Shown: piece by piece, positions 1 through 64,000 of the stretch | Layout: each line of letters starts with the position of its first letter | Numbering within the stretch: the stretch's first letter is position 1 | Assembly: GCA_014192425.1 (NCBI GenBank) | Contig: BJHK01000007.1 | Coordinates: 1 to 64,000 of the forward strand | DNA from: Planctomycetia bacterium | GTDB lineage: Bacteria > Planctomycetota > Planctomycetia > Pirellulales > UBA1268 | Direction of reading: 5' to 3' | Length of the DNA stretch: 64,000 bases | The notes under the pieces: generated by a model | What the model saw: only the letters and a program-made list of their open reading frames with translations | What the model was told of the DNA's origin: nothing | The model's database searches: none | Program-made: the position numbers and the translations under genes

Positions 1-356
1 GCGGTTGCCCCGCCTGCGACGTGGCCGTGACCTCGCTGTTCGTGCATCACCTCGATGATGATGCCGCCGCCGCCACGCTCCGCGGCCTCGCCGCGGCGGC
101 GGCGATCGGCGGCGTCGTTACCGACCTCCTGCGCAGCCGGCGCGGGCTGGTGCTCGCCCATCTCGCCACGCGCCTGCTGACGCGGTCGCGGGTGGCGCAG
201 GTCGATGGGCCGCTGTCGGTGCGTGCCGCACGCACCCTGCCTGAGTATCGCGAGCTCATGGAACGCGCCGGGCTTCCAGCGGCACGTGTCGTGGCCACCT
301 GGCCCGAACGCGTGCTCATCACCTGGCAGCGCCTGGTGGATGGAGCCCGCCGATGA
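1..356 (+). CDS. SAM-dependent methyltransferase, C-terminal part (gene runs in from the left)
   Basis: Only the last ~117 codons lie in the window; the frame is open from base 3. The stretch ACDVAVTSLFVHHLDDD matches the post-motif region of class I SAM methyltransferases, where a D-x-V/A-x-x-S-L-F-x-H-H-L strand ends the Rossmann sheet. The SAM-binding glycine loop lies outside the window. The stop overlaps the next gene's start (ATGA at 353-356), so it is translationally coupled to the FAD oxidoreductase and type III PKS that follow. By context it probably methylates the polyketide product or an intermediate. That role is inferred from neighbours, not from substrate-specific residues. Confidence 0.75.
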   Translation, partial: GCPACDVAVTSLFVHHLDDDAAAATLRGLAAAAAIGGVVTDLLRSRRGLVLAHLATRLLTRSRVAQVDGPLSVRAARTLPEYRELMERAGLPAARVVATWPERVLITWQRLVDGARR

Positions 357-1561
357 TTCCGCCCACGCTCACGCAGACCGCGGCAAGCCGCGAAGTCTGG
401 GACGGCCTCGTCATCGGAGGCGGCCCGGCAGGGGCGGCGGCGGCACTGCGCTTGGCACGCCTCGGGTGGCGGGTCCTGCTCATCGATCGGTCCGATCTTC
501 CGCGGCCAAAGGTCTGCGGCTGCTGCCTGTCTCCCGCCGCGGTTGCGGAACTCGCCGCGCTCGATCTTCCCGCGGGCAGCATCCCGCCGGCCGTGCCGCT
601 CGACGCGGTGCGTCTCGTGGCCGGCGGCCGTGAGGCGCGGATCGCCATGCCGGCCGGCGCGACGCTGTCCCGCGAGGCGCTCGATGCCGGGCTCGTTCAA
701 GCAGCCATCGCCGCCGGAGCGGCCTGGCTGCCGGAACTGACGGTGACGGCCATCGATGTGAAAACGGTGGGTGTCGCGACCGTGGAGGCCCGCTCGGCCG
801 GCGCCGATCCGATTCGCCTCCGGGCCCGCGTCGTCGTGATCGCGGCGGGGCTCGCAGATGCGATCCGGGTCGGGCGTTCGTCAGCGGCTGTTACCGGCAG
901 AGTCGGTGAGCGAAGGCGGCAGTGGGCCACGACGCGCCGGATCGGCGTCGGCGCCACGCTCCCGGCCGACGCCGCCAGCCTCCCGGCCGGCGAGCTCGTG
1001 ATGGCTGTCGGCAGGCAGGGCTACGTGGGCCTGGTGCGGCTCGAAGACGGCCGCATCGACGTCGCCGCTGCCGTGGCCCCGGTGGCCGTCGCCGCTGCGG
1101 GCTCGCCGGCGGCGGCGATCAGCGCGATCCTCGCCGAGGCATTCGGAGCCGAGCGCAGGCCGGTGCAGGCCGGGATGTTGCACGCGGCGCGCGTCCGGGC
1201 CACGCCGCCGCTCACGCACCGTTCCGCGCTTGCCGCCGGCGGCTGCGACACCGTGATTCGGATCGGCGATGCCGCGGCCTACGTCGAGCCCTTCACGGGC
1301 GAGGGGATCGGCTGGGCGCTGGCAAGCGCCCGCGTGTTCGCCGCCGCGGCGGCCACCACCGCATGCCCGGCCGACCGTGCGGCCCGCTACCAGTCGGGCC
1401 ACGGCCGGCTTTTCGGCCCCCGGCATGCCCGTTGCCTGAGCGTGGCTCGTGCCGTGCGTCATCCGCGGCTGCTCGCCTGCGCGGTGCGGATCGCCCACGT
1501 GGCCCCGCGGACGGCGGCCGGCGTTCTGCCCTGGCTCATCGGCGCGGGGAGGCTGCCATGA
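353..1561 (+). CDS. FAD-dependent oxidoreductase of the geranylgeranyl reductase type, PKS-associated
   Basis: 402 aa. The N-terminus carries a dinucleotide-binding fold (VIGGGPAGAAAALRLA, about residues 20-35, then LLIDRS). The KVCGCCLSPAAV segment is typical of the geranylgeranyl-reductase/tryptophan-halogenase-like FAD group. A second FAD motif, RIGDAAAYVEPFTGEGIG, lies near residue 302. It overlaps the methyltransferase upstream by 4 nt and the type III PKS start (1558) by 4 nt, so the three are one operon. The likely job is oxidation or reduction of the polyketide scaffold. The same trio accompanies type III PKS genes in other planctomycetes linked to alkylresorcinol-type lipids. Substrate is not readable from sequence. 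Confidence 0.85.
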   Translation: MIPPTLTQTAASREVWDGLVIGGGPAGAAAALRLARLGWRVLLIDRSDLPRPKVCGCCLSPAAVAELAALDLPAGSIPPAVPLDAVRLVAGGREARIAMPAGATLSREALDAGLVQAAIAAGAAWLPELTVTAIDVKTVGVATVEARSAGADPIRLRARVVVIAAGLADAIRVGRSSAAVTGRVGERRRQWATTRRIGVGATLPADAASLPAGELVMAVGRQGYVGLVRLEDGRIDVAAAVAPVAVAAAGSPAAAISAILAEAFGAERRPVQAGMLHAARVRATPPLTHRSALAAGGCDTVIRIGDAAAYVEPFTGEGIGWALASARVFAAAAATTACPADRAARYQSGHGRLFGPRHARCLSVARAVRHPRLLACAVRIAHVAPRTAAGVLPWLIGAGRLP

Positions 1562-2658
1562 GCCTGACACTGCTCGGTCTGGGCACGGCGGCGCCGTCGC
1601 GCAGCATCGCCCAGACAGATGCCGCCACGCTCGCGGCCGGGTTCAACAATGCCGAGCCGGGACGCGAGCGCACGCTGACTGCCATCTACCGGCAAACCCG
1701 CATTCAGAGCCGGGGGTCGGTGCTCCTCGAGGAGCCCGACCTGGAGCCGTTTGCACAGAGCTTCTATCCGCCGGCGGGCGACATCGACGATGCCGGCCCC
1801 ACCACCGCCGCCCGCATGGAACGGTATCGCGAGGCGTCCGTGCCGCTGGCGATCGCAGCGGCCGGTTCGGCGCTCGAGGCCGGGTCCGTCGCGGCCGCCG
1901 GCATCACGCACCTCGTCACCTGCTCGTGCACGGGGTTCGCCAATCCCGGTCTCGATCTCGACGTCGTGTGGGCGCTGGGGCTCCCGGCAGGCGTGCAGCG
2001 GACGCACGTCGGATTCATGGGCTGCCACGGGGCCTTCAATGCCCTGCGGGTGGCCGACGCCTTTGCCACGGCCGATCCGCAGGCTGTCGTCCTCGTGGTG
2101 TGCGTCGAGCTCTGCAGCCTGCACTTTCAATATGGCCGCCGCCCCGATGCCGTGGTGGCCAACAGCATCTTCGCCGATGGAGCGGGGGCGGTGGTGGGCG
2201 TCGGGCCCGGCCATGCTCGGGCCGCCGAGCCGGGAAGATGGCGGATCATCGGCCAGGCGTCGCGGATCCTTCCGGAGTCGGCCGACCAGATGGGATGGCT
2301 GATCGGCGACCACGGCTTCGAGATGTCACTGTCGGCCCGGGTTCCCGACTCCATTCGCCGGCACATCGGGTCCGTCGTCGCCGACGGGCTTGCCGGGGCG
2401 GGGCTCACGGCGGCCGACGTCCGCTCGTGGGCCGTCCATCCCGGCGGCCCGCGGGTGCTGACGAGCGTTGCGGAAGCGCTCACGCTCACGTCGGGGGCGC
2501 TCGATGCCTCGAAGCACGTCCTCGCCGCCCATGGCAACATGTCGAGCGCCACGATCCTGTTCATCATCGAGCGCCTGATGGCGGCGCGGGCCGCGACCCC
2601 GTGCGTGGCCCTGGCCTTCGGCCCCGGCCTGACCGCGGAGATGGCGGTGCTGGCGTGA
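1558..2658 (+). CDS. Type III polyketide synthase (chalcone/stilbene synthase superfamily)
   Basis: 366 aa, normal length for the family. The Cys-His-Asn triad is visible: Cys156 in GFMGCHGAFNAL, His in WAVHPGGPRVL, Asn in AAHGNMSSATILF. The LVTCSCTGFANPGLD segment corresponds to the CHS 'TSGxxxPGxD' region. The enzyme condenses malonyl-CoA onto an acyl starter without an acyl carrier protein. The start ATG overlaps the oxidoreductase stop. With the methyltransferase and FAD enzyme it forms a compact three-gene operon, compatible with alkylresorcinol or alkylpyrone synthesis, but starter and ring type cannot be read from the sequence. No terminator was seen; the convergent beta-barrel gene ends 55 bp downstream. 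Confidence 0.93.
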   Translation: MSLTLLGLGTAAPSRSIAQTDAATLAAGFNNAEPGRERTLTAIYRQTRIQSRGSVLLEEPDLEPFAQSFYPPAGDIDDAGPTTAARMERYREASVPLAIAAAGSALEAGSVAAAGITHLVTCSCTGFANPGLDLDVVWALGLPAGVQRTHVGFMGCHGAFNALRVADAFATADPQAVVLVVCVELCSLHFQYGRRPDAVVANSIFADGAGAVVGVGPGHARAAEPGRWRIIGQASRILPESADQMGWLIGDHGFEMSLSARVPDSIRRHIGSVVADGLAGAGLTAADVRSWAVHPGGPRVLTSVAEALTLTSGALDASKHVLAAHGNMSSATILFIIERLMAARAATPCVALAFGPGLTAEMAVLA

Positions 2659-2668
2659 AGGAACCCGG

Positions 2669-2731
2669 CGGTCAGCGCCGCCAGAGCAGCGGTCAGCGCC
2701 GCCAGAGCAGCGGTCAGCGCCGCCAGAGCAG
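2669..2731. repeat. Three tandem copies of a 21-bp unit at a convergent gene end
   Basis: The unit CGGTCAGCGCCGCCAGAGCAG occurs three times without a mismatch. The copy nearest the minus-strand gene holds its last codons and stop (QLLWRR-stop). The other two repeat that coding tail after the stop, in the 55-bp gap before the PKS stop. It looks like slippage amplification of a gene end, and each copy brings its own in-frame stop. Confidence 0.95.
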
Positions 2732-3838
2732 CTGCAGGGACAGGCCCGGGCCGGCGTCGAACTCCACCACGTCGGTGCGACCCGAGGTGAAGTTCGTGCC
2801 CTGGAAGAGCTCCCGGTCGAACAGCCAGGAGGCCAGCGCCTCGAGCGTGAATCCGTTGCCGAGCGTCCGCTCCAGCCCGACGGCGGCACGTTGATCGAAG
2901 ACGTAGAAGCGCTCGTCGTCGCGCAGCCGGTCGGCGAGGAAGTAGATCTGCGTGTCGGTGCGGTAGAAGGCGACGAGCGCCCAGTCGGCGCCGAGCCTGC
3001 GCCGGGCCTCGATGTTCGCGTTGACGAGCGGAAAGTAGCTGGCGGAGATGGTCCAGGCGTCGTCCGGCCGCCACTCGAGCGCGGCCGGCACGCCGAGCTT
3101 GGCTTCGAACCGCTCGGACGGCCGCCAGGCGTAGGCCAGGCCGGGCAGCGGATAGGGCAACTGCGAGGTGGGCGAATAGAAGACGCTGAAGTTCCACTCG
3201 TCGCGTTCGTTCCGCGCCGGCGTGTTCCAGAACGCGATCGCCATCAGTGTCAGGTCGCGGCCGGCGGCGAAGGGCTGGTCGCTGGCGGAGCCGAACAGAA
3301 ACGTGCCGCCCAACGCACCACCGCTGGCGATCGGCCGCACGTGCGTGACGCCGGTTTCCACCAGCCACAGCTGATCGGGCACGGGCTGGGCCGAGTCGGG
3401 CAGGATCGCGTCGGTGGCGAGTTCGAGGCGGCCGAACCGTCCGATGCCGATCCACAGCGGTTCATCCTCTTGCGGTGGCACGAGCGGCGCCGCGACGCGG
3501 GCAAACTCGGCGTTCATGGCGAGCGTGGCCGGCTGCCTGACCACGGCGGTCGGCGGCGCGTAGAAGCCGCCGATCGAGACCGGCGCCGCGCGGCCAAACG
3601 GTCCGCCGGCGGAACGCCGCCTGGGTGCCAGCGGTTTCGTGTCGGCATCGGCGATCGGTTCGCCCGCAAACAGGCTCTCCTCGAGGTTGAACTCGACCGG
3701 CGGCAGGAGGGCGACCCGGGGCTCCCGGCTGCCGACCGCGTCGGCAGGGCGTTGCGTCGCCAGCGCCGGGTGATCCGGCGGTTCGTGATCCGCAGCTCGG
3801 GCCGTGGCAACTGAACCGACGGCCAGGCACACGCTCAT
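2714..3838 (-). CDS. Secreted/outer-membrane beta-barrel-like protein (DUF6268-like), function unknown
   Basis: About 374 aa from the ATG at 3838, whose first residues (MSVCLAVGSVATARA) form a short signal peptide ending A-R-A. A GTG at 3883 or an ATG at 3958 would add residues before it. After a Pro-rich linker, the C-terminal ~250 residues are alternating aromatic/polar strands (for example FYSPTSQLPYPLPGLAYAW and FRTDTQIYF-like segments) ending ...LSLQLLWRR, the pattern of a beta-barrel closing strand. The architecture resembles planctomycete DUF6268 proteins; this family match is from memory. It stands alone, convergent with the PKS operon. The last codons are triplicated (see the 21-bp repeat). 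Confidence 0.6.
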   Translation of the reverse strand: MSVCLAVGSVATARAADHEPPDHPALATQRPADAVGSREPRVALLPPVEFNLEESLFAGEPIADADTKPLAPRRRSAGGPFGRAAPVSIGGFYAPPTAVVRQPATLAMNAEFARVAAPLVPPQEDEPLWIGIGRFGRLELATDAILPDSAQPVPDQLWLVETGVTHVRPIASGGALGGTFLFGSASDQPFAAGRDLTLMAIAFWNTPARNERDEWNFSVFYSPTSQLPYPLPGLAYAWRPSERFEAKLGVPAALEWRPDDAWTISASYFPLVNANIEARRRLGADWALVAFYRTDTQIYFLADRLRDDERFYVFDQRAAVGLERTLGNGFTLEALASWLFDRELFQGTNFTSGRTDVVEFDAGPGLSLQLLWRR

Positions 3839-4061
3839 GCAGAGCCGCGCCGAGATCGACGTCGTGCGTTGGGGGCGGTTCACGAGCGGCCTGCCGAAGA
3901 CCTGCGGCGCCGGCCGCTGCGGGGCGGGAAGGGTAGCGGGGCCGTCGCGTTCCAGCAACGCGGGAACAGCGGGGGCGGTTCACCGGGCGGGATTGCCCGG
4001 GCCAGCGGATGCGAGCCTTGGTCGCGACGGGGCATCCGCTCGGCAAAGGCCGCCCGATGGG

Positions 4062-6746
4062 TCACGGTCCCGGCAGGCCCACGATCTCGGTCGTCGTCGT
4101 CTCGCCGCGGCGCAGGAGCCGCAGTTGCACGGGAATCGTCCGCTGCATCTCCTCGACGTGCGAGATCACTCCCACCACCCGGCCCTCGTCGCGCAGCGAA
4201 TGGAGCGCGGTCAGCGCGTATTCGAGCGTCTCGGCATCGAGCGATCCAAACCCCTCGTCGATGAACACGGTCTCCAGCCGCCTGCCCCCCTGGTGGGCCT
4301 CCGCGGTCTTGGCCAGCGCCAACGACAGGGCGAGGGCGGCCAGGAACGTCTCGCCGCCGGAGAGCGTGCGGGCCGACCGCCGGGTTCCCGTCCAGACGTC
4401 GAGGATGTCGATGTCGAGGCCGGCGAGCGATTTGCGGTCGCCGGCCGCCTGCGAGCGGAGCAGTTCGTAGCGACCGCGGGTCATCTGCCGGAGGAGCACG
4501 GTCGCCTGGGCCACGACCTGCTCGAGGACGGCGCCGAGCACCCAGCGGTGCAGCGACATCCGCTCGCCCGCGTGGGCGGTGCCGCTCACCATCTGCTGGA
4601 GCCGGCTGGCCGTGGCGAAGTCGGCTTCGACCGCCGCGAGGCGGGCGGCGATCGCGGCATGGGCGGCCGCGAGCAGCTCGCGGTCGTCGACCTGCCGCCG
4701 GGCCTGCTCGTCGGCGGCACGGCAGCGTTCGAGCGCTGCGACCGCCTCCGCCTGGGCCGTCTCCAGGGCCACGAGGTCGGGCGCGGTGCGGCCGGCAAGG
4801 TCGCGACCGTAGGCCGAGACGAGCTCCCGGGCGGTCAGCTCCTCCTGCTCGGCGGCCTGGAGGTCCGCGGCGATCCGCTCGATCGTCGCACCGGCCAAGG
4901 CCGCGGCGCCGACGGCCTCCGCCGTCGCGAACGGCGACGCGGCGAGGACCGCGGCGAACGCCGCCGCGGCCCGGGCCGCAGCCTCCCGTAGCGGTGCCAC
5001 TCGTTCGCGGTCGGCGTCCGCCCGCGCGGCGGCCGCGGCGGCCGCCGCCGTCGCCGCGTTCAGCGCGTCGCGTGCCGCGGCGCCGGCCTGCCGCAGGTCG
5101 GCAAGGCTCCGCGCCAGGCCCGCACGCTCGCCCTGCAGCTGCGTCACGTCGGGCGGCGCCGGCACGGTTGCCATCTCCGCCCGCTTCGCTTCCGCCTCGG
5201 CGGTCGCCGCGTTGCTCCTTCCCTCGGCGTTGCCGGCCGCGCCGGCGGCCCGCTCCAGCGCGGCCCGGGCCGCCGCGGCGCGTTCCTCGAGCGTCCGACA
5301 CGCCTGTTCGTCCGGCACGCTTCCGGCCGCCGCCGCGGCCGCCGGATGCTCGGTGCTGCCGCAGACGGGACACGCCTGGCCCGCCGCGAGTCCGGCGGCG
5401 AGCAGCGCGGCGGCTCCGGCCTCGCGCTGTCGGCGTGCGCTTGCCCACGCGGCTTCGGCCCGTTCCAACTGCCCGCGGGCATCCTGCTCCGCTTGCCGGG
5501 CCGCCAGCATCGCCGCGCGGGCCGCGGTGGCCGCGTCGGCCGTGGTGCGGCCGGCACTGGCTGCCGCCTCGTGCCGCTGGCGGGCGGCGTCGGCCTCGGC
5601 AACGCGGACATCGATCTCCGCGACCTGGCGTTCGAGCACATCCGCATCGGCGGCCGCGCGCTCCGCCGTGTGGAGCGTCGCCTGCTTGCCGGCCAGTTCC
5701 TGCGCGGCGCGATCCGCCGCCTGCCGGCTCGTGGCGGCCGCCGTCTCCGCGTCCCTGTGCTGTCTGTCCGCCTCGTCGCGGGCCGCCAACAGCCGAGCCG
5801 GCTCCGCTGCCGCCCGCGCCGCCGCGAGCCTGTCGCGATCGACGCTCATGCCCGCGAGCCGGGTCACGGCGGTGGCGTGGCGACGCTCGGCGTCGGCCAG
5901 CAGGCGCGCGGCCCGCGCCACCTCGGCGGCGGCGCCGAGGTTCCGCGTCGCCGTCTCATGCCGGGCCGCGGCGTCGGCGAGCGACCGCGCGGCCGCAGTC
6001 GCAGCGCCCCGCGCACGCTCGAGCTCGTCCACGATCCGGTTCGTCACGGCCGCGTCGTCCAGCGCGGCGGCCCAGTCGTGAGCCGCCAGCAGCCTGCGTC
6101 GCTCGTCGGCCACGGCCGTGCGGGTCCGCTGCGTGTCGCGCGTCCGCTCGTCGACGAGTGCCTCGAACCGCTCGAAGACATGGGTGCCGAAGATCCGCTT
6201 GAGGAGGTCCTCGCGGGAGTCGGCGCTGCTGATGAGCACGTCCCGAAACCGGCCCTGGGGAATGACGATCACGCGGCGGAACTGGTCCGCCGTGAACCCG
6301 GTGATCGCGACGATCCGCTCGGTGACCTCGCGCACCTTGGAGGCGATCGGCTCCCAGCCCGCCTCGCTCCGGCGCCAGAGGGTGGCGTTCGCCGCCTCCT
6401 TGGTCGTGCCGCCGCCGCGCCGGGCCCGTTCGTAGCCCGGGTTGCGCTCGACCTTGTACCGCGAGCCTCCGGCGCTGAACTCGAGCGCCACCATCGTCGG
6501 CTGCTCGAGCGCGGAGCGGGCGCAACGCAGGTCGGCCCCGGTCCGGCCGTCGACGCCCGCCCCCTGGCCCTCACCGGTGGTCTCGTTGAACAGCGCGTAG
6601 CAGATCGCGTCGAGGAGCGTCGTCTTGCCCGCCCCGGTGGGCCCCGCGAGCAGGAACAGCCCCGCGGATCCGAGCCGGTCGAAGTCGATCGTCTCGGTGC
6701 CGGCGAACGGGCCGAATCCGCTGACGGCGAGTTCGTGAAACCTCAT
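4062..6746 (-). CDS. sbcC: Exonuclease subunit SbcC (Rad50-like SMC ATPase)
   Basis: 894 aa. Walker A is GPTGAGKTTLLDA near residue 36, followed by long Ala/Arg/Glu-rich coiled coils. The zinc hook CPVCGSTEHP sits near residue 458. The C-terminal lobe has the signature LSGGETFLAALALSLALA and Walker B TVFIDEGFGSLD. SbcC with SbcD forms an ATP-dependent nuclease that cuts hairpins and processes DNA ends. Its ATG overlaps the sbcD stop (ATGA at 6743-6746), so the pair is co-translated. It is somewhat shorter than the E. coli protein (about 1050 aa) because the coils are short; all ATPase motifs are present. Confidence 0.95.
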   Translation of the reverse strand: MRFHELAVSGFGPFAGTETIDFDRLGSAGLFLLAGPTGAGKTTLLDAICYALFNETTGEGQGAGVDGRTGADLRCARSALEQPTMVALEFSAGGSRYKVERNPGYERARRGGGTTKEAANATLWRRSEAGWEPIASKVREVTERIVAITGFTADQFRRVIVIPQGRFRDVLISSADSREDLLKRIFGTHVFERFEALVDERTRDTQRTRTAVADERRRLLAAHDWAAALDDAAVTNRIVDELERARGAATAAARSLADAAARHETATRNLGAAAEVARAARLLADAERRHATAVTRLAGMSVDRDRLAAARAAAEPARLLAARDEADRQHRDAETAAATSRQAADRAAQELAGKQATLHTAERAAADADVLERQVAEIDVRVAEADAARQRHEAAASAGRTTADAATAARAAMLAARQAEQDARGQLERAEAAWASARRQREAGAAALLAAGLAAGQACPVCGSTEHPAAAAAAGSVPDEQACRTLEERAAAARAALERAAGAAGNAEGRSNAATAEAEAKRAEMATVPAPPDVTQLQGERAGLARSLADLRQAGAAARDALNAATAAAAAAAARADADRERVAPLREAAARAAAAFAAVLAASPFATAEAVGAAALAGATIERIAADLQAAEQEELTARELVSAYGRDLAGRTAPDLVALETAQAEAVAALERCRAADEQARRQVDDRELLAAAHAAIAARLAAVEADFATASRLQQMVSGTAHAGERMSLHRWVLGAVLEQVVAQATVLLRQMTRGRYELLRSQAAGDRKSLAGLDIDILDVWTGTRRSARTLSGGETFLAALALSLALAKTAEAHQGGRRLETVFIDEGFGSLDAETLEYALTALHSLRDEGRVVGVISHVEEMQRTIPVQLRLLRRGETTTTEIVGLPGP

Positions 6747-7888
6747 GCCGGCTCCTCCCCGGCGACCGCCCGCTCCATGCAGCCGCGGGCCAGGCTGCGG
6801 ATCGCGTCGTCGGCGACGCCCGGATAGCGATCGTCGAGGAACCTGGCCACGAACTCGTGCGGCGACCGGGTCCGCACCGCTGCGGCCGTGTCGGGGCCGG
6901 TTGGTGCCAGCGGGTCGCCGGCCCGCTCCACCGTGAACTCGAGGAGGTTGGGATACAGGTCACGCAACCGTTCGCGGGCCCCGGGCACGACGATCGCGTC
7001 GGTGAGCGCGATCCGGACAAGATCCCGGTCGCGGTCTGGGTCGGCTGCCGCCGCCTCGAGGAGGGCGTCGAAGCCGCCGCGCAGCGTCCGCATGCCGAAC
7101 CGCTGCGGAATCTCGACCTCCTCGACCGTCACCTGGCCGGCCGCGTCGATCTCGACGAGGCTCACCGTCTTGCGATGCTCGGCCTCCGCGAACGAGTAGC
7201 GGCACAGCGACCCGGCGTAGCGCACGCGGCCGTCGGCCAGCGCATGCGGCCGATGCAGGTGCCCGAGCGCCGTGTAGCAGAACGGCCCGAACGCGTCGGT
7301 CGCCACGCTCGACGCCCCGCCGACCGAGATGTCGCGCTCGGAGTCCTGCGTCTCCTGCCCGCCCTGGGCGAACAGATGGGCCACGAGCACGTTGCGGCCG
7401 GGGGCCATCTCCAGGCCGGCGATGCGGGCCCGCGTGGCGTCGTCGTGCGTGCGCACGTCGTCGCGGCCCGTCTCGAAACGCGCCTCCTCGGGAGTCGCAT
7501 AGGGAAGGAGATGAAACCGCACGGCCCCGTGGCGGTCGGCGATCTCCACCCCCTCGACGCCCGACCGGCTGGTGCCCGCGAGATGCACGCCGGCCTCGCG
7601 CATGAGCCGGCGGCCGAAATCGATCCGCCGGCCGCTGTCGTGGTTGCCGGCAATCGCCAGCACCGGCGCGATCCGGCTGAGCCGCAGGAAGGTGTCGTCG
7701 AGGAGGAGCACGGCGTCCTCGGGCGGGACGGCGCGATCGTAGAGATCGCCCGCCACGAGGATCGCATCGGGCCGCGCGGCGGCGGCGATGGCCACGATGC
7801 CATCGAGCGCGTGCCGCTGCGTCTCGAGCAGGTCGAACCCGGCAAACACCCGTCCCAGATGCCAGTCGGCTGTGTGCAGCACCCGCAT
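6743..7888 (-). CDS. sbcD: Exonuclease subunit SbcD (Mre11-like metallophosphoesterase)
   Basis: 381 aa. The start at 7888 gives MRVLHTADWHLGR, the classical first metal-binding motif (D-x-H). It is followed by LVAGDLYDRAVPP (GDxxD), AIAGNHDSGRR (GNHD), VAHLFAQGG and YTALGHLHRPH (GH-x-H). These are all the phosphoesterase motifs of the Mre11/SbcD family. It provides the nuclease active site of the SbcCD complex. It is the first gene of the pair, overlapping sbcC by 4 nt. The frame is open further upstream, but that extension lacks similarity and the motif demands this start. Confidence 0.95.
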   Translation of the reverse strand: MRVLHTADWHLGRVFAGFDLLETQRHALDGIVAIAAAARPDAILVAGDLYDRAVPPEDAVLLLDDTFLRLSRIAPVLAIAGNHDSGRRIDFGRRLMREAGVHLAGTSRSGVEGVEIADRHGAVRFHLLPYATPEEARFETGRDDVRTHDDATRARIAGLEMAPGRNVLVAHLFAQGGQETQDSERDISVGGASSVATDAFGPFCYTALGHLHRPHALADGRVRYAGSLCRYSFAEAEHRKTVSLVEIDAAGQVTVEEVEIPQRFGMRTLRGGFDALLEAAAADPDRDRDLVRIALTDAIVVPGARERLRDLYPNLLEFTVERAGDPLAPTGPDTAAAVRTRSPHEFVARFLDDRYPGVADDAIRSLARGCMERAVAGEEPA

Positions 7889-7899
7889 AGCTGAGAATT

Positions 7900-8493
7900 C
7901 TACGGCAGATCGGCCTTCGAAACAGTGGCGAGGACGATGGCGGCGATGATGACGGCCAGCAGGAGAAGCAAGACCACGATCACGACCCGCGACGTGCGGT
8001 ACTTGACGTGCGGCGTGGCTGCGATGACCTGCTGGTAGGGCGCCGAGAAAACGTAGGCGCCCTTCTTCGACAGCAGCAGGTAGAGAATGAAGATGTTGAT
8101 CAGGGTGCCGACGGGGAACCCCAGCAACCCGATGGTGGCGAATGCAGTCGCCCCCCAACGGGCCCATGTTCGGAGGCGACGCAAACCGATGGCCAGCGCC
8201 AGTTGCACGGCTCCCAGGACCGCGCAGATGACGCCGAACACGATGCCGAAGCCCGACTCCAGGGGCCCCAACTCCTGCCGCGTGCGCATGGCGACCACGG
8301 ACCCACCGATCAGGAAAAGCGAGAGCGGTATCAGGAGGACGGCACCGATCATGTACAGCGTGCCGATCGACTTGATCGATGCCTCGTGCTTCAGGTACTG
8401 CCTGCGGATCGCTTCGGCCTCCGAGCCGGAGCCGGTGGGGCCGCTGATGACCGCGGCGTCGGCCGGAGCCGCGTAGGGGTTGACGCTGTCCAC
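7900..8493 (-). CDS. Four-helix membrane protein with N-terminal NPYAAP motif
   Basis: About 197 aa from a GTG at 8493 (reads M-D-S-V-NPYAAP). Short N-terminal Asn-Pro-Tyr-x-x-Pro motifs before membrane segments are frequent in planctomycete membrane proteins. Four hydrophobic segments follow: LYMIGAVLLIPLSLFLIGGS, FGIVFGVICAVLGAVQLALA, a third ending LINIFILYLLL, and VVIVVLLLLLAVIIAAIVLA near the C-terminus. No enzymatic motif is visible and the function is unknown. It ends 11 bp before the sbcD start, so it may head the same transcript. The frame is open to 8829, but the residues upstream look non-coding. Confidence 0.65.
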   Translation of the reverse strand: MDSVNPYAAPADAAVISGPTGSGSEAEAIRRQYLKHEASIKSIGTLYMIGAVLLIPLSLFLIGGSVVAMRTRQELGPLESGFGIVFGVICAVLGAVQLALAIGLRRLRTWARWGATAFATIGLLGFPVGTLINIFILYLLLSKKGAYVFSAPYQQVIAATPHVKYRTSRVVIVVLLLLLAVIIAAIVLATVSKADLP

Positions 8494-8725
8494 GGTGTCG
8501 ATCTCATTCTGTCGGGGGAGGCGCTCAATCAACGTGGTTATGGTCGTGGTTCGTCGGCCGATGTCAATTGGAGTCCCGCCGGGTCGACTGGCGGCCGGTG
8601 TGAAGCCAGGGAGCGGCGTCGGAGACGCGTTCGCCGTGGTTCCTGCGGCCTGAATGTTGCGACCCCGGCAGCCGCCACGTACGATCATGAGTGCCGGGGC
8701 AGGCGGCATCTCACCAGCAGGATGG

Positions 8726-10861
8726 ATGGTTCCCGTGCAACGGAATCTGAGCACCCGCATGGTCCGTTCGGGGTGGCCGGTTCGCTCGCGGACGGCCCGG
8801 TGGGCGGCGCTGGTCGCGATCGTCGGCATCGTCGGGCACCTCCCTCCGGCAGCCGCGCTCGACGTGACCGGCTACGCCCCGACGGTCAACGACCGGTTCG
8901 CGAGCGGCTTTCCTTTGGCGCCGGTGCCCAACACGAGCGGCTCGTTCGTCGGCCAGGCCTATGACTGGTCGGGGGTGGCGTGGAGCACCACGGCCTACGC
9001 GGCGTCGAGCTACAAGGGGTTCGCGATGCTCAGCCCGCGGCACTTCCTCACCGCGCAGCATTACGAAAACGGCGGCCTGCTCACGATCGGCGTGCGGTTA
9101 CGGACGAACACCGGCACGATCGTCAGCCAGACGAACCAGGGCATCGACAACCTCGGCTACGGCCCGGTGTTGACCAATCAGGGCGTCACCGCACCGGACC
9201 TGGCGTTGGGCACGCTCGCGGCCTCGATCGCGGCACCCGCTGCCGTGGCCCGCTATGGCGTGCTCGACCTCTATCCAACGTCTTCCTCGACGCAGTATTC
9301 GCTCTACGACAACCTGCCAGTGGTGGCCTATGGCCGCGGTGCGACGCCGAATGGCAGCCCGCGGGCGGCCGCGACCACCGTGAATCAGGCAGGGTTCATC
9401 ACGACCGCGACGCAGACGGTGATCCGCACGCTCACCGCCGGCCCGGGCAGTGTGCAGTTGGTCGAAGGGGATTCGGGAAGCCCTCTCTTGACCGGCTGGA
9501 CGAACCCCAACGGCGGTCAGGAACTGGCCGTGCTCGGTCTGAACAGCGCAGTCGATTCAACCTACAATTACATGAGCTTCCTCGCAGTGCCGGGCGCCAT
9601 GGCGAACGCCAATGCGGTGATGACCCCCGACGGCTACGCCCTGCGGGTGGTCGGCAACTCGAGCGCGACCTGGCAGGGCGGCTCGGGCGACCCCTCGACG
9701 CAGGATGACCTGTCCCGTGCGGCGAACTGGTCCAGCAACAGTATTCCCTCAGATCTGTACGTCCTGTTCAGTGGCACGACCGCGACCGTGCGGGCCGTGG
9801 ACGTGAACGCCGCCACGACCCTCCGCGGCCTGTCGTTCAAGGCGACGGGCACATCGGGCGACGGCTTCTCGTTCTCCGGCGCCAGCACGCTCACGATCGG
9901 CCGCGGCGGCGTGACGAACTACGACGGCGACCAGCAAGTGCTCGGCGGGCCGATCGCGCTGGGCGACGACCAATACTGGGACGTCGGCAGCGGCGGGGTC
10001 ACGGCCGGAGCGATCAACACCAACGGCAATCTGCTGGAGATCGCCGGCAGCGGCACGGCGCGGATCACGGGTGTCGTGTCGGGCAGCGGCGGCATCGCCC
10101 TCACCGGCAGCCGGCTGGAACTCACCGGAGCGAGCACGTACACCGGCGCGACCTGGGTGCATGCCGGCCTGCTCGTCGTCAACGGCAGCGCATCGGCGTC
10201 GTCGGGCGTGACGGTCGACGCGGCGGCGATGCTCGGCGGGACGGGAATCGTCGCCGCGATCGGGGGCGCGGGTACCGTGGCCCCGGGAGCGAGTCCGGGG
10301 ATCCTCACGGCGCCGTCGGTCAACGTGTCCGCCGGCCTCGATTTCGCCTTCGAGTTCACCGGCACCGGGTCGCCCGTCTACGGCACCGGCACGGCGAGCG
10401 GCAACGACGTCCTGCGGCTCACCGGCGGGACGCCGTTCAGTCAGTCGCTGACGGCCTCCAACGCGATCGCCGTCTTTCTCGACGTGCCTTCACTCGTGCT
10501 GAATGACGTCTTTCGGGGCGGATTCTTCACCGACCGGGACGCCGATTTCCTGGCCGGCATCGAGAATGCCACCTACGCCTACTATGTCGCGGACGTCTCG
10601 GGCACGACCGTGCATGGCGGGAAGAACTACAGTCTCTATGCGGGGTCCTACACCTTCGACGTGACGACGGTTGCGGAGACGGCCGCCTTCGCCGGCGGCA
10701 CGGAAACCGGATACGTCACGCAGTTCAGCGTCGTTCCCGAGCCGGCCGCCGCGGGGCTCCTCGCCGTCGCGATCGCCTGCCTGACCGCGTCCCGCGCGGT
10801 GCGGCGCGGGCTGATCCGCCGCGGCACGCCGTTGCCCCGTGGCGGCCGCGGCTGCTTGTGA
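8726..10861 (+). CDS. Secreted trypsin-like protease with beta-strand repeats and PEP-CTERM anchor
   Basis: About 711 aa from the ATG at 8726 (others in frame at 8654 and 8759). An Arg-rich n-region then AALVAIVGIVG...AAA is the signal peptide. Residues ~40-290 are a chymotrypsin-fold domain with catalytic His in FLTAQHYENG, Asp in TAPDLALG and Ser in VEGDSGSPLL. The rest is autotransporter-associated beta-strand repeat material (LEIAGSGTARITGVVSGSGG, LVVNGSAS, then the GxGTVAPGASPGI pattern). The C-terminus VVPEPAAAGLLAVAIACL followed by Arg is a PEP-CTERM sorting signal, so the protein is probably handled by exosortase. It is divergent from the membrane-protein gene across ~230 bp. The substrate is unknown. 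Confidence 0.85.
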   Translation: MVPVQRNLSTRMVRSGWPVRSRTARWAALVAIVGIVGHLPPAAALDVTGYAPTVNDRFASGFPLAPVPNTSGSFVGQAYDWSGVAWSTTAYAASSYKGFAMLSPRHFLTAQHYENGGLLTIGVRLRTNTGTIVSQTNQGIDNLGYGPVLTNQGVTAPDLALGTLAASIAAPAAVARYGVLDLYPTSSSTQYSLYDNLPVVAYGRGATPNGSPRAAATTVNQAGFITTATQTVIRTLTAGPGSVQLVEGDSGSPLLTGWTNPNGGQELAVLGLNSAVDSTYNYMSFLAVPGAMANANAVMTPDGYALRVVGNSSATWQGGSGDPSTQDDLSRAANWSSNSIPSDLYVLFSGTTATVRAVDVNAATTLRGLSFKATGTSGDGFSFSGASTLTIGRGGVTNYDGDQQVLGGPIALGDDQYWDVGSGGVTAGAINTNGNLLEIAGSGTARITGVVSGSGGIALTGSRLELTGASTYTGATWVHAGLLVVNGSASASSGVTVDAAAMLGGTGIVAAIGGAGTVAPGASPGILTAPSVNVSAGLDFAFEFTGTGSPVYGTGTASGNDVLRLTGGTPFSQSLTASNAIAVFLDVPSLVLNDVFRGGFFTDRDADFLAGIENATYAYYVADVSGTTVHGGKNYSLYAGSYTFDVTTVAETAAFAGGTETGYVTQFSVVPEPAAAGLLAVAIACLTASRAVRRGLIRRGTPLPRGGRGCL

Positions 10862-10896
10862 TCGATGCCGGTCGGTCGAGTTCCCGGCCCAGCCGC

Positions 10897-11394
10897 ATGC
10901 ATCCCGCCGCTCTCGCCGTTGCCGATCTCCTCGAGCAGGTCGAGGAACGGCACGCCAGGCGATCCGGTCCCGGCGGCCAGCACAGAAACAAGACGCAGAC
11001 AGCCGTTATCCTCCGCCACCGGCCCACGGGAATCAACGCCGAGGCCGCAGAGCGCAGGTCCCAGGCAGAGAACAGGCAGGTGGCCGTGCGCCGGCTGCGC
11101 ATGCGGCTGGCGATCGAACACCGCACCCCCGGCGCGGCACCGGCAGCCTCGCCGCGCTGGATGGCCCGCGTCCGCGCCGGGCACCTCGTGGTCGCCGTCG
11201 GCCACGAGGACTACCCGGCGCTGATCGCCGAGGCGCTCGATGCCTTGCACGCCAACGGGTTCGACATGCGCGGCACCGCGGCTGGTCTGGGCGTGACCGC
11301 GACGCAGCTTCTCAAACTGTTCAAGAAGGACTCGACCGCCTGGACCGCGCTCGGCAGCCTTCGGGCCGATCGCGGCCTGCCGCCGCTGATGTAG
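10897..11394 (+). CDS. Release-factor-like protein with GGQ motif (ArfB/YaeJ-type domain)
   Basis: 165 aa from ATG 10897; a GTG at 10858 overlapping the upstream stop would add 13 residues. Residues 22-34 (RSGPGGQHRNKTQ) are the peptidyl-tRNA hydrolysing GGQ loop of class I release factors, here without the codon-recognition domain. That makes it a stand-alone hydrolase such as ArfB/ICT1 or the 'RF-like' proteins. Unlike ArfB it lacks an obvious lysine/arginine-rich tail. Instead it has a C-terminal ~60-residue segment (GHEDYPALIAEALDALHANG...) of unknown role. It probably hydrolyses peptidyl-tRNA on stalled ribosomes; this role is inferred from the domain. Confidence 0.8.
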   Translation: MHPAALAVADLLEQVEERHARRSGPGGQHRNKTQTAVILRHRPTGINAEAAERRSQAENRQVAVRRLRMRLAIEHRTPGAAPAASPRWMARVRAGHLVVAVGHEDYPALIAEALDALHANGFDMRGTAAGLGVTATQLLKLFKKDSTAWTALGSLRADRGLPPLM

Positions 11395-11460
11395 CGATTC
11401 CGGCAGCCGCGGCCGCAGGCCGGGCGTCGCTGGACCGGTGCTTCCCGGCCCCTGCCGGCG

Positions 11461-11547
11461 TCACTTCTTGACGGCTGGCTTCGGCTTTTCCTTCTTCGGC
11501 TTCAGGTTCTTCTTGTCGTTCTTCTGCGAATTGTTTCCCTTGCCCAT
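11461..11547 (-). CDS. 28-aa lysine-rich small protein
   Basis: Reads MGKGNNSQKNDKKNLKPKKE then KPKPAVKK and stop. It is preceded by a strong Shine-Dalgarno sequence (AAGGAG, 7 nt before the ATG), one of the clearest in the window. Eleven or more of the 28 residues are lysine and there is no hydrophobic segment, so a cytosolic nucleic-acid- or ribosome-associated role is plausible but unproven. I recall similar short MGKGNNSQK-type proteins in other bacteria, but cannot verify it here. It is small enough to be missed by automatic annotation. Confidence 0.65.
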   Translation of the reverse strand: MGKGNNSQKNDKKNLKPKKEKPKPAVKK

Positions 11548-11815
11548 GTTCGTGCTCCTTGCGGTTCGTCGCTTGAAACGCCGGCTCCCACGAGCCGTTC
11601 CGCCCTTTCAATCGGCACAATCGCCCGCGACGTTCACTTGACGACGGCGAAAATTTCCTCCTGCCGGGCGACCGACGACCGGCACCCCGCCGCGGCGCGG
11701 CCGGGTGCGGGGGATGGCGAACGGTTCGGCCGGGCGGCACCGACCTGTCGCTGCCGGCGGTTTGCGGACTATCATATGGGGGTCAGTTCTCGCCTGCGGT
11801 CCGGAGGTCCTCGGA

Positions 11816-13207
11816 ATGTTCGAATTTCGCGTCTCCCGCCCCGGTGCCCGGGCCCTGCTGTGTGGCCCCGGGGAAACCCGGCGGGATTTTCTCCATGCCG
11901 GGGCCCTGGCGGCCGTCGGGCTGTCGCTGCCGCAGTACGCCCGGGCGGCGGCCGAGGGGAAGGTCCGGCCCGGCCACGAGAAGCGGTCGTGCATCATGAT
12001 CTTCAACCTCGGGGGGCCGTCGAACATCGACCTCTGGGACATGAAGCCCGATGCGCCCGTCGAGGTCCGTGGCCCGTTCAAGCCGATCCGCACCACGAGC
12101 AACGCTTTCGAGGTCTCCGAACTGCTTCCCCGGCACGCCGCGATCGCCGACAAGTTCTCCCTCGTCCGCAGCTGCCACCACGACGGCGCCGCCGTCCACG
12201 ACGCCGGCTGGCAGATGTTGCAGACCGGCCGGCGGTTCACCGGCGGCATCCAGTCGCCCCATGCGGGAAGCGTGGCCTCGTACCTGCTGGGACGGCGGAC
12301 CGACCTGCCGCCGTTCGTGGTCCTGCCCGAACTGATGGGCCGCGGCGGCGGCAACCTGCCCAACGGCCAGGCCGGCGGGTTTCTCGGCAAGGCCCACGAC
12401 CCGTTCGCCCTGATGGCCGACCCCGCGCAGCCCAACTTCCGCGTGCCCGATCTCCTGCCGCCCGACCAGATTTCCGTGGCCCGGATGGACCGGCGGCGGA
12501 AGATGCGCGAGATCGTCGACGGGGCGGCGAAGGAGTTCGAGGCGAGCGAGGACGCCCGGCTGCTCGACGAGAACTTCCATGCCGCCTACCGGCTGATGAC
12601 GAGCAGGCAGGCCCGCGAGGCCTTCGACCTGGCGAAGGAGCCGCCGGCCGTCCGCGAGCGGTACGGCATGAACCGCTTCGGCCAGTGCTGTCTGCTCGCC
12701 CGCCGGCTCGTCGAGAACGGCGTCCGCTTCGTGACCATCAACACCTTTCTGACCGTGTTCGACGAGATCACGTGGGACATCCACGGCTCCAAGCCGTTCA
12801 CGTCGATCGAGGGCATGAAGAACATCGTCTGCCCGATGTACGACCAGGCCTACTCGACGCTCATTTCGGACCTCCACGACCGTGGCCTGCTCGGCGACAC
12901 GCTCGTGGCGGGGCTCAGCGAGTTCGGCCGGACGCCGAAGGTCAACCCGGCCGGCGGCCGCGACCACTGGCCGCAGTGCTTCACCTGCTCGTTCGCGGGC
13001 GGGGGCGTGAAGGGGGGACGGGTGGTGGGTGCCAGCGACACGATCGGCGGCTATCCGGCCGAACGGCCGGTGAAGCCGGGAGACATCGTGGCCACGATCT
13101 TCCACTCGCTCGGTCTCGACCACGAGGGACATCTCCCCGGGCCGGCCGGGCGGCCCTTCGCCCTCACCGACTTCGGCACCGACCCGATCAAGGAGCTATT
13201 CGCATGA
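11816..13207 (+). CDS. DUF1501 protein with Tat-type signal
   Basis: 463 aa. The start at 11816 is set by a GGAGG Shine-Dalgarno sequence 8-9 nt upstream. The twin-arginine motif RRDFLHAGALAAVGLSLP exports a folded protein. The body has the DUF1501 (alkaline-phosphatase-superfamily-like) landmarks: NLGGPSNIDLWDMKPD, RSCHHDGAAVHDAGWQM, GLSEFGRTPKVN and GRDHWPQCFTC. Planctomycetes carry many DUF1501 genes beside DUF1549/DUF1553 partners, as here. The biochemical role is not established; sulfatase-like hydrolysis of exopolymers is often proposed. The stop overlaps the next start by 4 nt. Confidence 0.92.
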   Translation: MFEFRVSRPGARALLCGPGETRRDFLHAGALAAVGLSLPQYARAAAEGKVRPGHEKRSCIMIFNLGGPSNIDLWDMKPDAPVEVRGPFKPIRTTSNAFEVSELLPRHAAIADKFSLVRSCHHDGAAVHDAGWQMLQTGRRFTGGIQSPHAGSVASYLLGRRTDLPPFVVLPELMGRGGGNLPNGQAGGFLGKAHDPFALMADPAQPNFRVPDLLPPDQISVARMDRRRKMREIVDGAAKEFEASEDARLLDENFHAAYRLMTSRQAREAFDLAKEPPAVRERYGMNRFGQCCLLARRLVENGVRFVTINTFLTVFDEITWDIHGSKPFTSIEGMKNIVCPMYDQAYSTLISDLHDRGLLGDTLVAGLSEFGRTPKVNPAGGRDHWPQCFTCSFAGGGVKGGRVVGASDTIGGYPAERPVKPGDIVATIFHSLGLDHEGHLPGPAGRPFALTDFGTDPIKELFA

Positions 13208-15414
13208 TGCGGGGCATGCTCTGCGTCGGCCTGCTGCTTTCCTGTCTCGCGGCCCGGGCCGACGAGCCGAGTTTCGAACTCGACGTGATGCCGATCCTCT
13301 CCAAGGCGGGCTGCAACGGGGGCGGCTGCCACGGGGCCCTGGCGGGCAAGGCCGGCTTCCGGCTTTCGCTCTTCGGCTACGACCCGGTCAGCGACCATCT
13401 GGCGATCACCCGCGATGCCCGCGGCCGACGGATCGATCCGGTGGAGCCGGGGGCGAGCCTGCTGCTCACCAAGCCGACGATGGCGATCGCGCACAAGGGG
13501 GGCAAGCGGCTGGAGGTCGGCGGCGACGACTACCGGCGGCTGGCCGCCTGGATCGAGGCCGGCTGCCCGGGGCCGAAGCAGGGGGAGAAGCGGCTGACGG
13601 GCATCGCGCTTGGTCCCGCCGAGCGAACCGCGGCACCGGGCTCGTCCTACCGGCTGCAGGTGACCGCAACCTATGACGACGGCTCCAGCCGCGACGTCAC
13701 CCACTGGACCCGGTTCACGTCCGCGGACGAGACGATCGCCACCGTCGATCCTGCCGGCACCGTGAACGTGCTCGGCCACGGTGCCGGGGCGGTGACGGCC
13801 TGGTTCTCGTCGCAGATCGCCGTGGCCCGGGTGATATCGCCGTTTCCGCACGACGTCGCCCGGGAGGTGTTCGCCGCCGCGCCGCGGGCCAACTTCATCG
13901 ACGAGCACAACCTCGTGCAACTGGAAAAGCTGCGGCTCGCCCCCTCGCCCCCCTGCGACGAGGCGACGTTCCTGCGCCGCGCCTTCCTCGACACGATCGG
14001 CCGGCTGCCGACGGCGGAGGAGATTCGCGAGCATCTCGCCGACCGGTCCCCGGAGAAGAAGGAGCGGCTCATCGACCTGCTCCTCGCCCGGCCGGAGTTC
14101 GTCGACTACTGGGCCTACAAGTGGGCCGACGTGCTCCTCGTCAGCGGCATCAAGCTCAAGCCGGTGGCCGTCGAAGCCTACGCGAAGTGGATTCGCGACC
14201 GCGTCGCCGACAACACGCCGTGGGACAGGTTCGTCCGCGAGATCGTGACGTCGCGGGGATCGAACGTTGAGAACGGCGCGACCAACTTCTACGGCGTGCA
14301 CCAGGACCCGGAGACGGTGGCGGAGAACGTCAGCCAGGCGTTCCTCGGCCTGTCGATCAACTGCGCCAAGTGCCACAACCACCCCCTCGAGAAATGGACC
14401 AACGACCAGTACTACGCCTTTGCCAACCTGTTCGCCCGTGTCCGGGCCAAGGGTTGGGGGGGCGTGCCGAACGACTCTGACGGCCTGCGGACGCTGTTCG
14501 TGGAGAGACGCGGCGACTTGCTCCAGCCGAAGACCGGCCGGCCCCAGCAGCCGGCCCCGCTTGACGGCACGGCACTGGAGTTCGACGACCCCGGTGACCG
14601 GCGCCAGGCCCTCGCCGACTGGCTTGTGGATGCGAAGAACCCCTACTTCACCCGGGCGATCGTCAACCGCGTCTGGGCCAACTTCTTCGGCATGGGCCTG
14701 GTCGAACCCGTGGACGACCTGCGGGCGACCAATCCCGCCAGCGACGAGCCGCTGCTGGCGGCGCTGGCCGAGTTCACCGTCAAGGAGGGCTACGACCTGC
14801 GCCGGCTGATGCGGCTGATCCTCCTCTCCGCAACCTACGCCCGGTCGAGCGTGCCCGTGGCGGAGAATCGGGACGACCGGCGCTGGTTCGCCCGCGCCTA
14901 TCCGAAGCGGCTCATGGCCGAGGTGCTGGCCGACGCGATCGGCGACGTGACGGGCGTCCGCGACCGGTACACGGAGCGGCAGAACGCCGATGGCTCGATC
15001 GCCAAGCTGACCGGCTACGACGAGGAGACGCGGGCCCTCGAACTCCGCGACTCGACGGTGAAGAATTACTTCCTGGATACATTCGGTCGCAACGCCCGCG
15101 AGATCACCTGCGAGTGCGAGCGGTCGAGCCAGCCGAGCCTCGTGCAGGTGCTGCACCTCTCCAACGGCGCGACGCTCAACGACAAGCTCGCCGCCACGCC
15201 GGGCTGGATCACGCGGACGCTGGCCACCGACCCGACGCCGGAGCAGCTCGTGCGCGAGGCCTGGGTGCGGACGCTGTCGCGGCAGCCGAGCGACGCGGAG
15301 CGCGAGAAACTCGTCTCCCTGTTGGCGGCGGCGAAGGCAGAGGAGCGGCGGGCCGTGGTCGAGGACATGTACTGGTCGCTGCTCACCAGCCGCGAGTTCC
15401 TCTTCAGGCACTGA
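13204..15414 (+). CDS. Secreted DUF1549/DUF1553 (PSD1-type) protein with Big2-like domain
   Basis: 736 aa with signal peptide (MMRGMLCVGLLLSCLAARA). The N-terminal segment KAGCNGGGCHGALAGK resembles a c-type heme site (C-x4-CH) of planctomycete cytochromes. Residues ~140-210 form a bacterial Ig-like (Big2) domain with YDDGSSRDVTHWTRF and DETIATVDPAGTVNVLGHG. DUF1549 follows (FLRRAFLDTIGRLPTAEEI; NCAKCHNHPLEKWTNDQYY). DUF1553 comes next (NPYFTRAIVNRVWANFFG; RSSQPSLVQVLHLSNGATLN). It is co-transcribed with the DUF1501 gene. A role in a periplasmic or pirellulosome-associated redox/degradation complex is inferred from co-occurrence only. Confidence 0.92.
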   Translation: MMRGMLCVGLLLSCLAARADEPSFELDVMPILSKAGCNGGGCHGALAGKAGFRLSLFGYDPVSDHLAITRDARGRRIDPVEPGASLLLTKPTMAIAHKGGKRLEVGGDDYRRLAAWIEAGCPGPKQGEKRLTGIALGPAERTAAPGSSYRLQVTATYDDGSSRDVTHWTRFTSADETIATVDPAGTVNVLGHGAGAVTAWFSSQIAVARVISPFPHDVAREVFAAAPRANFIDEHNLVQLEKLRLAPSPPCDEATFLRRAFLDTIGRLPTAEEIREHLADRSPEKKERLIDLLLARPEFVDYWAYKWADVLLVSGIKLKPVAVEAYAKWIRDRVADNTPWDRFVREIVTSRGSNVENGATNFYGVHQDPETVAENVSQAFLGLSINCAKCHNHPLEKWTNDQYYAFANLFARVRAKGWGGVPNDSDGLRTLFVERRGDLLQPKTGRPQQPAPLDGTALEFDDPGDRRQALADWLVDAKNPYFTRAIVNRVWANFFGMGLVEPVDDLRATNPASDEPLLAALAEFTVKEGYDLRRLMRLILLSATYARSSVPVAENRDDRRWFARAYPKRLMAEVLADAIGDVTGVRDRYTERQNADGSIAKLTGYDEETRALELRDSTVKNYFLDTFGRNAREITCECERSSQPSLVQVLHLSNGATLNDKLAATPGWITRTLATDPTPEQLVREAWVRTLSRQPSDAEREKLVSLLAAAKAEERRAVVEDMYWSLLTSREFLFRH

Positions 15415-15427
15415 CCGGAGACGTGGC

Positions 15428-18238
15428 ATGAATGACGTGACGCGAATCGTGTGCGTGGTGCTGGCGGCGGTGGGCGCGACCTGGCCGGTCGCCGGTCGGG
15501 CCGCGCCCGACTACGACCGTGACATTGCCCCGATCCTGCGGACGTACTGCGCCGGCTGCCACAACGATCGCGAGGCCGAGGCGGGCTTCTCAGTGGAGTG
15601 GTTCGCGACGCTGCGCAAGGGGGGAGACGAGTCGGGCGACCCGATCGTTCCGGGCGACCCGCAGGCCTCTGTCATGATCCGCCGCATCAAGAGCACGGCC
15701 GCCGACCAGATGCCCCCCGCCGACGAACCGCAAGTGCCCGCTGCCGATCGGGCGACGCTCGAGGCATGGATCGCGGCCGGAGCGGCCGGGCCCGCCGCGG
15801 ATGTGTCGATCCTCGAGAAACTCGTGGTGCCCGCGCTGCCGGCGTCGCGGGCGCCGCGGCCCGTGACGGCCTTGAGCGTGTCGCCCGACGGCGGCCGGCT
15901 CGCCGTGGCCCGGGGCCGGACCGTCGAGATCGTGCCCCTACGGGACGGCCGGCCGGCGGAGCGGCCGCTGCGGTCGATCACCGACCTGCGCGGTCCCGTG
16001 ACGGCGGTGCATTTTGCTCCCGACGGGAAGCGGATCGTCGTCGCCAGCGGCGTCACCGGGCTCAACGGCGTGGCCGAGATCCGCGATGCCGCCACGGGCG
16101 CGGTGGAGAGGTCGTTCGGCGGCCATCGCGATCTCGTCTACGACGCCGAACTGTCGCCCGACGGCGCGATGCTGGCCACGGTGGGCTACGACCGGTCAGT
16201 GAAGCTCTGGAACGTGGCGGACGGCGCGCTGCTGCGGTCGATCGACGTGCACACCGGCGCCGTCTTCGACGTCGCCTGGCATCCGTCGGGAAAACTCCTC
16301 GGATCGGCAAGCGCCGACGAGACGGTGAAGCTGTGGCGGGCCCGTGACGGTCTGCGGCTCGACACGCTCAACCAGCCCGAGGCCGAGGTGGCCGCGGTCG
16401 CCTTCACGCCCGACGGCCGGCACGTCGTCGCCGCCGGCCGCGACAAGCGCATCCACGCCTGGAGCCTCGTCTCCGTCGACGAGCCGGCGATCAATCCGGC
16501 GGTCCAGTCGCGGTTCGCCCACGAGACGCCGATCGTGGCGCTCGCCGTGTCGGCCGACGGCACGCAGCTCGTGTCGGCGGCCGAGGACCGGACGGTCAAG
16601 GCCTGGAGCCTGCCCGGCCTCGAACCGCTCGCCCCGCTGCCCCGGGCGGGCGACGTCGTGGCGGCGATCGTCCCGGTCGGCGACGGGTTTCTGCTCGGCA
16701 GCATGAATGGCGGAATCGATCGCGTCGCCGTGCCCCGGGCGGCCAGCGGGACGACGCCGGTCGCGGTGGCCCCACCGCAGGTCGCCAAGCCGGTGCCGCT
16801 GGCGACCGAACCGGCCCGCGACGTGGCGGAGGTCGAGCCCAACGACGCGGCCGACACGGCCCAGACCGTGACGGCGCCGGCGGCGGTTCGCGGCGTGATC
16901 GGCCGGCCGGGGGATGCCGACTGCGTGCGGTTCGCGGCCCGGGCCGGCATGCCGCTCGTCGTCGAGGTGGTCGCCGCCATGGGGACGCCGGCTTCACGGC
17001 TCGATTCCCGGGTCGAGATCCTCCACGCCGACGGCCGGCCGGTCGAGCAGGTGGTGCTGCAGGCCGTGCGCGACTCGTGGTTCACGTTCCGCGGCAAGAC
17101 CTCCGATCAGACGAACGACTTCCGCCTCCACAACCAGGACCAGCTGGAACTCGACCAGTACCTGTATGCCAACGGCGAGGTGACGCGGCTCTGGCTCTAT
17201 CCGCGCGGTCCCGACTCCGGGTGCGAAGTCTACCCCGGTTCCGGCAAACGGCACACGTTCTTTCATACGACCCCCATCGCCCACGCCCTGGGCGAGCCGG
17301 CGTGGATCGTCGAACCGCTGCCGGCAGGAGCGCGGCCGACGCCGAACGGCCTGCCGTTGTTCCGCATGTTCTTCGAGAACGACGACGAGCCGATGCGGCG
17401 GCTCGGCACAGACTCCCAGGTGATGTTCGTGCCGCCGGCGGACGGCGAGTACGTGGCCCGGGTGAGCGACAGCCGCGGTTTCGGCGCCGAGACGAACTTT
17501 CATTACACGCTGCGGATTCGTCCCCCGCAGCCGTCGTTCGATGTGACGGTCGGTGGCCGCGATCCCCAGGTCAGCCCGGGCAGCGGCCGGGAACTCGCGT
17601 TCACGGCGACCCGCGGCGAGGGCTTCGAGGGACCGATCCGCATCGACGTCGAGGGACTGCCGCCGGGGTTCACGTTCCACGGGCCGATCGAGATCGAGGC
17701 GGGACAGCGGCAGGCGCAGGGCGTGCTCCGGGCGGCGGCCGACGCCGCCGCGCCCGACGAGGCGGCCGACAAGAAGGTCACGGTGCGGGCCGTGGCCACG
17801 GTGGCCGGCCGGGAGGTTGTCCGCGACCTCGGCACGCTCGGCGACATCCGCCTGGCCGCGGCTCCGAAGGTGACCGTCGAGATCCTCCCCGGTGCCGACC
17901 GGGGCGTGGTCCGCGAGGTGCCCGGCGAGCCGATCGAGTTCACGATCCGGCCCCGGCAGACGATCACGGCGCGGGTCAAGGTCGCGCGGCACGACCTGAA
18001 GGGACCGGTTGCCCTCGGCAAAGAGGGGGCGGGTCGAAACCTGCCGCACGGCGTGTTCGTCGACAACCTCGGGCTCAACGGCCTGCTCCTCACCGACCGC
18101 GACACCGAGCGGGAGTTCTTCATCACCGCGGCACCGAAGGCGGCGGCCGGGCGGCGGCTGTTTCACCTCGTGACCGAGGCCGACGGCGGGCAGGCATCGG
18201 TGCCGGTCTGGCTCAACGTGCTGCCGGCCCACAAGTAG
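15428..18238 (+). CDS. Secreted cytochrome-c-like WD40 protein with prepeptidase-like domain
   Basis: 936 aa, signal peptide ending GRAA. Residues ~30-115 are a PSCyt1-type heme domain: YDRDIAPILRTYCAGCHNDR with CxxCH, then a later DQMPPADEP methionine-ligand region. About six WD40 blades follow (for example GHRDLVYDAELSPDGAMLAT, VDVHTGAVFDVAWHPSGKLL-like, FAHETPIVALAVSADG). After residue 470, DVAEVEPNDAADTAQTVTAP starts a bacterial pre-peptidase C-terminal-type domain, then further beta domains. It begins 13 bp after the DUF1549 gene, completing the operon. Planctomycete paralogues commonly pair with DUF1501 genes; the catalytic role is unknown. Confidence 0.9.
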   Translation: MNDVTRIVCVVLAAVGATWPVAGRAAPDYDRDIAPILRTYCAGCHNDREAEAGFSVEWFATLRKGGDESGDPIVPGDPQASVMIRRIKSTAADQMPPADEPQVPAADRATLEAWIAAGAAGPAADVSILEKLVVPALPASRAPRPVTALSVSPDGGRLAVARGRTVEIVPLRDGRPAERPLRSITDLRGPVTAVHFAPDGKRIVVASGVTGLNGVAEIRDAATGAVERSFGGHRDLVYDAELSPDGAMLATVGYDRSVKLWNVADGALLRSIDVHTGAVFDVAWHPSGKLLGSASADETVKLWRARDGLRLDTLNQPEAEVAAVAFTPDGRHVVAAGRDKRIHAWSLVSVDEPAINPAVQSRFAHETPIVALAVSADGTQLVSAAEDRTVKAWSLPGLEPLAPLPRAGDVVAAIVPVGDGFLLGSMNGGIDRVAVPRAASGTTPVAVAPPQVAKPVPLATEPARDVAEVEPNDAADTAQTVTAPAAVRGVIGRPGDADCVRFAARAGMPLVVEVVAAMGTPASRLDSRVEILHADGRPVEQVVLQAVRDSWFTFRGKTSDQTNDFRLHNQDQLELDQYLYANGEVTRLWLYPRGPDSGCEVYPGSGKRHTFFHTTPIAHALGEPAWIVEPLPAGARPTPNGLPLFRMFFENDDEPMRRLGTDSQVMFVPPADGEYVARVSDSRGFGAETNFHYTLRIRPPQPSFDVTVGGRDPQVSPGSGRELAFTATRGEGFEGPIRIDVEGLPPGFTFHGPIEIEAGQRQAQGVLRAAADAAAPDEAADKKVTVRAVATVAGREVVRDLGTLGDIRLAAAPKVTVEILPGADRGVVREVPGEPIEFTIRPRQTITARVKVARHDLKGPVALGKEGAGRNLPHGVFVDNLGLNGLLLTDRDTEREFFITAAPKAAAGRRLFHLVTEADGGQASVPVWLNVLPAHK

Positions 18239-18498
18239 CCGGCAGCGTCCACCGTCCCGGTCGGCGCGATCGGGAGCATCGGCAGCCCGGGATCGGTCGC
18301 GAGGCGAAACACGACACGGTCGGTGGACGCCGACTTGCCGGCCGCGCCGCCGTTGGTGAGCCGGAACGCGGTGTTCGCCTCGACCGCGGAGGTCGTGCCA
18401 CCGAGCACGATGCTGCCCGCACCGACGTGATTGGCCGAGAGGACCCAGCGGTCGCCGAGATAGACGCCCGAGCCGGCACCCGGTGCCCCGGCATCCAT
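18239..18498 (-). pseudogene. Fragment of a trypsin-like serine protease gene
   Basis: On the minus strand, the segment GSGVYLGDRWVLSANHVGAG and its continuation resemble the N-terminal barrel of PEP-CTERM trypsin-like proteases, including the catalytic His in SANHVG. Similarity stops where the fragment meets the 3' end of the plus-strand cytochrome-WD40 gene (stop at 18238). There is no signal peptide at the front and no Asp or Ser motif follows. I read it as a remnant, cut at its 3' side, not as a working gene. Confidence 0.5.
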
Positions 18499-18675
18499 AC
18501 CATTGATTTCTCATGCCGCCGCGCTGGTAATCGCTCCCCTGAAAGCAACGTTATCGCGTCCACCCGTCGCAGCTCGCGCCGGCAGTTCCCGTCGGCCACC
18601 TGGTGGCGGCGTACCATTCCCCGGAGGCGTTGCGGCCGCGGCAGGTCGCAACGTCGGAATGAGCCGGGTAGCGGC

Positions 18676-19893
18676 ATGACACGCGACGAAGGACAGGGAC
18701 CGCTCGCCGCCGTGGGGCGGATCGGCATCGGCAGGGTGGAGACGGTCGGCGAACCGCACGGCCTGCGGGTGGCGATTCCCATCCGCAGCCCACGGGGCAC
18801 GGTCGAGACGCTCCTCGGCACAGGCTCCGATCTGGGCGCCGCGATCGCCGCGGCGCTCGGGCCGCTGGCGCCGATTCCCTTCGCCGTCGAAAGCATGACG
18901 GTGATCGCCGGCCGGGGGCATACCGACGCCCGGCTGGCCCGCGTCCTCGTCAGGTCGCACGATGTCGACCGGCCGCGGTATGCCGCCGGCCACGCCGCAG
19001 CCGCGGGCGAGGCCACGGCCGCGGCCGTGGCCACTCTCCGCGCGCTCGCCGCCGGGGGCTACCTCGACCGCCGGCTGCTGCCGGCCGGCGCCCGCGACGT
19101 CGAGACCGCGACCGAACGGATCGTGGCGGGCATCGGCCGGCTCGTCCCCGCCGCGGCGCTGTCCCCCGAGACGGCGGGCGCCGTCCGCGAACTCGTAGCC
19201 CGCGAACTCAACCGGTTCGGCGAGGGGCAGGCGATCGTGGCGGCCCACAGCCCCGATCCGGCGGCCGTGCTCACCCGGTTCGACGCCCAGGCGGCGCTCC
19301 TCGAGGCGGACGGTGGAGCGAAGACCAGCGACACCGGCGCGGCGACCTGGTGGGAGTGGTTTCCGGGACTCGACAACGACCCGCGCACGCTCCGCGATGT
19401 GCTCGCCGAGATGCCGTCGGCGCCGGCGACAGCGATCCCGTGGATCGTGCGGCTGTTCGAGAACGACAAGAGTTGGCTCGGGCTGCACGGTGCCGTCGAC
19501 CTGCGGACGCACGACATGATCCACGTGCTCCTCGGCCGCGGGCTGCTCGACCAGGACGAGGCCTTCGTGATCGGCTTCACGATGGGGAGCACGCGGGCGG
19601 TGACGGCGCTGGAACGCTGGGTCTTCAGGCAGGCCGTTTCCACGCTCTACCCGGAGCCGTACCGGATCCCGCGGAAGATGCTCGCGGCCTACGACCTCGG
19701 CCTCGAGGCGGGCGCCGACATGGGCGTGCGGAACCTGCACCGGGCGATCCGCGACGAGATGCTCGACCGGCCGCTGGGCGAGACGCGGCGGGCGCTGGGG
19801 ATCGACACATCCCGGCTGCGCGAGTTCTATGCCCGGGAGCGGGCGGCCCTGCCGGGAACACTCGCCAGCCAGCGGCTGCCGGCCGCGGGCTGA
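18676..19893 (+). CDS. Uncharacterised protein with COQ4-like HDxxH-x11-E metal motif
   Basis: 405 aa, no signal peptide. The N-terminal ~120 residues (ending ATLRALAAGGYLDRR) recall the regulatory domain of alpha-isopropylmalate synthase, a weak resemblance. The C-terminal ~150 residues contain His279-Asp280-x-x-His283 followed by exactly 11 residues and Glu295 (RTHDMIHVLLG...DEAFVIGF). This is the zinc motif and spacing that defines COQ4, the ubiquinone-biosynthesis scaffold/decarboxylase. A helix-rich tail follows (FRQAVSTLYPEPYRIPRKML). Planctomycetes mainly use menaquinone, so a different role is likely. It sits alone between operons. Confidence 0.6.
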   Translation: MTRDEGQGPLAAVGRIGIGRVETVGEPHGLRVAIPIRSPRGTVETLLGTGSDLGAAIAAALGPLAPIPFAVESMTVIAGRGHTDARLARVLVRSHDVDRPRYAAGHAAAAGEATAAAVATLRALAAGGYLDRRLLPAGARDVETATERIVAGIGRLVPAAALSPETAGAVRELVARELNRFGEGQAIVAAHSPDPAAVLTRFDAQAALLEADGGAKTSDTGAATWWEWFPGLDNDPRTLRDVLAEMPSAPATAIPWIVRLFENDKSWLGLHGAVDLRTHDMIHVLLGRGLLDQDEAFVIGFTMGSTRAVTALERWVFRQAVSTLYPEPYRIPRKMLAAYDLGLEAGADMGVRNLHRAIRDEMLDRPLGETRRALGIDTSRLREFYARERAALPGTLASQRLPAAG

Positions 19894-19972
19894 GCGGCGG
19901 CGGCGCAGGTGATCTGGCTTTGCCCGGGGAGAGCGGTCAAGATTCCGTTCCATCCCCCGGAGCGTTTGCGGC

Positions 19973-20620
19973 ATGGAGTCCAGCCACCTTTCCCGCCTCG
20001 AGGTGGCCCAACTGTGGGCCGACCTCGTCAGCAAGGTGCTCGGCGCCTGCGCCATCGTCGTCGCGGCCTGGTGGACCTATGCGAACTTCACCGTCGAGCG
20101 AACCCACGACCCGACGATGGTGGTGAGCCTGTCGCCGCACGTCCATCCACTGCGCGGCGAGCAGATGCTGCTCAATGTCGACGTGGTCATGGAGAACATC
20201 GGCAAAGTGGCGATCAAGCCGCGGTTCCCCGGCCAGGCCGACGACCGGGACGTCGGCCTGGAGATCTCGATCGTCGAGATCGAGCCGCTGGCGGAGGCGG
20301 GGCCGGCGGCGGCAGCGAATGACGCCGGGCAGGCCGCGGAGGCCGATCCGCCCGTGCCGTGGTTCGACTGGACCCTGGGGGACGGCAATCCGCGGACGCT
20401 GCTCCTGAAGCGGAACCTGCTGGCGACGAACGAGGATTACCGCGGCCGCCGCTACCTGCTCAATCCCGGCGTCCGCTATCGGGAGCCGTTCGCCTGCATC
20501 GTCGAGCGCGGCAAGCTGTATGCGATCCGGGCCCGGTTCTGGACCGACCGCGGCGCCGTCGCCGACCTCGTCTATATCGACACGATGTCCGGCCCGGCCG
20601 CCGCCGGTTCCATCCCCTGA
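19973..20620 (+). CDS. Hypothetical membrane-anchored protein
   Basis: 215 aa. Residues ~18-40 (LVSKVLGACAIVVAAWWTYA) form a single N-terminal membrane helix. The rest is predicted to be a beta-rich exported domain (VSLSPHVHPLRGEQMLLNVD, VVMENIGKVAIKPRFPGQ) with an Ala/Glu-rich linker around residue 105. No family was recognised. It starts 79 bp after the COQ4-like gene and ends 82 bp before the esterase, in the same direction. Confidence 0.65.
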   Translation: MESSHLSRLEVAQLWADLVSKVLGACAIVVAAWWTYANFTVERTHDPTMVVSLSPHVHPLRGEQMLLNVDVVMENIGKVAIKPRFPGQADDRDVGLEISIVEIEPLAEAGPAAAANDAGQAAEADPPVPWFDWTLGDGNPRTLLLKRNLLATNEDYRGRRYLLNPGVRYREPFACIVERGKLYAIRARFWTDRGAVADLVYIDTMSGPAAAGSIP

Positions 20621-20702
20621 CCACCGCGGTATGATCGCCGTGCGACTCGGCCGCCGGCAGGGCCGGCGCGGACGCCCGAGCGAATCGCGGGAGAGGGTTG
20701 CC

Positions 20703-22166
20703 ATGCTGGGACGACGGATCGGTGGCTGGCTGGTTGCGGCACTGCTCGCGCCCTCGATCGCCGTCGGACAGGTGGTGGTGCACGGCTCGGGGGGGCAGCA
20801 GATGCGCGGCGAGCGGATCGAGCCCGCCGGCGACGACGGCTACACATTCGAGATCTACCGCGGCATGAAGCAGCGGATTCCGAAGGCAGCCGTGGCCCTC
20901 ATCGAGGAGCCGCCGGCGTTGCCGGGAGGGCCGCCGCGGGCCGCGCCGCGCGAACCGCGGCAGCGGCTCACCGACGCCGACCGCGCCGAACTGGAGGGGC
21001 TGCTGAAGGCGTACTTCGCCGCCGCCGCCGATCCAGCCGAGCAGGCGCGGATCCGCGGCGCATTGCGGGAGCGGGACACGCTGCCGGCGGACGAAGTGGC
21101 CGCATTCACGCGCCGGATCCGGGCACTGGCCATGCAGGGGCCGAAGCTCGCGGCGGGCACGGGCAAGTTCGACCATCCGCGGTTCCCCGGGGTCGTGCAC
21201 GTGCAGGTGCATGCCGGCAAGGCCGAGGCCGGCGGCAAACTTCCGGTGTTCCTCGCGCTGCATGGCGGCGGTGACCAGTCGGGCGACTGGAACAGCGGCA
21301 CCGGCATGTTCTTCGGGCCGGCGCGGGCCGGCCTCGGCGGCTGCGTGCTCATCGCGCCGTCGGTGCTCGAGCAGCGCTACGCGGAGTGGGGCCGCAACCC
21401 GGCCGAGGAGGAGTACGTCAAGGAGATCCTCAAGGCGGCGAAGCGCACCTGGGACATCGACACCGACCGGGTGTACATCGGCGGCCACTCGATGGGGGGC
21501 TACGGCACGTGGCACATCGGCGGCCACCAGGCCGACGTGTTCGCGGGGCTCGTGGCGGCCGCCGGCGGCATCCTCACCGGTCAAAGCGTCGGTGAGGCCT
21601 GGGGCTGGGGCGTGATCGGCAACCTGATGCACACCCCGGTGACGTTCATCCACGGCACGAAGGACGGCCCGTCGCCGGTGTGGAGCGACCAGCAGGCGAA
21701 CCGGATCCTCGACGAGCTGGAGAAGCGGCACCCGGGCTGCTACGTCCACCGCTACGTCGAGATTCCCGACGGCGACCACGGGGCGCCCGTGGGGGGCGTG
21801 AAGGCCGGCGTGGAGTGGGTGATCGAGCGGCGCCGCGACCCGGCCCCGAAGGCGGTCGCCTGGGAGCCGACGCGGCCGTTCGTGAAGCACTTCCACTGGC
21901 TGCGGGTGGAGCGGCCGGCGATGTTCCAGCGGCTCGAGGCGCGGATCGACGGCAACACGATCGAGGTGGCCACGCGGCGGCTGCCGGACGGGTTCAGCCT
22001 GCTCCTCAACGATCGGCTCGTCGACCTCGGGCGGCCGGTGACGGTGAACGTGGACGGAGCACAGGCGTTCCACGGCCTCGTGCAGCCGAGCATCAGCGCG
22101 ATCCTCGACAGCATCGACGACAAGCTCGACGAGCGGATGGTGTACACGGCGCGGATCGACTTCTGA
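20703..22166 (+). CDS. Secreted alpha/beta-hydrolase (predicted esterase)
   Basis: 487 aa with signal peptide (MLGRRIGGWLVAALLAPSIA). Residues ~150-390 are an alpha/beta-hydrolase core: KLPVFLALHGGGDQSGDW provides the oxyanion-hole strand, YIGGHSMGGYGTWHIGGH the nucleophile elbow (Ser in G-H-S-M-G), and IPDGDHGAP the likely catalytic His. This is the pattern of secreted PHB-depolymerase/feruloyl-esterase-like hydrolases. An N-terminal ~60-residue piece (FEIYRGMKQRIPKAAVALIE) and a C-terminal beta region of ~100 residues flank it. The true ester substrate is not readable. It stands alone in the plus direction. Confidence 0.82.
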   Translation: MLGRRIGGWLVAALLAPSIAVGQVVVHGSGGQQMRGERIEPAGDDGYTFEIYRGMKQRIPKAAVALIEEPPALPGGPPRAAPREPRQRLTDADRAELEGLLKAYFAAAADPAEQARIRGALRERDTLPADEVAAFTRRIRALAMQGPKLAAGTGKFDHPRFPGVVHVQVHAGKAEAGGKLPVFLALHGGGDQSGDWNSGTGMFFGPARAGLGGCVLIAPSVLEQRYAEWGRNPAEEEYVKEILKAAKRTWDIDTDRVYIGGHSMGGYGTWHIGGHQADVFAGLVAAAGGILTGQSVGEAWGWGVIGNLMHTPVTFIHGTKDGPSPVWSDQQANRILDELEKRHPGCYVHRYVEIPDGDHGAPVGGVKAGVEWVIERRRDPAPKAVAWEPTRPFVKHFHWLRVERPAMFQRLEARIDGNTIEVATRRLPDGFSLLLNDRLVDLGRPVTVNVDGAQAFHGLVQPSISAILDSIDDKLDERMVYTARIDF

Positions 22167-22319
22167 CCGCCCGACGCACGCGCATCCCGAAGCGGCGGCG
22201 GCGCGGCAGTTGCCGGGCGGCCGTCCATCTGCGATACTCTTGGCCGCACGTAGAAGGCGGCTCCGTGCCGAGGGACATCAGACGGATTCCCCGGTTTTCT
22301 TCACCAGGAGCCTGCATCA

Positions 22320-23156
22320 ATGCCCGCCTTCGCCCCCGATTCCGTGCCCCTGCCGGCCGCATCGTCGCACGGGTTCCTCATCGACATGGACGGCGTCGTC
22401 TACCGGGGTACCGAACTGATCCCCGGCGCCGACCGCTTCGTGCGACATCTCCTCGAGCACCAGTTGCCGTTCCTGTTCCTCACCAACAACAGCCAGCGCA
22501 CGCGGCGCGACGTGGTGACCAAGCTTCATCGTCTCGGCATCGACGTCGACGAATCGCACATCTTCACCTGCGCCATGGCGACGGCCCGGTTCCTGGCCTG
22601 GCAGAAGCCGGGGGGCACGGCCTACGTGATCGGCGAGGGAGGGCTGTTGCAGGCGCTCCATCACAACGGATATTCGATCGTCGATCACGATCCCGATTAC
22701 GTCGTGGTCGGCGAGGGCCGCACCGTGACCTACGAGATGGTGGAGACGGCCATCCGCATGGTGATGAAGGGCGCCCGGCTGATCGCCACCAACCTCGACC
22801 CGAACTGTCCGACGCAGGCCGGCCCGCGGCCCGGATGCGGCGCGGTGGTGGCGATGCTGGAGACCGCCACCGGCCGGCGCGCGTTCAGCGTCGGCAAGCC
22901 GAGCCCCGTGATGATGCGCATGGCGCGGTCCGTGCTGGGAACCGAGTCCTCGCGCACGACGATGATCGGCGACACGATGGAGACCGACATTCTCGGCGGA
23001 GTCCAGCTCGGCTACCGGACGATCCTCGTCCTCTCCGGAGCGACGCGTCGCGTTGATCTGGAGGCCTTCGCCTACAAGCCCGACATCGTCGTCGACTCGA
23101 TCGCCGATCTGTCGGCGCCCGACCTGGCCGGAATCGGCAGTCGCAGCGTGGCCTGA
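22320..23156 (+). CDS. HAD-IIA family phosphatase (NagD-like)
   Basis: 278 aa. The HAD motifs are LIDMDGVVYRG (nucleophile Asp and the Asp acid/base), LFLTNNSQRTRR (motif II), a conserved lysine in VGKPSPVMMRMA, and TMIGDTMETDILGG (motif IV). The C2A cap between motifs II and III (HIFTCAMATARFL... NLDPNCP) marks subclass IIA, as in NagD and 4-nitrophenyl phosphatases. It is probably a cytosolic phosphatase for small phosphorylated metabolites or nucleotides. It converges on the ppk2 gene 19 bp away. Confidence 0.9.
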   Translation: MPAFAPDSVPLPAASSHGFLIDMDGVVYRGTELIPGADRFVRHLLEHQLPFLFLTNNSQRTRRDVVTKLHRLGIDVDESHIFTCAMATARFLAWQKPGGTAYVIGEGGLLQALHHNGYSIVDHDPDYVVVGEGRTVTYEMVETAIRMVMKGARLIATNLDPNCPTQAGPRPGCGAVVAMLETATGRRAFSVGKPSPVMMRMARSVLGTESSRTTMIGDTMETDILGGVQLGYRTILVLSGATRRVDLEAFAYKPDIVVDSIADLSAPDLAGIGSRSVA

Positions 23157-23175
23157 GCGGGCCCCGCCCGGACCG

Positions 23176-24072
23176 TCACTCGGCGAGCAGCGTGCGGCGG
23201 GCATCCTCGATCCGGCGCTTCTGCTCCGCGTCGACGGGGGGCCACTCGAGGCCCAGGCCGCGGATCGTGCCGGCGAGGACCGCCGCCACGACCGAACGGC
23301 TCACCCATTTGCGATCCGCCGGCACCACGTACCACGGAGCCTGCTCCGTGCTCGTCGTGGCGATCGCCTCCTCGTAGGCCTCCATGTAGCGGTCCCAGTG
23401 CTGTCGCTCGGCGACGTCGCTGGCGGAGAACTTCCAGTGCTTCGCCGGATCGTCGATGCGGTCGAGGAACCGGCGCTTCTGCTCCTTGCGCGACACGTTG
23501 AGGAAGAACTTGACGATCGCCGTTCCGTTGCGGTTCAGGTGTCGCTCGAAGGCGTTGATGTCGTCGAACCGCTGGTGCCAGGTCTTCTCGGTGGCCTCGA
23601 TTCCCGGAATCCGCTGGGCCTCGAGGAGGTGCGGATGAACGCGGACGATCAGCACCTCCTCGTAGTAGGAGCGGTTGAAGATGCCGATCCGGCCGCGCTC
23701 GGGGAGGCGGCGCATGCACCGCCAGAGGTAGGTGTGGTCGAGTTCCTCCGCCGAGGGATGCTTGAAACTCGTCACCTCGACACCCTGGGGATTGACCCCG
23801 GACATGACGTGCTTGATCGCCCCGTCCTTGCCCGCCGCGTCCATGGCCTGAAAGATGACGAGCACGCTCCACGTGTCGGAGGCATAGAGCAGTTCCTGCA
23901 TCGTCGTCAGTTCGGCGACGCTCTCGGCGAGGATCTCGGCGGCCGTCTCCATCCGCTGCTTCTTGTCGATGCTGTCGTCGCCGTCCCAGCCGGGATCATG
24001 GTCGGCGAGGCGAAAGCCGCCGCCGGGCGGAACGCGAAACAGGCGCTGGACCTCGGCGAAGTCGATCGGCAT
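23176..24072 (-). CDS. ppk2: Polyphosphate kinase 2 family protein
   Basis: 298 aa from ATG 24072. The core is a P-loop kinase fold: Walker A VIFQAMDAAGKDGAIKHV, lid/Walker B region RIGIFNRSYYEEVLIVRVHP, and downstream arginines in RKEQKRRFLDRIDD and VPADRKWVSR. Size and the PxGVEVTSFKHPSAEE segment match polyphosphate:nucleotide phosphotransferases of the PPK2 group. It would move phosphate between polyphosphate and nucleoside mono- or diphosphates; which one cannot be read. It stands alone, convergent with the NagD-like gene. Confidence 0.92.
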   Translation of the reverse strand: MPIDFAEVQRLFRVPPGGGFRLADHDPGWDGDDSIDKKQRMETAAEILAESVAELTTMQELLYASDTWSVLVIFQAMDAAGKDGAIKHVMSGVNPQGVEVTSFKHPSAEELDHTYLWRCMRRLPERGRIGIFNRSYYEEVLIVRVHPHLLEAQRIPGIEATEKTWHQRFDDINAFERHLNRNGTAIVKFFLNVSRKEQKRRFLDRIDDPAKHWKFSASDVAERQHWDRYMEAYEEAIATTSTEQAPWYVVPADRKWVSRSVVAAVLAGTIRGLGLEWPPVDAEQKRRIEDARRTLLAE

Positions 24073-24158
24073 CGGCAGGCCTCCGGGGAGTCCGCCCGGG
24101 GCTCCGGGCGGCGGCCGGACAGCATAGCGGATGGGGCCGTGGTGGTCGCCGGCCCGGA

Positions 24159-24854
24159 TCAACGCCCGCCGTCGCGCCGCAGGCCGCGAAACGGTTCGTG
24201 GATGCGCACCGCGAAGAGCAGTTCACTCGCCGGCGCCGTCATTCGTGGACCGGCCGCCTCGAGGCCGGAGAAGCGGTAGCCTGCGTCGAACGTCACCCGG
24301 TCCGTGGCCGCGTAGGTGATGCCGGCGCCGGCCTGCCAGCCGAGTCCCGATCGCGACGCCGCGTCGGCGGGGAGGGACCGGCGCATGCCGACGCCGATCC
24401 CGCCCCCCGCGTACACGCCGAGGTGGCTCGTGAGTGGCAGGTCGCGCCAGACGTTGGCCATCGTCGTCCATTCCTCGGCGAACGCCGGAGACGGCGCCGC
24501 GCCCGTGGTGACGCCGGCAGGCTTCCCGCCGCCGGCGAGCGGCTGCCGGCGGCGGGCCTCGAGTTCGAGACGCATGTCACCGATGGGGCGTGGCACGGAG
24601 ACTCCGCAGGCGCCCTGCCCAGCCACGAGCGGGACAGTGGCACCGGCGGCCGACTGGCCGACCGTCGAGCCGACCATACCCGTCGCGTACATCCGCCGGT
24701 CCGCGACGGGCCGGTCCAGCCGGCCGTCATCGAACGCGGGAGCGACGGCCCGGCGGTCGTCGGCGGCGCTGCCCGTGCCGGCCGCGGCCAGCGCGACAAC
24801 CACGGCCACCGGGAACAGGCTCGGGGAGTGGCGACGAGCGGCGGCTGCATCCAT
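24159..24854 (-). CDS. Outer-membrane beta-barrel protein (porin/OmpA-barrel type)
   Basis: 231 aa from ATG 24854 (ATG 24893 also possible). The signal peptide is SLFPVAVVVALAAAGTGSAA. After a variable middle region, the C-terminal ~110 residues show barrel strands: SHLGVYAGGGIGVGMRRS, LGWQAGAGITYAATDRVTFD, AGYRFSGLE and a last strand ELLFAVRIHEPF. This resembles small 8-stranded Opa/OmpX-like barrels. It lies 86 bp upstream of ppk2 on the same strand, with no evidence of a functional link. It is preceded by ~270 bp in which I see nothing recognisable. Confidence 0.65.
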   Translation of the reverse strand: MDAAAARRHSPSLFPVAVVVALAAAGTGSAADDRRAVAPAFDDGRLDRPVADRRMYATGMVGSTVGQSAAGATVPLVAGQGACGVSVPRPIGDMRLELEARRRQPLAGGGKPAGVTTGAAPSPAFAEEWTTMANVWRDLPLTSHLGVYAGGGIGVGMRRSLPADAASRSGLGWQAGAGITYAATDRVTFDAGYRFSGLEAAGPRMTAPASELLFAVRIHEPFRGLRRDGGR

Positions 24855-25123
24855 GCGACGGTGATCCCGGAGAGGACGGCCTTCCGTAGCCATCCGCGAT
24901 CGATGGTATGCCGCCGGCCAGCGAAAGTGGACGATGGCCGCGGAAACAAAGGGCTTCAAGGTCCGGGACAGTTGGCGTGGGAGGAGGGCTGCCCGGGCTG
25001 CGGCACGGGACGTAACTGCCGACGAAGGCGATCGCGTCGAGGGAAGGGGCGTGCATGGTGGCCTCCGGGGCGAGGGGCGGGCCTCCCGGCCGACGCAGGC
25101 GAATCCATGCACGGCAACGATGC

Positions 25124-25447
25124 TATTGACCGATGAAAAGTAGATTCATGAGCAGCAGCGACACATCCCCGTCGCGATGCGACGGCAGACGATGAATGGT
25201 TTATACGGGTCACACTTGACCCTCGCGCGGTTCGCTGGTCGGGGCTACCCATGCCCCATCGCCGGACGTTCGCGGATGCCATCGTGGCATCCGCTCACTC
25301 AGACCGGCCCGCGCTTCGGCATCCTGCCTTCGCTTGGCCGCTCAAGCCGGCTCCTGGGCCATGGGCAACCCCGCCCGATTCGATGGTTCAGCAGGATCGT
25401 TTGGGGCGCGAGGATGAAGTGGGCACCGTATTCGTCATGCCTCAATA
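25124..25447. mobile_element. MITE-like element, copy 1 (TA-flanked, 324 bp)
   Basis: Starts TA-TTGACCGATG and ends CATGCCTCAA-TA, so imperfect inverted ends lie inside a TA duplication. Bases 25124-25200 match 59811-59887, and the last ~13 bases match the other end of that copy. Copy 1 carries ~230 extra internal bases. On the minus strand, the conserved part reads HRDGDVSLLLMNLLFIGQ-stop, possibly the tail of the parent element's protein. No transposase is encoded. TA duplication suggests mobilisation by an IS630/Tc1-mariner-type transposase (inference). Confidence 0.7.
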
Positions 25448-25539
25448 GGCGGGCGGAAAGGGGCAGGGACAGCCGCTGCGCCGAGCCGCAGGGAACGTGC
25501 TACCCTTCCCGTCGGTCAGTTTCCCGAAACGGCTTCCGC

Positions 25540-26301
25540 ATGGTCGAAGTCAGCGCCGTCACGCTCGTCTCGCTCGCCGCCGGATTCGTCAATTCCATCG
25601 CCGGTGGTGGCGGCCTCGTGTCGCTGCCGCTGCTCCTCGGCCTGTTCCCGGCGGCTCCGCCGGCGACGCTCTTCGGCACCAACAAGGCCGCGATGGTCTG
25701 GGGCACCGGCTGGGCCGCGGCCGTCTACGCCCGCCGGGTGCGGCTTCCCTGGGCGACGCTTGTTCCGGCCCTGGTCGCGGCGGCCGCCGGCGGCGTCGTC
25801 GGCGCCCGGCTCGTGACACTCGTCTCCCCCGACTGGCTGCGCCGGCTGCTGCCGGCGCTGTTGGCGGTGGTGCTCGTGGTCGTCGTGCGGCAGCCCGGCC
25901 TGGGGAGCGTGCACGCTCCACGTCATCCCGGCCGCCGGGAGGCGGTCCTGGCGACGGCGGCCGCGGCGCTGCTCGGCCTGTACGACGGCTTCTTCGGTCC
26001 GGGGACCGGCAGCTTCTTCATCTTCTTCTTCGTGCGCGTGCTCGGCTTCGACTTTCTTCACGCGCTGGCCTGCTCCAAGCTGCTCAACGCCGCCACGAAC
26101 CTCGGCTCGCTGGCGTCGTTCGGCTGGAGCGGCAATGTCTGGTGGCACTTCATGCTGCCGATGGCGCTGGCGAACGTGGTGGGGAGCGCGGCGGGGGCGC
26201 GGCTGGCCATGAAGCACGGCTCGCCGTTCATTCGCGGCGTGTTCATCGCCGTGGTCGGCGGCCTGATCCTCAAGGCCGGCTACGACGGCTCCTGGCGGTA
26301 G
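25540..26301 (+). CDS. TSUP (DUF81/TauE-SafE) family membrane permease
   Basis: 253 aa from ATG 25540, which begins immediately before the first helix. The protein shows 7-8 hydrophobic helices in two related halves. The first half has LAAGFVNSIAGGGGLVSLPL and the second LGLYDGFFGPGTGSFFIFFF, the duplicated glycine-rich signature of the family. The loop LFGTNKAAMVWGTGWAA is also typical. TSUP proteins export or import sulfite, sulfonates or other small anions. Nothing nearby indicates the substrate. It lies 90 bp after the end of the MITE-like element. Confidence 0.9.
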   Translation: MVEVSAVTLVSLAAGFVNSIAGGGGLVSLPLLLGLFPAAPPATLFGTNKAAMVWGTGWAAAVYARRVRLPWATLVPALVAAAAGGVVGARLVTLVSPDWLRRLLPALLAVVLVVVVRQPGLGSVHAPRHPGRREAVLATAAAALLGLYDGFFGPGTGSFFIFFFVRVLGFDFLHALACSKLLNAATNLGSLASFGWSGNVWWHFMLPMALANVVGSAAGARLAMKHGSPFIRGVFIAVVGGLILKAGYDGSWR

Positions 26302-26344
26302 CCGGACCGCCGTCACACGCCCGTGGCGAAACCGCTGCGGTCCG

Positions 26345-28153
26345 TCACAGCGCCTCTTCGGTGCGCAGCGTGACCTCGATGAGCCGCTCCATCACCTGGG
26401 CCGGCGTCTCGTGGGGGAAGTTCGAAAGCACCACCTCCTTGGCGTAGAGCTTGCCGATGTAGCGGCGATGCCGCGCGGCCGGCGTGCGGCTGGCGAGGAA
26501 GTCGCGGTGGGCCGAGTTGATGATGATCTCGTTCTTCCTCGCGTCGTACCGCGACCGCCACGGCTGACCGTGCTCGGCCTCCAGCCGGTAGGAGGGGAGG
26601 CCGCGGCCGCCAGGCCCGTCGCCGGCGGCATCCTCCAGAAACTTCACCTCCACCCGGTCGGCGGCCTCGACGCTCCCCTGCGTCGCCAGCACCTCGACGA
26701 TGACGATCCCCGCCGCCGGCGTCGTGACGCGGCAGGTGGCGGCAGCCGCGCCCGCCCCCGGCTCGATTGCTCCCGCCTCGACCGCGGCCGCACCGGTGAC
26801 GATCCGCCAGGAGAAGGCGACGCCGTCGGCGACCGGCGTGCCCGCGGCGTCGGTGCAGGTCGCCGTGAGCCGGCACTCGCCCCCCGGCTCGCGCCGGGCC
26901 CGGCGCGGCGCGATGCGAACGGCACACAGCGGACCGGGCTCGGCGGCGAACAGCGGCTGCTGTCCCGCTGCCGCCGGCGTGCCGGCAGCGGGCGCGTCGT
27001 CGCCGGGCTCGGCAATCGTCGCCCCGAGGCCGCCGCGGGGCTCGGCGGCCGGGTCGTTCTTGGGAATGTCGAAGAACAGGTACTCCTCCGAGGGGAGCTC
27101 GGAGAGCGCCGTCGTGAACGCCTTCTGCACCTGCTTGAGGATCTGCCGGCTGGCCCGCTCCGTCTCGGCCTCGTCCCGCGATGCGAGGGCCGCGACGACC
27201 TCGCGGCCGATCTCCTGCGCCGCAGCGGCGAGGGCCTCGAGCGCGGCGTCGGCCACGATCCCCGACCGCGTCCCGGGGGCGAGCATCAGGGGCTCGAAGT
27301 CGATCAGCCCCTCGAGGCGGCCGTCGTTCCAGGGGGGGCACTGGAAGGCGAGGAGATCAGTGACGTCCTTGAGGACTCGGGTGCCGTCCTTGCAGAGGGC
27401 GATGCCGCCGTCGGCGGCCGCACGGTCGCCGCGCACGTGGATCTCGACCTGCACGTCGCCGAGCGGCGTCGGGTAGCGGCGTGCCAGGTCGAGCCGCTCG
27501 CCGTCGAACTCGCGCGGCTTGACGACGATCGTGCGCCGGGCGACGCCGTCGGCGACCTCGATCGTGACGCCCGTGTGGCGGATCCGGTCGCGCAGCTCGG
27601 CCGACAGGTAGCGGGCGATCTTCTCGCCGGTGACGAGGTTCCGCGTCGATTCGAGGAGCGGCCCGATGGTCACGCGCGTGCCCCCCATCGAGAGCCGGCC
27701 GCGGGCCGGCCGGATCGTGTACTCCTGCCGGCCGCGGGCGAGGCACAACTCGCGGAGCGGACCGCCGCCATCCCCCGACGTCATCCGCAATTCCTCGCCG
27801 AGGCTCCAGAAGCTGAGCAGGCCGATGCCGAACTCGCCGTGGACGCCCTTGCGGGCACGGGCGTCTAGGTGCCGCTTCATCGAGTCGCAGAGGTGGGTCG
27901 CGATCCGCTCGAAGTCGGGCGCGCCGGACGCGTTGGGGGCAACGCCGCGGCCGTCGTCATGGACCTCGAGGTGGATCGCCCCCTTGCTGCGACGCCTGTG
28001 GATGCGGACGTGCGTGGCGCCGGCATCGATGGCGTTTTCGGTGAGCTCGCAGATCGCCTTGAGCGGATGGGTCTGGGAGTGGGCGATGATGTTGATCGCG
28101 TTCCACTGGTCGCCGATCCGCAGCCGGCCGGTGGTGGCCTGGAGAGTGGACAT
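26345..28153 (-). CDS. GHKL (Hsp90/MutL/MORC-type) ATPase with Ig-like C-terminal region
   Basis: 602 aa. The Bergerat fold is complete: N box LTENAIDAGA (Glu36-Asn40), G1 box HDDGRGVA (66-71), G2 box HGEFGIGLLSF (106-116). A transducer-like region follows, with the lysine segment LCKDGTRVLKD. Residues ~430-530 look like an Ig-like domain (CRLTATCTDAAGTPVADGV). The end (NEIIINSAHRDFLASRTP) resembles segments of ATP-binding 'histidine kinase-like' stand-alone proteins. There is no phosphoacceptor domain, so it is not a sensor kinase; nucleic-acid or protein remodelling is more likely. It is divergent from the amidotransferase gene, 151 bp apart. Confidence 0.8.
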   Translation of the reverse strand: MSTLQATTGRLRIGDQWNAINIIAHSQTHPLKAICELTENAIDAGATHVRIHRRRSKGAIHLEVHDDGRGVAPNASGAPDFERIATHLCDSMKRHLDARARKGVHGEFGIGLLSFWSLGEELRMTSGDGGGPLRELCLARGRQEYTIRPARGRLSMGGTRVTIGPLLESTRNLVTGEKIARYLSAELRDRIRHTGVTIEVADGVARRTIVVKPREFDGERLDLARRYPTPLGDVQVEIHVRGDRAAADGGIALCKDGTRVLKDVTDLLAFQCPPWNDGRLEGLIDFEPLMLAPGTRSGIVADAALEALAAAAQEIGREVVAALASRDEAETERASRQILKQVQKAFTTALSELPSEEYLFFDIPKNDPAAEPRGGLGATIAEPGDDAPAAGTPAAAGQQPLFAAEPGPLCAVRIAPRRARREPGGECRLTATCTDAAGTPVADGVAFSWRIVTGAAAVEAGAIEPGAGAAAATCRVTTPAAGIVIVEVLATQGSVEAADRVEVKFLEDAAGDGPGGRGLPSYRLEAEHGQPWRSRYDARKNEIIINSAHRDFLASRTPAARHRRYIGKLYAKEVVLSNFPHETPAQVMERLIEVTLRTEEAL

Positions 28154-28304
28154 GGGTGTTCCTCGCGCCGGGCCGACCCTGGCCCTCGCCTTTCATTGTG
28201 GCCGGCGCTGCCGCGGTCGCCAGAGCCGCCGCTGCCGCGGCCGCGGGCCGGCGGTATGCTCGGGACCATGCCGGACCGACCGCCGGCAGATGTCGAGGTG
28301 CGTG

Positions 28305-29075
28305 ATGTGCGAACTGCTCGGGCTGGCGTTCAACGAGGCCGTTTCCCCCGGGCTGTCGTTTCGCGGCTTCCGGCGCCGGGCCGCCCGCAACCCGCACGGC
28401 TGGGGGCTGGCGGCGATCGGCCCGCGCCAGGCGACGATCACCAAGGAGCCCCTGAACGCCGAGCGGAGCGGGACGTCGGCCGCGATCGCGGCCGGCAGCG
28501 GGCTCGTGGCGCCGGTGTTCATCGGCCACGTCCGGGATGCCAGTTGCGGGGGCATCGCGCTGGAGAACACGCATCCCTTCACGCGCCGGATCGACGGTCG
28601 CGACTTCGTCTTCGCCCACAACGGCACACTCGACACACGCCGCTTCCGGACCCGCACGCCGGGACCGTTTGCCGTCGAGGGGGAGACCGACTCCGAGGCG
28701 GCGATGTGCGGCCTGCTCAACTGGATGCGGCACGAGGGCGTGTCGTTCGACGACCACGCGCGGATCGAGGAGTTTCTCGCGGCGATGAATGTGGCCGGCG
28801 ACCTGAACCTGCTCTTCTCCGACGGCCGGCAGCTGTTTTGTTACCACGACCAGCATGGATACAACGGCCTCTGCTGGACGCACCGCCAGCCCCCGTTCGG
28901 CCGCATCAGCCTCCGCGACGAGGACTGGGAGGCCGACCTCGGCGACGTGAAGCGGCCGACGCAGCAGGGCTACGTGATCGCCTCGCGGCAGCTCACCGAC
29001 GGCGAGGAGTGGACGGCCTGCCGGCCGGGAAGGCTGATGGTGTTTCGCGGCGGCGCCGTGGTGTACGGCGGCTGA
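28305..29075 (+). CDS. Class II glutamine amidotransferase (YafJ-like)
   Basis: 256 aa. The start at 28305 gives M-Cys2, and the N-terminal cysteine is the nucleophile of Ntn-type glutaminases. Other motifs are RNPHGWGLAAIG, FIGHVRDASCGGI, the HPF segment after ENTHPF, and FVFAHNGTLDT, all typical of the YafJ/GlxB-type class II GATase domain. No synthetase domain is attached, so the ammonia acceptor is unknown. There is one Cys-rich point in LFCYHDQHGYNG. It ends 16 bp before the convergent galK. Confidence 0.9.
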   Translation: MCELLGLAFNEAVSPGLSFRGFRRRAARNPHGWGLAAIGPRQATITKEPLNAERSGTSAAIAAGSGLVAPVFIGHVRDASCGGIALENTHPFTRRIDGRDFVFAHNGTLDTRRFRTRTPGPFAVEGETDSEAAMCGLLNWMRHEGVSFDDHARIEEFLAAMNVAGDLNLLFSDGRQLFCYHDQHGYNGLCWTHRQPPFGRISLRDEDWEADLGDVKRPTQQGYVIASRQLTDGEEWTACRPGRLMVFRGGAVVYGG

Positions 29076-29091
29076 CGCCGCGATGTCGGGC

Positions 29092-30261
29092 TCATGCCGG
29101 CGCGTCGAGGTCGCGGCACCACCCGCCGCGGGCCGGCCGGGTCGTGAACAGCGTGCAGTCGCGGCCGGTGCGGGCCCGGTAGCCGGCGGCGATCGCCGCC
29201 GACGCCGCGGCGGCGTGCGGCTCCTCCACGAGCGTCACCGTGCAGCCGCCGAAGCCGCCGCCGGTCATCCGGCTGCCGATCACGCCGGGCTGGGCGACCG
29301 CGATCTCGACGAGCGCGTCGAGCTCCGGGCAGCTGACCTCGAAGTCATCCCGCAGCGAGGCGTGGCTCGCCGCCATCAGCGCCCCGACCTCGGGCCAGCG
29401 GCCCGCGGCGAGCGCCGCCGCGGCGGCACGGGTGCGGGCGATCTCGCCGACGACATGCCGGGCGCGACGATGGACCACGGCGCCGACCGCGGCCCGGATC
29501 CCGTCCACGGCCTCCGGCGTGGCGTCGCGGAGCAGGGGCAGGCCGAGCGCTTCCGCCGCGGCTTCGCAGTCGGCCCGGCGCCGGGCGTAGCCCCCGTCGG
29601 TGAGCGTGTGGCGGACGTTGGTGTCGGCGACGAGCACGAGGACGTCATCGCGCTCGAAGGGCACGTGCTCGATCGCCAGCGAACGGCAGTCGAGCAGCAG
29701 CAGATGCCCTTCCCGGGCCAGCGCCGCGGCGCACTGGTCCATCACGCCGCAGGGGACGCCGGCATGCTCGTGCTCCGCCTTCTGGCAGAGGAGCGCGAGG
29801 TCGAGCGGCGAAAGCGTTGCCTCCGTCATCCGCGCCGCGAGCAACGCGACCGCCACCTCCAGCGACGCGCTGCTCGACAGGCCGCCGCCGAGCGGGACCG
29901 TCGAATCGATGACGGCGTCGAAGGGGGGCGGGACGAGACCCCGGGCCTGGAAGCCGGCGAGCACACCCGTGACGTACGCCGCCCAGCCGGGCAGGGGGAG
30001 GATGGGGCCGGCGGCGAGGGGAATCTCGACCGTCTCATCCTTGACGAGGCTGTGGAAGCGGGCCACGGCCGGGACGGCTGCCGATCGTGGCGCTGCCGCG
30101 ATCGTCGTGAACCGCTCGATCGCCATCGGCAGCACGAACCCGCCGCAGTAATCGACGTGCTCGCCGATGAGGTTCACCCGGCCGGGGGCGACGGACACGA
30201 ACCGGGGCCGGCTGGCGAAGCGGCGGCCGAAGACCGCGGCGGGATCGGGAGGGGTGGCCAT
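29092..30261 (-). CDS. galK: Galactokinase
   Basis: 389 aa, normal length. The GHMP motifs are PGRVNLIGEHVDYCGGFVLP (substrate signature, residues ~28-47), VPLGGGLSSSASLEVA (ATP-binding glycine/serine loop) and SRMTGGGFGGCTVTLV (motif 3). The catalytic Asp lies in CGVMDQCAAALA. It phosphorylates alpha-D-galactose at O1, the first Leloir step. No galT, galE or regulator gene is adjacent. The start codon lies 104 bp from a divergently read small protein gene. Confidence 0.95.
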   Translation of the reverse strand: MATPPDPAAVFGRRFASRPRFVSVAPGRVNLIGEHVDYCGGFVLPMAIERFTTIAAAPRSAAVPAVARFHSLVKDETVEIPLAAGPILPLPGWAAYVTGVLAGFQARGLVPPPFDAVIDSTVPLGGGLSSSASLEVAVALLAARMTEATLSPLDLALLCQKAEHEHAGVPCGVMDQCAAALAREGHLLLLDCRSLAIEHVPFERDDVLVLVADTNVRHTLTDGGYARRRADCEAAAEALGLPLLRDATPEAVDGIRAAVGAVVHRRARHVVGEIARTRAAAAALAAGRWPEVGALMAASHASLRDDFEVSCPELDALVEIAVAQPGVIGSRMTGGGFGGCTVTLVEEPHAAAASAAIAAGYRARTGRDCTLFTTRPARGGWCRDLDAPA

Positions 30262-30367
30262 CGAGGATGGGGGCGGTTCGCGGGCACCGAAAGCGGACGT
30301 CGTTGTATAATACCACTACGGTGCCGATTTCGGAACGGACCCCGCCCCCGAGGATGAGGACGACGGA

Positions 30368-30904
30368 ATGCAGACGCTGCTCGCACAGGGCTGGAAACTG
30401 CTGCTCGGCCTGCTGGTCGCCGTGTTGCTGCTCGTCGCCTTCAGCGGTCCGCCCGCGACCGAACCGCCGCCGCCGGTCGCCCAGCCGGCCGTGCAGCCGG
30501 CCGTGCAGCCGCGGGAGACGCTGCGCAAGACGACGCAGGTGGTGCTCGACATCGCCGAGGCGCGGAGGCAGGGGGGCGTGCCGGCGGCCGACGTCCGCGA
30601 GCCGGCGCCGGGGCTCGAGGTCTATGCCCAGGCCTACCGCGAGTCTGTCGGCCAGGTTGGCACCATCGCGGTCGAACGCAAGCTGAAACTCCACGAGGCG
30701 GAGCATGGCCGGGCCCCGGAGACGTATGAGGAGTTCATGCAATCGATCATCGGCCCCGGCACGCCGGACGGCATTCAGCTGCCGATGCTTCCGTATTACC
30801 AGGAGTACGCCTACGATCCGGCGACCCGGAAACTGCTGGTGATGGAGTTCCCCGCGAAGAAGGAGCGCCGTCGTCGGGAGACAACCGGCGCCGCCGGCCT
30901 GTAG
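30368..30904 (+). CDS. Hypothetical membrane-anchored protein
   Basis: 178 aa. Residues ~9-26 (WKLLLGLLVAVLLLVAFSG) are a single N-terminal membrane helix. A Pro/Val-rich linker with a repeated AVQPAVQP motif follows. The C-terminal soluble part includes KLHEAEHGRAPETYEEFMQ and PYYQEYAYDPATRKLLVMEF, reminiscent of the pseudopilin-like helper proteins common in planctomycetes. No family was assigned. It is divergent from galK and 81 bp upstream of the large PDZ protein, possibly in one transcript with it. Confidence 0.65.
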   Translation: MQTLLAQGWKLLLGLLVAVLLLVAFSGPPATEPPPPVAQPAVQPAVQPRETLRKTTQVVLDIAEARRQGGVPAADVREPAPGLEVYAQAYRESVGQVGTIAVERKLKLHEAEHGRAPETYEEFMQSIIGPGTPDGIQLPMLPYYQEYAYDPATRKLLVMEFPAKKERRRRETTGAAGL

Positions 30905-30985
30905 CCGCTGGCCGGAGACGCCAGAGCGCACGCAGCGGCCGCCCGCCGGCCGCGGTCCCGATCACGAACCCTGCAGGTGACACCC

Positions 30986-33900
30986 ATGTCGGCCGAGGCG
31001 AGAGCAGAGCCCGGGGCGGTTTCCAGCGTCGGACCCGGTTTCGGGCGGGCGGCCGGCCTGCGTTGGTGCGGCCGTCTCGCGCTGGTCGCGGTTCTCGTCG
31101 CCCTGAATACGGCGTCTGCGGCCGACGAGAGGCCGGCCGGCCAGGGGCCGGCCGCGGAACGCCTGCGACGCGGCGTCCTCGACGCTGCAGACGGGGGATT
31201 CCTGCCGGGACGGTTCGCGCCGCTGCCCGCGCTGGCCGGTGGCCGGGAGACGTTCGCCTGGCGGTCCCCTGCATTCGCGGCGCCGTTCGAGTTCTTCATC
31301 GACGAGGTCGTCGGCGTCCGCTTCGGGCCCCCCGCGGCCGCCCCGGCCGTCGGGCCGTGGCGGCTGATGCTCCAGGGAGGGGATTCGCTGACCGGGTCGC
31401 TCGAGGGGATCGATGCCGAGACCGTCACGCTGGGCGTCGCCGGGCGGCGGGTCGGGGTGCGCCGGCGGTTCATCGAGCAGCTCATCCGCAGCGGCACGAC
31501 CGCCGGCGGACTGGTGCCGACCTTCGGCTGGACCCAGCTGCCGCCGGGCTCGTGGCGCGAGGATGCCGGCGGGTGGTCGACGAGCCAGCGCGGGGCGGCG
31601 CTGCAGCGCGACGTGGACGACGCCGCGCGGCTGATCTACGACATCGTGCTGACGTGGGACAAGACGCCGGCGTTTCGCATCGCCGCGTCGGCCGACGGCG
31701 CGAAGGGCGTCGAGCCCTTTCGGGTCGAACTGTTCCCGGCCGTCGAGGGGGATCCGATCGACAACCTGCTCGTGGTCCGTGAGGAGGCGACGCGGGCCGT
31801 GCTCCAGACCGCTGCGGACGCGGTTCCGGCGGCCGTCCGCAGGCGGCTGCCGGCGGGACGGCTCCGGCTGCTGCTGTTCGTCGATCAACCGCGCGGCCGG
31901 CTGGCGGTCGCGCTCCCGGAGAGCGGCGACAGCGCGGCCGTCATCGACGTCAGCCTGCCCCCCGACGCCGGCCGCCGGGCCGCGCGCCGCTTTCGCCTCA
32001 CCAGCGGCGGCGCCGTCCGGCTCGAAAGCCTGCGGGTGAGCCGCTGGATGGATGAGGCTCCGCTGCCGCAGCGGCGCGAGGGGACCACGATCAACGGCGC
32101 CGCGGGCCGCTTGGCGGCGGGGGAACTGGAGTCGTTCGACGCGGCGGCGGGCGACGTCGTGGTCCGCGAGCCTGCCGGACCACGCCGGGTACCGCTCGCC
32201 GACGTGGTCGAGGTGCTGTTTCCGCTCGCCGCTGGCCCGCGCGATGTGGCGAAGCCGGCCGGTCCGCCGGCAGTCTGCGTCACCTGCCTCCACGAGCAGG
32301 CGGCCAGCGGCCGGCTCGTTTCGATCGACGAGGAGGCGCTGTGGCTGGCGAGCGACGCGTTCGTGGAGCCGCTGCCGTTGCCGCTCGCCACGATCCTTTC
32401 GTTCGCCGGCGTTCGCCGGGCTGTCGAGCCGCGGCCGCTGCCGACGCGCGTGGGAACGCTGCGGCAGGAAAGCCTGGAGGTGCGCGGGAGCCTCGTCGCC
32501 GCCCCCGGCGGCCTCGCCTGGCAGCCGCTCGGCAGCCGCACGGCGAGCCCGTTCGTTGCCGGCCGCGATGGCGGGCCGGACGGCGTGGTGGAGTACGTCA
32601 TGCGCGGGACGCTGGCGGAGAATGCGGAGGGCGATCAGGATGTCGGCGGCATGGGAGGGCTCGTCAGCCACGACGGCCAGGGGCACTGCGTCGTCACCCG
32701 GCTCTCTCCCGACGGGGCCGCCGCCCTCGACGGACGGATCGAGGTCGGCGACAGGATCGTCGCCATCGCGCCGGAGAAGGGCTCGGAGTTCGTCGAGACC
32801 ACGGGGATCGAACTCGACGACGTGATGAACCTGCTGCGGGGCGTGGTCGGTACACAACTGCGGCTCAAGGTGGTCGATGGGGAGGGAATGAACCAGCGGC
32901 AGGTCGACCTCGCCCGCGGCCGGCTCGGCATCCGCAGTCCCCAGATCCTCAAGCAGGCGCTCGACGCCCATGCCCGGTTGGCGCCGGGGGAGATCGAGAT
33001 CGAGGGGCAGATCGCCGGGTTTCCGGCGCTGCTCTTCATGCGCAGCGGCGACGTCGTGCCCTGCGCGGTGCAGGGGATCGGGCCCGAGGGCATTCGCATC
33101 CGCACGCCCGCGGTGGCGGGCACGGCCGGCGAGCCGCTGCTCGTGCCGGCGGCCGACGTCAAGGCCGTGGAACTCGCGCCGCGGATCGCGAGCCGGAAGC
33201 TCGAGACGAGCCGTCGCGACAGGCTGCTGACGCTGCCGCGGTCGCAGCGGTTCGATCCGCCGACGCACCTCGTGCGGCTCGTGGATGGCGACTACCTCCG
33301 CGGGCGGGTACAGAGCCTGGACGAGGCGCACATCGTGGTCGAGGTGCCGCCCGGCGACGAGAAGCGGATTCCGCGCGCGGCGGTGGCCCGTGTCATCTGG
33401 CTGCACCCGGAGGAACTGACGGCCGCGCCGGCGCCGGCCGGCAACGCTGGCAGGCCGGTCACCGGAACGCGGGCCCAGGGAGTGGCCGCGAACGGGACGC
33501 GGGTCACGCTCGCCGTCGCCGACATGCAGGAGGGACGGATCCGCGGCCGAATCGCGGCGCTCGGACCGGGCGTGATCGACATTGGCGCCATGGACCGGGT
33601 GCTGCTCGGGGGGGCCATCGACCGTGAGGCGGGCGCGCTCCCCTACCAGCAGTGGAAGTTGAAGCCCGCCCCCGAGCCGCGGGCCCTGCGCGGTGGGCGG
33701 GACGAGCCCGCCGCGGGTGCACGGCCACGGATCCCGCTCTCTGGGCTGGCGGGGAAGCCGGCGCCCGCGTGTGCGCTCACGCGGATCGACGCCAGGGGCA
33801 CGGCGTTGCGGGCCGCGCCGGCTGCCGCGGCCGGACGGGTCCTCGTGCTCGAGTTCTGGAGCGAGTGGTCGGAGCCGGCCAGGACCACGCTGCCGGAGAT

Positions 33901-35245
33901 CGTGGCGGCCGTGAACGCTCAGCCCGCCGGCACGGTCGACTTGATCCCGGTGAGCACGGGCGACCAGCCGGCCAAGGCCGCGGCGGCACTGGAGGCCCTC
34001 GGGCTCGACTCCACGGCGATCGATCCCGACCGCACGCTCGCCGGGCAGTTCGAGGTCCGTCAGGTGCCGACCCGGGTGATCGTCGGCGCCGACGGAAACG
34101 TCGTCGACGTTCTCCGCGGCGACGGCGCGGAGAGCGTCGAGGAGTTTCGGATGGTGCTCGCGGCCGCCGTGGTCGAGGCAGAACCGTTGCGCAGGGAACT
34201 GGCGCGGCTCAACGACGCCCGGACACTCGCGGAGCGCGGGGACCGGGAGGCCCTGGAGCAGATCGCGCCGCTGCTGGCGTCGACGCACGCGCCGGTGCGT
34301 CGCGCGAGCATCGCACTGCTGCGGCGGATCGCGCCGACGGCGCTGCCGGCCGGCCTCTCACCCCAGGCGACGGGGGCATTCGGCGGAGCCCAGCTGACCG
34401 CCGATGTCAGGCTCGATCGCGAGGTGGCCGCCTGGAAACGCTGGATCGCCCGCGAGGGGATCGTGGCCCTGTTGCGGCCCCTGTCCACGCCGGCTGGCGA
34501 CCGTGACCAGCGGCCGGCGGAGGAGCGCGGGCGGTTGCTGGTTTGTCTGCCGGGCAGAAACGAGGTGGGCGAGTTTTCGCTCGACGGCCGGAAACTGTGG
34601 AACCGGGCGTTCAAGAAACCCGGGGCATGCGCGGGCCTGCCGAACGGCCATCGGCTCGTCGGGTCCGCGGCCACGCCGGGCAACGTCGTCGAGTTCGATG
34701 CCGACGGCAAGGAGGTCTGGCGGCTCAACGACCTGCCGGCCGGCGTGACGAGCGTGGCTCGCCTGCCCGACGGCAACACGCTCGTCGGCTTCGACTCGCA
34801 GCGGGTCGCAGAATACGACCGGGAGACGACGCAGGTCTGGGAGGCGGCCGTCGTCGGCCGTCCGTGCGCCGTCTTCCGGCTCGACGGTGGCACGACGCTC
34901 GTCGCCTGCCAGGAGAGCGACCGGATCGTGGAGATCGACAGGGATGGGGGTGAAATCTCCGCCATCGACGAACTGCATGGCCTCCAGAGAGCGGTGCGGC
35001 TGGCGAACGGGCACGTTCTGGCCACGATGACCGACAAGGTGGTCGAACTGGACGCGACGGGGGGCGTCGTTTGGACGCGGGATGGATTCAACGGCGCCAT
35101 GGCCGCCGACCGGCTCGCGGACGGCCGGACGCTCGTGCTCGATGCGCAGCAGGGCATGATCGTGGAACTCGATGCCGCCGGCGCAGAAACTGGCAGGAAG
35201 CCGCTGCGCGGCGTGCGCGGGGCGACGGGGATGGATGCCTATTGA
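30986..35245 (+). CDS. Large secreted PDZ / thioredoxin-like / beta-propeller protein
   Basis: 1419 aa. The ATG at 30986 follows AGGTGA with good spacing. Signal peptide RLALVAVLVALNTASAA. The N-terminal ~550 residues are repetitive beta units of the type 'VxLxdGsxltGxvegid' (LMLQGGDSLTGSLEGIDAET). A PDZ domain lies at ~551-650 (LVSHDGQGHCVVTRLSPDGA, DRIVAIAPEKG). A thioredoxin-like domain lies at ~949-1060 (RVLVLEFWSEWSEPARTTLP, RQVPTRVIVGADG). Its active-site position reads W-S-E-W-S-E-P, with no CxxC. From ~1181, a propeller with repeated 'GxxxEFdxdGkxvW' blades closes the protein. It may be a non-redox scaffold; function unknown. Confidence 0.75.
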   Translation: MSAEARAEPGAVSSVGPGFGRAAGLRWCGRLALVAVLVALNTASAADERPAGQGPAAERLRRGVLDAADGGFLPGRFAPLPALAGGRETFAWRSPAFAAPFEFFIDEVVGVRFGPPAAAPAVGPWRLMLQGGDSLTGSLEGIDAETVTLGVAGRRVGVRRRFIEQLIRSGTTAGGLVPTFGWTQLPPGSWREDAGGWSTSQRGAALQRDVDDAARLIYDIVLTWDKTPAFRIAASADGAKGVEPFRVELFPAVEGDPIDNLLVVREEATRAVLQTAADAVPAAVRRRLPAGRLRLLLFVDQPRGRLAVALPESGDSAAVIDVSLPPDAGRRAARRFRLTSGGAVRLESLRVSRWMDEAPLPQRREGTTINGAAGRLAAGELESFDAAAGDVVVREPAGPRRVPLADVVEVLFPLAAGPRDVAKPAGPPAVCVTCLHEQAASGRLVSIDEEALWLASDAFVEPLPLPLATILSFAGVRRAVEPRPLPTRVGTLRQESLEVRGSLVAAPGGLAWQPLGSRTASPFVAGRDGGPDGVVEYVMRGTLAENAEGDQDVGGMGGLVSHDGQGHCVVTRLSPDGAAALDGRIEVGDRIVAIAPEKGSEFVETTGIELDDVMNLLRGVVGTQLRLKVVDGEGMNQRQVDLARGRLGIRSPQILKQALDAHARLAPGEIEIEGQIAGFPALLFMRSGDVVPCAVQGIGPEGIRIRTPAVAGTAGEPLLVPAADVKAVELAPRIASRKLETSRRDRLLTLPRSQRFDPPTHLVRLVDGDYLRGRVQSLDEAHIVVEVPPGDEKRIPRAAVARVIWLHPEELTAAPAPAGNAGRPVTGTRAQGVAANGTRVTLAVADMQEGRIRGRIAALGPGVIDIGAMDRVLLGGAIDREAGALPYQQWKLKPAPEPRALRGGRDEPAAGARPRIPLSGLAGKPAPACALTRIDARGTALRAAPAAAAGRVLVLEFWSEWSEPARTTLPEIVAAVNAQPAGTVDLIPVSTGDQPAKAAAALEALGLDSTAIDPDRTLAGQFEVRQVPTRVIVGADGNVVDVLRGDGAESVEEFRMVLAAAVVEAEPLRRELARLNDARTLAERGDREALEQIAPLLASTHAPVRRASIALLRRIAPTALPAGLSPQATGAFGGAQLTADVRLDREVAAWKRWIAREGIVALLRPLSTPAGDRDQRPAEERGRLLVCLPGRNEVGEFSLDGRKLWNRAFKKPGACAGLPNGHRLVGSAATPGNVVEFDADGKEVWRLNDLPAGVTSVARLPDGNTLVGFDSQRVAEYDRETTQVWEAAVVGRPCAVFRLDGGTTLVACQESDRIVEIDRDGGEISAIDELHGLQRAVRLANGHVLATMTDKVVELDATGGVVWTRDGFNGAMAADRLADGRTLVLDAQQGMIVELDAAGAETGRKPLRGVRGATGMDAY

Positions 35246-35250
35246 GTGTT

Positions 35251-35847
35251 GTCGCGCCGTCGCCGCCGTCCCGGCGTCGGCGACGGCTTACGGTCGCCGG
35301 GCGAAGCCCCGGCTCCCACGCCGGGCTTCCGCCCGGCGGTTTGTATGCACGCTTGCTGGTGGGCGCATCCCGGCGTCGGCGACGGCTTACGGTCGCCGGG
35401 CGAAGCCCGGCTCCACGCAGGCGATGATTGCACCGTTGCAGGCACTTGTGGAGCCGTGGGATCGGCGGAACCTCGAGGAGCGTGAGGCTATCCTGCCTCA
35501 GCGACGAGAGTTCTGCCGTCCCGCGGCGGGTTGGGCGGGTTGCTCCTCTGTCGCGCCGTCGCCGCCGTCCCGGCGTCGGCGACGGCTTACGGTCGCCGGG
35601 CGAAGCCCGGCTCCCACGCCGGGCTTCCGCCCGGCGGTTTGTATGCACGCCTGCTGGTGGGCGCGTCCCGGCGTCGGCGACGGCTTACGGTCGCCGGGCG
35701 AAGCCCGGCTCCACGCAGGCGATGATTGCACCGTTGCAGGCACTTGTGGAGCCGTGGGATCGGCGGAACCTCGAGGAGCGTGAGGCTATCCTGCCTCAGC
35801 GACGAGAGTTCTGCCGTCCCGCGGCGGGTTGGGCGGGTTGCTCCTCT
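35251..35847. repeat. Near-perfect ~299-bp tandem duplication, two copies
   Basis: Copy 1 spans 35251-35549 and copy 2 35550-35847. They differ mainly by one extra C and a few substitutions. Each unit contains two GGCTTACGGTCGCCGGGCGA modules with a GCCGGGC/GCCCGGC hairpin, and the segment GGAGCCGTGGGATCGGCGGA. Related modules recur at 49.85-50.2 kb. It directly follows the stop of the 1419-aa gene. I see no coding potential beyond shadows. Confidence 0.9.
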
Positions 35848-36090
35848 GTCGCGCCGTTGCAGCCGACACGGCGGCTGCTCCGGCTTACGGTCGCCGGGCG
35901 GAGCCCGTCGACCAGCATGGGCGCCGTGGGGTGTGCTTGTGCACGTCGCGCCGTTGCAGCCGACACGGCGGCTGCTCCGGCTTACGGTCGCCGGGCGGAG
36001 CCCGTCGACCAGCATGGGCGCCGTGGGGTGTGCTTGTGAACGGCGCGCCGTCGCAGCCGACACAGCGTCGGCTCCGGCCTGCCTTGGAAA
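35848..36090. repeat. 97-bp tandem repeat (two exact copies plus a partial third)
   Basis: Copies at 35848-35944 and 35945-36041 appear identical except at the very end; the third decays after ~45 bp. They share the GCTTACGGTCGCCGGGCG core with the 299-bp units to the left. The array ends about 50 bp before the IS3 orfA start, so the whole 35.25-36.09 kb stretch is repeat material without genes. Confidence 0.88.
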
Positions 36091-36143
36091 TCCTGATCCA
36101 GCGGATATGAAGGTCTACTGCCCCACGGGCAAGGAGACTTTCG

Positions 36144-36431
36144 ATGACGACGAGACGACGGAAGAAGCACCGTCCCAAGGAGATCGTTGCGAAGCTGCGT
36201 GATGCGGAAGCAATGCTGAACGCAGGTAAGGATCTTGCGGCGGTGCTGCAGGCCTTGGAGGTCAGCGAGTCGACGTTCGATCGCTAGCGAGCCCAGTACG
36301 GCGGGATGAAGTGTGAGGAAGCCAAGAAGCTGAAGCAGCTTGAGGATGAGAACAAGCGGCTGAAGACCTTGGTGGCGGATCTGTCCCTCGACAACCAGAT
36401 GCTCAAGCATCTCTCGGAGGGAAACTGGTAA
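36144..36431 (+). pseudogene. IS3-family transposase orfA, interrupted by an amber stop
   Basis: Preceded by AAGGAG. It reads MTTRRRKKHRPKEIVAKLRD... with the helix-turn-helix of IS3 OrfA, then TAG at 36285-36287 where the family has Trp (STFDR-stop-RAQYGGMK). Downstream the frame continues as the leucine-zipper region KLKQLEDENKRLKTLVADLS and ends GNW-stop. One base change therefore inactivates it. It would otherwise be the DNA-binding regulator/fusion partner of OrfB. Confidence 0.88.
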
Positions 36432-37165
36432 GCCCTTCCCGGAAGCGAGCGGCAGTCGCGGAACTCCAGCGGGAGTTCCGCGTTTCCAAGCGAAGGTGGC
36501 TTGCCAGGTGGTTGGCCAGCCGCGGAGTAGCCAGCGTTTCGAGGGTAAGCCCCGGACGGACGAAGCACCGCTGGTGAAGCGGATGCGTCAGCTGTCACGG
36601 GCGAAGCCGCAGTATGGGTATCGACGGATCGGATGGCTTCTTCGGAGCGTGGGCTGGCATGTTGGCTTGTCGCGTGTGTTTCGGTTGTGGCAGCGGAAGG
36701 GCCGAAAAATGCCTGTAAAGAAGCGGAGAAAGCGTCGCCTCCGCTCGAGCGTCAATGGCATGCCACCGCCGGCGGGCGGAGGCTCCGAATGACGTGAGGT
36801 GCTGGGACTTCGTGTTCGACCGGACAACGAGCGGCAGCCAGCTGAAGTGGCTGTCGGTTGTGGACGAGTACACCCGCGAGTGCCTGGCCCTGAAAGTGGA
36901 TCGCGGCATCACAAGCGAGGACGTGATCAATACCTTGGCCGAGCTGTTCGCTATGCGCGGCGTTCCTCGGCACATCCGCAGCGACAATGGACCCGAGTTT
37001 ATCGCTCAGACCCTACGTCGCTGGCTCAAACTGGTGGGCGTTGGCACGCTGTACATCAAGCCGGGGAGCCCGTGGAAGCTCTCGGCTACGCCGAAAGCTT
37101 CCACGGGCGGCTGCGCGATGAGTTCCTGGCGATGGAGATCTTCGAGGGCGTCCGGGATGCCCGGG
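36428..37165 (+). pseudogene. IS3-family transposase orfB, multiply frameshifted and truncated
   Basis: The IS3 orfB sequence is spread over changing frames. VSPSRKRAAVAELQREFRVS starts at 36428. A shift near 36495 continues as CQVVGQPRSSQRFEGKPRTD and YGYRRIGWLLRSVGWHVG. A shift near 36760 leads to NDVRCWDFVFDRTTSGSQLK, DEYTRECLALKVD and RSDNGPEFIAQ. A shift near 37075 leads to LGYAESFHGRLRDEFLAMEI. All three DDE residues can be recognised across frames, but no full protein is possible. The usual C-terminal NHxRPHSSL segment is missing, so the 3' end of the element has been lost next to the PEP-CTERM gene. Confidence 0.88.
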
Positions 37166-37251
37166 CCCTCACAGCCCCGTTTCCTAAACCCTCATATCCC
37201 CTGGTACAGGAAATCCAACCCAGTCAACTGCCCAAGGGGCCAGGTGGCAGC

Positions 37252-39492
37252 TTACGCGGCGTCTCTGCGGACCCGGCGGCGGAGGCTACGAATCCAGAGG
37301 CTGGCAAGGCCGCTGCCGATGCCAAGGAGGCCAAGCGTGACCGGCTCGGGAACGATCACCAGTTGGCCGTAGGAGAAACCGCCTTCAGCGACGTTGTTGC
37401 GGAATTCCATCACCGTACTTCCGGAGGTCACCTGCCAGACGTCATCCACGAGTGCCCACACGCCTTGGTACTGGCTGGCAGGATCGAAGACGATACCACC
37501 GAACGACCCGCTGGTCTCGTTGAGTTCGTATTTGAACAGGTTGAACGTGCCGCTCGAGAACGTCTGGTTGAAGTTCAGCGTCATCGTGCCGCCATAGGTC
37601 AGGCCGCCGCCGTTCGCTCCGCCAGTGATGTCGATGGCGTCATACTGCGTGCCCCGCCCGGAGCCGGTGATCTCCATGATCACGTTACCGGTCGAACCGA
37701 GCGCGACCGACGTGTCGTCGAAGGTCAGAAGCCCAGGGCCGTTGCCCGGGGAGAGCTTGCCATTGATCGTGACGATCGTCGGGCCGCCGCCGCCGCCGGC
37801 CACGGTGCCGCTGCCCATAAGCGTCTGGCTGCCGGTGAACGTGTACGCCGCGTCGGTGACGTCGAGCCTGGCGCCGGAGCCGGCCGCGGTGCCGACGACG
37901 ACAGTGCGGCTCGAACCGATCGACGCGCCCGCGCCGATCGTCAATCTGCCGGCCTCGATCTGCGTCGTTCCGGTGTAGGCGTGACTGCCACCGAGCACCC
38001 AGCGACCCAGGCCGGACTTGATGAGCGCCGTCTGGCCGCCGTTGTCAGCCAGAGCGGTGGTGAGCGTGTTCGTCCCGGTGTTCGTACCGGAGAGCGTGAA
38101 CACCCGGTCACCGGTTTGACCGTTGAAGCCCATCGTGCCGCCGCCGGTGAAGGTCAGCACACCCGTCGTGCCGTCGGCAACGATCCCGCCGCCGCCGGTG
38201 CCAATACTGAACAGGCGGTTCGTCGAGCCGCTGCTGCCGCCGGAGTAGCGCAACTGGCCGCCGCTGAAGACGAGGTTTGACGTGGAAGACGAAGACATGC
38301 CGAGCGGCGAGCCAAAACCCAATCGCAAGCCATTGGTAGGACTAGTGTTAATTGCGCTACTCGTGGTGAAAGTCGACCCCGTGATGGCGGTAACGAATAC
38401 TCCGGCTCCCGATAGTGGCGTGGCAATATCGTTGCCATAAAAAATCCGCATGCCAACCTCGATTCCCTGCATCGAGCCTGGAGTAACCGTAGTTCCGCTC
38501 ACGGTGTACGTGCTTGGCGCGACACTAACGCCCGCATTTCGAATCGAATTGATGTCGAGCGTACCCGACTGAATATTTGTAAAACCGCTGTACCAGTTTG
38601 TGGTGCCGGTGAGCGTCAGCATCGCTTCGCCTTCCTTCACCAGGCTCATCGTTCCGCGATTTCGGTCAAGCATGGAGTTGAAGATACCGCCCGAATAGGT
38701 GCTGCTGACGAGCGACAGTACCGCGAACGTTGAACTGACGACAGTATTGTTGCCGTGGAACACCTGGCCGGTGCCGGACAGGTTGTTCACGCGTTGAGAC
38801 AATTTGGTTAAATCGTTAGCCGCAGACGTCAGCAACCTTCCGTTGTTGATGAATGAACCGAATCCAGCGCCAGTTGGAAGGGCAGAACCGGTGGCGAATC
38901 GGATCGAGCCGTCATTGATAAGATTGCCGGTGAAATTGTTGGTCGCGTTTGAAATTTCAACATTAGAACTTGCATTTCCGTCTACAGTATCGCCAATGAT
39001 TCGAAAGTTTCCGCTGCCGGTCAGTTGGGAATCCAGAGTAGAATTCCGGGTAACTGGATAGTTGAACGTGACCGTTCCGCTGCTCAGGTTGAGGATGAGC
39101 GACGAGGCGAAGCTGCTGCCGTTGCCCCATGTCGATTGGATGGCAGTAAACCCCGTGTTGGCATCGAATGTGAGCGTCTGCGTGCCTGTCGAGGCTTCAA
39201 ACCTAGAGACACGTACAGTTGGAACTGGAACAGTGACTTGGCCCAGGTTGATCGAGCCAGAGCTGACGGTGTAGGGGGCAGAGAACTGAAACACCGGGTT
39301 GCCACTGTACGTGCCGGTCGTGGTGTTCGTAATCACACCTCCCGTCCAGTTGTCGGTGTTGTTCCACACGATGGTTCCGGTAATCGTCCCGGAGGGCAGG
39401 ATCTGCGCCCAGGCGGGAACCGGGACGAATGCGACGGCGATTGCCAGAAAGGCGGCGAAATGCAGTGCCTTAGTCTTGTTCACGATGTACAC
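37252..39492 (-). CDS. PEP-CTERM protein with autotransporter-associated beta-strand repeats
   Basis: 746 aa from GTG 39492, which follows AGGGGG. The signal peptide is ALHFAAFLAIAVAFVPVPAWAQ. The body is a beta-helix of Gly/Thr/Ser/Asn-rich repeats with typical PATR phrases (LVKEGEAMLTLTGTTNWYSG, LIKSGLGRWVLGGSHAYTGT, IEAGRLTIGAGASIGSSRTV, GKLSPGNGPGLLTFDD). It ends VIVPEPVTLGLLGIGSGLAS plus an Arg-rich tail, a PEP-CTERM signal for exosortase-dependent surface sorting. The N-terminal half is noticeably AT-richer than its surroundings. It abuts the IS3 remnant at its 3' end. Role: surface adhesin or structural protein by inference. Confidence 0.88.
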   Translation of the reverse strand: MYIVNKTKALHFAAFLAIAVAFVPVPAWAQILPSGTITGTIVWNNTDNWTGGVITNTTTGTYSGNPVFQFSAPYTVSSGSINLGQVTVPVPTVRVSRFEASTGTQTLTFDANTGFTAIQSTWGNGSSFASSLILNLSSGTVTFNYPVTRNSTLDSQLTGSGNFRIIGDTVDGNASSNVEISNATNNFTGNLINDGSIRFATGSALPTGAGFGSFINNGRLLTSAANDLTKLSQRVNNLSGTGQVFHGNNTVVSSTFAVLSLVSSTYSGGIFNSMLDRNRGTMSLVKEGEAMLTLTGTTNWYSGFTNIQSGTLDINSIRNAGVSVAPSTYTVSGTTVTPGSMQGIEVGMRIFYGNDIATPLSGAGVFVTAITGSTFTTSSAINTSPTNGLRLGFGSPLGMSSSSTSNLVFSGGQLRYSGGSSGSTNRLFSIGTGGGGIVADGTTGVLTFTGGGTMGFNGQTGDRVFTLSGTNTGTNTLTTALADNGGQTALIKSGLGRWVLGGSHAYTGTTQIEAGRLTIGAGASIGSSRTVVVGTAAGSGARLDVTDAAYTFTGSQTLMGSGTVAGGGGGPTIVTINGKLSPGNGPGLLTFDDTSVALGSTGNVIMEITGSGRGTQYDAIDITGGANGGGLTYGGTMTLNFNQTFSSGTFNLFKYELNETSGSFGGIVFDPASQYQGVWALVDDVWQVTSGSTVMEFRNNVAEGGFSYGQLVIVPEPVTLGLLGIGSGLASLWIRSLRRRVRRDAA

Positions 39493-39531
39493 CGTAACCC
39501 CCCTATGAAAAAAACGGACGTCTGATGAGGA

Positions 39532-39552
39532 CGAGCAAAAGGTTTTTGCTCG
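39532..39552 (-). promoter_or_regulatory. 9-bp stem hairpin in the leader of the PEP-CTERM gene
   Basis: CGAGCAAAA and TTTTGCTCG are separated by three bases, 40 nt upstream of the GTG start of the minus-strand gene. There is no adjoining T-tract on that strand, so it is more likely a leader structure than a terminator. Its function is not established. Confidence 0.35.
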
Positions 39553-39644
39553 GAATGAGCATCGCGGAATTCCCGAAAGGAAGCCCCCGACCTCAAACAT
39601 CAGCAGAATACCCGGGACGCCCGATTTTTGCAAGTCCCGGGTCG

Positions 39645-39815
39645 CGACGAGATTTCGCCCTCAAAAACTTCCCGATTGTGGCCGTGACCGGGCCCTGATT
39701 CTCGACGAAGTCCAAGGCTGTCCGGCTCTTCGAACGGCTTTCAAGACGCCCAAGCTCTACCTTCCGTGGCGGACGGTCGAGAAAGACCCGCGGCCCAATC
39801 CTGTTCGTACCGGGT
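39645..39815 (+). pseudogene. Remnant of an AAA ATPase (DUF4143 type), internally deleted
   Basis: Plus strand, two frames. FALKNFPIVAVTGP matches the segment just before Walker A in DUF4143-type ATPases (FPxVAVTGPRQxGKTT). Immediately afterwards, in another frame, ALILDEVQGCPALRTAFKTP matches their Walker B region. Walker A and everything between are gone. It lies in the 391-bp gap between the PEP-CTERM and TonB-like genes; otherwise that gap shows nothing recognisable. Such ATPases are often horizontally mobile. Confidence 0.55.
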
Positions 39816-39883
39816 TTACCCGTTGCGAAAGCCCGGGCCGGCGAAGGTGGAGCGGCCGCCGGTTGGAGCGGGGAAATCGGGGT

Positions 39884-42700
39884 TTATCGGCCGTAGGTGG
39901 GGAGGTGCCGGTAGGGCACTTCCAGGGCCAGCAGGTGGAGAGCCGTCACGTAGATCCGGCCGCCGTACACACCCCACCGGTCGGGCACCGGCCCGAGCGG
40001 GTCCCAACTGCCCCGCTTCGCCCCCGCCGTCTCCTGCTGCGCAGCCAGCGTCTCCACCAGCGCGGCATACCAGCGGTCCCAGTCGGCGCCCTCGTCGTGC
40101 ACGAGGACTTGCGATGCGTAGTACCAGAGGTAGGCGTCGCGCGTCCGGTTGGAGGAACTGCCATACGACGGGAGCAGGGCGGCGAGCACGCGACAGGGTT
40201 CCTTGACGCCCGGCGCCCGGGGCGTGTCCCCCGTGTGCAGCCGCATCAGCGCGCCCACGGCCGTCATGCAGGAGATCGAGAGCGCCGAGGGACGCTGCTG
40301 CGGACTCCGCGGGTTGTAGGCATAGCGGGCCGGATCCGCCGGCGATGCCGACGCCTCCACGAGCCGGCGGATGCCGGCGAGCGTCGCAGGCTCGGTCTTC
40401 ACGCCGGCCAGATCGCCCGACCGGAGCGCGACCAGCATCCAGCCGCTCACCGAGAGATCGGCGTCGGTGCCGGGCGTGTATCGCCAGCCGCCGCGCTCGC
40501 GATGCTGGCTCGCGGTGATGAACCTGCAGGCCTTCTCCGCCGCGGGCCGGAGCCGCGGATCACCCGTCATCCCCACCGCCTCGCAGACCGCGATCGCCGC
40601 GATGCCGTGACTGTAGAGCCAGGCGCAGCTGTTGGAGAGGTCGTCGGCGGGAACGTAGAGGTCACCGTTCTCCTTCTGGATGGAAAGCAGATACTCGAGC
40701 CCGCGCCGGACCGTGTCGCGGTGCGGGCCGCCGTAGTGATCGTGCCCCGCCCCCAGAAAACTCAAGAGCGCGAGGCCCGTGGCCGCCGTGTCGGACTGCA
40801 GGCGCGGTGCGTCTCCCGCCCCGGCGCCGGCGAACCGGCCCAGCGACCAGCGGCCGTCCGGCTGCTGCGAGCGGGCGAGGAACTCGAGGCCCCGGTCCAC
40901 CAGCCGGTCGGCCGTCTCGGCCGCCGACCCCGGAGCGGACGGGGGCCGGGATTTCGCCCGCAGGGCAAACGCCTCGGCGACGTCACGCACGCGGCCGTCG
41001 GTGGGCAGCACCGTCGCCGTCGCGAGCCGCTCCAGCGGTCCCGTCTGCGTCGTGGCCGGCGGCTCGGTCGCGTCGCGACGCGGCGCGGATGCGACCGTGG
41101 CGACGTTTGGCACTGACTCCGGCGCCGACAAGGGCACGGACAATTCCTCGTCGTCGGCTTCGGCCAACGCGATGTCGGGTCGAGCGAGAGCGCTGCCCGT
41201 TGCGGGCCGGTCGCTACGACCGGGAAGCGGCAGCGGTGTCGCGGTGCCGACGATCGCCGACGGGCCGACGACCGGCGCCGCGACGGGCGCGGCGATCGCG
41301 TCGGCCCGGTCGCCCCCCGCGGCCGCCGACGCCACGCTGCTGGCGCGGGAGATCGGCTCCGGGTTTGCCTGCGCGAGCGATGGCAGGCCGCCGGCCGCGG
41401 TGTCGCCCGTCCGGGCCGCGCCGACTGCGCCCACCGTCGGGGCGACGGGCCGCGGACCGACCGGCAACGACGCCGGCCCATCCGCGATCGCGCCGGTCGC
41501 CGCGCTGGCTCCACCGGAGACGGCCGGCGCGGCCGACGACTGCGGCCGGCCGCTGCCCTGCGGCGCCGGTGCCGGGCCAGGGCGCGAGCCGGATCCCACG
41601 ACCCGCGGCGCCGCCAGCGCCGCGACCGCGCCGGCGACGCCGCCGGCGGAGGCATCGGCCGTGGACCGGCGGCCGACGCTGGCCGGCTGCGCGACCGGCA
41701 TGCCGGCGTCCCCCTTCGCGACTCGGGCCGCGGCGCCGCTCGACGCCGCAAGCGCCGCGTCGGCCCGCGGAATCGCCACCAGCCGAGGCGCCTCGCCTTC
41801 GCTGCCTGCCCGAGCTGCAGTGGCAGCCGCCGTCCCGCGCGGTGCATCACGCTCCCGCGGCTGCGCGGCCGTCGCGAGCGCGGACGAGGATGAAGATGAG
41901 GAAGTCGCGACGGCGGGCGCCGCCACGGGGTCGATCGTGGTGGCGGCGTCGGCACCTGCCGCGATCGTGGCCTGCCGGCCGGGCGACGGAGCGGCCGGCC
42001 CGGCCGCCAGATCCGCGGGATCGGTCGAGCGGGGGGCGGTCGTGGCCGGAGCGACCGGCGCCGTCAGCCGCTCGAGAAGCGCTATCTCGCGCGGTCGCCA
42101 ACGCGAGGTGATCTGGGGAGCGGGGGCCGCGGCCCGCGCCGGCGCGGCCGCAGGCATCGCGGCCGGTGCGGGGGCGACGGCCTGGGAATCGCTCGGGGCG
42201 GCGGCCGCGGCGATCGGTTCCACGCGAGCCTGCGGCGCGGCCGCGGCCGGCATCGACTCGCGCGCAGGAGACTGCGTCGGCGCCGGCGCAAGCGCCGTGT
42301 CGAGCGGCCGGCTGGGGCGTGCCGCGGGGGCCGCAGGCGTCGGCTGCGGTGCAGGCACGGTCTCCTCCGGACGACGCTCGGCGACCTCGCGGGTGCGTTC
42401 CGGAACCGGCGGCGTGCGCTGTGGCTGCGGGGGCGGCACCGGCAGCGGCAGATCGAGCGGCCGCTCGTGGGCCGGGGGCGAGGGGGGCGACTTCTGCACC
42501 TGCAGGGGAAAATCGGCCCGGGGCCGCTCCTGCCGCGGCTTCGTCTTCTCCGCTTCGGCAGCCCGCTCGGCGTCGAGCCTGAGCGTGGTGACGGCGAGGC
42601 CGCGGGTGAGCAGGAAGTGCAGCAGGAGGCTGGCCGCGGCGGCGGCCAAGAGCCGCCTGCGGTAGGACCCCCGACGCTCGTCGGCCGCACGCCCCGTCAC
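39884..42700 (-). CDS. TonB-like protein with C-terminal prenyltransferase/terpene-cyclase-like barrel
   Basis: 938 aa. The N-terminal helix AAAAASLLLHFLLTRGLAV anchors it. Then comes a Pro-rich TonB-like stretch (PPPQPQRTPPVPERT) and a very long Ala/Pro/Ser low-complexity region (~100-560). Residues ~620-938 are alpha/alpha-barrel repeats of the squalene-cyclase/prenyltransferase type: LEFLARSQQPDGRWSLGRF, TGLALLSFLGAGHDHYGG, LEYLLSIQKENGDLY, YASQVLVHDEG. No DxDD catalytic motif is evident. It ends the TPR-ExbB-ExbD operon and overlaps exbD by 4 nt. It probably receives proton-motive-force energy from ExbBD and presents the barrel in the periplasm (inference). Confidence 0.82.
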   Translation of the reverse strand: MTGRAADERRGSYRRRLLAAAAASLLLHFLLTRGLAVTTLRLDAERAAEAEKTKPRQERPRADFPLQVQKSPPSPPAHERPLDLPLPVPPPQPQRTPPVPERTREVAERRPEETVPAPQPTPAAPAARPSRPLDTALAPAPTQSPARESMPAAAAPQARVEPIAAAAAPSDSQAVAPAPAAMPAAAPARAAAPAPQITSRWRPREIALLERLTAPVAPATTAPRSTDPADLAAGPAAPSPGRQATIAAGADAATTIDPVAAPAVATSSSSSSSALATAAQPRERDAPRGTAAATAARAGSEGEAPRLVAIPRADAALAASSGAAARVAKGDAGMPVAQPASVGRRSTADASAGGVAGAVAALAAPRVVGSGSRPGPAPAPQGSGRPQSSAAPAVSGGASAATGAIADGPASLPVGPRPVAPTVGAVGAARTGDTAAGGLPSLAQANPEPISRASSVASAAAGGDRADAIAAPVAAPVVGPSAIVGTATPLPLPGRSDRPATGSALARPDIALAEADDEELSVPLSAPESVPNVATVASAPRRDATEPPATTQTGPLERLATATVLPTDGRVRDVAEAFALRAKSRPPSAPGSAAETADRLVDRGLEFLARSQQPDGRWSLGRFAGAGAGDAPRLQSDTAATGLALLSFLGAGHDHYGGPHRDTVRRGLEYLLSIQKENGDLYVPADDLSNSCAWLYSHGIAAIAVCEAVGMTGDPRLRPAAEKACRFITASQHRERGGWRYTPGTDADLSVSGWMLVALRSGDLAGVKTEPATLAGIRRLVEASASPADPARYAYNPRSPQQRPSALSISCMTAVGALMRLHTGDTPRAPGVKEPCRVLAALLPSYGSSSNRTRDAYLWYYASQVLVHDEGADWDRWYAALVETLAAQQETAGAKRGSWDPLGPVPDRWGVYGGRIYVTALHLLALEVPYRHLPTYGR

Positions 42701-43140
42701 TGGTCGCTCCCGCGTCTCCCTGACTCCTCGTCAGCCGCCGACTGCACCTGGTAGTTCTCGATGCCCGCCTCGACGCAGGCATTCATGGCGCCGACGACGT
42801 GCTTGTGGAGCGTGTTTTCGTCAGCGCGGAGGATCACCGCCTGCCGCTCCGGATTGTCGGCCGCCGCCTGGCGCAAAAGCGACGTAAGCTCGTCGAGCGG
42901 CACGGGGCGGGCGCCGGCGAAGTAGTTGCCCTCGCGGTCGATGTTGACGACGAACTCGCGCGGCCGGCTCGTGAGCGGCCGGGCGGCGCTGGCGTGCGGC
43001 AGGACGACGTCGATCGAGCGGTCGGCCTCATCGAGCTTGCTCGCCACGAGGAAGAAGATCATCAGCAGAAATACGATGTCAATCATCGACGTCATCTCCA
43101 GCCCCGTGCCGAGCCGCCCCTTGTCGATGCGGACGCTCAT
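42697..43140 (-). CDS. exbD: ExbD/TolR-type biopolymer transport protein
   Basis: 147 aa. A short cytoplasmic N-terminus precedes one membrane helix, MIDIVFLLMIFFLVASK, that contains the essential Asp of ExbD/TolR (MTSMIDIVFLL). A periplasmic domain follows (VVNIDREGNYFAGARPVPLD, AVILRADENTLHKHVVGAMN). With ExbB it forms the proton channel that energises a TonB-type partner. Its start overlaps the ExbB stop (ATGA) and its end overlaps the start of the TonB-like protein, so the three are tightly coupled. Confidence 0.92.
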   Translation of the reverse strand: MSVRIDKGRLGTGLEMTSMIDIVFLLMIFFLVASKLDEADRSIDVVLPHASAARPLTSRPREFVVNIDREGNYFAGARPVPLDELTSLLRQAAADNPERQAVILRADENTLHKHVVGAMNACVEAGIENYQVQSAADEESGRRGSDQ

Positions 43141-43910
43141 GTCTTGGCCCCCGCCGCAACCCCGGCCGGCGGCACCGCTGGAGGCGCCGCGGGAGGCACA
43201 GAGCGGGCCTCGGACGAGAGCTGCGCGGGGCCGAGCCGGCCCTTGTTCTCATACCGCTCGAGGTGCGGCAGGACGAGATCGACGACCTCATCTACCTCGC
43301 GGAACCCCTTGAGGATTCGCCCCTCGATGAAGTGGGCGAGGATGGCGGCGGGGATCGCCACGCACAGGCCGGCAAAGGTCGTGATCAGCGCCACGTAGAT
43401 GCCGTTGGCCAACTCGGCGGCCCGGTTGGCCCCCGCCTCGAGATTCGCCGTGGTGTAGAAGGCGAGGATCATTCCTTGGACCGTGCCGAGCAGGCCGAGG
43501 AGCGGCGTCACCGTGACGGCGAGGCTGATGGGCCGAACGTTGGCGTACAGCCGGGAGGCCTCGCGGTCCTTCGTCACCTCGACCGCCCGCTCCAGTTCCG
43601 GCACCGGCCGGCCGGTTTTCTCGAGCAGCGCCTCGAGGACGTCGGCCGCCACCGAGGGATGCTGCCGGCAGAGCCGGTAGGCGGCCCGGGGATCGAAGCC
43701 GGCCGCGCCGGTGAGCTTCTCCATGCCGGCCTGCAGGCCGCGCGGGAGAATCCGCGACCGGCGCAGGGCGGCGAGCCGCTCGATGGCGAACGTCGCGACG
43801 ACGATCGACATGCCGAGGATCGGCCACATCAGCAGGCCGCCCTGGAGGAACAGTTGCCAGAGCGTCTGCACGCGTTCAAAGGTCACGGAAGCGGTCACGG
43901 GCACGGTCAC
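43137..43910 (-). CDS. exbB: MotA/TolQ/ExbB proton channel protein
   Basis: 257 aa from a GTG at 43910 that overlaps the TPR gene's stop (GTGA). The first helix is GGLLMWPILGMSIVVATFAI. The conserved channel core comprises ISLAVTVTPLLGLLGTVQGM and YVALITTFAGLCVAIPAAIL, the two helices of the TolQ/ExbB signature. A Pro/Ala-rich tail ends the protein. It forms the stator channel with ExbD. Planctomycetes have many such ExbB-ExbD sets tied to TPR proteins; this one adds the prenyltransferase-like barrel downstream. Confidence 0.92.
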   Translation of the reverse strand: MTVPVTASVTFERVQTLWQLFLQGGLLMWPILGMSIVVATFAIERLAALRRSRILPRGLQAGMEKLTGAAGFDPRAAYRLCRQHPSVAADVLEALLEKTGRPVPELERAVEVTKDREASRLYANVRPISLAVTVTPLLGLLGTVQGMILAFYTTANLEAGANRAAELANGIYVALITTFAGLCVAIPAAILAHFIEGRILKGFREVDEVVDLVLPHLERYENKGRLGPAQLSSEARSVPPAAPPAVPPAGVAAGAKT

Positions 43911-46900
43911 GAACCTCCGCGGGGTGTGAGAGCCTCGAGCCGCTTGCGGGCCGCGGCGACGTGCTCCGAATCGGGGTAGCGTTCGACGAGTTCGGCGTAC
44001 AGGCCGCGGGCCTGCTCGGGCTTCTTCAGGACCTCGAAGCACCGTGCCGCCTCGAACGTGGCCTGCGCCTGCCAGGGATGAAACGCGGGGGGCGCCTGCT
44101 TCTCGCCAAAACCGTAGGCGACCTTGAAGAACGCCTTGACAGCCTCCTTGTGCGCGCCGCGTTCGAAGAGCACCTCCCCCTCCATGAGCCGGGCGCGGGC
44201 GGCGAGCTCCGTCCGCGGCCCGTCGGCGATCGCCCGGTAGCCGGCGAGCGCGTCGTCGAGCCGGCCGAGGTTCTGCCGGGCCCAGGCGGCGGCGTAGCGG
44301 GCCTGCGGCGCCAGCGGTGACTGCGGGGCGGCCGCGAGGAACCGTTCGGCGAGGGCCAGGCTCTCCGGCCACTTCTCCTGCCGGGCGGCCGCCTCGGAGG
44401 CGCGGATGAACGTGCCGTCGCGAAGCTCCGCGGACGACAGGGAAACCTCGGGGCTGAGGGCCACGGCGAAGGCCTGCTCGGCGTCGGCGGGCTTGCCCTG
44501 CTGGAGGAGCGCCTCGCCGAGCAACGCCTGGGCGTCCACCGCGAACGCGCCGCGGGGGGCCGCGGCAACCTGCGCGGCGAAGGCCTGCGCGGCGCCGGCG
44601 TGGTCCTTCTGCGTGAGACGCGTCCAGCCGAGCTTGTGCCACGCCTGCTCGACGACGAGGTCGCGGCGGCCGGCGGGCGCCGCCGCGGCCGCGGCGATCG
44701 CCCCCTGGTAGGCCTTGGCTGCCTCGTCCCAGCGCTTCTCGCGCCAGGCCGCCTCGCCGCGCTCCAGCCAGGCCTCCGCGGCGTACGCGCTCTTCGGGAA
44801 TCGGTCGACGAGCGTGGCGAACGTGGCCGCCGCCTCGGCCCCCTTGCCGTCGAGCGTCTCCGCCACACCGAGTTCGAAGAGGACACGGTCGGCAGCCGCG
44901 AACTGCGGCTGCTCGGCAAGGAGCCGACGAAACGCCGCTGCCGCCTGGGCGTATTTTTTCGTGCCGGCGAGGCACAGCCCCTGGAGCAGGCGGGCCTCGC
45001 CAAGCGCCGCCTGGTCGAGCGGCTTGGCACCGCGCTGCTCGGCGAGCAGCCGCTCCACGTCGGCCAGCGCCGCTTCGTGGTCACCGCGCCGCTGGCGGAC
45101 GTCGGCCCGGGCGAGCAGGGCCGGCTGCACGGCCGGCGACTGCGGATGTTTCTCCACGAGGTCGGTCCACGCCCGGACCGCTTCGGGCAGCCGGCCGGCC
45201 CCCTCGTGGCACCAGCCGCTGGCGAGCAGCGCCCAGCCCGCCCGGGGGCCATCGGGCCGCGCCGCCAGCGACTTGCCGAAGGCGGCGAGCGCATCGTCGA
45301 AGCGGCGTGCTTCCTGCCGCAACTGCCCGACCCGAAACCAGGACACGTCGGCATTCTGTCCGGCCGGAAACTGCGCCACGAGCCGCTCCCCCGCGGCGAG
45401 CGCGGCGGAGGCGTCGCCCCCGTCGCGCAGGGCCCGCACGGCGAGCAGCAAGGCCTCCTCGCGGCGGCTCCACTGCGGGCTCGACTTTTCGAGAACGGCG
45501 AGGAGCGTGGCGGCGTCGGCGGGCCGCTTGAGTTCGACGAGCGCGGTGGCGGCGAGGAACCGGGCCTCGGCCTGCTGGTCTCCCGAGAGCACCGGGATCA
45601 GGGGCACGAGGAGGTCGGCGACCCGCTGCCACTGCCGCTCCGCGGCGAGCGCCGCGGCCTCGCGCAGCTGCCAGGACGGTCGCTTCGGGGACCGCTCCGC
45701 CGCGGCGACGAGCTCGCGGTAGGCGTCGGCGGCCGCGGCCGTCTTGCCCAAGCCGATCAAGGCCTCGGCCCGCACGGCGCGGACGTCGAGCGCGGTCTCG
45801 TTCCCCGGCGTGGAGTTGGTAGCGTGCTTGGCAAGAAAGGCGTCGGCGCGGGCCAGCGCCTGGGCCGGTTGTTGCTGATCGAGAAAGGCGACCGCCGCCA
45901 TCGACAGCGCGGGGCCGGCCGCGGACGAATCGGGACGCTTGTCGGCGATCGCCGCGTAGGCCGCGGCAGCCTCGGCACGTCGCTCGGGGATCGCCCACAG
46001 CGCGTCGGCGCGGTCGAGCTCGAGCTTCGGCACGAGTACCGGATCGGCGTCCTTGCGGCCGGCGATGGCGGTGAGCGCCTTGGTGGCGATGTCGAGCGCC
46101 CTGGCAGGCTGCTTGGCGTCGAGTTCGAGCAGGGCGAGGCGGTGCGCCGCGTCAAAGGCTTCCGCGCCGGCCCCGGCGACGGCCTTCTCCAGCAGCGGTC
46201 GGGCATCGGCCGGGCGGCCCGCCTCCATGAAGCCGCGGCCAGCGGCCACGGTCGCCCGGGCGGCCAGCGGCGAGGTGGCGTGGTCGCGGGCCAGCCGCGC
46301 GAACGCGTCGGCGGCCCCGGCCCAGTTCTTCTGCTTCCAGCGGGCGTTGCCCAGCCGGTCGAGGGCCTCCGCGGCACGCGGGCCAGCAGCGGCGGCGACC
46401 GGCTCCAGCACCTTCTCGGCGACGGCGGGCTGGTCGGTGGCGAGCGCCACGTCGGCCCGCCACAGGGCGACGTCGTCACCGAGCGCGTGCTTGGGAAACG
46501 TGGTGGCGAAGCGTTCGAGCGTGATCGCGGCCTCGGCCCGCTTGCCGGTCTCGGCCTGGCCGACGCCGAGCGCGTAGAGGACCTCGGCCATGCGCTGCGA
46601 GTCGGGATGCGCCTTCACGAACGTCGTCCAGGCCGCCAGCGCCTCGTCGCGCTTGCCCGCCTGCCACAGCGCCTCGCCGAGGAAGTGGGTGGCGTCGGCC
46701 GCCTGCGGCTGCCCCGGCGATATGTCGAGGAACTCGCGCAGGTCAGCGGCGGCGGCAGCGTAGGCCGCAGGGGAGGGGGCGGCCTGCGCGGCGACGAATG
46801 CCCCGCGGCCGAGCTCCCAGCGGGCGAGCGCCTTCGTGGCCGCGTCGGCGGGGCTCGAGACCACGTCGCGGAGCGTCTTGGCAGCCGCGGGCCACTGCTC

Positions 46901-47242
46901 GCTCTTGAGCTGGCAGATGCCGAGGTAGTAGCGGGCCTTGAGGGCGAGCGGATCCTGCGGATGGTCCTTCTGCAGCGCCTGCCATTCCTCGGCGGCGAGG
47001 TCCCAGGCCTCGCGATTCTGCAGGGCGGCGGCGGAGGCGTAGGCGGCGCGGGCCGCATCGCTCGACTCCGGATCGGCGGCGCGGGCCGGCGCGACGAGGC
47101 TCAGAAGGAGCCAGAACCGAAAGATCCAGAACCGAAAGATCCAGGACCGGAGACCAAGCCAGGACACGAGGGAGCGTGAGGGGTAGCGCGAGACCAGGCA
47201 GCCGGCGACAGGACGGACGGTCCGTGAATCCTTGCGATGCAT
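43907..47242 (-). CDS. Secreted TPR-repeat protein, first gene of the ExbBD operon
   Basis: 1111 aa. The hydrophobic N-terminus includes a duplicated WIFRFWIFRFW before LLLSLVAPARAAD, so a signal peptide is likely. The rest is a solenoid of some 20-25 TPR-like units (AEEWQALQKDHPQDPLALKA, AWTTFVKAHPDSQRMAEVLY, LYAELVERYPDSEHVAAARK), resembling YbgF/BamD-type repeats that work with TolQR/ExbBD systems. No catalytic motif. It overlaps exbB by 4 nt. It probably forms a periplasmic scaffold for the energised complex. It is ~170 bp downstream of the terminator of the neighbouring PEP-CTERM gene. Confidence 0.85.
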   Translation of the reverse strand: MHRKDSRTVRPVAGCLVSRYPSRSLVSWLGLRSWIFRFWIFRFWLLLSLVAPARAADPESSDAARAAYASAAALQNREAWDLAAEEWQALQKDHPQDPLALKARYYLGICQLKSEQWPAAAKTLRDVVSSPADAATKALARWELGRGAFVAAQAAPSPAAYAAAAADLREFLDISPGQPQAADATHFLGEALWQAGKRDEALAAWTTFVKAHPDSQRMAEVLYALGVGQAETGKRAEAAITLERFATTFPKHALGDDVALWRADVALATDQPAVAEKVLEPVAAAAGPRAAEALDRLGNARWKQKNWAGAADAFARLARDHATSPLAARATVAAGRGFMEAGRPADARPLLEKAVAGAGAEAFDAAHRLALLELDAKQPARALDIATKALTAIAGRKDADPVLVPKLELDRADALWAIPERRAEAAAAYAAIADKRPDSSAAGPALSMAAVAFLDQQQPAQALARADAFLAKHATNSTPGNETALDVRAVRAEALIGLGKTAAAADAYRELVAAAERSPKRPSWQLREAAALAAERQWQRVADLLVPLIPVLSGDQQAEARFLAATALVELKRPADAATLLAVLEKSSPQWSRREEALLLAVRALRDGGDASAALAAGERLVAQFPAGQNADVSWFRVGQLRQEARRFDDALAAFGKSLAARPDGPRAGWALLASGWCHEGAGRLPEAVRAWTDLVEKHPQSPAVQPALLARADVRQRRGDHEAALADVERLLAEQRGAKPLDQAALGEARLLQGLCLAGTKKYAQAAAAFRRLLAEQPQFAAADRVLFELGVAETLDGKGAEAAATFATLVDRFPKSAYAAEAWLERGEAAWREKRWDEAAKAYQGAIAAAAAAPAGRRDLVVEQAWHKLGWTRLTQKDHAGAAQAFAAQVAAAPRGAFAVDAQALLGEALLQQGKPADAEQAFAVALSPEVSLSSAELRDGTFIRASEAAARQEKWPESLALAERFLAAAPQSPLAPQARYAAAWARQNLGRLDDALAGYRAIADGPRTELAARARLMEGEVLFERGAHKEAVKAFFKVAYGFGEKQAPPAFHPWQAQATFEAARCFEVLKKPEQARGLYAELVERYPDSEHVAAARKRLEALTPRGGS

Positions 47243-47283
47243 GGCATGACCTCCCGTGCGGGCGACCCCGAAGAAAGTCTACG

Positions 47284-47316
47284 AAAAAACCGCGGCGTCC
47301 ACAGGGGACGCCGCGG
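47284..47316 (-). terminator. Rho-independent terminator of the PEP-CTERM gene
   Basis: On the minus strand, CCGCGGCGTCC and GGACGCCGCGG (11 bp, perfect) flank a 5-base loop and are followed by six T. It lies 67-99 bp after the stop of the gene ending at 47383 and just before the TPR gene start. It separates the two minus-strand units. Confidence 0.85.
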
Positions 47317-47382
47317 CTTTCGTCATGTCGTCGAGTCGTCTTCGAACAGCGATCACGCTCGGCCCGATTGAGGACACCCTGA

Positions 47383-48087
47383 TCAGGCGGTGTGCCGCGA
47401 TCCGGAGCGGCGAACCCTCCGCCGGACTTCGAGGCCGGCGAGCGCGGTCAGACCGATGCCGGCGAGGGCCAGCGTCGAGGGCTCGGGGACCGCAGTGATG
47501 CTCATTGCAGCCTTGTCGGAGAAGAAGTCCCCCGAGGACCAGTTTGCCCCGGCATCGTCAGAGTACCGGGACTTGGGGCTCGTGGTCGCCCAGCCGCTGG
47601 AGTTCTGGGCAGCCAAATCATTGAGCCCAGCATTCGCCGTCCAGATGAAGCCACCACCCACGTCCGGGGTCGAGACAACGACCCAGTACGAGGAGCCGGA
47701 CGTCAGTTGCTGGTCGAAATTGAACGTGTAAAGCGACGGGGTGTTAATTCCCGAAATCGCCAAGGTGCCTGAAGCCAGTGCCGCACCGGTCGGCGCTGAA
47801 CCGGAACTCGCGAAGAGTTGCACGCGAGCATTGTTTCCGTCGCTGTCCAGCAGGCCGAGCGTGACGGAGGTCAACCTATCGTTTACGCCCCCCACCGTGA
47901 AACCCTGAGCAGCGTAGTTGGAGTCCGACACGCCAGGACCGGCTCCCGCAAGTGCGGCTGAGCCCGAAGTGCCCAGATTGCCGAAGACGACCTCGGCACG
48001 AGCCGGAGCGGAGGCGAGCAAGGCGACCAGACCGACGGCGGCGCAGGCCGCGCGGCGGGTGAAGAAACCGAATACGTTCGACGACAT
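47383..48087 (-). CDS. Small PEP-CTERM secreted protein (choice-of-anchor R type)
   Basis: 234 aa. ATG 48087 is set by AAGGAG 7 nt upstream and by the signal peptide RRAACAAVGLVALLASAPAR. The domain pattern NYAAQGFTVGGVNDRLTSVT, LGLLDSDGNNARVQLFASSG and SGSSYWVVVSTPDVGGG is that of 'choice-of-anchor R' secreted beta-sandwich proteins. The C-terminus AVPEPSTLALAGIGLTALAG plus Arg residues is a PEP-CTERM signal. It has its own strong terminator and ~790 bp of upstream non-coding DNA, so it is probably a monocistronic, regulated surface protein. Confidence 0.88.
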   Translation of the reverse strand: MSSNVFGFFTRRAACAAVGLVALLASAPARAEVVFGNLGTSGSAALAGAGPGVSDSNYAAQGFTVGGVNDRLTSVTLGLLDSDGNNARVQLFASSGSAPTGAALASGTLAISGINTPSLYTFNFDQQLTSGSSYWVVVSTPDVGGGFIWTANAGLNDLAAQNSSGWATTSPKSRYSDDAGANWSSGDFFSDKAAMSITAVPEPSTLALAGIGLTALAGLEVRRRVRRSGSRHTA

Positions 48088-48873
48088 GGAGCGACTCCTT
48101 TTCGAGGTTGAAAGTGAACCGATGTGAGACAAGACCTTGGACACGAGATTCGTTCGTTTGCTGACGCTGGGGACTCCACGCTGGAGAACCCAACCTCGTA
48201 GGACGGCGGAGGAATATGCGAACCCCGTGCCAATCGCCGAAACGTTTTTCAGGGTTTGCACGGGGAACACGTTAAAAGCCGCTTAATCGCTTGAATTTTG
48301 AGGATCGGTTGAGGATGAGAGGTCGAGCCGCTCAGGCCGGCTTTCGCGTTTCCAATCCCTCACCGTTCCGGGAATCACCACATTCGTGAGCCGTCTCACC
48401 AAAATGGTGAGAACCCGCTCGATGCCGGTCGCAGACCACACAGGCCAGCCACCTCCGCTCCCAGGGGGAGAGAGGGGGCAGAACAGGCGAACGCCACTGC
48501 GGGGTCGAGAGCCGATAAAAACAGTTCAAAAGCCTGAAAACAGGCCTAATCAACGCTGGGAAGGGCGCTGATCCGGGGAGGGCAGGACAAGTTCAGACGT
48601 GAGGGCAACAGCCACAGTGACCATGGAGCGTTCCTTTCGAAAAACAGGGACAAAACCGTCAAAAAAGGCCCATCTGCGAGCGTCAAACCAATCTTTTCCG
48701 GCGAGCAGCCGCCGGCGGGGCCGACCGGCATGCAGGCCGTGGTGAAGGGCGACCTCAGGGCTGCCTTTCACAGGGAGAAAACAAATGCAGATGCCGTGCC
48801 AAATTCGAAAAGACTTTGGTTCTTCCTGTAAAAAGGCCGAAAACCCTGCTGTTTCGCGATACATGGGGGCCGC
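48088..48873. other. 786-bp divergent intergenic region without recognisable genes
   Basis: It separates the minus-strand PEP-CTERM gene from the plus-strand dehydrogenase. It is AT-richer than the window average, with several A/T runs (near 48270-48300 and 48640-48670). A small GCCTG-AAAA-CAGGC inverted repeat lies at 48532-48545. Both promoters must lie here, but I cannot place them. No frame gives a convincing protein. Confidence 0.5.
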
Positions 48874-49818
48874 ATGCACATCACCATCTTGGATGGTTGG
48901 ACGACGAACCCCGGGGATGTCTCGTGGGAGGCCCTGGAACGCCTCGGATCGCTCACCGTCCACGAACGGACGGCGGCGGTCGAAGTGGTCGGCCGGAGCG
49001 CGACGGCCGACTGCCTGCTGACGAACAAGGTCCCGATCGACGCCGCCACGATCGCGGCCCTGCCGCGGCTGCGGTACATCGGTGTCCTCGCCACCGGTCA
49101 CAACATCGTGGACGGGGGAGCGGCCCGGGCGCGGGGAATTCCGGTGTGCAATGTGCCGGAATACAGCACACCGAACGTGGCCCAGGCGACGTTCGCACTG
49201 CTCCTCGAACTCACCAACCGGGTCGGCCACCATGCGGCGACCGTCCGGGCGGGCCGCTGGGCTGCCTGTCCCGATTTCTGCTACTGGGACGGGGACCTGG
49301 TGGAACTGTCCGGGCTGACGCTCGGGATCATCGGCTACGGCCGGATCGGCCGGGCGGTAGCGGCAGTCGGCCGGGCCTTCGGGATGCGGATCCTGGCCCA
49401 CAGGCTCACGCCGTGGACCGGACCGGAGGCCGCCGAACTCGACACCCTCCTGCTGGAGAGCGACGTCGTCAGCCTCCATTGCCCGCTGACGCCGACGACC
49501 GCCGGGATCATCGGCCGGGAGAACCTTGCCAAGATGAAGCCGACGGCCTTTCTTCTCAACACGTCCCGCGGCCCGCTCGTCGACGAGGCCGCCTTGGCTG
49601 ACGCCCTCAACTCCGGCCGGCTGGCGGGGGCGGGACTCGACGTGCTTTCATCCGAGCCGCCTTACCCCTCGAATCCGCTGCTTGCCGCCCGCAACTGCGT
49701 GATCACGCCCCACGTCGCCTGGGCCACGCGGAACGCCCGGCGACGACTGATCGAGACCAGCGCCGAGAACGTGCGGGCGTTTCTCGCCGGCCGCCCGCAG
49801 CACGTCGTGAACGGCTGA
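48874..49818 (+). CDS. D-2-hydroxyacid dehydrogenase (glycerate dehydrogenase-like)
   Basis: 314 aa. The Rossmann NAD motif is LTLGIIGYGRIGRAVAAVGR. The catalytic Arg lies in LLNTSRGPLVDE, the Glu in the LSSEPPYPSNPLL region, and the His in CVITPHVAWATRNARR. NVPEYSTPNVAQATFALLLE is the substrate-domain signature typical of HprA-type glycerate/hydroxypyruvate reductases. It probably interconverts hydroxypyruvate or glyoxylate and the 2-hydroxyacid; specificity is not certain. It is monocistronic, ending at a repeat field. Confidence 0.9.
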   Translation: MHITILDGWTTNPGDVSWEALERLGSLTVHERTAAVEVVGRSATADCLLTNKVPIDAATIAALPRLRYIGVLATGHNIVDGGAARARGIPVCNVPEYSTPNVAQATFALLLELTNRVGHHAATVRAGRWAACPDFCYWDGDLVELSGLTLGIIGYGRIGRAVAAVGRAFGMRILAHRLTPWTGPEAAELDTLLLESDVVSLHCPLTPTTAGIIGRENLAKMKPTAFLLNTSRGPLVDEAALADALNSGRLAGAGLDVLSSEPPYPSNPLLAARNCVITPHVAWATRNARRRLIETSAENVRAFLAGRPQHVVNG

Positions 49819-49821
49819 GGC

Positions 49822-50222
49822 GGCTTGGCTTGGCTTGGCTTGGCTGGGCTTATTTTCGCGCCGTCGCAGCCGACACAGCGTCTGCTCCGGCTTGCAGGTT
49901 TTCGCGCCGTCGCAGCCGACATAGCGTCTGCTCCGGCTTACGGTCGCCGGGCGGAGCCCGGCTCCACGCAAGCGATGACCGCCCCGTTGGAACCACTCTC
50001 CGCAGCCGTGGGATCGGCGGAAGCTCGAGGAGCGTGAGGCTTGGCTGGCTTATTTTCGCGCCGTCGCAGCCGACATAGCGTCTGCTCCGGCTTACGGTCG
50101 CCGGGCAATAGCCCGGCTCCACGCAAGCGATGACCGCCCCGTTGGAACCACTCTCGTCGCAGCCGTGGGATCGGCGGAAGCTCGAGGAGCGTGAGGCTAT
50201 CCTGCCTCAGCGACGAGACTTC
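49822..50222. repeat. Repeat field: CTTGG pentamers and dispersed REP-like modules
   Basis: GGCTTGG-type pentamers at 49822-49847 are followed by three copies of CGCGCCGTCGCAGCCGACA (starting near 49858, 49903, 50056). Two of these continue into CGGCTTACGGTCGCCGGGC, a GCCGGGC/GCCCGGC hairpin, GATGACCGCCCCGTTGGAAC and GTGGGATCGGCGGA. The same module order occurs in the 35.25-36.09 kb array. The field lies between two convergent genes. Confidence 0.85.
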
Positions 50223-50350
50223 CGCCGTCCCACGGCGGGTTGGGCTGTGGGACGCCGCCGTCCCACGGCGGGTTGGGCTGTGGGACGCCGCCGTCCCACG
50301 GCGGGTTGGGCTGTAGGACGCCGCCGTCCCACGGCGGGTTGGGCTGTGCA
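50223..50350. repeat. 33-bp tandem repeat, about four copies
   Basis: Unit CGCCGTCCCACGGCGGGTTG plus 13 more bases, at 50223, 50256, 50289 and 50322; the last is incomplete. The CCGTCCCACGG part is an inverted repeat. Length 33 is divisible by three, so every frame repeats with an 11-residue period, but no start or context suggests translation. It ends 15 bp before the glycosyltransferase stop. Confidence 0.92.
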
Positions 50351-50364
50351 GCGTTCAGCAACGC

Positions 50365-51570
50365 CTAGCGAGCACGGCCGGCCAGCCGCCTGAAAAACGG
50401 CCGCAACTGCTGCTCGATTTTCCGGCCGCCTGCGAAGACAGTCCTCACCACGCCCTTCGCCCCGACCCCGATTCCACGCAGCGCCGTGCTCTCGGGGATG
50501 AAGTGCCGGGTGTGTTCCGGCCCGATGCCCAGCGTCGTGGCGGAAGAAAAGCAGTTGACCCGCGGCGGCAGCCCCCGATTGCGGAACTCCCACGCCAGCT
50601 CCACGTCCTCCCACTGGTTCCAAAACAGCAGGTCGTTGAGGCGGATTGCCCGCAGGGTCTCCGTCTTGGCCACCAGCAGGCCGCCGTTGATGTACTGGCC
50701 AGGACGGAGCGTGTCGTAGTCGCGGCAGTCGATCGACCGGCCGCAGCCCAGGATCGTCCCCTGGGCCGCGACGTAGGCGGGGAAGTGTGTGCCGCAGACA
50801 TAGCGCTGCGGAACCGTGACGAGGTCGAAGTCGTGGCCGAACCGGGCAAAGCCCACGAAGAACCCGGGGTCGAGCCGGTACCGATCGTGCACGATGAGAA
50901 GGTTGGCATGGCGGGCACGGGCCGCGATGTCGTTCTTCTTTCGGGAGATCTCCGCGAGGTGGTCCCGGTATCCAGGGTCGTGGCAGGTCACGTCATAGGG
51001 CTCGTAGGCGGGATCGGCCGGACCCCAGACGAGGATCTCGTGCCGGTGGTCGGGGTCCTGCTCGCGGACCGAGCGGCAGAACTCAACCACCTGCCCGACC
51101 CGGGTGCCCCGCGTCTGCACCGCACACGTCCAGGCATCGCTGCGCTGCCGCTCCATGCCCGACCGCTCGACGCCGAAGACCACCGTGAAGGCGTCGTCGG
51201 CAGTCTCCTGCTCGACGACGACACGGGTGTCGTGCCGGCGGCCGAGAAGGTGCTTGAGGCCGACGATACTGAAGTCCGGCAGACTGCGATCGATGCGGAC
51301 GACCAGCCGGCCACGTTCCCCGATCAGGCGCACGAGTTCGTCGATGAGGAGCTCGTGTTGGCCCGGGCGGAGGCCGGCCAGCGCGTCCTCGTAGCACCAG
51401 ACCACGTCGTAGCGGCCATGATGGACCGCCGCGGCGCGCAGGTTCGTGGCACCGCGCAGCGGCAGGCCGACGAAGTCGTAGGGTGGATGCTCGCCGATCC
51501 ACGCCTGCCGGCCCGGCATGCGGGCGAGGTGCTCGAGTTCGCCGGCGATCGCTGTCGGCGTCGCTGCCAT
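50365..51570 (-). CDS. Glycosyltransferase with N-terminal methyltransferase-like domain
   Basis: 401 aa. Residues ~1-150 resemble a degenerate class I methyltransferase (HHGRYDVVWCYEDALAGLRP, RLVVRIDRSLPDFSIVGLKH). From ~160 a GT-A fold appears: VRTDPDHRHEILVWGPADPA-like start, LLIVHDRYRLDPGFFVGFAR (D-x-R metal-region equivalent), INGGLLVAKTETLRAIRLND, and WNQWEDVELAWEFRNRGLPP (the ED-V/E-L acceptor motif of family 2-like enzymes). It is probably cytoplasmic and adds sugar to a surface glycan. It lies 19 bp after the nucleotidyltransferase, in the same operon. Confidence 0.75.
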   Translation of the reverse strand: MAATPTAIAGELEHLARMPGRQAWIGEHPPYDFVGLPLRGATNLRAAAVHHGRYDVVWCYEDALAGLRPGQHELLIDELVRLIGERGRLVVRIDRSLPDFSIVGLKHLLGRRHDTRVVVEQETADDAFTVVFGVERSGMERQRSDAWTCAVQTRGTRVGQVVEFCRSVREQDPDHRHEILVWGPADPAYEPYDVTCHDPGYRDHLAEISRKKNDIAARARHANLLIVHDRYRLDPGFFVGFARFGHDFDLVTVPQRYVCGTHFPAYVAAQGTILGCGRSIDCRDYDTLRPGQYINGGLLVAKTETLRAIRLNDLLFWNQWEDVELAWEFRNRGLPPRVNCFSSATTLGIGPEHTRHFIPESTALRGIGVGAKGVVRTVFAGGRKIEQQLRPFFRRLAGRAR

Positions 51571-51589
51571 GCGTCTGTTTTCCGGGGAC

Positions 51590-52375
51590 TCAGGCGACGC
51601 GGGGCAGGGCGCGGAAGCGATCGACCGCCTCGATCGCCCGGCGGCAGGCGGGATTCGGCTCGAAGGCCAGCAGGTCGGCCGGGATGCCCATGCCATACAT
51701 GCCGTCGCCCTCGGCGCCGACGTTGACGTAGGAGATCCTCCGGCCGTCGGCGATCAGCTGGTTGTAGACGGGGGCGACGTAGAACTCGCCGTTGACCCGC
51801 AGGTCGTGCTCGATCATGCGCTCGGCGGCAGCCACGAAATCGCTGCCGCGACGGAAGTTGTAGATCCCGACCGTGGCCTCGGTGGAGATCACGCGCTTCT
51901 CGACCACCTCGGTGATCAGGCCGGCGTCGTCGAACCGCACGTACGACCACTTCGGGTCGTTGGCCGTCATCGTCATGATCAGGCCGTCGAGCCGGCGCGA
52001 CTCGAGGGCAGCGAGGTAGTCGTCGACGGGATGGTCGACCCACTGGTCGCTGTTGGCGATCATCAGCCCGTCGCCGTTGTCGATGTGCTCGCGGGCGAGG
52101 AGCACGGTGCAGGCCGCCCCCTGGGTGACGCCCGCGACCGGCACGATGCAGCAGCTGGGGGCGAGCTCGCGGAGCGTCCGCTCCATCGCGAACTGGTCGA
52201 GGTGCTCCTGCTGGCAGAGAAACACGAAGCGGTGCCGCTGCCGAGGGCGGAGGTTGGCGATCACCAACTGGATCATCGGCACGCCGTGCACCGGGATCAG
52301 CGGCTTGGGGAGCGTGTAGCCGGCGGTCGCGAAGCGGCTGCCGCGGCCCGCCATTGGAACGACGATCTGAAGCAT
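51590..52375 (-). CDS. Sugar-phosphate nucleotidyltransferase
   Basis: 261 aa. The N-terminal signature VVPMAGRGSRFATAGYTLPK (G-x-G-x-R-F...PK) binds the NTP. GLMIANSDQWVD gives the metal-binding Asp, and TVGIYNFRRGSDFVAAAERM with NGEFYVAPVYNQLIADG the sugar-phosphate site. It is similar to the NDP-sugar synthases used in capsule/LPS pathways with unusual sugars. It likely makes the activated donor used by the downstream glycosyltransferase. The cupin gene lies 84 bp upstream in the same direction. Confidence 0.85.
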   Translation of the reverse strand: MLQIVVPMAGRGSRFATAGYTLPKPLIPVHGVPMIQLVIANLRPRQRHRFVFLCQQEHLDQFAMERTLRELAPSCCIVPVAGVTQGAACTVLLAREHIDNGDGLMIANSDQWVDHPVDDYLAALESRRLDGLIMTMTANDPKWSYVRFDDAGLITEVVEKRVISTEATVGIYNFRRGSDFVAAAERMIEHDLRVNGEFYVAPVYNQLIADGRRISYVNVGAEGDGMYGMGIPADLLAFEPNPACRRAIEAVDRFRALPRVA

Positions 52376-52459
52376 CGAGGATTCCTTTCCTGTCGTGTGT
52401 CCTGTCGGTGACCGTCCCCGGCCCGGCCATCCATGGCCCGGCCCCGCTCGGGGCGGCGT

Positions 52460-52780
52460 TCAGTCGGGATACTTGTCGCCTTTCACGCTCGGCCTCTTGA
52501 CGACCACCGTGAGCGTCGCCTCGAGGGCCTCGAAGTCGGTCGACTCACCGGGCTGGAGGTGGACGATCGTGCCCGACTCCACGATCCGGTCCCCCATCCG
52601 CGCCCGTCCGGTCACCACCACCGTCACCTCTTCGGCGACCTTGTGGTGATGGCGTGGCTCGCGGGCGCCGGCGGGATACGCCTTGACGGCGACTTCACAG
52701 TCGGCGGTGCGGACGACCGTCGGAGAGAAATCCCCGACGAACCAGCCGCCCTGCATGTCGGACAAGCGGTGGAACTCCAT
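52460..52780 (-). CDS. Small cupin-domain protein
   Basis: 106 aa from ATG 52780. The single cupin fold has motif 1 AREPRHHHKVAEEVTVVVTG (HxH...E) and motif 2 GTIVHLQPGESTDFEALE. The metal ligands His-His and Glu are present; the later His of motif 2 is replaced. Likely a sugar-phosphate isomerase-like or metal-binding partner of the nucleotidyltransferase. It heads the minus-strand set, divergent from the GDPD-like gene across 195 bp, where a shared promoter region must lie. Confidence 0.8.
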   Translation of the reverse strand: MEFHRLSDMQGGWFVGDFSPTVVRTADCEVAVKAYPAGAREPRHHHKVAEEVTVVVTGRARMGDRIVESGTIVHLQPGESTDFEALEATLTVVVKRPSVKGDKYPD

Positions 52781-52975
52781 GACGGGTAGTCTAGTGCCCC
52801 CCCCGCCGATCGCTCCAGACCGGTTTTTGCCCGGATCCCGGCTCCTGCCCGGCTTGCCGTCGGCCGGGCGGGGCGGCCGCGGTCGGGGCGGGAACCGGGA
52901 TGGGATTTCCCGTGGACACCCCGAGGCGCAATCCCTATCTACTCTCCCAGCCCCGGCACCCGTCGGGGCACGGTC

Positions 52976-53653
52976 GTGGAGACGGTCCGCGTGTTCGCTG
53001 CCCAGCCGGCCGCCGAAGCCCTCGTCCTCGCCCATCGCGGGCTGTGGCGGGAGCGCGCGCACGGCAACACGCCGGCGGCCCTCGAGGCCGCGCTTGTGGC
53101 GGGGTTCGGCGTGGAGACGGACGTGCGCGACTGCCGCGGCGAACTCGTCATCAGCCACGACATGCCGACCGGCCGCGAGCAGCGGTTCGAAGACTTCCTC
53201 GACTGCTACGTGGCCACGGGGAGCACGGCGCCGCTGGCGATCAACGTCAAGGCGGACGGCCTCGCCGCGCCGATCCGCGCGGCGCTGGATTCCCACGGCA
53301 TCGACGATTTCTTCTGCTTCGACATGTCGGTGCCCGACGCCCGCGGCTACGCCGCGCTGGGAATGCGGTTCTTCGCCCGGCTCAGCGAACTAGAGCCGCG
53401 GTCGCCCCTCGCCGACCGGGCGGACGGCATCTGGCTCGACGCCTTCGAGGGGACGTGGTTCGACGCGGCCCTGATCCGGGAGTGGCTCGACCGCGGCCGG
53501 GACGTGTGCGTGGTGTCGCCCGAACTGCACGGCCGGCCTCATGAGCCGCTCTGGGCGCTGGTGCGCGGCTGCCTGTCGCCGCCGGGCGGCGTGGCCGGAC
53601 GGCTCATGCTCTGCACCGACCTTCCCGAGGAATTCGTGGGAGTGAATGCATGA
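52976..53653 (+). CDS. Glycerophosphodiester phosphodiesterase-like (TIM-barrel) protein
   Basis: 225 aa from a GTG. Motifs are VLAHRGLWRERAHGNTPAAL (HRG with the family's N-T/S-P-A-A), FGVETDVRDCRGELVISHD (E-x-D and H-D). The lysine in LAINVKADGL equals the K of the family's second half. All expected GDPD catalytic residues are present. It is shorter than most (about 225 versus 250-350 aa). It overlaps the HAD gene by 4 nt (ATGA at 53650), so the two are co-translated. Together they look like a hydrolase pair acting on phosphorylated alcohols or sugars. Confidence 0.82.
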   Translation: METVRVFAAQPAAEALVLAHRGLWRERAHGNTPAALEAALVAGFGVETDVRDCRGELVISHDMPTGREQRFEDFLDCYVATGSTAPLAINVKADGLAAPIRAALDSHGIDDFFCFDMSVPDARGYAALGMRFFARLSELEPRSPLADRADGIWLDAFEGTWFDAALIREWLDRGRDVCVVSPELHGRPHEPLWALVRGCLSPPGGVAGRLMLCTDLPEEFVGVNA

Positions 53654-54315
53654 CGATCAAGGCGGTGGTTTTCGACATGGACGGCGTCCTGATCGAGGCC
53701 AAGGATTGGCACTACGAGGCGCTCAACCAGGCTCTCGGCCTGTTCGGCTTCGGCATCAGCCGGCAGGACCACGAGCAGCGGTTCGACGGCCTGCCGACGC
53801 GGACGAAGCTCCTGTCGCTGTCGCAGGAATCGGCGCTCCCCGTCTCGCTGCACGGCTTCATCAACCGCATGAAGCAGCACTACACGGCGGCCCTCGCCCG
53901 CCAGTACCTAACGCCCAACCCGCTCCACCTCTACGCCCTCAAGTCGCTGCGGTCCGAGGGCTTCCGGCTCGGCGTCGCCTCCAACTCGATCCGCAGCACG
54001 ATCGAACTGATGCTGTCGCTGGCGGGGCTGATGCCGTTCTTCGACTTCGTCCTCAGCAACGAGGACGTGCAGCACCCCAAGCCGTCCCCGGAGATCTATC
54101 TCAAGGCCATGACGCTGGCCGACGTGGCCCCGGAGGAGTGTCTCGTGCTCGAGGACAACCCGTTCGGCTGGCAGGCGGCCGAGGAGGCGGGTGCCCACGT
54201 CCTCAAAATCGGCGTCGTCAACGATGTCAACTACGGCAACATCCGCCGGACCATCGAGGCGATCAATACCCGCCCGGCCGCGACCACGTGTCCGTCCCTG
54301 CGGCGGGTCGCCTGA
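53650..54315 (+). CDS. HAD-superfamily phosphatase (subfamily IA)
   Basis: 221 aa. Motif I is VVFDMDGVLIEAKDWHYEAL, motif II the serine in LGVASNSIRSTIELM, motif III the lysine in QHPKPSPEIYLKAM, motif IV CLVLEDNPFGWQAAEEAG. The helical cap between residues ~18 and 85 is of the beta-phosphoglucomutase/phosphatase type. It is coupled to the GDPD-like gene. In the divergent neighbourhood of a nucleotidyltransferase and a glycosyltransferase, it may dephosphorylate a sugar or polyol phosphate used to build a nucleotide-activated unit. Confidence 0.9.
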   Translation: MTIKAVVFDMDGVLIEAKDWHYEALNQALGLFGFGISRQDHEQRFDGLPTRTKLLSLSQESALPVSLHGFINRMKQHYTAALARQYLTPNPLHLYALKSLRSEGFRLGVASNSIRSTIELMLSLAGLMPFFDFVLSNEDVQHPKPSPEIYLKAMTLADVAPEECLVLEDNPFGWQAAEEAGAHVLKIGVVNDVNYGNIRRTIEAINTRPAATTCPSLRRVA

Positions 54316-54325
54316 CCCGCGATGC

Positions 54326-55834
54326 TCAGGGCGGGGCCGGGGGCAGGGCCGGGGGCAGGGCCGGGGCCGGGGGCAGGGTGAGCTTGGAGTTCGCGGTGAG
54401 GGCCGCGCGGCCTGCCGGAGAGAGCTTCTTCAGTCGCTTGAGCGACACCGGGCCGGCAGCCTTGGAGAGCGCAGCGGCGGTGTCGTCGCCGAGTTCCTCG
54501 AGGCCGTCGAGGAGGAGAGGTCCCTCGCGGGCGGCGAACGCCGTGGCCGCCGGGACGGAAAGCGAGTTGAGTCCCGACAGGTCGACCTTGCCTTTGTGGG
54601 TTGCCAGGGCCACGGCGACGTCGTCGGAGATCGTGGCGAGCTTCTTGAAGCTGACGTCACCGCCCTGGGCGGCGTACTTGGCGGCCAGCGCCGCGGAGGT
54701 CAGCGACGTCAGGCCGGGGAGTGGCTTGAGGTTGTCCTTGCTCTCGGCCAGCGCCCGGGCGACGTCGTCGCTGAGTTCGGTGACGCCGAGACCGCCGTGG
54801 AGAGTGGCGGGGCCGACGACCAGCACGGCGAACTCCGGCACACTGAGCTTCCGGAGGCCGCCGAAGTCGATCGCCGGGCATGGGCCGGTCTTCATCTGCG
54901 CGGCGAAGGCCCGCGCCGCGTCGTCGGCGAGTTCCGGCCCGAACATGCGGATGTCGAGGATGCCGCGGGTCTTCGCCAGCGCCGTGGCGGTGGCGGGTGA
55001 CATCGTCTTCAGGCCCCACATCCGCATGTTGGTGAACTGGCTCGCCAGCGCGGTGGCCGCCTCCGGCGAGATCGACTCCAGGCTGTGCATGGCGAAGCCG
55101 TGGCGGCTGCCCACGACCGCCGCCGCGGCCTCGGGGGAGAGTTCCGTGAGACCGATGTCGATCCAGCGATAGCCGAGGTTCTTGTCCTGCAGGTCGACCG
55201 GCGGATTGAGGGCTCGGGCGATCTCGGGGCTGATGCGGCGTACGCTGCCGAGCGAGACGACGGTCTGCTTCCCGATCCGCTCGGCCAGCGGAAGCGATGT
55301 CAGGCTCGTGAGCGCGTCGAGCCGCGTGATGCCAGCGCGTTTGGCGAGCGCCGCCGCCGCCTCGTCGGAGAGTTCCCTGACGCCGAGGAAAAGCGTGCCG
55401 GGAAACGGGGCGAGGGCCGCGGCGACGTCCGGCGCGATCGTCGTGACCGCCGGCAGGGCAAGGTCGCCGGGGTGCGTGGCGAGGGCTGCGGCGACGGCGG
55501 GCGTGAGCGTCGCGAGTTTGGCGAAGCTGAGAGCCCCCTCGTGCTTCGCGAGGGCCGCAGCCGCCTCGGCTCCGAGCTCTGTCAGGGCAGCGAACCGCAG
55601 TTCGGCCTTGGCACCGGCGAGGATGGCGGCAACCTCGGGGGAAAGTTCCGTGACCGCCAGCGCCAGCGGCTTGCCCTGCTTGATGAGTTCGGCGGCCTGC
55701 TCGGCGCTGATCGACTTGAGCCGGGTGGGATCGACGTTCTGGCCGTTGCAGACGGCCCGCGGGCCCACGGCCAGGCCGACGACGAGCGGCGCGACAGTCA
55801 TGAGCCAACGGAATGACGGGCAGGGGGCGAGCAT
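54326..55834 (-). CDS. Secreted leucine-rich-repeat-like protein, paralogue A
   Basis: 502 aa. The start at 55834 follows GGAGG; signal peptide with VAPLVVGLAVGPRAV. Some 18-20 repeats of 22-24 residues follow the pattern 'L-x-x-L-x-x-L/I-s/t-x-E/D-x-A-x-A-L-A-x-x-x-G-x-L' (SFAKLATLTPAVAAALATHP, FKKLATISDDVAVALATHKG). The central segment QTVVSLGSVRRISPEIARAL is shared almost exactly with paralogue B. The C-terminus PALPPALPPAPP comes from a 12-bp tandem repeat at 54330-54375. No catalytic motif; ligand binding at the cell surface is inferred. It converges on the HAD gene 10 bp away. Confidence 0.75.
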   Translation of the reverse strand: MLAPCPSFRWLMTVAPLVVGLAVGPRAVCNGQNVDPTRLKSISAEQAAELIKQGKPLALAVTELSPEVAAILAGAKAELRFAALTELGAEAAAALAKHEGALSFAKLATLTPAVAAALATHPGDLALPAVTTIAPDVAAALAPFPGTLFLGVRELSDEAAAALAKRAGITRLDALTSLTSLPLAERIGKQTVVSLGSVRRISPEIARALNPPVDLQDKNLGYRWIDIGLTELSPEAAAAVVGSRHGFAMHSLESISPEAATALASQFTNMRMWGLKTMSPATATALAKTRGILDIRMFGPELADDAARAFAAQMKTGPCPAIDFGGLRKLSVPEFAVLVVGPATLHGGLGVTELSDDVARALAESKDNLKPLPGLTSLTSAALAAKYAAQGGDVSFKKLATISDDVAVALATHKGKVDLSGLNSLSVPAATAFAAREGPLLLDGLEELGDDTAAALSKAAGPVSLKRLKKLSPAGRAALTANSKLTLPPAPALPPALPPAPP

Positions 55835-55859
55835 GACGACCTCCGGGGGATGGAGCGGA

Positions 55860-57236
55860 TCAGGGGGCGGCAGGTGCCGGCAGGCTGATGCGTGGATTCG
55901 ACCCGATGGCCGAGCGGGCCGCGGGGGAGAGTTTCGTGAGCCGCTTGAGCGACACCGAGCCGACCGCCTTGGAGAGCGCCGCGGCGGCGTCGTCGCCGAG
56001 TTCCTCGAGGCCGTCGAGCAGAAGCGGACCCTCGTGCGCGGCGAACGCCGTGGCCGCCGCGACGGAGAGCGACCGCAGGCCGGAGAGATCGACCTTGCCC
56101 TTATGGGTCGCCAGGGCTGCGGCCACGTCGTCGGGAATCGTGGCCAGTTTCTTGAAGTTCAGGTCGCCACCCTGGGCGGCGTACTTGGCGGCCAAGGCCG
56201 CCGAGGTCAGCGACGTCAGGGAGGGCAGCCCGTTGATCCTGTCCTTGCTTTCGGCCAGGGCGCGGGTGACGTCGTCAGTGATCTCGGCGACGCCGCCGAG
56301 CTGGCTGTGGTTTCCGTGCCCCTCACGACGCAGGGCGGCCACGGCGAGTGCCGGCGACGAGAGCTTCTTCAGCCCATTGAGGTCCACCATCCGGCACGGT
56401 TGCTTCGACATCTGCGCTGCGAACGCCTCGGCCGTGTCGTCGGGGAGTTCGGGGCCGAACATGCGAATGTCGAGGAAGCCTGAGCCATTCGCCAGCGCCG
56501 TCGCGGTGGCGGGGGAGATCGTCTTCAGGCCCCAGATCCGCATGTTGATGAACGGGCCGCCCGTCATGGCGGCGGCCGCCTCGGGCGTGATCGATTCGAG
56601 ACTGTGCATGCCGAACCCGTGGCGGCTGGCGACGATCGCCGCGCCGGCCTCGGGGGAGAGTTCCGTGAGCCCGATGTCGATCCAGCGATAGCCGAGGTTC
56701 TTGTCCTGCAGGTCGACCGGCGGGTTGAGGGCCCGGGCGATCTCTGGGCTGATCCGGCGCACGCCGCCGAGCGACACGACCGTCTGCTTGCCGATCCGCT
56801 CGGCCAGCGGCAGCGACGTCAGGGTCGTGAGCGCGTCGAGACGGGTGATGCCGACCCGCTTGGCAAGCGCCGCCGCCGCCTCGTCGGAGAGTTCCTTGAC
56901 CCCGAGGGCGAGTGTGCCGGCGAACGGGGCGAGGCCCGCCGCGGCGTCCGGCGTCAGGGACGTGAGATTCGGCAGATGGAGTTCCGCCTGCGAGCCGGCG
57001 AGAATGGTGGCGACGTCCGCGGAGAGTTCCTTAACCGCCAGCCGCAGCGGCTTCCCCTGCTTGACGAGATCCGCCGACTGCCTGACGAGCTCCGTAGCCA
57101 GTTCGGCCGTGATCGCCTCGAGCTGCGTCGGGTCCTTGGCCGGCGCCGCCGGGGCGGTCTGCAGGCCCCAGGCACCGATCAGGGCGAGGAGGAGGATCGA
57201 CGGGGCGAGACGCAGGGCGGCCCGGGTGGCGTTCAT
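55860..57236 (-). CDS. Secreted leucine-rich-repeat-like protein, paralogue B
   Basis: 458 aa with signal peptide (LAPSILLLALIGAWGLQTAP). It has the same 22-24-residue repeat as paralogue A, 25 bp upstream of it on the same strand. It lacks about two repeats that A has before residue 130, and the region SLPLAERIGKQTVVSLGGVR to SRHGFGMHSLES is nearly identical, pointing to recent duplication or gene conversion. The N-terminal part carries an added variant helix (LATELVRQSADLVKQGKPLR). No known domain assigned. Confidence 0.75.
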   Translation of the reverse strand: MNATRAALRLAPSILLLALIGAWGLQTAPAAPAKDPTQLEAITAELATELVRQSADLVKQGKPLRLAVKELSADVATILAGSQAELHLPNLTSLTPDAAAGLAPFAGTLALGVKELSDEAAAALAKRVGITRLDALTTLTSLPLAERIGKQTVVSLGGVRRISPEIARALNPPVDLQDKNLGYRWIDIGLTELSPEAGAAIVASRHGFGMHSLESITPEAAAAMTGGPFINMRIWGLKTISPATATALANGSGFLDIRMFGPELPDDTAEAFAAQMSKQPCRMVDLNGLKKLSSPALAVAALRREGHGNHSQLGGVAEITDDVTRALAESKDRINGLPSLTSLTSAALAAKYAAQGGDLNFKKLATIPDDVAAALATHKGKVDLSGLRSLSVAAATAFAAHEGPLLLDGLEELGDDAAAALSKAVGSVSLKRLTKLSPAARSAIGSNPRISLPAPAAP

Positions 57237-57237
57237 C

Positions 57238-57425
57238 GCGGGGCTCCGGAAGGCTCGTTCTGCACGCGGCCAGACCAGAATACCCTGCCGCCCGGCAGGG
57301 GACGAGCCGGCCCGGGCACCAGCGGCAGTGCCACGGTCGCCTCGCCGCTAGCGAGGTCGATCGCGGCGGCGCCGTGGCCGATCGTGGCCGCGGTCAGGTC
57401 GGTGCTTTCGGCATCGATGTCAACG
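57238..57425 (-). pseudogene. Fragment duplicated from the giant surface-protein gene
   Basis: It translates as DIDAESTDLTAATIGHGAAA continuing IDLASGEATVALPLV. This is nearly identical to VDAESTGLTASTVGHGAAAI...SLPVV encoded at about 58831-58944 in the next gene. After ~40 residues the similarity stops and the frame runs to a stop that overlaps the ATG of paralogue B. It is a detached piece of a repeat domain of the same or a related giant gene. Confidence 0.7.
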
Positions 57426-57470
57426 ATTATGCCTGACCTTTTGCAAGAACGATTATGCCTGTCCTTTTTT
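57422..57470. repeat. 26-bp direct repeat and T-run at the truncated gene end
   Basis: AACGATTATGCCTGACCTTT (57422) and AACGATTATGCCTGTCCTTT (57448) are adjacent near-identical copies, followed by long T/G-T runs to ~57482. On the minus strand, this adds RTGIIVLAKGQA-stop to the giant gene, unrelated to its repeats. It probably marks an insertion or deletion junction. Confidence 0.75.
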
Positions 57471-59868
57471 GGATTTTTTTTTCTACCCCGCCGGTGTACG
57501 TCCCGCCGCTGACACGGTCGCCCGTGCCGAACGTGAGCTTTGTGACCCGACCCTCGGGATCGGTGACGCCGTCGAGCCGCTGCGCCGGGCCGGCATACGT
57601 AAACGTCGTCTTGATCCCGCCCGGCTGATTGGAGCCCGGATCGGGTTCGGTGATCGACTGCAGGCTGTCGCCGACCACCGACACGCTCGTCATCCGCCCC
57701 GCATAATCCACGATCGCCGAGAGCGACTTGCCGGTGTAGCGATAGGTCCAGCGCAGGCCCCCCTGGGTCGTGATCGTCTCGACTTCATCGGCGACGCCAT
57801 CGAGATCCTTGTCGGCGTAGGCGAATTCGACGCGGTTTTCATTGCGGTCGGTCGTGCGCTGGAGTAACCCCTGGGCGTCGAACCGGTAGCGGGTGCCGGT
57901 CTTGGCGAGGAGCGTGAAGTCGCCGGCGGCGGGGGCGTTGCCGCCCTGGCCCGCATAAAACCCGTTCGCGTTATCGAGCGCCCCGGCGTCGAGCTGATTG
58001 AAACACCCCACGGGCGTGGTGAACGTCCAGTTCTGCACGGCCATCACGGCGTCGGCGACGACGAGGCCGTTGGCGAAGACGGGCTGGCCAGAGCTGCCGG
58101 TGTGGGAGGTGGCCACGTCGATCGTGACCGGCGATGCGCTCGACACATGAAAAAACCCGAGGCTCCGCCACTGGACGCCGTAGGCGTCGAGTTCGCCGGG
58201 CACGTACCGCTGGTTCACGACGATCGTGGTCGTCGTGCCGACGCCGGTCACGGGCCGGGCGCCGGAGACGGTGTAGGCGGCATTGGTCGCCCGGTCGGCG
58301 CCGGGGACCCACGTGGCGAAGAGCTGATAGGTCGTGCCGTCGCCGCGGACGAGCGTCATGCCGTTGCCGGTTGCGGCGCCCGGGGGCGCGAGCCGCGACG
58401 TGGGCGTGGACAGGGCGCTGCCGGGCGACGCCGACCGCATCACCGGCGAGATGCCGTCACCCGGCACGAGCCGGTCGAGCAGCGGCAGCCACCAGCGCTG
58501 GCCGAACTCCGTCTCGCCGAACGTCTCTTGGACACGGTTCACGATCTCCGTCGCGCCGCGGATCGTGCGGACGCGGCCTTCAGCGTCGCGGAGGACGATG
58601 TCGTACTCGTAGCGGCCGGTGGAGAGCTTGCTCCTGATCTCGTCGCTGCCGAGGAGCACGAACCGGACGGTCGCGCTGCCCGGCACGCCGGTAAACGCGA
58701 CGTCGCCGGAGGCGATCCCGCCGAATGTCAGCGTGGCGGTTACGGTGCCGGCGGCGGCCAGCGGCAGTTGCGTCTCCAGGGCCACGATCGGCCGCAGGTT
58801 GTCGTTGCTCGTGTACTGCGGGGCGAAGCCCCCGAGCACCACCGGCAGCGAGACGGTCGCCTCGCCCGTGGCCAGATCGATCGCGGCGGCGCCGTGGCCG
58901 ACCGTAGAGGCGGTCAGGCCCGTGCTTTCGGCATCGACGTTGCGCGAGAGCAGGCCGCCGATCGATTCATCGTCGAGGATCGTGACGTCGGCCGAGGCAA
59001 GGCTGACGCAGTAGGGCGTGCCGCCGGCGGGGGCGGGGAGCAGCGCGATCCGCACCGTCTCGTCCCATTCGAGGAGCGCGTCGGGCTGGACGGCGAGCCG
59101 GATCGCCACGCTCGACTTGCCGGCGGGAATCGTCACCTTGCCCTCGCCGGCAGCCGAGAGCGAAAGCGGCACGCCGCCGACGGAGAGGGTGTAGTCGGAG
59201 GTGAGCGTCGCCCGTGTGAGCGGTGTCGGCAGGCTCGCCGCCACCTGGAACGCAACCGTCAGGTCTCCCGTGACGTTCCCCTCGCCGCGGCTGATCACGA
59301 ACTCGCCCCGGTCGGGGCCGAGGCCCGGGTCCTCCGATGCGATCGCGTCGGTTGCGGCAATCGACACCTGCCGTGGGCCGATGACGACGTTGTTCGACCC
59401 CAGGCCGTTGAGCGACAACGTCACCGTGTCGCCGATCGAGCCCACGCCCGCCTTCCCCGGGAAGAACAGGTTGTAGACGGAGCCGTACAGCCGCGGGATC
59501 GCCGACATGTCCATGAACATCTGGTAGGTGTTGGCACCGGTCTGAGCGAACGCCCGGAAGGCGAAGTCGTAGCTCGTGCCGCTGCCGATGCCGCCGGGAA
59601 GGAGGACGGTGTCGTTGGGACCGCCGTAGAACGTTCCCTGGCCGGCCTGGACGCTGATCACCGAGCCGCGCCAGGAGTTGGCGCCCTCGAACTGGACGGT
59701 GAAGTCGCCCCGTTCGGAGAACGAGCTGAAGCTCGTGCGGCCATCGACGCCGCCGACCGAGGAGGCGGGGCAGTAGCTGTCGTTGTCGAGGTCGAAGCGG
59801 AGCGTGGGCTTATTGACCGATGAAAATAGATTCATGAGCAGCTGCGACAAATCCCCGTCGCGATGCAA
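57427..59868 (-). pseudogene. Body of a broken giant surface protein (Calx-beta and YD/RHS-like)
   Basis: About 813 codons are open from a TTG, but the first ~18 residues are read from the MITE-like element; genuine sequence begins KPTLRFDLDNDSYCPASSVG. There follow Calx-beta-type segments (ILDDESIGGLLSRNVDAEST, VTIPAGKSSVAIRLAVQPDA). After ~residue 400 come YD/RHS-like sequences (GTRYRFDAQGLLQRTTDRNE, LRWTYRYTGKSLSAIVDYAG). The repeats stop abruptly at GGTYTGG and the tail is foreign (26-bp repeats). Thus the gene lacks both ends: a remnant of a giant secreted toxin-like or adhesin-like protein. Confidence 0.75.
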
Positions 59869-59903
59869 CGGCAGACGATGAATGGGTTATTCATGCCTCA
59901 ATA
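59811..59903. mobile_element. MITE-like element, copy 2 (93 bp, inserted in the giant gene)
   Basis: Bounded by TA on both sides: TA-TTGACCGATG...CATGCCTCAA-TA. It matches the ends of copy 1 at 25124-25447 but lacks that copy's ~230 internal bases. Deleting it with one TA gives the minus-strand codons GGC TTT AAG CCC, which join ...GGSVAGF to KPTLRFDLDND... in one frame. The insertion is therefore precise, with a TA duplication. Confidence 0.8.
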
Positions 59904-60311
59904 AAGCCGGCGACGCTGCCGCCGCTCACCACGCGGACGCCCACGCCGAGAATCGGGTTGCCGTCCGCGAAGGCCCCCGCGGAGACGGCCACCTTGCCGA
60001 ACGGAGTGTATGCGAGCCGGCCCGATGAAAAGCCGGTCGCCGCCGGCTCGACGGCCTGCACGGGATTGCCGGTGATCGTGTTGCTCGACTTACTTATTGA
60101 ACGCGAACGACGTCGTGTAGACCTCGTACACCTCCGATGTGCCACCGGAGCCGTACACGCCGAGCTGGTTCGAAAAGCCCCGGCTCGTCCAGCCGTTCCA
60201 CGACAGGCCGCCGTTGATGTCCACGCCGGCGAGCATGCGCCGCGATTCGAGCGGCTCGGCGCCGATCGCGCGGCCGCGACGCCGGCGGCCGGGCCGCGGG
60301 ACTGGCCGCGG
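59891..60311 (-). pseudogene. N-terminal part of the broken giant surface protein (LEPR-XLL-like)
   Basis: Part 1 reads RAIGAEPLESRRMLAGVDIN then GGLSWNGWTSRGFSNQLGVY up to FAFNK-stop. EPLESRRMLAG matches the LEPR-XLL export/sorting motif at the start of giant planctomycete proteins. A 4-bp duplication (ACTTACTT, plus strand 60088-60095) shifts the frame. Part 2, SSNTITGNPVQAVEPAATGF ... GGSVAGF, then runs into the MITE-like element and stops in it at 59891. No proper start codon precedes part 1, so the 5' end is also damaged. Confidence 0.72.
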
Positions 60312-60323
60312 CCGCCAACGGTG

Positions 60324-63300
60324 TCAGCGGCCGGCAGGGGCCGGGGTCGGCTGCGGTTCGACCGCCGTCTTGCCGCGGCGGGTCGCGGTGACCGTCACCC
60401 CGCCGCCGACGGGAACGACCTGCTGGCCGGCGACCAGTTCGGCCGTGAGCGACAGCGCCACCGAGTCGCCGTCGGCGTCGAGCCCGCCCTGCTGGAGGAG
60501 GGCATCGAGGTAAGGCTTGATCGCGCCGCGGAGCGTCTTGTCGGTAGCCGGTCGCGACGTGTCGCCCACGAAGTTTCGCAGGTCGGCCCCGGCGATCGTG
60601 TAGCGGGCATGGCGGGTGTCGAAGGACGGGTCGTCAAAGGAGAGCGTCGCCGCGACCGCGCCCGTCCGCTGGTCGCGGAGCAGCATGCGCAGCATCGCCT
60701 TGGCCGGCGGCACGAACGACTCCGGCGCGGGAATCGTCAGGGCGTCGCAGTCGCCGGCGAAGAACTCGTCCACCCGGGCCGACTCGCTGCGCGCGGCCGT
60801 CGTCTTCGTGACGGTGAACGTGAGGGCCAGCGTGCAGGCGGGGTCGAAGGCGAGGCCGCCGGCGCGGGCGACGGGCCGGCGGACCACCGGCACGAGGAGA
60901 TGGCTGCTGACGCCGTAGGGCGTGGCGAGGTGGATCGTCACCCACTCCCGCCGGTTGCAGTCGGAGCTGCCAGTGCCGCAGGGGGCAGAGGCGGACTGGT
61001 CACAGGCGACACAGGCGGGCACGGGCAGCGGGCCGATGGCGGGAGTGGCCTGCAGTGATTGCGGGAGCGATGGGGCAGACGGCGGGGCCGGCGCGGGAAG
61101 CGGCTCGGCGGCGGCCGCCAGCTGCAGCGGGCCGCCAGGCCCCTGCATGCCGAGGCCGTCGGGCGTGGGGCAGGGGACGATCGTCGCCACGCCGGCCGGC
61201 ACCTCGACGCGCAGCACCTCGGGCGACAGCGGCGTGAACCGGGCCGGCCGTCCTCCCGCCACGACCGCCGTATCGTGGACGCTGAACCCCTTGCCGACGA
61301 GAAACAGCGTCGTCGCCGACGTCGGGTCGATGCCCGGACCGCCGTACCAGCCGAGCAATTCGGGGGCGAGGTCGGTGACGCCGGCCGTGAACAGCTCGAA
61401 GCCGCCGGCGGTGTTCTCGTGGGGGATCTGCGCCTGCATCGTCTGCAGTGGCAGCTCGCGGTCGAGCTGCTCGACGCGGCGCAGCAGCCGGGGGATCTCG
61501 CCGTCGCGATACTGTTCCCCGCAGACGGCGCAGGCGGCGGCCGCGGCATGCATCCCCTTCACCGTCCGGGAGAGGGCCAGCGTGTCGCGGATGTCGGGCG
61601 CCGCCCCACGCGGATGCCCGAGCGCGAACCAGGTCGTGCTCACGTCGAGGGTCAGCCAGGGGACGAACGACGGCATGACGATGATCGCCGTGCACTCCCG
61701 CATCCCCGGCTCGAGCTCGCGCTGGGCGAGGTCGGCGGCGCCGGTCGGCCCGCCGCGGATCGTCTCGCCGAGCGTCGCCAGCGTGCCCCGGGTGGGAGGC
61801 GTCTGGACCCGCGGATAGAACCGCCAGCCGAACGTGTCGGCGCCGTGCGCGAAGCCGACGGCGGTGCGGTTGAGCGCGACGACGGCCATGTCTGTCTCCA
61901 GCCGCCGGGTGTGGCGGGCCAGCGCCTGGGCGTTGAGCCGGCCGGTCGCCGCCGCCGCCGCCAGCGCGATCTGCAGCTCGCGGCGCCGGGCGAAGGAGTC
62001 CTCGACGTTCTGCTCGTCGGTCACCGGATCGAGGGCGAAGACGCGGATCGGCCAGCGGCAGCGGACGTAGTCGTTGAATGCGGCCCGGGCCTCCGGCGCC
62101 GGATCGGGGCCGAAGAACGGTCCGGCGTAGCCGGCCGCAGGCCGCCCCTGGCAGCGGGCGCCGCAGGCGACGCCGACGTCCTCGACGAGCCGGTCGTTGA
62201 GCAGCGCGCTCTCCACGAGGATCGCCCAGGCGAGCACCGCGGTGGTCGTCCGGCAGAGCGCCGGCAGGGCGTGGTCGGCCTCGCCGCAGGGGGCGGACGA
62301 GTCCGACGCGGCGGCCGGGACAGGAAGGTGGAGGAGCGGCTCGACGTCACCGCCGGCGCCGCTGCCGAGCGCGGCGAAGAACCGGCGCCGAACCGCCGCC
62401 ACCGCGGCGACCTGCCGGCCGCGGACGAGGGCCGCCAGGTTCCAGCCGGGCAGCTCCTGCCAGACGTGCCTGCGCCCCTCGACGGCGAGAAAGTCCCAGG
62501 CGGCCTGCAGTTCCCCGGCGAGGTGGCTGCGCACGTCGAGGTAGCCGATGCAGGGTTGGTTGGCCGGATGACCGCCGAGGGCGGCGCGGGTGTCGCGGAC
62601 GAGGACCGCGATCTGCTCGATGCCGGCGACGTCGGCGAGCTGCGTGAACGGGAGCGGCAGCCGGGCGCGGCGGGCGTTCACCGCCGGGGCCGTCGCCGGG
62701 ACCACGGCCGGCAGCTTGTCCCGAAGCGCCCGGGCCGCGGCCAGCACGCCCTGCCGGGCCGCACCGCGGTCGGCCGGAGCGGCGTCGGCCGCGCCCGCCG
62801 TGACGATCGTCGTCGCCCAGGCGACGCACTGCGGGTCGTTGACGCACCATGTCAGCCCCGGGGCGACGAGGTCGACGACGTCGTTGACGACGAGGTTGCG
62901 AAACGTGGCCGGCAGGAGGTCGTCGCCGAGGCACGGCTGGGCGCTGATCGTGATCTCGGCGCCGTGCCCCCGGCGCGTCCGCGTGCCGGGCTGGATCGAC
63001 ACCGGGATGCGCACCAGGTTCAGGGAATAGCCGGGCGCGTCGGCCGAGTCGTCGCCCTCGTTGACGCGGCGCAGTTGCTGCAGGTGATTGAGGTAGCGCG
63101 AGAGCTGGTCGAGGTGGCGCGTCGGCTCGAGGGCCGGCGGCTCGGTGCCGAAGCCGAACCCGTCGGGGGCCACGGGGAAGGCCAGCGGCGCCGTCCGCGC
63201 GATGACGACGGAGTCGGCCCGGCCCTGCCCCTCGTTGGTGGAGGGAATCATGCCCTGGATGGTGTTGACGACGCTCGGGGCGGGGACGTCGACCACCTCG

Positions 63301-63737
63301 GCCGCCGGCCGGCGCCGGCCCGAGGCCGACTGGACCGCCAGCGCCATGCCGAGGAACGCCTGGTCGCTGCGCCGCAGCGCCGCGCTCGAGCGGATCGCGA
63401 ACTGGCCGAGCTGGCGGCGCATCTCCTCCTCGTATTCGAGACGCTGCCGCGTCAGCCGGTTCTGCCCCCAGACGTCGGGCTGCTTGGCGACGATCGAACC
63501 GTCGCTCTTCAATCGGCGATCCAACCAGGCGATCCGGCTGGCGAGGTCTTCGACGCAGGGCTCCCCCGGCGGATGCGGCGGGCGCGGATGGCGGACCTGC
63601 TGCAGGGGCGCGGCGAGGCCGCGGAACGCACGGCCGACCTCACCGGCGGCCGCCGGCGCGGAGGCCAGACAGCAGCACCACAGGGCGACAGCCAGACCGA
63701 CGTCCGCCATGCGGCGAAGGAGCAGAACGCGGGGCAC
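60324..63737 (-). CDS. Large secreted protein of unknown family
   Basis: 1137 aa from GTG 63737, preceded by GGGAGG at good spacing. Signal peptide MADVGLAVALWCCCLASAPA follows ten residues later. It contains many cysteines, including pairs such as ACAVCGEQY, ACVACDQSA, VACGARCQG and GSSDCNRREW, suggesting disulfides. The middle is mostly helical, while a segment from ~830 (TTLFLVGKGFSVHDTAVVAG) looks like an IPT/TIG-type Ig fold. A Pro/Ala-rich tail ends it. No known catalytic motif recognised. Divergent from the peptidase gene across ~140 bp. Confidence 0.7.
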   Translation of the reverse strand: MPRVLLLRRMADVGLAVALWCCCLASAPAAAGEVGRAFRGLAAPLQQVRHPRPPHPPGEPCVEDLASRIAWLDRRLKSDGSIVAKQPDVWGQNRLTRQRLEYEEEMRRQLGQFAIRSSAALRRSDQAFLGMALAVQSASGRRRPAAEVVDVPAPSVVNTIQGMIPSTNEGQGRADSVVIARTAPLAFPVAPDGFGFGTEPPALEPTRHLDQLSRYLNHLQQLRRVNEGDDSADAPGYSLNLVRIPVSIQPGTRTRRGHGAEITISAQPCLGDDLLPATFRNLVVNDVVDLVAPGLTWCVNDPQCVAWATTIVTAGAADAAPADRGAARQGVLAAARALRDKLPAVVPATAPAVNARRARLPLPFTQLADVAGIEQIAVLVRDTRAALGGHPANQPCIGYLDVRSHLAGELQAAWDFLAVEGRRHVWQELPGWNLAALVRGRQVAAVAAVRRRFFAALGSGAGGDVEPLLHLPVPAAASDSSAPCGEADHALPALCRTTTAVLAWAILVESALLNDRLVEDVGVACGARCQGRPAAGYAGPFFGPDPAPEARAAFNDYVRCRWPIRVFALDPVTDEQNVEDSFARRRELQIALAAAAATGRLNAQALARHTRRLETDMAVVALNRTAVGFAHGADTFGWRFYPRVQTPPTRGTLATLGETIRGGPTGAADLAQRELEPGMRECTAIIVMPSFVPWLTLDVSTTWFALGHPRGAAPDIRDTLALSRTVKGMHAAAAACAVCGEQYRDGEIPRLLRRVEQLDRELPLQTMQAQIPHENTAGGFELFTAGVTDLAPELLGWYGGPGIDPTSATTLFLVGKGFSVHDTAVVAGGRPARFTPLSPEVLRVEVPAGVATIVPCPTPDGLGMQGPGGPLQLAAAAEPLPAPAPPSAPSLPQSLQATPAIGPLPVPACVACDQSASAPCGTGSSDCNRREWVTIHLATPYGVSSHLLVPVVRRPVARAGGLAFDPACTLALTFTVTKTTAARSESARVDEFFAGDCDALTIPAPESFVPPAKAMLRMLLRDQRTGAVAATLSFDDPSFDTRHARYTIAGADLRNFVGDTSRPATDKTLRGAIKPYLDALLQQGGLDADGDSVALSLTAELVAGQQVVPVGGGVTVTATRRGKTAVEPQPTPAPAGR

Positions 63738-63878
63738 GGCGCCCTCCCTTGCAGAGGTGGTATCGCAGAGGGGATAACACCCCCCCGTATGCATCGGCCC
63801 GGACGGGCCGCGGTCTGACGCGAGGCGGCGCAGGCCGATCGTTTCCACCAGGTTTCGCACCTTCGCAGGGCTTCCCCC

Positions 63879-64000
63879 GTGACCAGCATCAGCCGCAGTC
63901 GGATCCGCCCTCCGTGTCGCAGTCCGTTGCAGTGCATCATCCCGCCCTACATGGCGGAGCAGATGGCCCGCGCCGCCGATCCGCGGATCCGTGCCCAGGC
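63879..64000 (+). CDS. M4 (thermolysin/protealysin-type) metallopeptidase, first 40 codons only
   Basis: From GTG 63879 the frame reads PLQCIIPPYMAEQMARAADP to the window end. The C-I-I/V-P-P-Y-M/I-x-E-x-x-A pattern is the short propeptide of protealysin-like M4 peptidases, whose zinc HExxH lies well beyond the window. I infer a gene continuing to the right; other products cannot be excluded from 40 residues. Confidence 0.65.
   Translation, partial: MTSISRSRIRPPCRSPLQCIIPPYMAEQMARAADPRIRAQ

Follow-up and report, generated by a model that had tools for sequence, protein, structure and literature searches.

ExbBD-type motors are known for two classical moving parts, TonB and TolA, and the locus described here raises the question of what such a motor drives when its operon ends in a gene for an alpha barrel of the squalene-cyclase type. 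Force transducers tipped by a vWA domain were added to this short list in 2025 (PMC12204202). The window analysed, a 64,000-nucleotide stretch from a Planctomycetia bacterium (contig BJHK01000007.1), contains four overlapping genes on the minus strand at positions 39884-47242, encoding in order a TPR protein, ExbB, ExbD and a barrel-bearing transducer. Neighbouring genes share 4 nt at all three junctions, namely GTGA (TPR/ExbB), ATGA (ExbB/ExbD) and GTGA (ExbD/transducer). Genes, strand, coordinates and overlaps were all as described in the original prediction, in which the locus was proposed to be an energised envelope machine. Searches of open-licence PMC texts turned up no account of an ExbBD operon whose transducer has a squalene-cyclase fold.

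Conservation of the gene order was assessed in Planctomycetota loci that had at least 7.5 kb of sequence before the barrel (47 of the 80 loci fetched). The TPR-ExbB-ExbD-barrel order recurred in 42 of these 47 loci, so the arrangement is more than chance, and the synteny that the original prediction had proposed as a check exists widely. The five loci in which the order is broken, and which count against a machine of this kind, were L151 (upstream motor genes absent), L110 (only the TPR gene upstream), L106 (only ExbD upstream), L132 (cut by the contig start) and L139 (without the TPR gene, and beginning with 496 N). The genes around the operon change from locus to locus while the four-gene order stays. 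Clustering the flanking ORFs from 44 loci together with those of the window gave a largest cluster that was present in 15 of the 44, and the window was in none of the 14 top clusters; no additional conserved partner gene is proposed.

The second gene (43137..43910, minus strand) encodes an ExbB/TolQ-type proton-channel subunit of 257 aa. Its GTG start overlaps the TPR stop and lies at 43910, inside a longer frame, which corrects the earlier description of this gene. MotA_ExbB (PF01618) matched with an E-value of 4.8e-23, measured on a slightly shorter piece (43137-43898), and with 81.7 bits against a curated Pfam cut-off of 22.9. The third gene (42697..43140, minus strand) encodes an ExbD/TolR-type subunit of 147 aa (PF02472, 3.4e-25; 89 bits against a curated cut-off of 25.4), in which the pore Asp is D21 (codon 43078-43080). 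The two pore Thr residues and the TM3 Pro of ExbB, matching TolQ T145, T178 and P187, were present in 54 of 54 aligned sequences, and the membrane Asp of ExbD, matching TolR D23, in 59 of 59. By homology, an ExbB pentamer and an ExbD dimer (5:2) would form the motor. In E. coli, W32 in TM1 of TolQ touches the Ser/His of TonB/TolA, within a Ser/Trp hub on ExbB/TolQ TM1. The W32 column was a gap in all 54 ExbB sequences, with Phe or Leu nearby, and the TolQ S28 column was mostly Gly/Ala, in a region where the alignment is ambiguous for the former and unsure for the latter. As far as this alignment goes, the Trp is not kept, which also argues against the machine.

The transducer (39884..42700, minus strand; 938 aa) comprises a cytoplasmic stub, one membrane helix, a long linker and the barrel. 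Its helix spans residues 17-39 (42584..42652, minus strand), and the RRR ahead of it suggests that the N-terminus is inside. TonB and TolA bind their motors through an SHLS-type motif, Ser-x3-His-x6-Leu-x3-Ser (PMC12215075). Compared with the helices of E. coli K-12 TonB and TolA, the window helix fits this signature as S24-x3-H28-x6-L35-x3-T39, with Thr instead of Ser at the last position. The signature had gone unnoticed in the original prediction. Among 64 barrel proteins (56 passed a profile scan and eight more were read by eye), the His was present in 58, the Ser in 50 and both in 45; the profile masked the two motif columns but came from motif-bearing seeds. In a control set of other TM-like segments, 10 of 651 had Ser-x3-His; in other classes of the phylum, 19 of 24 barrel ORFs with a TM-like segment had it. 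An earlier search by the most hydrophobic segment had recovered [ST]xxxH in 40 of 64 and missed the helix in some three-helix proteins. Together with the conserved pore residues, this TonB/TolA-type signature backs the proposed energised envelope machine, energisation itself being what we infer from them. Against it stand the replacement of the His by Asn in five and by Tyr in one of the 64 proteins, and the many signature-bearing barrel proteins without an adjacent motor, in which the helix might have another role.

Between helix and barrel lies a low-complexity Ala/Pro-rich linker (residues 40-590; 40931..42583, minus strand; about 26% Ala and 16% Pro), whose length ranged from 332 to 1731 aa in 36 proteins (median 560). 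The conserved part of the linker is membrane-proximal and consists of two boxes, ADFPLQV and AHERPLDL (42449..42517, minus strand), a candidate "motor box" for ExbD. The two-box pattern was found in 38 of 64 TM-proximal segments and in 0 of 530 blocks elsewhere in the linkers, counts that are descriptive only because the pattern was chosen and tuned on the same data; a first, superseded pattern gave 25 of 64 and 0 of 446.

The C-terminal domain (residues 591-938, 348 residues; 39887..40930, minus strand) was modelled by AlphaFold2 from 46 sequences as an all-helical alpha/alpha barrel with a pLDDT of 95.0 and a pTM of 0.94, in line with the squalene-cyclase-type barrel expected from the sequence. 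The best PDB matches of the model were 8pak_B (Z 27.0, rmsd 2.8, 289 residues aligned) and 2sqc (Z 26.7), and the top matches were squalene-hopene-cyclase-like proteins; the same fold is seen in the squalene-hopene/class II terpene cyclases 2sqc, 8paj, 8pak and 6sbe. Kinship in sequence to class II terpene cyclases was weak (profile E 2.9e-9; Pfam SQHop_cyclase_C 2.2e-6 at residues 596-680), and the curated equivalog cut-offs for the cyclase were not reached. The earlier label "prenyltransferase-like" holds at the level of fold, but the barrel is closer to squalene/terpene cyclases. Unlike these enzymes, it is fused to a membrane helix, is encoded in a motor operon and lacks DxDD, the catalytic motif of class II terpene and squalene-hopene cyclases: the motif, which the original prediction had suggested looking for, was found in 0 of 46 barrel sequences, with no conserved acidic pair at its place. 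Membership in the cyclases or hopene synthases was set aside on this count. The alpha-2-macroglobulin-type thioester domain, which has the same toroid fold, was likewise set aside, as C-x-E-Q occurred in 0 of 46 barrels. A TonB/TolA-like C-terminal domain was also sought; at E 0.1, Pfam gave no match in the transducer to TonB_C (PF03544) or to a VWA domain.

The barrel could instead be a membrane-tethered periplasmic catalyst, acting on a terpenoid, glycan or lipid-linked substrate, with ExbBD serving another component, for example the TPR protein. Most proteins of similar fold are enzymes (cyclases, AprG, cellobiose epimerases and GH76), and 51 columns are invariant across 46 barrel sequences. 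Many of these are polar or aromatic, including H65, Y106, H108, E117, W149-R150-Y151, D158, W269, W309, D317 and R325, which could mean an enzyme and not a gripping domain. H108, C116, E117 and D158 are conserved in the sequence alignment, their spatial closeness aside; the beta subunit of protein prenyltransferases has an Asp-Cys-His zinc site. Moreover, three of the nine barrel proteins in the window's genome look secreted and have no TM segment. However, the missing DxDD and acidic pair, a helix signature kept far beyond what the control shows for an ordinary anchor, and the conserved order with ExbBD make a tethered enzyme quite unlikely.

We favour, as the likely reading, a self-contained envelope machine driven by the proton motive force, with the barrel as its force transducer. 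The cyclase-fold barrel is best read as taking the place of the TonB/TolA C-terminal domain. The 938-aa protein would fill the TonB/TolA slot, its helix docking on ExbB via Ser24/His28 and its membrane-proximal boxes engaging the periplasmic domain of ExbD. The planctomycete periplasm is unusually wide, and the Ala/Pro-rich tether would take the barrel across it to grip a periplasmic partner, which cycling of the motor would pull on or remodel. The secreted TPR solenoid may be the operon's own periplasmic partner, adaptor or target.

The closest published precedent comes from the vWA force transducers, which occur in the PVC group, Planctomycetes included, and elsewhere (PMC12204202). Both transducer types are encoded downstream of TPR and TolQ/TolR-like genes, and both have an SHLS-type TMH, a Pro-rich disordered linker and an unrelated C-terminal domain. 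They differ in that domain (a cyclase-type alpha barrel here, a vWA domain there), in the number of ExbD proteins (one here, a pair there) and in the linker (about 550 aa here, about 100 there). The words "squalene" and "prenyltransferase" are absent from the main text of that article.

The first gene (43907..47242, minus strand) encodes a TPR solenoid protein of 1111 aa with many TPRs (TPR_16, 6.8e-45), modelled as a continuous solenoid of 55 helices (pLDDT 89.9). It carries a Sec-type signal peptide and its orthologues also have signal-like N-termini, from which it is probably periplasmic. Its best NCBIfam match, tol_pal_ybgF (5.6e-66), is repeat-driven. This match, and the placement of a TPR protein, a motor and a transducer in one operon as in tol-pal, are consistent with a Tol-like version of the favoured reading, in which the machine replaces Tol-Pal and, as cells bud or divide by fission, pulls on a partner in the outer membrane or wall; the TPR protein would then be CpoB-like, although CpoB is far smaller. 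TolB_N was missing from the window's genome and was found in 1 of 40 relatives and in 1 of the 25 genomes of the window's family. Yet no TolB or Pal gene was detected by Pfam in the operon or the neighbouring ORFs scanned, the linker and C-terminal domain are unlike those of TolA, and the several barrel paralogues per genome suggest several targets. We regard a Tol-like role as somewhat unlikely.

The barrel family was found in 103 of 118 sampled Planctomycetota genomes. A close orthologue of the window's barrel was present in 23 of 28 genomes of its order and in 1 of 90 elsewhere in the class; the original term "lineage-specific" therefore applies to the close orthologue, mainly confined to its own order, but not to the phylum-wide family. 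In the window's genome, six of the nine barrel proteins are membrane-anchored, all six with Ser-x3-His. ExbB was present in 40 of 40 genomes searched, and at least 23 of these 40 had another ExbB-barrel pair lying no more than 3 kb apart (lists compared by hand). In a barrel tree of 56 rows, motor-linked barrels required at least three label changes, so motor linkage does not have one simple origin; all 16 orthologue rows were labelled "linked" in that tree, including L151 (no motor genes), L106 (only ExbD) and some cut loci.

The Ton system shares with this operon ExbB, ExbD and a single-helix transducer with the Ser-x3-His-x6-Leu-x3-Ser/Thr signature and a proline-rich tether, but here a TPR gene heads the operon. 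The absence of a TonB C-terminal domain, noted earlier for the transducer, extends to the whole genome, which had no match to this domain, to the TonB receptor plug or to the TolB N-domain. TonB_C was found in 0 of 25 genomes of the window's family (9 of 40 overall) and the plug domain in 1 of the 25. Neither of the two findings named in the original prediction as counter-evidence, a recognisable TonB C-terminal domain or a gene order missing elsewhere, was obtained. The original prediction was also right that no outer-membrane receptor is nearby, none being found among the flanking ORFs scanned with Pfam. A Ton-like role, another version of the favoured reading, would have the machine power the entry of large substrates through the outer membrane, perhaps at crateriform structures. 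It would fit the missing TonB_C and a report that dextran enters the planctomycete periplasm, but in 0 of 816 CCCP-treated cells, with the carrier left open (PMC5394234, in the part consulted). That uptake was, however, shown in planctomycete species other than the window's, the barrel is unlike the TonB domain, and Pfam found no receptor or porin gene inside the operon; we consider this role unlikely.

A broader conjecture, which we rate as improbable, is that barrel-tipped transducers took the TonB/TolA slot across the phylum, several per genome sharing few ExbBD motors, and that at least one powers uncoupler-sensitive macromolecule uptake, with its very long tether reaching across the enlarged periplasm at crateriform structures or close to them. 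For annotation, barrel transducers match squalene-cyclase models yet lack the cyclase motif. If the machine reading is true, a barrel-tipped class that is conserved across the phylum, and is present in genomes lacking TonB matches, would extend the range of what ExbBD-type motors can drive, and the barrel operon would be a deletable candidate for energising the enlarged planctomycete envelope, including uncoupler-blocked macromolecule uptake.

On the minus strand, positions 47242-39884 hold four consecutive genes joined by three 4-nt overlaps (GTGA, ATGA and GTGA), which encode a TPR protein (43907-47242), ExbB (43137-43910), ExbD (42697-43140) and the 938-aa barrel transducer (39884-42700). 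ExbB and ExbD scored far over the Pfam cut-offs, and the NCBIfam result for the operon proteins was consistent with Pfam. When ExbB was aligned with E. coli TolQ, both pore Thr residues and the TM3 Pro were found to be conserved (54/54 sequences); likewise, the essential Asp was conserved in ExbD aligned with E. coli TolR (59/59). The TolQ TM1 Trp was not conserved in ExbB, which counts against a strict copy of the Ton/Tol interface, the alignment being unsure at that spot. The TPR protein was modelled as a single solenoid of 55 helices (pLDDT 89.9, pTM 0.52), and signal-peptide-like N-termini were present in the majority of its orthologues. Within the transducer gene's Ala/Pro-rich linker, ARAGORN called a tRNA-Ala (41555-41646, minus strand), most likely a false positive from GC-rich sequence.

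To place the operon among its relatives, contigs of GTDB genomes were scanned with a 28-sequence alignment, and the best 80 of the 463 relatives found were retained; all 80 were labelled as planctomycete groups, among them Blastopirellula marina, Roseimaritima, Rhodopirellula europaea and R. solitaria, or as unlabelled bacteria. Among the 47 loci with at least 7.5 kb ahead of the barrel, the order TPR-ExbB-ExbD-barrel was found in 42. The exceptions had ExbD only (L106), TPR only (L110) or none of the genes (L151), were truncated by the contig start (L132), or had no TPR found and 496 N at the start (L139). Flanking genes were variable, with the most frequent cluster at 15/44 loci and the window absent from the top 14 clusters; because the flanks change between loci, the unit consists of these four genes. 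In the window, the operon is directly preceded by a PEP-CTERM protein (47383-48270, minus strand, 1.2e-5) and directly followed by a 793-aa protein with passenger-type PATR repeats (37252-39633, minus strand, 1.5e-12), which flanking-ORF clustering did not recover as a conserved neighbour. An integrase-core (rve) ORF (36755-37372, plus strand, 2.5e-19) adjoins repeated-looking ORFs at 35172-36202, together probable transposon remnants.

The membrane helix of the transducer (residues 17-39, LLAAAAASLLLHFLLTRGLAVTT) carries the signature S24-x3-H28-x6-L35-x3-T39 and was compared with the helices of E. coli K-12 TonB and TolA. According to the available text of PMC12215075, the TonB/TolA motif is Ser-x3-His-x6-Leu-x3-Ser, its Ser and His touch ExbB/TolQ, and the His is essential. 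In a sample of 81 proteins (80 loci plus the window), 64 reached the helix (eight rows read by eye) and 17 did not, owing to a contig cut or an interrupted frame. At the His position, 58 proteins had His, 5 had Asn and one had Tyr; Ser was present at its position in 50/64 (Cys, Ala or Gly in the remainder), and both occurred together in 45/64. As a control, TM-like segments in the other ORFs of these loci were examined, and 10/651 had Ser-x3-His. Asn replaces the His in L112, L122, L125, L129, L153, L180, L181 and L187, and L173 has Ala for Ser with His retained; these variants offer natural material on how essential the His is. Basic residues preceding the helix suggest a cytoplasmic N-terminus and a periplasmic barrel.

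Helix and barrel were separated by 332-1731 residues (median 560; 36 proteins of the 64). This tether is Ala/Pro-rich and little conserved save for two short boxes close to the membrane, whose window sequences are ADFPLQV and AHERPLDL. The two-box pattern, picked after data inspection, matched 38/64 proximal segments and 0/530 blocks farther out. A 'motor box' strand is described at the equivalent position in TonB and TolA in the available text of PMC12204202; given this matching position, we propose by analogy that the boxes may play the same role.

By Pfam, the transducer had no TonB domain, and its one match, to the squalene-cyclase C-terminal domain, was weak (2.2e-6, residues 596-680); it attained none of the NCBIfam cyclase equivalog cut-offs. 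An AlphaFold2 model built from window residues 591-938 aligned with 45 relatives was all helical (mean pLDDT 95.0, pTM 0.94). Its top Foldseek matches in the PDB were single-domain squalene-hopene-cyclase-like proteins (8paj_B, E 2.2e-7), VIA-align gave Z 27.0 for 8pak_B and 26.7 for 2sqc, and sugar epimerases, AprG and GH76 shared the fold at Z of about 22-23. Moreover, the barrel sequence profile alone found squalene-hopene cyclase at 2.9e-9. The barrel therefore has a cyclase-type fold. The cyclase motif DxDD was present in 0/46 barrel sequences. The thioester pattern C-x-E-Q was also considered and rejected (0/46). The alignment had 51 invariant columns, many polar or aromatic, which points to strong constraint on the barrel cavity or a surface.

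The barrel was detected at E ≤1e-60 in 115/118 genomes of the class and at 1e-30 in 103/118 genomes of the phylum; orthologue-level matches (E ≤1e-130) occurred in 23/28 genomes of the order and 1/90 others. A set of 19 barrel ORFs, taken from the class's other orders or being second copies, was read by eye and had Ser-x3-His in 15, Ser-x3-Asn in 3 and Ala-x3-His in 1; in other classes (19 loci), Ser-x3-His was present in 19/24 barrel ORFs with a TM-like segment. The complete gene order recurred at L169, L172 and L173, and in another class at L206. Most barrels beyond the orthologue group had no adjoining motor. Two orphan barrel proteins, L072 (8098-9957, minus strand) and L068 (9472-11271, plus strand), have a zinc-ribbon-like CPxCG stretch, presumably cytoplasmic, ahead of the membrane helix. 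In a 56-row tree, motor-linked barrels fell chiefly into two clades, with at least three label changes needed; all 16 orthologue rows were labelled linked, though L151 is without motor genes, L106 has ExbD only and some loci are cut.

The window's genome (96% complete) contains four MotA/ExbB loci: the window operon; a second ExbB-ExbD-[helix-barrel] set with helix SVVLH (L031); TPR-TPR-ExbB-ExbD-ExbD, with paired ExbD and no adjoining barrel gene (L032, contig C17, 7522-14197), whose transducer, if any, is located elsewhere; and a MotA-like gene (L033). Second-type ExbB-barrel pairs ≤3 kb apart were present in at least 23/40 genomes among the matches listed, compared by hand. Nine barrel proteins are encoded in the window's genome, of which six are membrane-anchored, all with Ser-x3-His (6/6), and three are apparently secreted and lack such a helix. 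Three motor-less paralogues carry a Cys-rich insert close to where the barrel begins (CPSCRGKC in L159, CPNCNGKC in L160, CRCNGAC in L161), which may be a metal site. ExbB was present in 40/40 genomes. TonB_C was found in 9/40 relatives overall, in none of the 25 family genomes searched and not in the window's own genome; the TonB plug domain was found in 12/40 and 1/25, and TolB_N in 1/40 and 1/25, respectively. The sole plug-positive family genome, G002, had two plug matches, yet no TonB_C.

By homology, ExbB and ExbD would form a proton-driven motor on which the barrel protein would dock through its helix, pulling via the long tether; we infer that it transduces force. The TPR solenoid from this operon would be the first candidate for the partner that the barrel grips. 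The available text of PMC12204202 describes force transducers of the PVC group that bear an SHLS motif and a vWA tip and are encoded downstream of a TPR gene and TolQ/TolR-like genes, and it regards such putative systems as a sign of diversity still to be discovered. The plan is alike, but the C-terminal domain here differs; the words 'squalene' and 'prenyltransferase' are missing from that paper's main text. Nothing comparable appears in the available text of PMC12505986 or PMC12905483, and no description of an ExbBD operon with a squalene-cyclase-fold transducer was found in the open-licence literature searched. The planctomycete periplasm can be much enlarged through membrane invagination (PMC5394234, available text); tethers several times the length of the vWA transducer linker, roughly 100 residues (PMC12204202, available text), would be in keeping with this. 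The same text of PMC5394234 reports that dextran reached the planctomycete periplasm and that 0/816 CCCP-treated cells took it up; on the route it offers only speculation about crateriform structures, and 'TonB' is absent from it. A conserved, putatively proton-driven machine of this phylum would be a candidate for studies of dextran-type uptake.

Follow-up and report, generated by a model that had tools for sequence, protein, structure and literature searches.

What is the short piece of DNA that splits a surface-protein gene in this planctomycete, and what kind of transposase brought it there? The analysis of the window (the whole stretch of 64,000 nucleotides) together with related genomes makes it highly probable that 59813-59901 is an IS630-type MITE, moved by the transposase of a full-length IS630 and inserted at a duplicated TA within the gene. 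We refer to its relatives as family A. A second MITE, family B, is nested in another family A copy of the same window, and each of the two families is linked to a likely IS630-type source in related genomes. Both are described here for uncultured planctomycetes, where the limited literature searched describes no such family.

An insertion in a surface-protein gene

The family A copy at this locus starts with TTGACCGATGAA and finishes with TTCATGCCTCAA, and through one deletion it is 1 base shorter than the 90-bp consensus (Table 1). The interrupted gene lies on the minus strand, and with the insert present its segments GGSVAGF and KPTLRFDLDND are read in different frames; the family A insertion shifted the frame of the gene. 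Taking out 59813-59903, i.e., the element and one TA (91 bp, which is 1 mod 3), places both segments in one frame with the junction GGSVAGFKPTLRFDLDND, and none of the other deletions tried produced the GGSVAGF/KPTLRFDLDND junction. Orthologues without the insert were found in two genomes (G017 and G037, 36-37% identity) by using as query a 214-aa protein with the restored junction, for which the two gene parts were joined at ~60090 with 4 bp omitted. Both are ungapped across the junction, thus providing the empty site that the preliminary description had asked to be looked for. Because the 91-bp removal rejoins the frame and the orthologues are ungapped, the inserted DNA consists of the element and one TA.

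The preliminary description had further held that removing the element and one TA restores the reading frame. This holds for the GGSVAGF/KPTLRFDLDND junction, but only locally, because a second frame lesion lies near 60090 in the same gene (~60087-60098, TAAGTAAG, in tandem). The frame shifts there too, and the G017 and G037 orthologues are two residues shorter at this place. The interrupted gene is probably inactive now, and the family A insertion would be one step in its decay. Separately, an AT-rich stretch at 57420-57490 with repeated CGATTATGCCTG(A/T)CCTTTT terminates the downstream reading frame, and partial matches to it occur at two other places in the genome (C24 and C8).

Table 1. 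Positions of the insertion, the interrupted gene and the nested elements in the window
Feature	Position	Strand	Basis
Interrupted surface-protein gene (N-terminal ...PLESRRMLAGVDING...)	57427..60236	-	reading frames; orthologues
Left TA of target-site duplication	59811..59812	+	read directly
MITE family A copy, 89 bp, no coding capacity	59813..59901	+	genome copies, alignment, ungapped orthologues
Left terminal inverted repeat region, TTGACCGATGAA...	59813..59842	+	18/30 vs other end (consensus); 18/28 vs left end of G039 IS630
Internal palindrome CCGTCGC-GAT-GC(G/A)ACGG	59855..59871	+	copy alignment
Right terminal inverted repeat region, TTGAGGCATGAA... on the minus strand	59872..59901	-	end comparisons
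Right TA of target-site duplication	59902..59903	+	read directly
5' part of second family A copy, left TA at 25124-25125	25126..25203	+	genome search, direct reading
Family B MITE, 227 bp, TACGG...CCGTA, inserted within the second A copy	25204..25430	+	copies, ends
3' part of interrupted family A copy, right TA at 25446-25447	25434..25445	+	joined parts = 90 bp

Structure and copies of family A

Complete family A copies measure 89-90 bp and encode no genes; the lack of a transposase had been noted before for this element. Their ends read TTGAC.../TTGAG... When the outermost 30 bp at either end of the consensus are compared as inverted repeats, they agree at 18 of 30 positions, a value reached by none of 20,000 shuffles. 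The initial recognition of 59811-59903 as a TA-flanked segment with imperfect inverted ends was exact in its coordinates.

Each end also carries a small ATGAA-N-TTCAT palindrome. Together with the palindromic core, the lack of TA at some copies, and a right end TCAA that resembles a cleavage site known from IS608, this could suggest a single-strand HUH element (IS200/IS605 or REP/RAYT), i.e., a hairpin-bearing element that sits beside a fixed short target and makes no target duplication. However, the end palindromes are broken in the G014/G038 subfamily, the folding energy is unremarkable (RNA z -0.7 and -1.6; DNA z -2.0), and the two ends mirror one another as inverted repeats and match IS630 ends, with TA on both sides of 9 of ~19 copies (see below). 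Family A thereby departs from elements of the REP/RAYT or IS200/IS605 type, which have neither target duplication nor terminal inverted repeats. In addition, the frame of the surface-protein gene is restored by the 91-bp deletion that includes one TA and not by deleting 84 bp from after TTGAC, which leaves the halves in different frames because 84 is a multiple of three. We therefore regard an HUH element as very unlikely. An Rfam search of the window returned no structured RNA match, and neither this search nor the folding energy indicated a structured RNA or other function for family A.

The expectation of multiple TA-flanked copies was borne out in the host genome and in its relatives. The host genome holds 12 family A copies or fragments: ten extend to or near both ends (including the interrupted copy at 25124), one has its 5' end replaced, and one is a fragment. 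These copies differ from their own consensus at 1-6 of 90 positions. Three other genomes of the taxonomic family hold about nine clear copies: G015 has one, G014 has four, and G038 has four that are progressively more decayed. One decayed copy and a fragment are present in G003. The G014/G038 group has a consensus that departs from the host-genome one at 7 positions. A search of 396 genomes of the order with a 25-bp left-end pattern (≤3 mismatches) gave no convincing copy beyond the host genome, G014, G015 and G038; five 3-mismatch matches in other families had no core or partner end and were set aside as apparently due to chance. An exact 33-bp pattern retrieved three records from the GTDB collection, all MAGs labelled Pirellulales or Planctomycetota that correspond to the G014, G038 and G015 copies, and the viral, phage and plasmid collections held no relevant family A match. 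The draft state of the host genome (70 contigs) and the second frame lesion near 60090 might raise suspicion of a sequence peculiarity or an assembly artefact with no mobile history, but four genomes assembled independently of one another contain many copies whose boundaries agree and whose flanks differ, which leaves this explanation with next to no probability.

TA is present on both sides in 9 of ~19 scoreable copies, which is far from chance because TA makes up only 0.8% of the dinucleotides in the window. In the remaining scoreable copies (about half), TG, CA or unrelated bases occupy one flank or both; loci missing TA on at least one side include L004, L012, L046, L057, L058 and L060. 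Several copies have a right end CCTCA|CGAG or a left start GAG|TGACC, odd boundaries that exceed what point mutation easily explains. Mutation, truncation or recombination are the candidate causes of the non-TA flanks, and we offer no other explanation. For the G015 copy, the intergenic DNA of relatives was too diverged for an empty site to be aligned.

A distant IS630 relative and the proposed mode of transposition

A DDE_3 transposase is encoded in 20 of the 72 genomes of the taxonomic family, including G014 and G038. The host genome showed no DDE_3 (IS630) transposase, although its assembly may be incomplete, and no full-length element with family A ends was seen. The parent foreseen in the preliminary description, an IS630-type element sharing the ends of the MITE, was found in part: among the loci whose ends were compared with those of family A, one was conspicuous, a complete IS630 with similar ends on contig C18 of G039, but it is only a distant cousin. 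This element spans 1099 bp between two TAs, with the left end TTGACGCTTGAAAAAACGATTCACGGCG and the right end TTGAGCTTTGAATAGTTCTTTCAAGG. Its transposase is split between two frames that adjoin at a run of A and scores above the cut-off of the NCBIfam model transpos_IS630, in addition to matching Pfam DDE_3; both parts receive the NCBIfam label IS630 family transposase. G039 contains two IS630 copies with identical transposase protein. The seven-A run at the frame junction (L150/L175) is a likely programmed frameshift site. A damaged IS630 of the G039 type (93% DNA identity over 743 bp) is present in G038, which also carries family A copies, and a partial one is present in G031.

The ends of family A match those of the G039 IS630 at 18-22 of 28 positions on the left and 17-18 of 28 on the right (18-20 of 28 bp for the host-genome consensus), with the strongest likeness in the G014 and G038 copies. 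For comparison, six IS630 elements of the order that are less closely related have ends agreeing with family A at 8-17 of 28 positions. TTGA adjoining TA is common to several IS630 elements of the order. Matches beyond TTGA as good as those observed were reached by 0-17 of 20,000 shuffles at the left end and by 0-43 of 20,000 at both ends. The MITE core showed no similarity above shuffles to the IS630 interior. Because the likeness is limited to similar ends, the G039 IS630 is not the immediate source of family A.

TA-duplicating transposase families other than IS630 exist. As the host genome yielded no IS630 transposase, family A might instead have been moved by one of these (e.g., ISAzo13 or IS5/IS427-type), its IS630-like ends having arisen by convergence. 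Against this, the likeness to the G039 IS630 goes beyond TTGA at both ends and peaks in the G014/G038 copies, and G038 itself holds family A copies alongside the damaged IS630. Such an origin is, in our assessment, improbable.

In the favoured IS630 reading, the transposase of a full-length IS630 would bind both ends (TTGAC.../TTGAG...) and presumably move the 90-bp DNA in trans; the element would then insert at a TA, which becomes duplicated, and one such event would have placed it in the surface-protein gene and shifted the frame. The IS630 source may since have been lost from the host genome, or it may be absent from the assembly. Counted against this reading are the missing DDE_3 in the host genome, a nearest IS630 that is alike at the ends only, and the roughly half of copies that do not have full TA flanks.

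By the tests available, family A is an ordinary bacterial MITE of the IS630-derived kind, and a new family with its own sequence. The closest parallel is RUP of Streptococcus pneumoniae, a 107-bp repeat whose movement is attributed to IS630-Spn1 because of similar ends and TA targets (PMC2229807, PMC3049150). Both are ~100 bp long without coding capacity, have terminal inverted repeats resembling IS630 ones, insert at TA, and are presumed to move in trans. They differ in sequence and in number, with 108 RUP copies in the pneumococcus versus 12 family A copies or fragments in the host genome (PMC2229807, PMC3049150); also unlike RUP, family A has one copy within a gene, and its host genome yielded no IS630 transposase. 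Correia/NEMIS elements of Neisseria are likewise short, with TA at the ends and terminal inverted repeats, but are unrelated in sequence, and their longer form has an internal sequence of ~50 bp (PMC2229807), whereas the one longer form in family A arose when another mobile element inserted into a copy and made a target duplication of its own. The G039 IS630 shares with family A the TTGAC/TTGAG ends, the TA duplication and hosts in the same taxonomic family, and differs by its 1099-bp length with a transposase and by the dissimilar MITE interior.

Family B nested in family A

The segment at 25124-25447 had been taken for a 324-bp relative of the insertion in the surface-protein gene, a view that was overturned by its composition. 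A genome search with the segment showed that positions 1-81 match family A copies and positions ~80-308 match some three dozen other places. Once the family B copy and three bases are omitted, what remains is a family A copy of 90 bp that departs from the consensus in 2 places; the segment is therefore a family A copy struck by a family B element, and its 324 bp are the sum of 94 (the 90-bp copy between two TAs), 227 (family B) and 3 (target duplication). We accordingly rejected the alternative of a longer family A form, given the two match sets and the 90-bp copy left after removal of family B. The 3-bp duplication is represented by TTA (25201-25203) and TTC (25431-25433), with one base changed.

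Family B has the ends TACGG...CCGTA and measures 226, 227 or 254 bp in its best copies. It is unrelated to family A, and its ends belong to a different IS630-type element. Such IS630-type loci, with ends TACGG.TC.CACTTGA that match those of family B at 17-25 of 28 positions, are present in four genomes (G009, G029, G016 and G011).

TA duplication is typical of IS630/Tc1-mariner elements. Identical TNA triplets (TGA, TCA or TAA) stand on both sides of all eight other family B copies with resolved ends. The IS630-type element of G009 is flanked by TCA/TCA and that of G029 by TGA/TAA; in G002, two shorter relatives have the flanks TGA/TCA and TCA/TCA. The family B copies and two of the four IS630-type relatives thus point to an apparent duplication of three bases, TNA, in place of the TA that IS630 duplicates. 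A literature search combining IS630, TNA and target site duplication gave no match, which is no proof of novelty. Whether family B and the IS630-type elements sharing its ends form a TNA-duplicating lineage within the superfamily whose target-cutting stagger has changed is a proposal that we make tentatively, as a serious possibility falling a little short of an even chance. This possible TNA duplication is the one mildly unexpected point, the rest being ordinary genome biology. Family B loci include L014-L017, L019-L021 and L031, and a shorter family B core recurs at many more places.
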